Shown here one piece after another: positions 1-23,149 of a stretch of DNA of 23,149 nt (within the stretch, counting starts at the first letter, position 1; every line of letters begins with the position of its first letter). A program made the position numbers and the translations under genes. Source of the DNA: a virus; IMG/VR virus record IMGVR_UViG_3300035158_000132, positions 1 to 23,149 of that record; one strand, written 5' to 3'. The notes under the pieces are model-generated. The model did no database searches. It had not been told where the DNA came from and saw nothing but the letters and a program-made list of their open reading frames with translations.

Positions 1-31
1 TAGATTGACGGGAACGACCAGATATGTATTA

Positions 32-649
32 TTATCTGTCGATGATGGATTTGAGTCCGTAGCCAAGCCCTGCGCCAGCAAGGAAAGCAACGATCGCCAT
101 GATCATGGTTCTAATCTTTCGGATCCGAATTTCCGTCTCCGCCGCATCCAGGGCCTTCTCCCAGGAGATCTCGGAGGCCTCGTAACTCGCCGAGAGCTGC
201 TTCAGCCTCGTCTCTAATTGCCCGATTGTATTTAGAAGCTCGTCCGCCCGATGCCTGTATTTCTGCAGTGAGGTTTTGGAGGCCTCGAGTTCGGTCCTCA
301 GCTGCCCGAGCTCGCTCAACAGCCGCTCGATATTCTTTTTCTGTTCTGCCGAGATCTTCTGCGAGCTGTCGAGCTTGGCTTTCAGCCCGGATAGCTCGGT
401 CAACAGCCCTTTGATTTGCTTCTTCTGCTCTTCGGAGATCTTCTGCGACTGCTGCAGCTCTTCCTTGAGCCGATCGGAGTAGCCGATGATACGACTCAAT
501 TTGTACTCGATGCTCAGCAGCTGCTTGTTCGGCTCGCTCGCGTAGCTCGGCCACGGTAGCAGAAGCAGGGCGATACAGAGCCACAAGCACAACACCCGCT
601 CCCAGGAGAATGCCGATCGCAAAGGCGATAAGAATCCACTTGAACGCAT
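32..649 (-). CDS. Overlapping coiled-coil protein with signal sequence and C-terminal membrane helix (205 residues)
   Basis: This ORF lies almost wholly over the 180-residue ORF in another frame and runs 79 bases further. From ATG 649: a basic start, a signal-like hydrophobic core (residues 19-33, 'VLCLWLCIALLLLPW') with possible signal peptidase I site after 'PSYA', then a coiled coil (about 45-165) including two 28-residue repeats, and a C-terminal Gly-rich membrane helix ('MIMAIVAFLAGAGLGYGL'). Codon third positions are strongly GC-rich from about codon 19 on, as in the neighbours, so it is the better-supported frame there. TTG at 592 after GGGAG, or GTG at 595, are alternative starts. No lipobox is visible, so it is not a standard Rz1-like outer-membrane lipoprotein. 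Probable spanin partner. Confidence 0.65.
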   Translation of the reverse strand: MRSSGFLSPLRSAFSWERVLCLWLCIALLLLPWPSYASEPNKQLLSIEYKLSRIIGYSDRLKEELQQSQKISEEQKKQIKGLLTELSGLKAKLDSSQKISAEQKKNIERLLSELGQLRTELEASKTSLQKYRHRADELLNTIGQLETRLKQLSASYEASEISWEKALDAAETEIRIRKIRTMIMAIVAFLAGAGLGYGLKSIIDR

Positions 650-653
650 TCAT
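111..653 (-). CDS. i-spanin-like protein: N-terminal membrane helix plus coiled coil (180 residues)
   Basis: ATG at 653 overlaps the holin stop (ATGA), continuing the overlap chain of this cassette. Residues 5-27 ('KWILIAFAIGILLGAGVVLV') are an excellent N-terminal membrane helix, and residues about 34-150 are Ala/Arg/Glu-rich coiled coil ('RRAEEANQRAVDRAIRAESQ'), the classic inner-membrane spanin (Rz-like) plan. Codon third positions in the first 18 codons are GC-leaning like other genes here, but become A/T-rich where the frame lies over the 205-residue ORF, as expected if the second frame is the more constrained. The gene may therefore be a true dual-coding partner, or only its first part is under selection. 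No enzymatic function expected. Confidence 0.55.
   Translation of the reverse strand: MNAFKWILIAFAIGILLGAGVVLVALYRPASATVAELRERAEQAAAEHRVQIESYHRLLRSAQGRAAAVAEDLRRAEEANQRAVDRAIRAESQARQLAEDLGRTEKEYRAAVERARAAEDRTRGLQNLTAEIQASGGRASKYNRAIRDEAEAALGELRGLRDLLGEGPGCGGDGNSDPKD
281..448 (-). repeat. Tandem 84-base repeat (two copies) inside the overlapping lysis ORFs
   Basis: Copy 1 is 448-365 and copy 2 is 364-281 on the minus strand, marked by the shared segment TCGCAGAAGATCTC. The period is 28 codons, exactly four heptads, so the coiled coil is lengthened without breaking its register, in both reading frames. Copies are diverged (SQKISEEQKKQIKGLLTELS versus SQKISAEQKKNIERLLSELG in the 205-residue frame). 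Confidence 0.85.
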
Positions 654-877
654 TTACCCTCCTTGCTTTTTGATTCGATGAACCGTTTGACCTCAGGACC
701 CGCAGCGGCGAGGATCCCCTGGCCTCCGATCAGCGTAGTGAGTAGCGGCAGGGCCTGCATGAACGGGCCCACCTTCGCCGGGAAAAAGTACAGGCAGATC
801 TGGAAGTTGAGCAGAAGCCAGATCACCTCGAAGACCCAGGCCTTCTGCAGCAGATGCTTCGCATTCAGTTTCATCAT
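650..877 (-). CDS. Putative holin, 75 residues with two membrane helices
   Basis: The frame is open further upstream but the gene most likely starts at ATG 877, which overlaps the endolysin stop (ATGA) and follows GGGAGAGAAA; a second ATG at 874 is directly adjacent. The product has hydrophobic segments at about residues 12-30 ('AWVFEVIWLLLNFQICLYFF') and 36-57 ('GPFMQALPLLTTLIGGQGIL'), a short basic N-terminus and a charged tail (KRFIESKSKEGK). Small size, two membrane helices, charged tail and position between endolysin and spanin-like genes are typical of holins. Two consecutive ATGs at the start (MM) recall dual-start holin/antiholin genes, but here they are adjacent codons. Confidence 0.72.
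   Translation of the reverse strand: MMKLNAKHLLQKAWVFEVIWLLLNFQICLYFFPAKVGPFMQALPLLTTLIGGQGILAAAGPEVKRFIESKSKEGK
657..664 (-). promoter_or_regulatory. Shine-Dalgarno shared by two start codons in different frames
   Basis: AAGGAGGG on the minus strand is followed by TAA-ATG-A-ATG. Measured from AGGAGG, the ATG at 653 is four bases away and the ATG at 649 eight bases away. Both frames stay open for more than 500 bases, so one ribosome-binding site could feed two proteins. Confidence 0.6.
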
Positions 878-1494
878 TTTCTCTCCCCCGCCTTGTCCTT
901 CTGCCGCGCAAGTTCCATCGGCCAGAGCTCGGCCGGATTCGGGCGGTTCTCCCAGCGCAGCCAGTCCCGCCGGCGGTGAAGCTCCAGATGGATGTGAGCT
1001 CCGGTTGAATAGCCGGCATTCCCGCTCGAGCCGATGTACTGGCCTGGTTCCACATAGTCCGGGTCCATCATGTTCCAAAGACTCATGATCGCCCCGTTCT
1101 TGTCGGTCTCTTCCTTGATCCGGCAGGAGACGTGCTCCCGGAACAGGTCATCCAGGATGGTCTGCGCCCAGATGTGGGCGAAACAGTAGGTCAGGCCACT
1201 ATCGGCCTCGAGGATGATCAGGCCTCCGAAGGTGTCGTAGAAGTAGTTGCTAAAAGCAAACCACTTGCGGTCGTTCCAAAACAGGTTGTGCGCCTGACCG
1301 TTTGAGCGGAACTGAACCAGCTTGTATACCCGGCCGCGCTCGCTGGCCATGATCGGCGTACCCTCCGGCACCGCGATGTCCCAGGCCCCGTGCACGTGTG
1401 TGCGCTTTTCCGGCGGAGCGCTCAGGGGTCGCGGCTGATCAAAGCCAGCAGTCAGCTTCCAGTCGATCTGCACCGGGAAATGTCGTTCTTTCAT
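874..1494 (-). CDS. Endolysin, M23-family zinc metallopeptidase
   Basis: 206 residues, ATG after GGGAGGGGAACC. It has the full M23/LytM pattern: H35 and D39 in 'HVHGAWDIAVPEGTPIMA', the catalytic His H107 in 'LTYCFAHIW', and H167/H169 in 'GYSTGAHIHLELH'. Such enzymes cut peptide bridges of peptidoglycan. There is no signal peptide, membrane anchor or separate wall-binding domain, so a holin must let it through the inner membrane, and the neighbouring small membrane genes fit that. An insertion of about 55 residues lies between H107 and the HxH motif, longer than in minimal LytM domains. The last codons overlap the next gene (ATGA). Confidence 0.88.
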   Translation of the reverse strand: MKERHFPVQIDWKLTAGFDQPRPLSAPPEKRTHVHGAWDIAVPEGTPIMASERGRVYKLVQFRSNGQAHNLFWNDRKWFAFSNYFYDTFGGLIILEADSGLTYCFAHIWAQTILDDLFREHVSCRIKEETDKNGAIMSLWNMMDPDYVEPGQYIGSSGNAGYSTGAHIHLELHRRRDWLRWENRPNPAELWPMELARQKDKAGERK

Positions 1495-1520
1495 GGTTCC
1501 CCTCCCAGCTTTCTATGCCC

Positions 1521-1757
1521 CTACGAAAACCAGATCAGTTTGACCATGGTCGCCACGATCGAAAGCGCGACCGTGCCGATCAGCCCGAGTACCCAAAGCC
1601 GCAGGCTTTTCAGTTCCTCCTCCACTCGCTTCATCGAATCGCTTAAGCCGTTGAATACCCGCTCGCGCACCGCCTTCACGTCTGTTTCGATGCGGTCCTG
1701 GTTTTGCTCCAGCTTGGTGAATCGGTCCTTGCAGATCTTCTCGTAATTGTCGCTCAT
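1521..1757 (-). CDS. XhlA-like membrane protein (holin or holin accessory)
   Basis: 78 residues, ATGA overlap with the preceding gene. Residues 1-52 are hydrophilic and heptad-like ('RFTKLEQNQDRIETDVKAVR' and 'GLSDSMKRVEEELKSLR'), followed by one membrane helix at about 53-76 ('LWVLGLIGTVALSIVATMVK'). Coiled coil plus a single C-terminal membrane helix is the layout of XhlA/hemolysin-type proteins, which sit beside holins and endolysins and help release or activate the endolysin. It lies directly before the M23 endolysin gene (26-base gap). A holin in its own right is the alternative. Confidence 0.72.
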   Translation of the reverse strand: MSDNYEKICKDRFTKLEQNQDRIETDVKAVRERVFNGLSDSMKRVEEELKSLRLWVLGLIGTVALSIVATMVKLIWFS

Positions 1758-1990
1758 GGCGCCGCCTTCGCCTCCAGTTCTGCGATCCTTTCTTCCAATT
1801 CGCGCAACTTTGTATCTCTTGGATGCTCCGGCTCCACATAATCCTTGCCACCGGGCTGACGGTCCAGAATGCGCTGTGGAATGGCATCCACGATAATAAA
1901 TCCGTTCGCCAATTTCTTTTCGTCAACTTTTCGGCCTACCGGCGTGTACTGCCATCCGCCGCCAGGATATTCTTTGAAATACCATCTCAT
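1754..1990 (-). CDS. Hypothetical 78-residue protein downstream of tail fibre
   Basis: Starts at an ATG overlapping the fibre stop (ATGA) and ends overlapping the next ATG in the same manner. N-terminal half begins 'MRWYFKEYPGGGWQYTPVGR' and looks like a small beta domain; the C-terminal third is a short coiled coil ('DTKLRELEERIAELEAKA'). No signal peptide or membrane segment. I do not recognise it; the coiled coil might attach it to the fibre or trimerise it, like small fibre-assembly or cap proteins, but this is inference from the position only. Confidence 0.7.
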   Translation of the reverse strand: MRWYFKEYPGGGWQYTPVGRKVDEKKLANGFIIVDAIPQRILDRQPGGKDYVEPEHPRDTKLRELEERIAELEAKAAP

Positions 1991-4035
1991 CCCAGATACT
2001 CCAAAACGTGCGATATATATAGATCCGTACGCGCATTAGTCACGGTAAACTGAGCTTTGTCGTAGTAGTCGTCGATCCAGATCACCACCTGCGCATATTC
2101 CTCATTTAGACCCATGATCAAATGCGAGACTTCATTGTTGGTATCAGGATATCTTTCGACATCAAAATCATGGTATCTTCGATAATAAACTTTGCCTGTC
2201 GTACCAGTTTGATACACGACAACCCGGACGGCCTGACACCACGAAGGGACTTCGGCATCGAAATCGACATCTAAGCCATCTTCAAAATCGTCCGTGCCAG
2301 CGCTCCAATCGGTCTTGGATGCCAGCCAGCCGGTGCCGGGATCGCCGATCTTTACCCACAATCCACTCAGTTCGCCGTTGCGCTTGATCTTGCCGAGGAC
2401 GATGCCGCTAAAGTCCACTTCATTGTCACCAATTTCGAGATACGTAACTCCCCTATCTTGCAGCAGCAGTTGCCCGCCGGAATTATTCAGAATACCATTC
2501 GAAGCATCATGTTCCATTTTCAGAACAGCGGCCGCGGTAGTTCCAGCCGCAAATGGCTTTCCGTGCTTGGTTTCAAAGACTCCCTGACCACCGCCCCATT
2601 GCATTGTGCCCCGGGTATCCCATGAGCTACCGTTGTAATACTGAACTTTGATGGTCGAGCCATCGATATAGGTCCGGGTATCACCAGCCTGCGGATTGTC
2701 ATAACTTCCTGAACCGGCATAACCCACGGCCAATGTATAGGCAATGTTGGCGAATAGTACTTCCAGAGTGTTAGAATCAATCTGATCGGCGGTGATGGTA
2801 TTGGCTGCAATCTTGGCACCCGTGACGGCCAGGGCAGCCAACTCATTCGTGTCCACGGCACCGGCAGCGATCTTTCCGGCGGCCACGGCCCCGGCCAGGA
2901 TTTTATCAGCCGTCACGGCATCTGTGGCAATTTTGTCAGCAATAACAGAAGCAGCAGCAAGTTTTGCCGTTGTGATTGCCAAATCAGAAATCATAGTGGT
3001 AATGATGGAATCATCGTCAACATATAGTTGGATAGACAATCCATCTATTAACACGCCTTTCCCTGAACCAGTGGTGTCGCCCCAGATACCCAAAAAATCA
3101 CTTCCGCCGCTATTCGCTTCCGGTACGTTATAGTCAAAAGTAAATCTCTGCCAACTCGAAGTAGGAGCGAACGTCAACCAGTCAGAATTACCCATATCAG
3201 AGGTTGAATAAGCCACAGCGGCTTCGGCAGCTGGATTGGTAGAGGGTTGTTTTGCTTCAAAAGAGATCTTGATTCTTCGGCCTGCAAAATGAAGGGCAAT
3301 AGCTTCTGGAATGCTTATATAGACCTCATCGGTTTTTCCAGTTGAATTCGGATTATTGTTAGTCGAGGAAAATAAACCTGCCTTTGCCCCTTCGCGTGCA
3401 TCACTATCTTGTGTAATGGTGGATCCGGTTTGTTCAGTCCATTTGTCAAAATCATCATCTTCAAAATGATTGGAGAAAAAAGTACTACCCTTTATCTTGG
3501 CGGAAATGACGGCCTCATCAATCAATTTTGCTGTGGTCACGGCATCCTTCTTGATGTACTTGCTTTCAATAAGATTCGTAGTGGCACTGGCTGATGTTGA
3601 CCATTCGCCCGGATCTCCTCCGCCTTTGATCGTTCGCCGTACCCGGTAATACAAAGTGAGAGCAGTCGGATTGTCCTCAGTGCCACCGGCCGGGATATTC
3701 TCATGGGTAATAAGCTCCACGCTCACTTCTGTGACTGCACCAAGCGTACCCTTCCAATCCGTACCATCATTTTGCAGGCTGTACCAATTTGATTGATTCT
3801 CAGACACTTGGACTTCGTAGTGGTCAAAATTGGTGAGGTTGAGCTGCCTGTCCCAATTCAGCGTGATAGCATTCAGACCGATCGGCTTGCATTCGGCGAT
3901 AGTGGGGGCGGTAGGTGTTTTGCTTCCTCCACCTCTTTTGTATCCATTTTGGAGTTCACTATAGGTGGGATTGGTATAATGTCCGGAGTTCAATGCATTC
4001 GTAAGAGCTTGGGTTTCGCCGATTTTGGGTTTCAT
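1987..4035 (-). CDS. Tail fibre/receptor-binding protein (Fn3, jelly-roll, repeat shaft, tip)
   Basis: 682 residues, ATG after AAGGAAT. Residues about 41-152 look like a fibronectin type III domain ('APTIAECKPIGLNAITLNWD', 'YYRVRRTIKGGGDPGEWSTS'). About 187-340 resembles a carbohydrate-binding jelly roll ('FFSNHFEDDDFDKWTEQTGS' start, 'RRIKISFEAKQ', 'SSWQRFTFDYNVP'). About 345-425 is a run of 10-11-residue repeats ('AVTADKILAGAVAAGKIAAG'), typical of trimeric fibre shafts; a short copy sits at 165-183. The rest (440-682) is beta-rich and ends 'ARTDLYISHVLEYLG', the likely tip. It should recognise the host surface. Base composition is visibly more AT-rich than the head genes, a frequent sign of exchange in receptor-binding genes. 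It overlaps the next gene by ATGA. Confidence 0.86.
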   Translation of the reverse strand: MKPKIGETQALTNALNSGHYTNPTYSELQNGYKRGGGSKTPTAPTIAECKPIGLNAITLNWDRQLNLTNFDHYEVQVSENQSNWYSLQNDGTDWKGTLGAVTEVSVELITHENIPAGGTEDNPTALTLYYRVRRTIKGGGDPGEWSTSASATTNLIESKYIKKDAVTTAKLIDEAVISAKIKGSTFFSNHFEDDDFDKWTEQTGSTITQDSDAREGAKAGLFSSTNNNPNSTGKTDEVYISIPEAIALHFAGRRIKISFEAKQPSTNPAAEAAVAYSTSDMGNSDWLTFAPTSSWQRFTFDYNVPEANSGGSDFLGIWGDTTGSGKGVLIDGLSIQLYVDDDSIITTMISDLAITTAKLAAASVIADKIATDAVTADKILAGAVAAGKIAAGAVDTNELAALAVTGAKIAANTITADQIDSNTLEVLFANIAYTLAVGYAGSGSYDNPQAGDTRTYIDGSTIKVQYYNGSSWDTRGTMQWGGGQGVFETKHGKPFAAGTTAAAVLKMEHDASNGILNNSGGQLLLQDRGVTYLEIGDNEVDFSGIVLGKIKRNGELSGLWVKIGDPGTGWLASKTDWSAGTDDFEDGLDVDFDAEVPSWCQAVRVVVYQTGTTGKVYYRRYHDFDVERYPDTNNEVSHLIMGLNEEYAQVVIWIDDYYDKAQFTVTNARTDLYISHVLEYLG

Positions 4036-4055
4036 CCGTTATTCCTTGTTTCCAT

Positions 4056-4079
4056 AAAAAAGCCAGCCTTCGGGCTGGC
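4056..4079 (-). terminator. Rho-independent terminator between ejection-protein and fibre genes
   Basis: On the minus strand: stem GCCAGCC (4079-4073), loop CGAA, stem GGCTGGC (4068-4062), then six T (4061-4056). Seven perfect pairs with a stable tetraloop. It lies 15 bases after the stop of the 1534-residue gene and 20 bases before the fibre ATG, so fibre and lysis genes need read-through, an antiterminator or a promoter inside the upstream gene. Confidence 0.9.
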
Positions 4080-4093
4080 CCAAATAATTTATT

Positions 4094-7000
4094 TCAGCGT
4101 TTCGGCGGCCCTCCGATAAGTTCCCGGACCTCGCCTTTCTCAATTGCTTTCTTGATTCGTTTGGGACCGGTGTAGGGAATGCCGGACCATATCGCCAGGG
4201 CTTCCAGGGTCTTGTTGATCTTGGAGATAAACCGCCTGTCCGTGAACCAGTCAACAGGGTGTTTCCGGACCCAATCGGTGTCTTTCAGCCAGGTACCCAT
4301 TTCTATTACGGCCTTGAGCGGAGCTGGTGTTACGTCAGCGAACCATCCTTCTGCCCGGGCTACCAGACCGCGGCCGACCACGGGAATGGAGTTGATGAAC
4401 TGCTGAAAATGCGCCTGGGCGACCTCTTTCCAGTCCTCTGGCAACCGACGGTTGCTGATGGCCCAAATGGAAAGGGCGGTGATCGAGTAAGCGGTGAGCT
4501 GCAGCAGACCCTTGTAGTACTGATGCTGCTTGAAGGTCTGCGGAATGTCGTAGGTGGCGATGTTGTATAGCTGGCTGAGTTGGTTGGTGAACTGCAGAAG
4601 CCAGTTCCACGCCTCGTGCTTGGCATACAGTTCCGCTACGTCCTTGGCCCGGGCAGCTGGCTGCGTTCTCAACGTGACATTCTGGGCCTCCCGGATCGCT
4701 TCGGCTTCGCTCAAGCCTTTTTTGATATTGGCCTCATAGACCGCTTTCCAGCCGATCGTTCTTGCAACCTTATCCATGGCATAAATGCCAATCATTCCGA
4801 CTTTGCCGACTTTCTTGATGATCCGGTTATACAGGCCCGAGTCCTGCCGCTTCAGTTCCTCCATCTCCCGCTCGATAGAGGCGTGCTTTACCTGCGGATC
4901 ACGCTCGTTGACAAAACGCATCATCTCAAACGGTCGAGTGGCAAACCCCAAGGCTGAACCAACCAGGTGCCCGGGTCCCGCATCCGGAAGATACAGGAAA
5001 ACCGAGGGGATCTGCTTTGCCATGGTGACGATGTTGAACCCCAGGTAGGCAAGCGCGGTGTTCTGCCGCAAGGTTTGGGAGACCCTCTCCCACTTGGCGA
5101 ACGATTTGTAGATGGTCGGATCGGCCACACGGTTAACGTAGTGCTCTACTGCATCAACATACTCCCGGCCAAAGCGCTGCTCGATGGCTTTACGCACCTG
5201 TTTGTCCCGCAGGAGGTTGTGAAGGTCCCGGATCTTTTGACCGTAGGCGATGTAATGCTCCTGTTTCGGGACCTGGCCGAACCAGGTGCTGACCAGGCCG
5301 AGGCGCACCGGTTTTTGAAACTCAGGCGGAATGTCCTGCCGGCGGATCGTGAACTCTCGCCTGGTGTAGGCCCGCTTCAGATGCTCCCGGCGCTCGAACT
5401 CATCGACCAGCTCTTCCTTGAACACGCTGTAATCCAGCTCCCGCCGGCGGATGGGCGTATAGTTCTCCTCGTAGCCTAAGTCCCGGTTCGTCTGGGCGAT
5501 GTGAGATTGCCGGAGTGCATCGTAGCGAGATTCATAGTCTTCGATGATGTAATCGGCAAGGGCCTTTTCCTTGTCCGTGAGCGAGGCGATGATCTTCTCT
5601 GCGGTTTTCTCATCGATATTGTTCCCGTAGATGATGGCGAGCTTCTTTGCATCATTCCGGAATCCGGCATAGATATCCAGGGCCTCATCCAGGGTGTAGG
5701 TGTAGCCTTCCACGGCCACTTTGTCTTTGGCCAGGTCGGCCAGGGAGATTCCCAGCTCTTTGCGTTTTTTCTTGCCCGGCTCCAGTCGGTCGTCGACCGC
5801 ACGCAGCTTTTCGTTTTCCTGCTCGTTCACCTCATCCACGAACGTTTTATGCCACTCCCCCTTAAAGCCCTTTCCCCCGTCGAGCTTGTCGAACATACGT
5901 GGCGGGCGCAAGGTGAGCGCTCGGAAGGTCCGGCCTGCCCGCTTTATCTTTCCTTCCTCGACCGTGGACTTGATGATCGGCTTCGGTTCTTCTTTTACCT
6001 TTTCGCCACGTAGCACTGTTTCGGCCAGCCGATCACGCTGCTCCCGGATATCCCGGTCGTACTGGATTTTCTTGGTCTGGTATTTGGTCCTCCCGATCTT
6101 CCGGAGCATGTCGATCTCATTTCGCAAGGTTTCAAGCTCGGCGATAGTGATCTCGTTCAAGGAGCGTTTCTGCAAGATATCCCGCACCTTTTTCGGGATC
6201 ATCTCCTTTCTGCTGGGCTCCTCGCTGATGAATCTACGGATCCGCTCCCGGGACTCCAAAGTCTTCCGCTGCCGAAAGTGCGGGTCGATTCCCGCCTGCA
6301 GACTCTCGATTGCCTCTCGGTAATAGAAATCAATCCCGAGACCCGGTTCTTTGGCAATCTGGGCGGCCAGCTTGTTGATGTAGGCCCGCAGTTTCTTTTT
6401 CTCGCTCTTCCTGCGTAGCAGTTCGGCTTTCCGCTCCCGTTCGGCTTTGATTCCGGCTTTCTTACCGGCAGTGTACGCCTTGCGTGCGGCCTGCTTGGCT
6501 TTCTTCATCGCAAGCTCCACGGCCTGTTCCTCAGGGATCATCGCCGGCTCTTTCTCGGCCTCCCTGGCCCGGCGCTCCTGCTCTTCCATGAGCTGCAGCT
6601 CTTCGGTATCTTCCAGGACCTCGGCAAAGACTTTCCGGAACTTGTCCGGGTTGTTCTCCATCTCTTTGCGCATTCGGGCCCAGCCTTCAGAGGAAGCGGG
6701 ACGGCCTCGGGAAGCTCCGGCCCACCAGACAAAGGACAGGCCTTTGCGTGAACCTTTCTTTTGGGTCTTCGCTCCGAGAGTAGACAGAAAGACCTCTACC
6801 GATTCCGGCGTGCTATACCGTTCCAGGAACGCCTTGCGGGATTCCTCGATCGAGGGGATCGGCCCCTCGATGACCGGTGCGGCCTCGACTTCGGGTTCCT
6901 CCTGGCAAGAGGCCCAGAACTCCCGGAGCCGCTGGTCCAGTAGCGGTTTGTCTCCCATCTCAGCCATGTCCTCTTTGGTAAGGAGCATGGAGTAGACGTA

Positions 7001-8698
7001 TTCCAGAAACTCCGCGGCGGTCTCGAAGCGCCGGGCATCCCGCCGTAGGGCCTGCTCCTCGGTGAGCTCTGTTTCCGGTGCGGCCTCTTCCTGGACTTCC
7101 GTTTCCAGGACCTCGGAAATCGCAATCTCGCCGCATAGCACACGGTCTCTCTCGTACGTATCCTCGATCTCCTCGGCGATCTCAAGGCGCTCGTTTACCG
7201 GTGCCGGAGCGATCCGTTCCCGTGAGGCCCTGGCAAGCCGGCGGCCCAGCTCGGTCTCGGCTGTCGGAGTCTCGACGGTCAATCCCTCTGAGAGCGTCTG
7301 TAGGAGCTTTTCTTCCTCCGGCGGTAGCTCGACCCGTTCTTCTATCTGTTGCTCGATTTGTGCTTGCGTCGCAGCTATATCCTGCACGGTACCAGCCACG
7401 TTTCCGGGCAGTCCGAGAATCGCCATGGCCGGCGCTGAGTGAATGAATGTGTCGACCAGCCGCCTGTAATCTTCGATGACCGTGGAATGCTCGAACTGCG
7501 TAGGTGCGCCGCGGTAGCGGGGAAGGGCTTTACGTGCCGTCAGCAGGTCGCTCAAGTCCATGGCAACGTGCTCGCTGATGATGTCGACAAGCTCCTGTGC
7601 GAGCTCTTCGCTGACCTCTTCGGTCCAGTACCGCCCATACTCTCCAATACGCCGCAGGATGGCAGAGCGAAGCGTTCCGTCTTTTACGGCCTCGTCAAAG
7701 GCGTTTCCGACGCTGTCTCTAAGCAGCTTGCTTGCCCCCGGAACGGTCTTGATAAGGGCTCCCATCTGGCCGACCTCGATCGCGGCGTTGAGCACCCCTG
7801 CGGTAAAAGACACGACCTGCACGATGCTCTGAGGCATCGGGTTTCCCTCTTCGTCCCTCATTTGGGACAATGTGAGCCAGCTTTTTCCCCGCATCTGCCG
7901 GAAGGAATGGGAGGCCATGCCGGCGGTAAACCCGAAGAGGAATCCTCCGCCCGCTGCGGTCAGCGTACCCACTCCGGGAACCACGGTGCCGGTGGCCGCA
8001 CCGAGGGCCGCGGTTCCCACACCGTACAGCGCTCCTTCTCCCATGCCCTGAATCATTCCCGGTACGATCTGCCCCACGTCCCAAATGACTTGATTCAGGA
8101 AGTCGGTTTCCTCGTTCGGCGCTAAGGAATGGAGCTGCTGCTGAAGCTCGGTAATGCGGTTATACCGCTCCTGATTCCAGCTTCCGGCCAGGGCCTCTAC
8201 GGATAGCTGAAAGGCTTCCTCGTAGAGCTTTTCCTGAAGCAAACCCGCTTTCATTCCGGCCTGGGCGGATTGCGGCACGGACCTAAGAATGCTTCCAGCG
8301 GTTCGTACGTTCTCGGTGAACTTCTGCCAGAAGGTTTTCTGCTTCGTCTCTTCGCCGGTCAGCTCTCCGGCGATCTGATCCTTCAGCTGGTAGGCTTGTT
8401 CGGGGGAAATATCCAGGGAATGAGAGAAATACAGGGAGTTCTCGATTCCCGCCCTTTCCTCCTCGGGATCCGGAAGACCGGAAATCGAGTCCTCCAGGCG
8501 GCGGAAGTCCGCAGCCTTTTGCCTCAACTCAGACAGGCCCGAGCCGAGCTCGGGACCTTCTTTGACCAAGCCGGGCGGCTCGGCTATGCCCTGAATTTCA
8601 GCAGGACCTTCGGGTGCGGGGAATCCTTCTCTAAGCTCGTCTTCCTCATCCCAGGAAAGCAAACCGGGAGGAGGAGGTATTACCTGGCGATCACCCAT
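4094..8698 (-). CDS. Very large virion protein, probable internal core/DNA-ejection protein (1534 residues)
   Basis: ATG at 8698 after GGGAGGGTGAG. N-terminus is acidic and Pro-rich (residues 1-50); residues 210-262 form a Gly-rich hydrophobic stretch ('YGVGTAALGAATGTVVPGVG' within it) of the kind seen in ejection proteins that enter membranes; about 430-600 is acidic low complexity; about 690-900 is basic coiled coil ('AKQAARKAYTAGKKAGIKAE'); the last third contains 'LAYLGFNIVTMAKQIPSVFL', 'GMIGIYAMDKVARTIGWKAV', and 'EAWNWLLQFTNQLSQLYNIA', resembling large polyvalent-protein associated (LPD38-type) domains of big phage proteins. I see no clear lysozyme or transglycosylase motif. Position as last and largest of the three suggests the T7 gp16-like role. 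A terminator follows. Confidence 0.75.
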   Translation of the reverse strand: MGDRQVIPPPPGLLSWDEEDELREGFPAPEGPAEIQGIAEPPGLVKEGPELGSGLSELRQKAADFRRLEDSISGLPDPEEERAGIENSLYFSHSLDISPEQAYQLKDQIAGELTGEETKQKTFWQKFTENVRTAGSILRSVPQSAQAGMKAGLLQEKLYEEAFQLSVEALAGSWNQERYNRITELQQQLHSLAPNEETDFLNQVIWDVGQIVPGMIQGMGEGALYGVGTAALGAATGTVVPGVGTLTAAGGGFLFGFTAGMASHSFRQMRGKSWLTLSQMRDEEGNPMPQSIVQVVSFTAGVLNAAIEVGQMGALIKTVPGASKLLRDSVGNAFDEAVKDGTLRSAILRRIGEYGRYWTEEVSEELAQELVDIISEHVAMDLSDLLTARKALPRYRGAPTQFEHSTVIEDYRRLVDTFIHSAPAMAILGLPGNVAGTVQDIAATQAQIEQQIEERVELPPEEEKLLQTLSEGLTVETPTAETELGRRLARASRERIAPAPVNERLEIAEEIEDTYERDRVLCGEIAISEVLETEVQEEAAPETELTEEQALRRDARRFETAAEFLEYVYSMLLTKEDMAEMGDKPLLDQRLREFWASCQEEPEVEAAPVIEGPIPSIEESRKAFLERYSTPESVEVFLSTLGAKTQKKGSRKGLSFVWWAGASRGRPASSEGWARMRKEMENNPDKFRKVFAEVLEDTEELQLMEEQERRAREAEKEPAMIPEEQAVELAMKKAKQAARKAYTAGKKAGIKAERERKAELLRRKSEKKKLRAYINKLAAQIAKEPGLGIDFYYREAIESLQAGIDPHFRQRKTLESRERIRRFISEEPSRKEMIPKKVRDILQKRSLNEITIAELETLRNEIDMLRKIGRTKYQTKKIQYDRDIREQRDRLAETVLRGEKVKEEPKPIIKSTVEEGKIKRAGRTFRALTLRPPRMFDKLDGGKGFKGEWHKTFVDEVNEQENEKLRAVDDRLEPGKKKRKELGISLADLAKDKVAVEGYTYTLDEALDIYAGFRNDAKKLAIIYGNNIDEKTAEKIIASLTDKEKALADYIIEDYESRYDALRQSHIAQTNRDLGYEENYTPIRRRELDYSVFKEELVDEFERREHLKRAYTRREFTIRRQDIPPEFQKPVRLGLVSTWFGQVPKQEHYIAYGQKIRDLHNLLRDKQVRKAIEQRFGREYVDAVEHYVNRVADPTIYKSFAKWERVSQTLRQNTALAYLGFNIVTMAKQIPSVFLYLPDAGPGHLVGSALGFATRPFEMMRFVNERDPQVKHASIEREMEELKRQDSGLYNRIIKKVGKVGMIGIYAMDKVARTIGWKAVYEANIKKGLSEAEAIREAQNVTLRTQPAARAKDVAELYAKHEAWNWLLQFTNQLSQLYNIATYDIPQTFKQHQYYKGLLQLTAYSITALSIWAISNRRLPEDWKEVAQAHFQQFINSIPVVGRGLVARAEGWFADVTPAPLKAVIEMGTWLKDTDWVRKHPVDWFTDRRFISKINKTLEALAIWSGIPYTGPKRIKKAIEKGEVRELIGGPPKR

Positions 8699-10626
8699 CT
8701 CTCACCCTCCCAGCGATACCACTCGCCCGGCCTTTGATACATGTACCAGTACGTTCCGTCGAAGAACGCAGGGGTACCGCCAATTTCCCCCCGGGCTACC
8801 GGGTCCGCGCCCTTGAAGCGCCTGTAGCGCTCGAGGTCCGGATCTTCGGCGGTCAGAGGTACGGTTTCCGGCTCAGGCAGCTTTTCATATTCTTTTTTTG
8901 CGCTCCACTTTCTGAACAGCCCGCCGGTCCTCTCCGCCCGATCACCAAGGAGTAAGCCTTGTGCAAACTCGAGGAGGCCCTTTTCGGTGAGCTTGCGGTT
9001 GGTACCCGGGAGTATCCCGGTGGTGACCACTTCGTCGAAGGTTTTGAAAATGTTGGATTGCTTCAACCGGGCTTCCAGGACTTTTGACTGATCCAGCTCG
9101 TCACGGCAGATGTCGTCAAAGTAGCTGTCGATCATATCCAGGGCCACTTTCTCGGTTACATAGGTTGTGCGGCGGCTCACCTTGTCGAGCCATCTTGTCG
9201 CATCGGCGTTGCTCAGGCCCTTTCCGTGCTTACTCTTGATGAAATCTCTCACCTGGTCGTTGCTATAGGCGGAGGTGTCGTAAAACATGCGGATAACCTC
9301 GGCGAGCACGTTGTCGTCCGTGACCTCAAGCGGCCCCTCTTTCTCAGCCGCTTTGTGCATTTTGGTATCCCGGCTCCGGTATTCATCGATCAGGTGTTCC
9401 TTGTCCTCGTTGGTCAAATCGGGATCACCGAGAATACGCTCCTCGACCTGCTCCTCCTGGCCCATGGGCCAATCGATGATCTCAGAGTAAGCCCGGAGAT
9501 AGGCCTCTGAAATCTCCTCCTTCCTGGCCTTTTCCCTCATATCTTCTAGGTCTTTTTGCCGCTGTTTCTCAGCTTCACGCTTCTCTTCGGCAAGGTCGTT
9601 AATCAGATTGCGCCAGTGCTCTTTGCGCTCCCTCGACAGATCCGAGTCTCGGATCTCAACCCAGGTCGGGAGATTGCCTTTCTGCAGGCGGTCCATATAG
9701 TCCAGTTCGGTCTTGTCACCGGATTGCTTGCGCCGCTGCTTTTCCCTCTCCTGTGAGACACCCCACTGTCTCCAAATCTCGTCTACGATTTCGGTCCGCT
9801 GTTCGGGCATATCATCGAGAAACGGGGTGTTCTTCTCGATCCACTGCTCGGCGTATTCGGGGCTGTCCGTGGTGCGAAGAATATCGAGTCCCGTTTGGGT
9901 GGTGTCATGAACTTGTTTCTTGAAGAGCAGGGATTTGTATTTCGCCCTGCTTCCTTCAAGCAGATTATCGGCCTGCGGATCCCCCAGCCAGTTCCGGGCA
10001 CTGTTGATCACGGCCTCTACGGGTGCGAAATCTCCAATGTTGACTGCATCGGCCATGGCATTGTTCACGTTGCGCTCGAATTGTTTCTGCGTTTGTTCTA
10101 TGGCATAGTTGCGCCCGTACGTCAGGGCCGCTTGAGTGCTTTGATTGTACATCTGGTAGAGCTGATCTTTGGCCCAGGATTGCACCCGGGGGAAAGCCTC
10201 GTATTGCTCTTCAATTGCTGACAATGACTCCTGATACCAGGTCTCGAACTCAGCGGGCATTTGCATAATACGACTGCCTTTATCGTCAGTGGCCCAGGTG
10301 AATTGATTGTTGTCGATGTAGGTCCGAACCTTGCCGGTCATCTGCTGCTGCAGATCGTGAAGGTCAGCCTTGGCAGTCTCAAAGTTTTGCTGCTCAAAGA
10401 TTCCGTAGACGCTCTGTCCGAACTGAAGGAGCAATTCGGCCACACCCAGGGCGGTCTCGGCAACTAGACCCCGTCTCTGAACGCTGCGCTGGCGCTCCTC
10501 GAGGTTGCGGATCCGTCCCATGATATCCAGAGACTCGGTGCCGATCAGAGTAGACTTCGCCCCTGTTTTCAGTTGAATGGCCCGATACAGGGGGCTATAG
10601 TCTACTTGCGGAAGTAAAATTGGCAT
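8680..10626 (-). CDS. Putative internal core/DNA-ejection protein, long alpha-helical (648 residues)
   Basis: ATG at 10626 with AAGGA upstream. Almost entirely helical and charged, with many coiled-coil stretches ('KREAEKQRQKDLEDMREKAR' at about residues 350) and no signal peptide or catalytic motif. The N-terminal 'LLPQVDYSPLYRAIQL' and 'AETALGVAELLLQFGQSVYG' and the C-terminal aromatic 'FFDGTYWYMYQRPGEWYRWE' are notable. Size and place, second of three large proteins between nozzle and fibre genes, fit the middle ejection protein (T7 gp15-like role, building a tunnel through the periplasm). There is little sequence-level support beyond this. It overlaps the next gene by 19 bases. Confidence 0.65.
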   Translation of the reverse strand: MPILLPQVDYSPLYRAIQLKTGAKSTLIGTESLDIMGRIRNLEERQRSVQRRGLVAETALGVAELLLQFGQSVYGIFEQQNFETAKADLHDLQQQMTGKVRTYIDNNQFTWATDDKGSRIMQMPAEFETWYQESLSAIEEQYEAFPRVQSWAKDQLYQMYNQSTQAALTYGRNYAIEQTQKQFERNVNNAMADAVNIGDFAPVEAVINSARNWLGDPQADNLLEGSRAKYKSLLFKKQVHDTTQTGLDILRTTDSPEYAEQWIEKNTPFLDDMPEQRTEIVDEIWRQWGVSQEREKQRRKQSGDKTELDYMDRLQKGNLPTWVEIRDSDLSRERKEHWRNLINDLAEEKREAEKQRQKDLEDMREKARKEEISEAYLRAYSEIIDWPMGQEEQVEERILGDPDLTNEDKEHLIDEYRSRDTKMHKAAEKEGPLEVTDDNVLAEVIRMFYDTSAYSNDQVRDFIKSKHGKGLSNADATRWLDKVSRRTTYVTEKVALDMIDSYFDDICRDELDQSKVLEARLKQSNIFKTFDEVVTTGILPGTNRKLTEKGLLEFAQGLLLGDRAERTGGLFRKWSAKKEYEKLPEPETVPLTAEDPDLERYRRFKGADPVARGEIGGTPAFFDGTYWYMYQRPGEWYRWEGERWVIAR

Positions 10627-10641
10627 CGCTTCATCCTTTTC

Positions 10642-11373
10642 CTATAACCGTAAAGAGGGTTTTGACGGTGAAGGAACATGAGTCCCATGAAAAGCTTCTT
10701 CCAATAACAATCCAGACATATCAAAAGAATCACCTTCCAATTCCTTCTCCCATTCGGTGAGCTGAGTTTCCATCTCCCCAAGGGCTTCCTCATATCCGGT
10801 TTCCGCTTCTCCCAATTGAGTCAAAGAAGTTTTCAACACTTCAAGCTGCCGCTCCTTGCCGGTGTACTCGGCTTCCAGATTCTGAAGCAACTCGGCCCAG
10901 GTCATGCCGTACAGGCCGCCTTCCAGATCGAAGGTCAGGTCTTCACCCACGAAAGAAACCACGTCTTCCCGGGCCTGCTCGCCTTTCACGGCCATCGAAG
11001 TACCGGCGGTAGCTCTTCCGGTGGCTCCGGCGAGCACGTTGAGCATTCCGTAGTTTTCCATGAGCTCCCGATACTGCCTGCGCCCGACAAGCTCCAGCTC
11101 CGTCTTCTCCTTCTCAGCGTAAGCAGGATAGAGGGTCAGCCAGTCTTCCACATCGGCAATGCCAGTTTCCGTTTCAGCGATTGCCGTGCGGGTAGTGGCC
11201 AGCACACCGCCGGTCTCTGCGATATCCTGTTTGAGAGTGATAATGTCCTGTTCCAATTGAAGCCGGGCAGCTTCCTCCTGCAGTTCCAGAGCTTCTTTTT
11301 CTCGTTTTGAGCTGGATATAAGGCCGATCCCTCCGAGAATCAGCCCTCCTATTGCTGCAATTGCGGCCCACAT
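10642..11373 (-). CDS. Putative internal core/DNA-ejection protein with N-terminal membrane helix (243 residues)
   Basis: ATG at 11373 follows GGAGG within the nozzle gene's end. Residues 2-22 ('WAAIAAIGGLILGGIGLISS') are a Gly-rich hydrophobic helix, followed by a long coiled coil (residues 24-75: 'KREKEALELQEEAARLQLEQ'), a Gly/Ala region ('MLNVLAGATGRATAGTSMAV' at about 109-128) and a second coiled coil (about 160-215). This architecture, small size and position right after the nozzle match the first of the three internal virion (ejection) proteins of podoviruses, the T7 gp14 analogue that inserts in the outer membrane. The motif '..GmlnvlAgasGr..sGtSm..' is common in that group. Assignment is by layout and position. 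Confidence 0.7.
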   Translation of the reverse strand: MWAAIAAIGGLILGGIGLISSSKREKEALELQEEAARLQLEQDIITLKQDIAETGGVLATTRTAIAETETGIADVEDWLTLYPAYAEKEKTELELVGRRQYRELMENYGMLNVLAGATGRATAGTSMAVKGEQAREDVVSFVGEDLTFDLEGGLYGMTWAELLQNLEAEYTGKERQLEVLKTSLTQLGEAETGYEEALGEMETQLTEWEKELEGDSFDMSGLLLEEAFHGTHVPSPSKPSLRL

Positions 11374-11374
11374 A

Positions 11375-13075
11375 TCATGCCTCCATCAAAGCGATCCGGG
11401 TGAACATGGCCAGACAGTTCATGGGAAACGGATCATTCTGCACCAGCCAAAAAGCACCGTCGGTGTCCACCATGCCATCAAGACGCACGACTAGATCGCC
11501 GGTATAGACCCCGTAACTGTCATATTCAAGGGCATGGAGATCGCTCTCACTCTGCCCGATTGCTCCCCCATAGGTTCGGAATAGCCGCAGCACCGTCTCC
11601 TCGATTCTCTTCCGCTTGCCCTGCCAGGTAAGATTGAGCGCAAGCTCGGGTCTCTGAGGCAAGAGCCTCGCCGGATGAGGCAGGCCGATATGAATCAAGC
11701 TTACCGAAGTGTCATAGGTGACTTGGCCGCCCGAGACGGTCTTGCGAGGCATCCACTGGCCGTCACCAATAGCGTCTACTTCCTTTCCTTCCAGATGATC
11801 CAGCCCGGTAATGGTATTGGTGGGCGTTCCGTAGGTTTTCCGCAGGCCGCTGTCCACGTAATGCGCCTCGCTGAAATCCTCACCATCCTCGGCCAGCACA
11901 TAGTACTCGATGTACCGTTTGGTTCCCCTCAAGACCGACACCCAAAGCTCGTCCTCTCCGTCTTCGGTACGCAGCACCGCCGCAGATTCCACCAGGCCCC
12001 CATCGGCGGGCTTGTGCCGGGCCCACCCGAATACCGCGGCTCCTTCTCCGGCATCCTCCACGGTACAGGAGACCAGCTCGCCGTCCGACCGTACCAGCCA
12101 CAGATAGGGCTGCGGTCGAAGCATGGCCGCCATCTCCACTACCCCAGGGCGCAGAATGTGATCCGAATATTTATTGGCCTCCGGATCCAGGGGTTCCTCC
12201 TGCGGTCCCAGATAGACCATGTGAAGACTCGGAGTCCCGGGGGTGACGTAGAACACATACGGTCCCACCGCTACGGCCTGAACCGCTGCGCTTCCCCCGT
12301 AATCCAGCACGTTCAGATCATAGTTGATCGGCGTGGGGATCGAACCGTCTGAGATCCAGGTGTAGTTGATTCCCCCGGACAGCATGCCGCGGTGTGCGAT
12401 CATCCATAAAAACCGCTCCTCGGATTCTTTGAGAATGATCGCATCATCGGCAAATTTACCCAGGGTGAAATCCGTGAACCGGTCGGTTCCTGTTGCCGCA
12501 TCCGGCGCACGGCTCAGGAAATGAGCATTCGGTTCGCTATCCGTTGCTCCCAGCCCCAGCCGCCCACCAACGAATTCCACGATCGAGGGATAATTGCTCG
12601 CACTGTCAAAAGTACGATCTCCGGTAAAGGTCGGCGTGGTGAGCGTGGGGACTCCCCCGACCTCTTCGATGTACCGGGGCGGATGATTTCGGTGTACCAG
12701 CCAAAGCTTTCCTTTGATGCTCTTGTACTGAATCTGCCAGAGCTGCGATAGGACGTAATCGGTGGTCAGCTCGAGTGGTACGCCGTAGAGGGTATGATCG
12801 GGTTTCCAGAACCGCACCTTGTTGTTCGTGAACTCGCAGATATAGCGGCTGCTGGGCGCTCTCCACGCGATCAATCGGGCCTTGGCCGTATTGTTGTAGC
12901 TGTAGCCGAGATAGTAGGAGCCGGGCATCCGGCGGGTTCCGCCGATACGCAGGGGAATGTGGTTTTCCAAGGTCCGGGCACCGGCGTTGTACAGAGCGGT
13001 ATTCACCGCTCCTTCTGCCCGGGGCGCAAGCTCGCCGGCCAGGAATGTGTTAGTGACGGTGCTCACATTGGCCAT
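11375..13075 (-). CDS. Tail nozzle protein (tail tubular protein B-like)
   Basis: 566 residues, ATG after GAGG. The start 'NTFLAGELAPRAEGAVNTAL' followed by 'YNAGARTLENHIPLRIGGTR' and 'RMPGSYYLGYSYN' is the signature of the nozzle family found in many short-tailed phages ('F.aGelsp...gR.D...Y..Ga..l.N..p...GG..rRpGt'). The rest is beta-rich, as expected of the propeller-like nozzle, ending 'VQNDPFPMNCLAMFTRIALM', near the usual end ('dplPltvlavv'). The nozzle closes the tail and opens to let DNA out. It lies between adaptor and ejection-protein genes. The next start is one base beyond its stop. Confidence 0.87.
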   Translation of the reverse strand: MANVSTVTNTFLAGELAPRAEGAVNTALYNAGARTLENHIPLRIGGTRRMPGSYYLGYSYNNTAKARLIAWRAPSSRYICEFTNNKVRFWKPDHTLYGVPLELTTDYVLSQLWQIQYKSIKGKLWLVHRNHPPRYIEEVGGVPTLTTPTFTGDRTFDSASNYPSIVEFVGGRLGLGATDSEPNAHFLSRAPDAATGTDRFTDFTLGKFADDAIILKESEERFLWMIAHRGMLSGGINYTWISDGSIPTPINYDLNVLDYGGSAAVQAVAVGPYVFYVTPGTPSLHMVYLGPQEEPLDPEANKYSDHILRPGVVEMAAMLRPQPYLWLVRSDGELVSCTVEDAGEGAAVFGWARHKPADGGLVESAAVLRTEDGEDELWVSVLRGTKRYIEYYVLAEDGEDFSEAHYVDSGLRKTYGTPTNTITGLDHLEGKEVDAIGDGQWMPRKTVSGGQVTYDTSVSLIHIGLPHPARLLPQRPELALNLTWQGKRKRIEETVLRLFRTYGGAIGQSESDLHALEYDSYGVYTGDLVVRLDGMVDTDGAFWLVQNDPFPMNCLAMFTRIALMEA

Positions 13076-13078
13076 GGC

Positions 13079-13678
13079 CTACCTCAGCTCGTCATGCCAC
13101 ACGTGGTCTTCCTGATTGGGGGAAATCTGCTGGTTGAACCGAGCGTCTGCCGACTTGGCCCGGGCCAAAGCCCCGAATGCCGGGTCTTCATATTCCGTTT
13201 GTATTTGCCTCTGCAGAGCATCATTGGAGGTCAAGTGTTTACAGAGTCTGGCCGCAAGAGCTGCGATGATGGCAGGCAAGATGTAGCCCGGCAAGTCGCT
13301 GAAAGCCGCCGGACCGAACACGTAGCGGATATAGACTTCTTCGGCATCCGTAAGAATCTGATTACCTTCCACGATATATTCATCCACGTCCTGCTCGTCC
13401 TCTCCGCAGAAGCGGATGAAATCGGCGGGTAGATCAAAGGCGTGGTCGTAGCCGAAATCCGGAGGCGTGGCGTTTTCGTTCAGCTCTGCCCTCTTGCTGA
13501 CTCCATTCCAGTCGTGGCAACCCAGGATCTCCTCGAGGATGAGGGGAAGATGCAGCCTGCACTGGTCGGCTTTGTTACTGGTATCACTATCGTAATCGCT
13601 GATCTGCCCCGCATTCAGCCGAGCCAGAGCGGCATTGCACAGCTCGGTCCAGGTGGTCGGCAGCGTCGGTCCAGCCAT
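13079..13678 (-). CDS. Head-tail adaptor (tail tubular protein A/gp11-like)
   Basis: 199 residues, ATG preceded by CAGGAG. Hallmarks of podovirus adaptors (T7 gp11 and relatives) are present: 'TTWTELCNAALARLNAGQIS' at the N-terminus, 'DYDSDTSNKADQCRLHLPLI' followed by 'LEEILGCHDWNGVSKRAEL', and 'FGYDHAFDLPADFIRFCGED' in the middle, then a helical C-terminal half with 'YILPAIIAALAARLCKHLT'. The protein forms a twelve-fold ring that joins portal to nozzle after packaging. Gene order (portal ... capsid, adaptor, nozzle) agrees. Its stop is three bases before the nozzle ATG. Confidence 0.85.
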   Translation of the reverse strand: MAGPTLPTTWTELCNAALARLNAGQISDYDSDTSNKADQCRLHLPLILEEILGCHDWNGVSKRAELNENATPPDFGYDHAFDLPADFIRFCGEDEQDVDEYIVEGNQILTDAEEVYIRYVFGPAAFSDLPGYILPAIIAALAARLCKHLTSNDALQRQIQTEYEDPAFGALARAKSADARFNQQISPNQEDHVWHDELR

Positions 13679-13681
13679 GCG

Positions 13682-13900
13682 TTACTCCTGTACCGTAGGC
13701 TTAGGAGTTTGGGGACCCCTTTCAGGATCCGGGGGCGTGGGCTGTTCTTTTTCCGGTTCCTGAACCGGCTTGAAATGCTTGATCAGCCCGGTGGCCTTGA
13801 GATTCTTGATCTCCTGCTTGGTGAAATCGTAGAACTCTTCCTCGTAGTAGCCCCTGCAGGCGCCGCTGTCAAAACAGCGTTCCAGACACAGATATCTCAT
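13682..13900 (-). CDS. Hypothetical 72-residue protein with Cys-containing N-terminus and Pro-rich tail
   Basis: ATG at 13900 with AAGGAG eight bases upstream, 15 bases after the terminator. The N-terminal part 'MRYLCLERCFDSGACRGYYE' has three cysteines at residues 5, 9 and 15 and is followed by 'EEFYDFTKQEIKNLKATG', then a Pro/Gln/Glu-rich disordered end. The start resembles small phage proteins of the pattern 'MkyrclkrcfdsG..y..Ge.yef', which are common between capsid and connector genes, but no function is known to me. It precedes the adaptor gene by three bases, so it belongs to the tail-connector part of the operon. Confidence 0.7.
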   Translation of the reverse strand: MRYLCLERCFDSGACRGYYEEEFYDFTKQEIKNLKATGLIKHFKPVQEPEKEQPTPPDPERGPQTPKPTVQE

Positions 13901-13914
13901 TGGTTTCTCCTTGT

Positions 13915-13944
13915 AAAAAGCCCCCGGCTGCTAACCGGGGGCTT
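13915..13944 (-). terminator. Rho-independent terminator after capsid/cement genes
   Basis: On the minus strand: stem AAGCCCCCGG (13944-13935), loop TTAGCAG, stem CCGGGGGCTT, continuing into a run of T ending at 13915. Ten base pairs, seven of them G-C, with a five-T tract. It acts only in the minus direction (the plus side lacks a T tract). It lies inside the late operon between the cement gene and the 72-residue gene, so it probably allows partial read-through. Confidence 0.9.
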
Positions 13945-13964
13945 GATCTCATTGCGGGTTCCCG

Positions 13965-14408
13965 TTAGGCGCTGGGCGCAGTCTCGGGAACGTTCGGACC
14001 GAACTCGATCCAGGCTTCCACCGTTTTTGCGGTAAAGCTTCCGGAAGACTTCGGCGTACAGCCTGCCCGGATATACCGGGCGATGTTGGCCGGTATCGGC
14101 AGAGCGAATACCATGCCCTTCTGGGGTGCGATGATTTGCGGCCCGATGAGAACTTTTTTGGGCGAGGTAATATCTCCCCCGCTTTCAGCCGTTCCTGATT
14201 CGAGAAACGGAATCATCCCATCAATGCTCTCAAAATCTGCCGCAGCCTTAAACATGATATAGGCATCCGGCGCCGATACCCCGGCGGCGTGACGAGTGAA
14301 ACGGGCAGCCGCTGCAATCGCCTCGAAATCCAGCACGTCGGCGCTCTTCACGTCACTGTCGGCGGTCGCCAGGCTGATGTCACCAAAATTGTTCAATGCA
14401 TCTCTCAT
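13965..14408 (-). CDS. Capsid cement/decoration protein (Bbp16-like)
   Basis: 147 residues from an ATG preceded by AAGGAGGAAAGCC, nearly a perfect SD, as expected for an abundant virion protein. It resembles the Bbp16 cement family: 'MRDALNNFGDISLATADSDV' followed by 'KSADVLDF', then 'ARFTRHAAGVSAPDAYIMFK', 'PFLESGTAESGG' and the C-terminal 'PIPANIARYIRAGCTPKSSG' with 'GSFTAKTVEAWIEFGPN', a jelly-roll-like beta layout. In BPP-1 the homologous protein staples capsomers on the outside of the head. It lies 11 bases after the capsid gene and is followed by a strong hairpin terminator. Confidence 0.85.
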   Translation of the reverse strand: MRDALNNFGDISLATADSDVKSADVLDFEAIAAAARFTRHAAGVSAPDAYIMFKAAADFESIDGMIPFLESGTAESGGDITSPKKVLIGPQIIAPQKGMVFALPIPANIARYIRAGCTPKSSGSFTAKTVEAWIEFGPNVPETAPSA

Positions 14409-14419
14409 GGCTTTCCTCC

Positions 14420-15409
14420 TTAGCTCACCGCGCTCTCGGTGTTGAGAAGCGGCTCCATCAGCCGGATCGGGATTCCGGCTACGAACGTGATGGGACCATA
14501 GTTCTGGACCTCCCGAACGGTCATATAGACGTTGCTCTTCGCATAGGCCGCATTGTCGATCTGACCCTTGAGAGTACGGTTACAAAACGCCACGGCGTTC
14601 CGTCCGACCTTGGGAAGCCAGTTCTTTGCGTTGATAAATACATCAACCCCCTGGCCGATAGTCGTGTCCAGGAAGTTATTGGCCGAACCCGCACTCTCGA
14701 TATTACAGATTCGCATCAGCGACCTCTTGTTGCGCTCCACCAGCGCCGCCCAGATCTCATAGTGCCGTATCCAGGCCCAATAGTTCCCGCTTCCGGTGGG
14801 AGCGGGGATATTGTGTCGACCACGGTCATCGTTGAGAAGACCGGGCTGGGTTCCCTGGGGATAGGCAAGGAAGAACCCGGAACGTCCGAACTCGAACAGA
14901 TACATCGAGGTCAGATCAGAACCGCTTCCTCCCAGGCTCCATACCACATGATCACCTAGGCTGGCTCGTCTGCGGCTGAGGCTCTTGAAAGCATCCGGAA
15001 CGTCGCCCTCGTTGGCGTAGATCAGGTTGTAGATCCAATCCTGCATCAGCCCTTCGAGGTTCATGGCATCCTCGGAATCCCGAACCGCATAAGCGTCCTG
15101 CACGCCCTTGAGTACCCGCTCATCCACGGGGCTGTCGCCCTCATAAAGCTTCACGGGCTCGGGGATCATGTCTGCGGAACTGGAGATCGTGGGTACAGGC
15201 GCATTGGCCTTGCTGAACGCACCCTTGCCGAGACGCTTCGCCTGCAGCTGCTTGTTGTACAGGCCGTGGGTGGCACGGAACCACGCCACTTCATCCACAA
15301 AATCATTCTGCTGCTGAAGCTCGGCGATAACGTTCACGGCACCGTCGTACCCCTCGCGCTTGGTAGCTTCAAGCAGGCTGAGAGGGGTGTTTGCTGTGAT
15401 AACGCTCAT
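14420..15409 (-). CDS. Major capsid protein
   Basis: 329 residues from the ATG at 15409, with AAGGAG at ideal distance. The N-terminus 'SLLEATKREGYDGAVNVIAE' and 'LYNKQLQAKRLGKGAFSKAN', the Gly-rich central stretch 'SLGGSGSDLTSMYLFEFGR', 'GLLNDDRGRHNIPAPTGSG' and the closing 'GPITFVAGIPIRLMEPLLNT' match the BPP-1-like/Bbp17-type capsid proteins of HK97 fold ('G.pir..d.ll.tE' ending). It forms the icosahedral shell. It sits directly after scaffold genes and before the cement gene, and the isolated leader plus strong SD and downstream terminator fit high expression. No cleaved prodomain (delta domain) is obvious, in keeping with a separate scaffold. Confidence 0.92.
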   Translation of the reverse strand: MSVITANTPLSLLEATKREGYDGAVNVIAELQQQNDFVDEVAWFRATHGLYNKQLQAKRLGKGAFSKANAPVPTISSSADMIPEPVKLYEGDSPVDERVLKGVQDAYAVRDSEDAMNLEGLMQDWIYNLIYANEGDVPDAFKSLSRRRASLGDHVVWSLGGSGSDLTSMYLFEFGRSGFFLAYPQGTQPGLLNDDRGRHNIPAPTGSGNYWAWIRHYEIWAALVERNKRSLMRICNIESAGSANNFLDTTIGQGVDVFINAKNWLPKVGRNAVAFCNRTLKGQIDNAAYAKSNVYMTVREVQNYGPITFVAGIPIRLMEPLLNTESAVS

Positions 15410-15593
15410 CGTTTACTCCTTGTGTGTTTGTCTGCAGCTTTCTGGTATCTTGAGATTGCGCCGTCCTGTCCCCTGGTGAGGCTCCGCTCTTACTCCCTGC
15501 CCGGTTTCAGCCAGATGATCTCAAACGCAGGTCTATTTCCGGCACGCCAAGTGGCCAGCGTGTCGCCGCTGTTCGTACCGCAACGCAGTACGT
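15410..15593 (-). other. Intergenic region ahead of the major capsid gene (possible frameshifted extension)
   Basis: This 184-base gap is the longest in the window. Its first part can encode the 35-residue -1 extension of the 53-residue gene (ends 15490). The remaining 80 bases upstream of the capsid ATG form a long leader with no convincing -35/-10 pair visible by eye, ending in the strong SD AAGGAG seven bases before the start. A phage-type promoter cannot be excluded. Confidence 0.35.
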
Positions 15594-15614
15594 TTACTTT
15601 TTCTTGTTCTCCTT
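15574..15614 (-). promoter_or_regulatory. Candidate -1 programmed frameshift signal
   Basis: Reading on the minus strand: SD-like AAGGAG at 15614-15609, five bases, then G-AAA-AAG at 15603-15597 in the zero frame, the stop TAA, one more A, then a hairpin at 15592-15574 (CGTACTGC, loop GTT, GCGGTACG: eight pairs, one a T-G pair). This is the element order of the E. coli dnaX signal. The heptamer is imperfect (G instead of A at its first position) and the spacer to the hairpin is only four bases. A -1 shift would continue for 35 codons to TAA at 15492-15490. Confidence 0.4.
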
Positions 15615-15755
15615 TACGAACTGCTCGAACTCGGGGCTGTAGGTATGCATGGGTTTCTTCGGTTCAGCCCCGGTTTCTTCTTGCCGTTCGCCTTCCGGTG
15701 ATTGCTCACCGTTGTCGTTTTTCATTTCCTCAAGCACATCGTCCAAAAACGCCAT
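15594..15755 (-). CDS. Small acidic protein with scaffold-like YSPEF motif, 53 residues
   Basis: ATG at 15755 overlaps the scaffold stop by one base; TAA at 15596-15594. The protein starts MAFLDDVLEEMKN, has a Glu/Gln/Pro-rich middle and ends 'MHTYSPEFEQFVKENKKK'. Residues 39-46 (YSPEFEQF) repeat the C-terminal motif of the scaffold (YSPEFQQQF), which suggests a shared partner, possibly the coat protein, or descent from a scaffold tail. The last codons AAG-AAA-AAG, an upstream SD-like AAGGAG and a hairpin just after the stop look like a -1 frameshift site that would add 35 residues, ending at 15490. I do not recognise a family. Confidence 0.72.
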   Translation of the reverse strand: MAFLDDVLEEMKNDNGEQSPEGERQEETGAEPKKPMHTYSPEFEQFVKENKKK

Positions 15756-16573
15756 TAGCTTTTTCCTCCAAATTGCTGTTGAAACTCCGGCGAATAGTTG
15801 CCGCCGAATTGCCCCTGTTGCTGCGTACCCGCAGCCCCGGCGCCTTGGGGTCGGCCCTGCACAAACGGCTCATCGGAAAAATGACGCTCGATCTCCGCCA
15901 TCTTCATAGCGAATCCGGGATTGTGGATCAGCCTCGCATCGGTAAGCGCCTTGACGATCTCATTATCCGCCACGCGCTTGATCAGAAACCGTTTGAACAG
16001 ATTCAGCACTTCGGCTTTCTTCTCCTCGTCTCCGCCCAGCTTTTCAAGGAGCTGCGGCTCGAAGCTCTCTGCAGCCTCTTTCTGATCTCCAGCCTGTTTG
16101 GTCTTGCCAGCGGTAGCCAGCTTCAGCACCACGTCGCCGAACTTCTTCGCCTGGGTTTTGGTGAGACCCATGTTGAAAGCCGCCTTCCTGAGTAGCCCTG
16201 CCACTTCCTCGCCGCCTTCGATTCCCTCGAGCTTGATCTCATATTCCTCGGCCTTTTCGGGTAGACCCATGGCCTTCTTGAATGCCTTCAACTCTTCAGC
16301 ATCCGGGTTCTCGGCATTCGGTACGATCACTGCGCGAGAGAGCTTGTCCTCCTGATCCACCACGGCCTGAGCCAGGTCGTTGATCTTCGGGTAGTTGGTC
16401 AGCCGCTCTTTCAGCTTCTCCCGGACCTCCGGCGACATCTGCGACAGATAGGCGATCTCCGCATCCCCCTGACCGTTACCATCAGAGGACGCACCCGCTC
16501 CTTCAGCCGTGGGATCTGCGGTCGCCGCTCCGGCTCCGCCTTCATCTGGAGCCCAATAAATGGTTCTCTTCAC
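15755..16573 (-). CDS. Capsid scaffold protein
   Basis: 272 residues from a GTG overlapping the previous stop (GTGA), with GGAGAAGGAAGA upstream. Acidic, Ala/Gly-rich low-complexity N-terminus (residues 8-40), a long charged helical middle ('MGLPEKAEEYEIKLEGIEGG' and 'MGLTKTQAKKFGDVVLKLA' are typical of podovirus scaffolds), and a Gln/Gly-rich tail ending 'GGNYSPEFQQQFGGKS'. Scaffolds guide coat assembly and leave the prohead before or during packaging. Location between portal and major capsid genes agrees. The C-terminal YSPEF motif recurs in the next small protein. The stop overlaps the next start by one base (TAATG). Confidence 0.85.
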   Translation of the reverse strand: MKRTIYWAPDEGGAGAATADPTAEGAGASSDGNGQGDAEIAYLSQMSPEVREKLKERLTNYPKINDLAQAVVDQEDKLSRAVIVPNAENPDAEELKAFKKAMGLPEKAEEYEIKLEGIEGGEEVAGLLRKAAFNMGLTKTQAKKFGDVVLKLATAGKTKQAGDQKEAAESFEPQLLEKLGGDEEKKAEVLNLFKRFLIKRVADNEIVKALTDARLIHNPGFAMKMAEIERHFSDEPFVQGRPQGAGAAGTQQQGQFGGNYSPEFQQQFGGKS

Positions 16574-16893
16574 TCTTCCTTCTCCTCTTCTTTGCTCATC
16601 ATGCCACGTATGGCGAATATATCGTTATCGTTGGCCGCTTCAGTGTACTTGCGGACCAACTCAAACAGGTTCCATTCATGCACCACGCCGAGCTTGGCCA
16701 GCAGCCGATTACCCAGCGCCTGAAGCTCTGGAATGATCTTTTCCGGATCGCAGGACCATCGGCCACATTCGTTCAGAATCCACGTGAGTACCTGGATGCC
16801 ATCTTCGCTGCCGAATGTCCGGCGAAACACCTCCCGGTCGTTCTCCTCCAGCTTCAGCTTGGCTTCGGTTTCCTGCTTCTCCTGTTTCGTCAT
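16570..16893 (-). CDS. Bbp19-like phage protein
   Basis: 107 residues, starting at an ATG overlapping the portal stop (ATGA). The core 'REVFRRTFGSEDGIQVLTWI' followed by 'LNECG' resembles the Bbp19 family ('yrrtF.t.dG..VL..l'), a small conserved protein encoded between portal and scaffold in BPP-1-like phages. The ends are highly charged (EEEKEE at the C-terminus) and the predicted structure is helical. Its molecular role is unknown; position between portal and scaffold suggests a head assembly function. The next gene begins through a GTGA overlap. Confidence 0.72.
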   Translation of the reverse strand: MTKQEKQETEAKLKLEENDREVFRRTFGSEDGIQVLTWILNECGRWSCDPEKIIPELQALGNRLLAKLGVVHEWNLFELVRKYTEAANDNDIFAIRGMMSKEEEKEE

Positions 16894-18626
16894 TCGGCCT
16901 CCCCTCCTGCCCTGGGCGGAACAACCGCTTCGGCGAGGCTACCCGGCTGCGGACTCTCCGCTGCGGCCTGGAAAGCCTGCGCTCCGGCCTTGGCGGATTC
17001 CACCTGCATCTTGTGCTGCATGACCTTAGCCTCTAGCTGCGCCCGGGCAGCTCGCATCCGCTGGACCTCGACGATATCCCGAACTACCCGTTTGTCCACA
17101 TGGTACATTTCCTCGGTCACCCGGGCGTACTCGTTGAAATCCACATTGTCCAGCACAGTGCTGCTCTGGCCGAGCTTATTCTGAATCCCAGCGATCACCA
17201 AAAGCTCCTGCAGCCACTGTTTCGTCGTATCCAGACGCAGATACCGTTTCTGCAGCTGGGCCAGGGGAGAAATCAAGTCCACCTGTAGCTGTTGGCCTCG
17301 GAGCGCAGGCGGAGGCGGCGGCACCCTTCCGGTCTCCAGCTCGAGGCGAAACAGGTCCTCAACTGCGGGTTCCAGGAACTCCACCGAAAGCCTGCCGAAG
17401 AAGGCGGTCAGCATGGCCGCCTGCTCGCTCTTGATTCCCTCGACCTCCGTGGCCGTCTTGATCCGCTCCAGGTTCTCGGTGAGCACCAGAAACAGGTTTG
17501 CGTAGTAGGTCTGGTTGATCGAGTCCTGCATCATCTTCAGGTCCTCGGCCAGCGTCTCAATCTTCCCTACTGTCAGCGCTGGCGCAAAATCCTGTCCTGG
17601 ACCCACGTAGGTAATACCGTTCGGAGTGAGATTGATCTTTCCTCGCAGGCCCTCGGTGGCTTTCAGCGGCGTTCGGGCAGCGTTCTGTACCAGCCGGCTG
17701 AAATCCTTCCGCATCCCATTCGCCTGCTTCACATTGGAGATCTCGATCATGCCCGGGCAGTCACTTCCCCACACGTCTCCATCGGGGTTACGGCTCCACC
17801 GCCAGGCGAAAAAACACTTGGTGCTGTACCCGCCCTCCCGGATGGGCTGATCATGATCGCTTTCGGCCACGTAGAGCGAATAATAGGGCATTCCCCGCGT
17901 CTCCCTGGCCCCGATATCCAGGTCGAACTTATCAAGCGGCAGGATGAACTGCTGAAACAGCCAGCTGCCGGTCTTACCCTGCTCGTAGTCTTCCCGGATC
18001 TTCTGAGGCAAGGCATCAATGCCGAACAGGGCGGCTGCCTCATAGGGCCTGAGCCAGAGATCACGAAACAGCGTATCCGCTTCACCCCACGGGTTTTCCA
18101 TGAGAAGCACCCGCTTCAGATGCAGGGTATGGTAATGCGGTACGCCCCGAACCGGATCATCCTGGCGGAACATGACCGCAGTACCGAAATCTGCGCCGGT
18201 GCGGACAAATCCGCGCCCTTCATCGTAAAAGGAGCTGAGATTCAGCCGATGGTACATATTGCCTTCCACACGCTGAAGCCACTCGGCGACCTCTTGCCGG
18301 TCCATCAATTCCTCGTCCTCGAGGATCAGCCGCATCCAGGGCGCTCCGCGGCTGAACGCATAGCCCTGAATACCGTCGGAGAGCCGCACCGAAGCTTTGA
18401 TTCCGGTGTTGTCGTAGATATTCTGAAAGCTCCTCGGCCCGGTCTTGGCGGGCGCTTCGGTGTTCCAGTCGGACATTGCCGGATTGAGCTTCTCGGCGAT
18501 ATCCGCCCACGTCGGATCATAGCGCTTGCGCTCGTTGAGCTGATCCTGCCGGATGGTGTACAGCTTCTCCACGCTCTCCTTGCTGATCCGGGGGCATGCT
18601 TGAATTATTTCACTCGTTTTTGCCAT
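16890..18626 (-). CDS. Portal protein (head-to-tail connecting protein family)
   Basis: 578 residues, ATG preceded by AAAGGAACG. It matches the T7-type/Bbp 'head-to-tail connecting' portals in length and landmarks: 'RYDPTWADIAEKLNP' near the N-terminus, 'ASVRLSDGIQGYAFSRGAPW' at about residues 78-97, 'FGTAVMFRQDD' at about 148-158, 'MRKDFSRLVQNAARTPL', and the Pro-rich 'RVPPPPPALRG' followed by 'LISPLAQLQKRY' in the C-terminal third. The end is helical and Ala/Gln-rich. As a dodecameric ring it forms the DNA channel, docks the terminase during packaging and the adaptor afterwards. It follows the terminase genes and overlaps the Bbp19-like gene by ATGA. Confidence 0.93.
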   Translation of the reverse strand: MAKTSEIIQACPRISKESVEKLYTIRQDQLNERKRYDPTWADIAEKLNPAMSDWNTEAPAKTGPRSFQNIYDNTGIKASVRLSDGIQGYAFSRGAPWMRLILEDEELMDRQEVAEWLQRVEGNMYHRLNLSSFYDEGRGFVRTGADFGTAVMFRQDDPVRGVPHYHTLHLKRVLLMENPWGEADTLFRDLWLRPYEAAALFGIDALPQKIREDYEQGKTGSWLFQQFILPLDKFDLDIGARETRGMPYYSLYVAESDHDQPIREGGYSTKCFFAWRWSRNPDGDVWGSDCPGMIEISNVKQANGMRKDFSRLVQNAARTPLKATEGLRGKINLTPNGITYVGPGQDFAPALTVGKIETLAEDLKMMQDSINQTYYANLFLVLTENLERIKTATEVEGIKSEQAAMLTAFFGRLSVEFLEPAVEDLFRLELETGRVPPPPPALRGQQLQVDLISPLAQLQKRYLRLDTTKQWLQELLVIAGIQNKLGQSSTVLDNVDFNEYARVTEEMYHVDKRVVRDIVEVQRMRAARAQLEAKVMQHKMQVESAKAGAQAFQAAAESPQPGSLAEAVVPPRAGGEAE

Positions 18627-18635
18627 ATCGTTCCT

Positions 18636-19361
18636 TTACCAGAAGTCGTACGGATCCCACTGCGGTCCTTCCTGCTCCTGCGGTAGCTCCCGCTCGGGGA
18701 TCTCCTGTTGCGGTCGGTGTTTTACAAACCACCAAGCGCCCATGAGAAAGCAGATCACCAGATCGTCATGCTCCTCTTCGGTCTCCGCCTCGTAGACCTT
18801 CCGCTTGGTCTTCTCGTTGATCTTGCCCCGAAACCGCTTGAACTGCTCGCGCGCCTCCTCCGCCCATTTCAGTCCTGCGGCCACCCGCACCCGCTCCTGC
18901 TGCACAAGGAGCTGCCCTGCGGCTACCAAGTCGGTTTTGGGTACGTGGATCTCCTTGAGCGTCCGCATCTTCAACCTGGGCGCTCCGGGAAACACTTCAG
19001 CCACATCGGCGTAGACTTCCCGTACCTTTCCGGCGCCGGTGGTAACAATCGGTACGGGCCTCAAGCCTTTTTCCCGCATGATCTCCACTACGGCCTCACC
19101 TACCCCGGTACCATCAACGATCAGCTCGGCGTTCTCTACAAGACTCGCCTTTTGCAGAAGCTCGCCAATCTCATCCACAATCGGATGATAATGAACACCC
19201 TGTTTCTGCGTGATGTACACGATATCGTAATAGTGCACCACGCGGTTCAGCTGCTTCAAAAGCTCATAGCCGAGCACGACCTGCGGGTTATCCTTCATGA
19301 CCATGATAGCGGTGTAATCCCGCTTTTTGGCCAGATCCACCAAAACCGCATACTCTTTCAC
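18636..19361 (-). CDS. Terminase large subunit, RNase H-fold nuclease domain only (split TerL)
   Basis: 241 residues from a GTG whose own SD, GGAGAG, lies three bases upstream. The RNase H-like nuclease pattern is complete: first acidic residue D9 in 'YAVLVDLAKKRDYTAI', second D83 in 'ELIVDGTGVG', third D199/D200 in 'EEHDDLVICFLMGAWW'. These are the metal-binding residues that cut concatemeric DNA in large terminases. No ATPase motifs are present. With the preceding 309-residue ATPase protein the total, about 550 residues, equals an ordinary one-piece large terminase. The two proteins presumably associate to form the motor-nuclease. Stop is nine bases before the portal gene. Confidence 0.9.
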   Translation of the reverse strand: MKEYAVLVDLAKKRDYTAIMVMKDNPQVVLGYELLKQLNRVVHYYDIVYITQKQGVHYHPIVDEIGELLQKASLVENAELIVDGTGVGEAVVEIMREKGLRPVPIVTTGAGKVREVYADVAEVFPGAPRLKMRTLKEIHVPKTDLVAAGQLLVQQERVRVAAGLKWAEEAREQFKRFRGKINEKTKRKVYEAETEEEHDDLVICFLMGAWWFVKHRPQQEIPERELPQEQEGPQWDPYDFW

Positions 19362-20287
19362 AGACTCTCCACATGAGGACTCACCAGAACGCCCTCTTTG
19401 TCTTCAGCCTTCAGCGGATGATCAAAGATCCGGTCAACCTGGTCGTAATCGAACACCAGGTCCTCCGGCTCCACGTACTCACACAGATACTCCTGGCGGA
19501 ACCAGCGCTCTCCATGCTCCTCCAGCTCCTCGAGCATGAACTCCTTATCCCGGTGCCGGGGTGAATAGAATCCATGGATTCCGTTGGCCGCCATCCGCCT
19601 GCGGAACTGCGCTTCGCCTTCCGCAGGGATCAACTCCCCATATTCGTTCAGATCCCAGGGAGCCTTGACCACGACCCGCAACCACCGCCTCGACTGGCTG
19701 GCCCGATAGAACCATCCGTCCCGCCCGTTGGGAGTACTCAGGGCGATCACCACGCACCGAGGATTTTCGGTCAGCATGGGCCGCACCGTCTTGTACAGCA
19801 CGTCCTCAATCCAGGCTGCCTCGTCGAAGACGATCACCCGGGGCATGGATTTTCCCCGCTTGGTCTTGGCCGTCGACGTATGAGCTCGGACGTAGCTTCC
19901 GTTGGGAAGCTTGATATGCTCAGTCGAGTCCAGCACCAAGTGCGGATACGAATCGTCTCGCCTGATGAAATCTTTTACCCGCTCGATATCGTCCTTCGAC
20001 TGATCATCCGAAGGCGCATAGATCAGGCTGAGGGCCCGCTCCGTTTTCGACACATACGCCGGCACACCTGCGGTGACCGTGCTTTTGCCCGATTGCCTGG
20101 CCCCGTTGATATGAACCCGGGTCCAGCCCTTCTTGATCGCATCCAGAGCAAACACCTGCCATTCAAACGGCTCATATCCAAGCCGCCGCAGGTACTCGGT
20201 GGGATCCACCGTGTCCAGCAGCTCAAGCGCCAGCAATCTCCTTAAGTGCTGCGACAATCCTGCTTCGGGCATCGGGTACATCTTCAA
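19358..20287 (-). CDS. terL: Terminase large subunit, ATPase domain only (split TerL)
   Basis: 309 residues. It is the DNA-packaging motor ATPase: Walker A at about residues 62-70 (GARQSGKST), Walker B at 151-156 (VIVFDE), and the coupling motif at 184-188 (STPNG). Residues 36-45 ('LGYEPFEWQ') resemble the adenine-binding Q motif region. The protein stops after 'EDLVFDYDQVDRIFDHP', the place where a normal large terminase passes into its nuclease domain; that domain is encoded by the next gene, which starts in the -1 frame through a GTGA overlap. The start at 20287 overlaps the small terminase gene by 65 bases; ATGs at 20281 and 20272 are alternatives and would only shorten the N-terminus slightly. 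It should act with the portal at the prohead vertex. Confidence 0.93.
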   Translation of the reverse strand: MKMYPMPEAGLSQHLRRLLALELLDTVDPTEYLRRLGYEPFEWQVFALDAIKKGWTRVHINGARQSGKSTVTAGVPAYVSKTERALSLIYAPSDDQSKDDIERVKDFIRRDDSYPHLVLDSTEHIKLPNGSYVRAHTSTAKTKRGKSMPRVIVFDEAAWIEDVLYKTVRPMLTENPRCVVIALSTPNGRDGWFYRASQSRRWLRVVVKAPWDLNEYGELIPAEGEAQFRRRMAANGIHGFYSPRHRDKEFMLEELEEHGERWFRQEYLCEYVEPEDLVFDYDQVDRIFDHPLKAEDKEGVLVSPHVESL

Positions 20288-20891
20288 CGGCCTCCAAAAT
20301 CGCCAGCTTTATCTCCGCCCATTGCTCGATCGCCGCCACGTTGACCACGATATCCTGAATCTGCCCGCCCACCCGGGCCATGAACTCCATCTGCTCTCGG
20401 GCCTTGCTCATGGTCTGCAGCACCAGGGTCCGAGGGTCGGCGTGCTTGGAACGAAGGCCGAGCGGAACCTTGCCCGCTTTTTCCAGCCGGTTCAGCGCAT
20501 CCTGCAGGCTCATCGTCCGCTTCCGCCGGTTGCCCTCTTTGTCGACCTCGATGTAAGCAATTACGATCTCCTCGGCCCGCGGCCCCAGGAAATACTCACC
20601 CGGCTTGTCCGGGTGCTCCAGGTACTCATCGCAGGCCCGGTACATTTTGTTGATCCGCTCGATGGCCTCCTTCACCTGGTCCAGGGCGAGGGAGCCATTT
20701 TTCATGCCCCGCTCATAGGCCGCTTCCGCGGTCTGAGGCAACAATTTGTTCCGGAGATATCGAGACAGAGCGGCTTTTGAAACGCCATAGCGTTCCGTTA
20801 TTTCCCGATATTTGTCTCCCCGGACAAGCGCCTTGACGATCCGGTCTTTCTTCGGGTGCTGCTCAATCTCGCATTTTCTGCCACGCGGCAC
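20223..20891 (-). CDS. terS: Terminase small subunit-like protein with N-terminal helix-turn-helix
   Basis: 222 residues from a GTG at 20891, with AGGA about eight bases upstream. Residues about 15-48 ('DRIVKALVRGDKYREITERY' followed by 'GVSKAALSRYLRNK') form a clear helix-turn-helix of the kind used by phage small terminase subunits to bind the packaging start site. The remainder is helical and charged, consistent with an oligomerisation region. It is immediately followed by the large terminase ATPase gene, overlapping it by 65 bases, the normal gene order. Function is inferred from the HTH and position; the sequence family is divergent, so a transcription regulator cannot be fully excluded, but the location makes terminase much more likely. 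Confidence 0.72.
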   Translation of the reverse strand: MPRGRKCEIEQHPKKDRIVKALVRGDKYREITERYGVSKAALSRYLRNKLLPQTAEAAYERGMKNGSLALDQVKEAIERINKMYRACDEYLEHPDKPGEYFLGPRAEEIVIAYIEVDKEGNRRKRTMSLQDALNRLEKAGKVPLGLRSKHADPRTLVLQTMSKAREQMEFMARVGGQIQDIVVNVAAIEQWAEIKLAILEAVEDVPDARSRIVAALKEIAGA

Positions 20892-20900
20892 ACCGATTTC

Positions 20901-21065
20901 CTACCGCCGTCTGTTGCTGTTGATCGCCCGGGCCTGTGCGCTGGCCTTCGCTTTGGTGGTATGGCCTCCGCCGTCTCGAGCGTTGCCCTTGCTCGTCTTG
21001 GCGATCCTTCCGCTGGGCTCTACCACCCGGTATCTGCTTCCTCGTTTCTCTACATGCACCGGCAT
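20901..21065 (-). CDS. Small basic phage protein with GGGH motif, 54 residues
   Basis: ATG at 21065 follows the preceding TGA by a single base and has GGAAGGTG about nine bases upstream; the frame ends at TAG 20903-20901. The protein begins MPVHVEKRGSRYRVVEPSG and continues with 'KTSKGNARDGGGHTTKAKA' and 'AQARAINSNRRR'. This layout (short strand pair, 'P-x-G', 'DGGGH', 'KA..QxRAIN') matches a widespread family of very small phage proteins of unknown function, as far as I can recall. It is basic, so nucleic acid contact is possible but unproven. It fills the gap between the 82-residue gene and the small terminase gene. Confidence 0.7.
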   Translation of the reverse strand: MPVHVEKRGSRYRVVEPSGRIAKTSKGNARDGGGHTTKAKASAQARAINSNRRR

Positions 21066-21066
21066 T

Positions 21067-21315
21067 TCAATACACCTTCCACGTCGTGATACAATCGATC
21101 TCCCGCCTGGTGGCCTTCCGGATCACCAGACCGGAGTGATAGTAGTTGATCGTGCCGTCGCCGAACCGGGGCTTGATGACCTCAGCCCGGATCCGCTTGC
21201 CTTTATGCTCGATCCAGATTTCGGCTACGGCCTTATTTTCTCTGCTATATCGACAGGCCTCCTCCCAATCGGGATATTTCCTTAATTGCGGCTGTTTGTC
21301 CTTGACTAGTGGCAC
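21067..21315 (-). CDS. Hypothetical small protein, 82 residues
   Basis: GTG start at 21315, six bases after GGAGAG, 13 bases downstream of the previous stop. The protein is basic and without membrane segments; 'AVAEIWIEHKGKRIRAEVIKPRFGDGTINYYHSGLVI' (split here: AVAEIWIEHKG, KRIRAEVIKPRFG, INYYHSGLVI) reads as a run of short beta strands rich in Lys/Arg. I do not recognise the family. Its stop is separated by one base from the next start, so it is part of the same translationally coupled run leading into the terminase genes. Confidence 0.65.
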   Translation of the reverse strand: MPLVKDKQPQLRKYPDWEEACRYSRENKAVAEIWIEHKGKRIRAEVIKPRFGDGTINYYHSGLVIRKATRREIDCITTWKVY

Positions 21316-21328
21316 TTGTTTCTCTCCA

Positions 21329-21613
21329 TCATTCGTAAGAAGGTTTTTGAATCACATATAAGGTGCCACTATCCATAGTCTGCACTTTCAGTTTCTTAAC
21401 CGAATGTCGAAGAATATGGATCTTGCTAAAATTGGCACCATCGGCGACTTCTTCCCAAACGGTGTTCCCATCCCCATCCAATATCAATAGATCATCCCCG
21501 GCCAAAGCATTCTTGGATATCCAGTGTAAATAACTCACATTCACATTGAAGTTCAGTTGATCACCCTCGGCAGTGAATTTGATAACAGCGAAATTCTCTT
21601 GGCTTACTCCCAC
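21329..21613 (-). CDS. Hypothetical small phage protein, 94 residues
   Basis: Starts at a GTG (21613) lying inside the last codons of the LamG-like gene, overlapping it by 10 bases, with a purine-rich GGAGAGG just upstream. The product is mixed alpha/beta in appearance, with 'GDDLLILDGDGNTVWEE' suggesting a beta hairpin and no signal peptide or membrane segment. I do not recognise a family. The position between an adhesin and the terminase, and strict co-orientation and overlap, suggest a minor virion or assembly component. Base composition is as AT-rich as the upstream lectin gene, so the two may have moved together. Confidence 0.7.
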   Translation of the reverse strand: MGVSQENFAVIKFTAEGDQLNFNVNVSYLHWISKNALAGDDLLILDGDGNTVWEEVADGANFSKIHILRHSVKKLKVQTMDSGTLYVIQKPSYE

Positions 21614-22830
21614 TTGTCCTCTCCATCATGATCAAACAAAGCAGCTAATTGTTTCTTGTACCTGCTCCGCGACTTGTTCTCTTCCTCCTCTGGATTCAAA
21701 ACAGTAGAAACACCACCGCTAAATCCAACAGCTCCCGAGATCGTCTTCAATAGCGTCACCGCCTTGCCCACTTGCCCAGTAAAACTCAAAACCCCGGCGA
21801 AACCTACGGTTGTGTATTTTGTAAGCGTTCCGGTAAAGCTAAGCAGACCGGATAGGGATTTAAGAAACGACATTTGCTTGGCGACCGACCCCGTAAAGCT
21901 CAAAACCCCGCCCAGAAGCTTGCCTGCTCGCACAGCCAAAGAACCCCCAAAGGAAATAACCCCATCTACCGCCTTGGTGAGTACCAGCGTTTGATCCAAT
22001 CCCCCGGCGAAGCTCACTCCGCCGGCCAGCTCCTCGAACATGCCTTTCTTCACGGCACCATCAAAAGACAGAACACCGGCAGGGCTGATGCTGATCTGCT
22101 TCTTCAGGGCCCCGGAGAAACCGATACCACCAGCCAGCGACTTGTAGAATTGCCCAGCACCCGCACCTTTCCACAAAATCTGATGGGGCCGGGGATAGAT
22201 GATCCGGTGATGGGCGGCGACCGTAGGTTCGTTCTCGCCGTTGCTGTACAGATTATAGTTGCCGACTAAATCCCGCTTATATTCGTTGAGAAGAGGCCAA
22301 TAACATACAAGACCTCTGTTGACAAAGATCGGTGCGTACCCTCTTGCCAACTGTTTGATTTCTTCATCGTCAAGGACTCGATTCCAGACACCTATTTCGC
22401 ACAGATCACCGTACCATTCCTCATCATAGCGGCTGTCAGAAACGTATATGTAGTCAAAACCGTGATTGCCTGTGTCACTTCCAGCAGAACCTTTTACTCC
22501 ATCGGCCCATGCATAGATTGTTCCATCAGCCGCAAATGTCGCAGCGGCATGGACCCATGTGCCATCCGGTATGCTGTCTTCAGCTTTTGCCCTTAATCCT
22601 TCACCGGCACTGCTGGATGAATAAACCGCCAGATCATCGGGCGCTGCGCTACTGCCACTTCCCAAGTAAAAGTAATACACATCATGCCAGTCATAGAAAG
22701 TAAAAGCCCCTTTATAGTTACCGAAGGTTGTAGCACGTAGCCATAGTGAAACAGTAAATGGAGGTTCCGTTATCGGAGTCGAATCACAATGAAGCTCTGT
22801 ATCATTTCCGGCATTAAAGTTAAAAGCCAT
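21604..22830 (-). CDS. LamG-like lectin protein with Gly-rich C-terminal repeats (probable virion adhesin/fibre)
   Basis: 408 residues from the ATG at 22830, chosen over an upstream TTG at 22857 because it follows GGAG at good spacing and overlaps the preceding stop by one base. Residues about 1-185 resemble a concanavalin A-like/LamG fold: 'PFTVSLWLRA', then 'DGTWVHAAATFAADGTIYAW', then 'GDLCEIGVWNRVLDDEEI', the usual strand pattern of LamG domains, which bind glycans. A linker follows, then about 150 residues hold eight repeats of the type G-[VIL]-[LG]-[SG]-F-x-G spaced 18 or 20 residues apart. The tail is charged (EEEENKSRSRYKK). Base composition looks less GC-rich than the head genes. Known family role: host or glycan binding. 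Inference: a surface-exposed virion protein encoded just ahead of the packaging genes. I cannot say which virion part carries it. Confidence 0.75.
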   Translation of the reverse strand: MAFNFNAGNDTELHCDSTPITEPPFTVSLWLRATTFGNYKGAFTFYDWHDVYYFYLGSGSSAAPDDLAVYSSSSAGEGLRAKAEDSIPDGTWVHAAATFAADGTIYAWADGVKGSAGSDTGNHGFDYIYVSDSRYDEEWYGDLCEIGVWNRVLDDEEIKQLARGYAPIFVNRGLVCYWPLLNEYKRDLVGNYNLYSNGENEPTVAAHHRIIYPRPHQILWKGAGAGQFYKSLAGGIGFSGALKKQISISPAGVLSFDGAVKKGMFEELAGGVSFAGGLDQTLVLTKAVDGVISFGGSLAVRAGKLLGGVLSFTGSVAKQMSFLKSLSGLLSFTGTLTKYTTVGFAGVLSFTGQVGKAVTLLKTISGAVGFSGGVSTVLNPEEEENKSRSRYKKQLAALFDHDGEDKWE

Positions 22831-23149
22831 TAGGTCTCCAGGCCGAAAATCCCCCAAAGCTCGGCGTCGCCGCTCATGTCATCGTTGGCGTGGTCGGCAT
22901 TCCGGTATACCCGCACAATCGCTAGTTCACCCTCGGCCCAGGAATCCATGTCCGCCCCGTTCGAGAAGGTGATCGTGGCGTGCGATACCTCGCCGCTGAC
23001 GTTCGGTGCCGTATCATCCACCTCGTTGAAATCGTAGCTGTGAGCACCGTCAATATCCTCGGCATCGTCGGCGATCCGGCGAATAGCGATGCCCCACCGG
23101 ACCTCGTTTGCCGTGGCTGAGCTGGCCGACCAGATGAGCGTAAAGGTGA
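22830..23149 (-). CDS. Putative phage fibre/decoration protein, C-terminal part (5' end outside window)
   Basis: The reading frame is open from the window edge (first full codon at 23147) to a TAA at 22832-22830, giving 105 visible residues; the true start lies outside the window. An internal GTG at 23021 could serve as a start, but the frame continues upstream with protein-like sequence (TFTLIWSASSATANEVRWGI), so I treat the gene as truncated by the window. The pattern of alternating hydrophobic/polar strands ending in 'GELAIVRVYRNADHANDDM' then 'AELWGIFGLET' is like small all-beta (jelly-roll type) domains found in phage fibre and decoration proteins. The assignment is from general resemblance only. 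Its stop overlaps the next start by one base (TAATG), so the two are translationally linked. Confidence 0.6.
   Translation of the reverse strand, partial: TFTLIWSASSATANEVRWGIAIRRIADDAEDIDGAHSYDFNEVDDTAPNVSGEVSHATITFSNGADMDSWAEGELAIVRVYRNADHANDDMSGDAELWGIFGLET

Follow-up and report, generated by a model that had tools for sequence, protein, structure and literature searches.

Two-component spanins such as those of lambda (Rz/Rz1), T7 (18.5/18.7) and epsilon15 (Rz/Rz1) are encoded in the lysis region by a gene for a coiled-coil protein with an N-terminal transmembrane (TM) helix, the i-spanin, and by a partner gene in an overlapping frame, which in lambda is the +1 frame. The partners are lipoproteins of 60-91 residues, and their genes start at 0.41 (epsilon15), 0.27 (T7) and 0.48 (lambda) of the i-gene and are fully embedded in it. 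In overlapped spanins of the P2 LysB/LysC type the partner, again an o-spanin lipoprotein, has a gene that extends past the end of the i-gene. Proteins of the T1 gp11 type, the u-spanins, combine an N-terminal export signal with a C-terminal membrane helix and have no periplasmic Cys; they work alone, as lipoproteins whose periplasmic domains are rich in beta structure (PMC6139136). Kongari et al. (2018) defined both o-spanins and u-spanins by a lipobox, reported periplasmic cysteines to be ubiquitous in two-component spanins, and named a type I inner-membrane protein as a possible spanin, untested there (PMC6139136). Candidates without a lipobox were dropped from a 2025 survey (PMC12596118), and about 13% of the surveyed phages of Gram-negative hosts have no recognisable spanin (PMC6139136; PMC12596118).

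The window analysed here, a stretch of 23,149 nt (positions 1 to 23,149 of IMG/VR virus record IMGVR_UViG_3300035158_000132), has structural genes resembling those of the epsilon15 group (portal PF12236, E = 3e-90), and its left edge is the lysis end of the record, encoded on the minus strand. There the gene for an M23 peptidase, presumed to be the endolysin (1494-874; Pfam PF01551, E = 2.7e-12; PHROG 7767, E = 3.1e-12), is followed by the gene for a small hydrophobic protein of 75 residues (877-650) and then by two ORFs in overlapping frames, 653..111 (180 aa) and 649..32 (205 aa), as a sequence-only reading of this DNA had proposed. That reading placed the ORFs after a holin gene; the 75-aa protein is indeed holin-like in size and hydrophobicity, but it has no family match in Pfam, PHROG or NCBIfam on which the name holin could rest. 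Its TGA stop overlaps the start of the 180-aa gene (ATGA), and the ATG of the 205-aa gene follows directly. The two ATGs, four bases apart (ATGAATG), stand behind one Shine-Dalgarno sequence, AAGGAGGG (664-657, minus strand), which is spaced 3 nt from the 180-aa start and 7 nt from the 205-aa start and forms an anti-SD duplex of -11.8 kcal/mol, compared with -8.1 kcal/mol reached by 5% of the internal out-of-frame starts of this virus. The dual-coding stretch, previously put at more than 500 bases, counts 539, or 99% of the 180-aa gene. Overlap length alone was not taken as proof, since chance ORFs on the same strand reach 137 aa elsewhere in the window.

With either protein as query, searches of 50,697 phage genomes and of IMG/VR returned nothing usable, and neighbouring genes were therefore taken as bait. 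This led to two relatives with the pair. G001 resembles the window in its capsid and tail module (about 64-86% protein identity for most genes) and differs in its endolysin, an amidase (PHROG 9611); at the corresponding place it encodes a 157-aa coiled-coil protein with an N-terminal TM helix (L005 4774-4301) and a 156-aa protein, read in +1, with a signal, a coil and a C-terminal TM helix (L005 4722-4252), whose internal GTG start has an SD of its own (-10.2 kcal/mol). L010, which has an integrase and a tape-measure-like gene, belongs to another phage type; a 78-aa tail-region protein is common to it and the window, and its pair consists of proteins of 146 aa (9296-9736) and 179 aa (9309-9848), again in +1 relation. 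By tblastn, the 205-aa frame was found in G001 (5e-10) and in L010 (5e-8). Offset, layout and site after the holin-like gene are the same in all three viruses. A third relative, L009, lacks the pair and has a 142-aa holin-like gene instead; given its presence in G001 and in the other phage type L010, the module therefore moves between phage types. A profile of the partner matched none of 29 epsilon15-like records, a weak answer because no positive record was included. A blind scan for two overlapping frames, one with an N-terminal TM helix and the other with a signal and a C-terminal TM helix, covered 748 kb of sequence, among it Petty, BPP-1, LUZ24 and half of P74-26 as phages without a spanin, and returned only the window and G001; L010 fell outside the cut-offs, hence the scan is not fully sensitive. 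A search for the host by way of prophages, with the 78-aa tail-region protein and the portal protein, gave no relative in 84,980 species genomes, and no tRNAs were found as a host clue.

According to the sequence-only reading, one ORF would be a shadow if homologues conserved only the other, and this is not what the relatives display: G001 and L010 keep both frames open. Each frame was further compared with a permutation null, in which one protein was held fixed, its synonymous codons were permuted, and the other frame was scored. With the 205 frame fixed, the 180 frame stays open in 0.0008 (window, 5000 trials), 0.0098 (G001) and 0.042 (L010) of the trials; with the 180 frame fixed, the 205 frame does so in 0.009, 0.16 and 0.014, respectively. 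The TM hydrophobicity of the window 180 frame was equalled in none of the 5000 permutations of 205-frame codons. Between the window and L010, the 180-frame similarity of 158 lies 12 SD above the null (46 ± 9, maximum 79), and the reverse test gives 141 for the 205 frame, with a null of 45 ± 10; the TM and coil parts of the 180 frame are each significant alone, as is the coil part of the 205 frame, but the signal region of the latter is not (p 0.05). Control genes shared by the window and L010 show that this null is fair for the two viruses: third codon positions are saturated in them (identity 0.32-0.33) and not in the overlap (0.46), and their shadow frames give z values of only -0.4 to 2.7. 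No weight was placed on gene pairs from the closely related window and G001, where ancestry can raise the shadow z to 7.1; comparison of the overlap with G001 gives 180-frame z values near 3 and 4, weaker than for window and L010. Since the 180-frame similarity is far above the null and the reverse test is passed as well, both frames probably encode selected proteins, and we regard dual coding as well supported by the three sequences.

Coiled coils had been claimed for both frames, and both heptad periodicity and AlphaFold2 models, a single long helix for each protein, agree with this; the periodicity of 3.5 residues is present in both frames of the window, G001 and L010 beyond the imprint of the other frame. 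The codon-bias claim held as well, with bases 1-60 favouring the 180 frame and most of the remainder the 205 frame. Native codon usage sits in the 205 frame and not in the i-spanin frame in all three viruses, which suggests that the 205 frame is the older and that the i-spanin frame was laid over it. The same bias would be expected if only the 205-aa frame were a gene and the 180-aa frame a shadow of a GC3-rich coiled-coil gene, its heptad periodicity and G/C-ending codons leaking across to give a stop-free Ala/Arg/Glu helix, and part of the 180-frame heptad power in the window can be accounted for in this way (mean null 6.9, observed 13.8). We consider this explanation very improbable, as it leaves unexplained the open 180 frame in three viruses, the separately significant similarity of its TM and coil parts to L010, far above that of any control shadow, and a TM segment that the permutations never reached. 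Even less credible is the converse, that the 180-aa i-spanin is the only gene and that the true o-spanin lies past the contig end or elsewhere. The window does end 31 bases past the 205-aa stop, and the i-spanin is normally the dominant frame, as in the full-codon scores of epsilon15, T7 and lambda; here, however, the native bias is carried by the 205 frame, tblastn recovers this frame in both relatives, its similarity to L010 persists with the 180-aa protein fixed, and its C-terminal TM helix, mostly outside the overlap, is nevertheless kept in all three viruses.

The 180-aa product has the i-spanin plan that had been ascribed to it, namely an N-terminal TM helix and a predicted periplasmic domain of the usual coiled-coil kind. 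The TM helix comprises about residues 5-27 (573..641, minus strand; peak Kyte-Doolittle value 2.87 at residue 7) and is followed by an Ala/Arg/Glu heptad coil of 136 residues reaching to residue 163 and a short disordered tail with Cys169; AlphaFold2 models residues 3-163 as a single helix. One C-terminal Cys is present in this protein and its L010 homologue, and the G001 homologue has none outside the TM helix. Similarity to PHROG 739 (Rz-like spanin) is E = 0.063, and neither Pfam nor NCBIfam gave a significant spanin match.

The 205-aa product begins with a signal peptide (536..649, minus strand), identified by sequence reading, a hydrophobic peak and an AlphaFold2 helix at residues 16-30, and consisting of an R-rich n-region, the core LWLCIALLLL and a site of the signal peptidase I (SPase I) type, S-Y-A followed by S after the cut. 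A second modelled helix spans residues 43-204 (pLDDT > 90 over most of the coil), within which the coil takes up the 138 residues, about 20 nm, between residue 43 and the hydrophobic segment at about 181. The segment itself is a Gly/Ala-rich membrane helix (residues 181-199; 53..109, minus strand; Kyte-Doolittle value 1.83 at residue 181). The C-terminal segments of the partners in the three viruses are TMIMAIVAFLAGAGLGYGLKSIIDR, TISLIELIAILVGGTVCIPSR and IVSSWGIPAAFAAGILGGFLISR, directly preceded by the basic clusters RIRKIR (in the 205-aa protein), RQKKFWR and RARFWR. The mature 205-aa chain contains no cysteine. The best PHROG for the G001 partner is again 739 (E = 1e-4); the tape-measure and SMC proteins that PHROG, Pfam and NCBIfam gave as matches for the 205-aa product were set aside as coiled-coil noise. 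A lipobox scan that recovered Rz1 of lambda, T7 gp18.7 and epsilon15 Rz1 as positive controls found no lipoprotein candidate in the window or in 13 kb of L010; G001 gave weak matches and, far away from its cassette, two plausible lipoproteins.

Compared with the described classes, the partner gene overlaps its i-gene in the +1 frame in all three viruses, as an o-spanin gene may, but the 205-aa protein has no Cys after the hydrophobic core and no lipoprotein signal; it has the C-terminal TM helix of a u-spanin, again without the lipobox. By definition it is therefore neither an o-spanin nor a u-spanin, and the different topology proposed from the sequence, a lipobox-free partner longer than its host gene and ending in a membrane helix, corresponds to no class in the survey (PMC6139136). 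The contrast drawn with lambda Rz/Rz1 stands in its details and is slightly misleading in that overlapped spanins with an o-gene running past the i-gene were already known. Instead of 60-91 residues, the partners of the window, G001 and L010 have 156-205 and a C-terminal TM helix; their genes start at 0.01, 0.11 and 0.03 of the i-gene, respectively, cover 89-99% of it and run past its end, as in the P2 type but without the lipobox. The 205-aa protein shares with gp11 the order of export signal and membrane helix and the lack of periplasmic Cys, and differs from it in its all-helical coil and co-encoded i-spanin-like protein as well as in the missing lipobox.

How one DNA serves two such proteins may follow from the code. 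The same DNA codes for the signal peptide of the 205-aa protein and for the TM helix of the 180-aa protein, and a TM helix would overlap naturally with a signal peptide because hydrophobic NTN codons read in +1 give TNN (F, L, S, Y, C, W). Both frames can form coils of equal length because the coil repeat is 21 nt in every frame; the common DNA would account for the matched lengths of the two coils, and duplications of 21n nt lengthen both equally. The window contains such an event, an imperfect tandem duplication with a period of 84 nt (copies of four heptads at 375..458 and 291..374, minus strand; 82% identity over 56 nt), which added 28 residues to each coil in register, approximately the length difference from L010.

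The conserved Cys in the hydrophobic core raises the possibility that the signal region contains a non-canonical lipobox, such as LWLC, and that the pair is an overlapped spanin of the ordinary kind; the residue is kept in all three viruses, and a valid lipobox can be as unusual as AWAC (PMC6139136). We judge this improbable. The Cys begins the hydrophobic core and is followed by a further hydrophobic run, whereas a lipobox Cys ends the core, and a good SPase I site comes after it; moreover, C and W at these positions are forced where Val codons of the overlapping TM helix are read in +1 (GTN then TGN), which probably explains their conservation in the core (LCLWLC) better than lipidation does. 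More serious, albeit still unlikely in our estimate, is that both proteins are real and act in lysis control or in the envelope without joining two membranes, for example as a holin/antiholin regulator or an inner-membrane coil complex. Standard type I topology would make both of them inner-membrane proteins, the outer-membrane anchor of the pair being our inference, and a second protein with a coil and a C-terminal TM helix, XhlA/DUF2951-like (1521..1757, minus strand; DUF2951 9.1e-5, XhlA 0.005, both below the curated cut-off), is encoded in the same cassette. Nevertheless, the pair resembles spanins in its place as the last of the cassette, in its +1 overlap, in the i-spanin plan of one member, which has a C-terminal Cys in two of the three viruses, and in coils about 20 nm long.

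On balance we lean towards a spanin-like reading, mainly because of position, overlap and topology: the locus is a candidate dual-coded lysis gene for a two-component, lipid-free pair spanning the periplasm, whose two frames are both kept, immediately behind a holin-like gene, in three diverged viruses. The 180-aa product would be anchored in the inner membrane through its N-terminal helix and send a single-helix coil of about 20 nm outward, like lambda Rz. The 205-aa product would be exported by its Sec signal, cut by signal peptidase I, and present a coil of equal length held not by an N-terminal lipid but by the Gly/Ala-rich helix at the C-terminus, thereby taking the place of the o-spanin. 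The two coils would pair in the periplasm, and once the endolysin had removed the peptidoglycan, the complex would collapse and bring the inner and outer membranes together. For the C-terminal helix, insertion into the outer membrane is slightly favoured over the inner membrane of a type I protein, because the preceding basic cluster is predicted to lie in the periplasm once the coil is exported, and an anchor in the inner membrane would then violate the positive-inside rule. Several points speak against the spanin reading: the partner lacks the lipobox by which o-spanins and u-spanins are defined, the family matches are weak and driven by the coil, a single-helix anchor in the outer membrane would be unusual, and the mature 205-aa chain has no Cys, in contrast to the surveyed two-component spanins. 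If the host were monoderm, no spanin would be needed.

It is a tentative proposal that the pair represents a third kind of spanin, lipid-free, with two equally long coils from one DNA and a C-terminal helix at the outer membrane. If this is true, lipid-free spanins may explain some of the phages that seem to have no spanin, and they would have been missed because every survey demands a lipobox. Alternative anchoring was raised, and not tested, by the first survey (PMC6139136), and the pair is a concrete candidate for it. The locus is also a clear example from nature of a pair of long coiled-coil membrane proteins with almost all coding DNA in common, in which the compatibility of two coils in two frames can now be tested by matched length, the 21-nt period and the placement of a TM helix over a signal peptide. 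New here are the same arrangement in two further viruses, the matched coil lengths and the native codon usage in the 205 frame.

Some minor observations concern the surroundings of the pair. The plausible lipoproteins of G001 (170 and 134 aa; L005 861-1373 and contig ~32254, minus strand) are possibly products of lysogeny or early accessory genes, and no i-spanin-like neighbour was noticed. The tail-region protein common to the window and L010 belongs to a conserved group of 78-82 aa with the motif PGGKDY (window 1754-1990; L005 6821-7069; L009 8001-8249; L010 8001-8246), for which neither phage isolates nor species genomes gave a match; it sits after a tail-fibre-like gene in otherwise different phages and marks a mobile tail-tip and lysis module. 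The slot after it holds small coil and TM proteins, mostly unrelated in sequence, in four viruses (window 1521-1757; L010 8243-8506; L005 6594-6824; L009 8275-8478), possibly a further holin-like component. Between the endolysin and the holin-like gene, G001 has a partly masked (N) 233-aa metallophosphoesterase-like ORF (L005 5285-5986), of which L009 has a fuller 253-aa version (8955-9716). Finally, the large terminase of the window is apparently split into two adjacent genes on the minus strand (18636-19361 and 19358-20287), with an ATPase part of 309 aa (PHROG 2, E = 6e-27) and a nuclease part of 241 aa (Terminase_6C, E = 7e-5), and the same split is present in G001 (L003 2448-3374 and 3374-4096).
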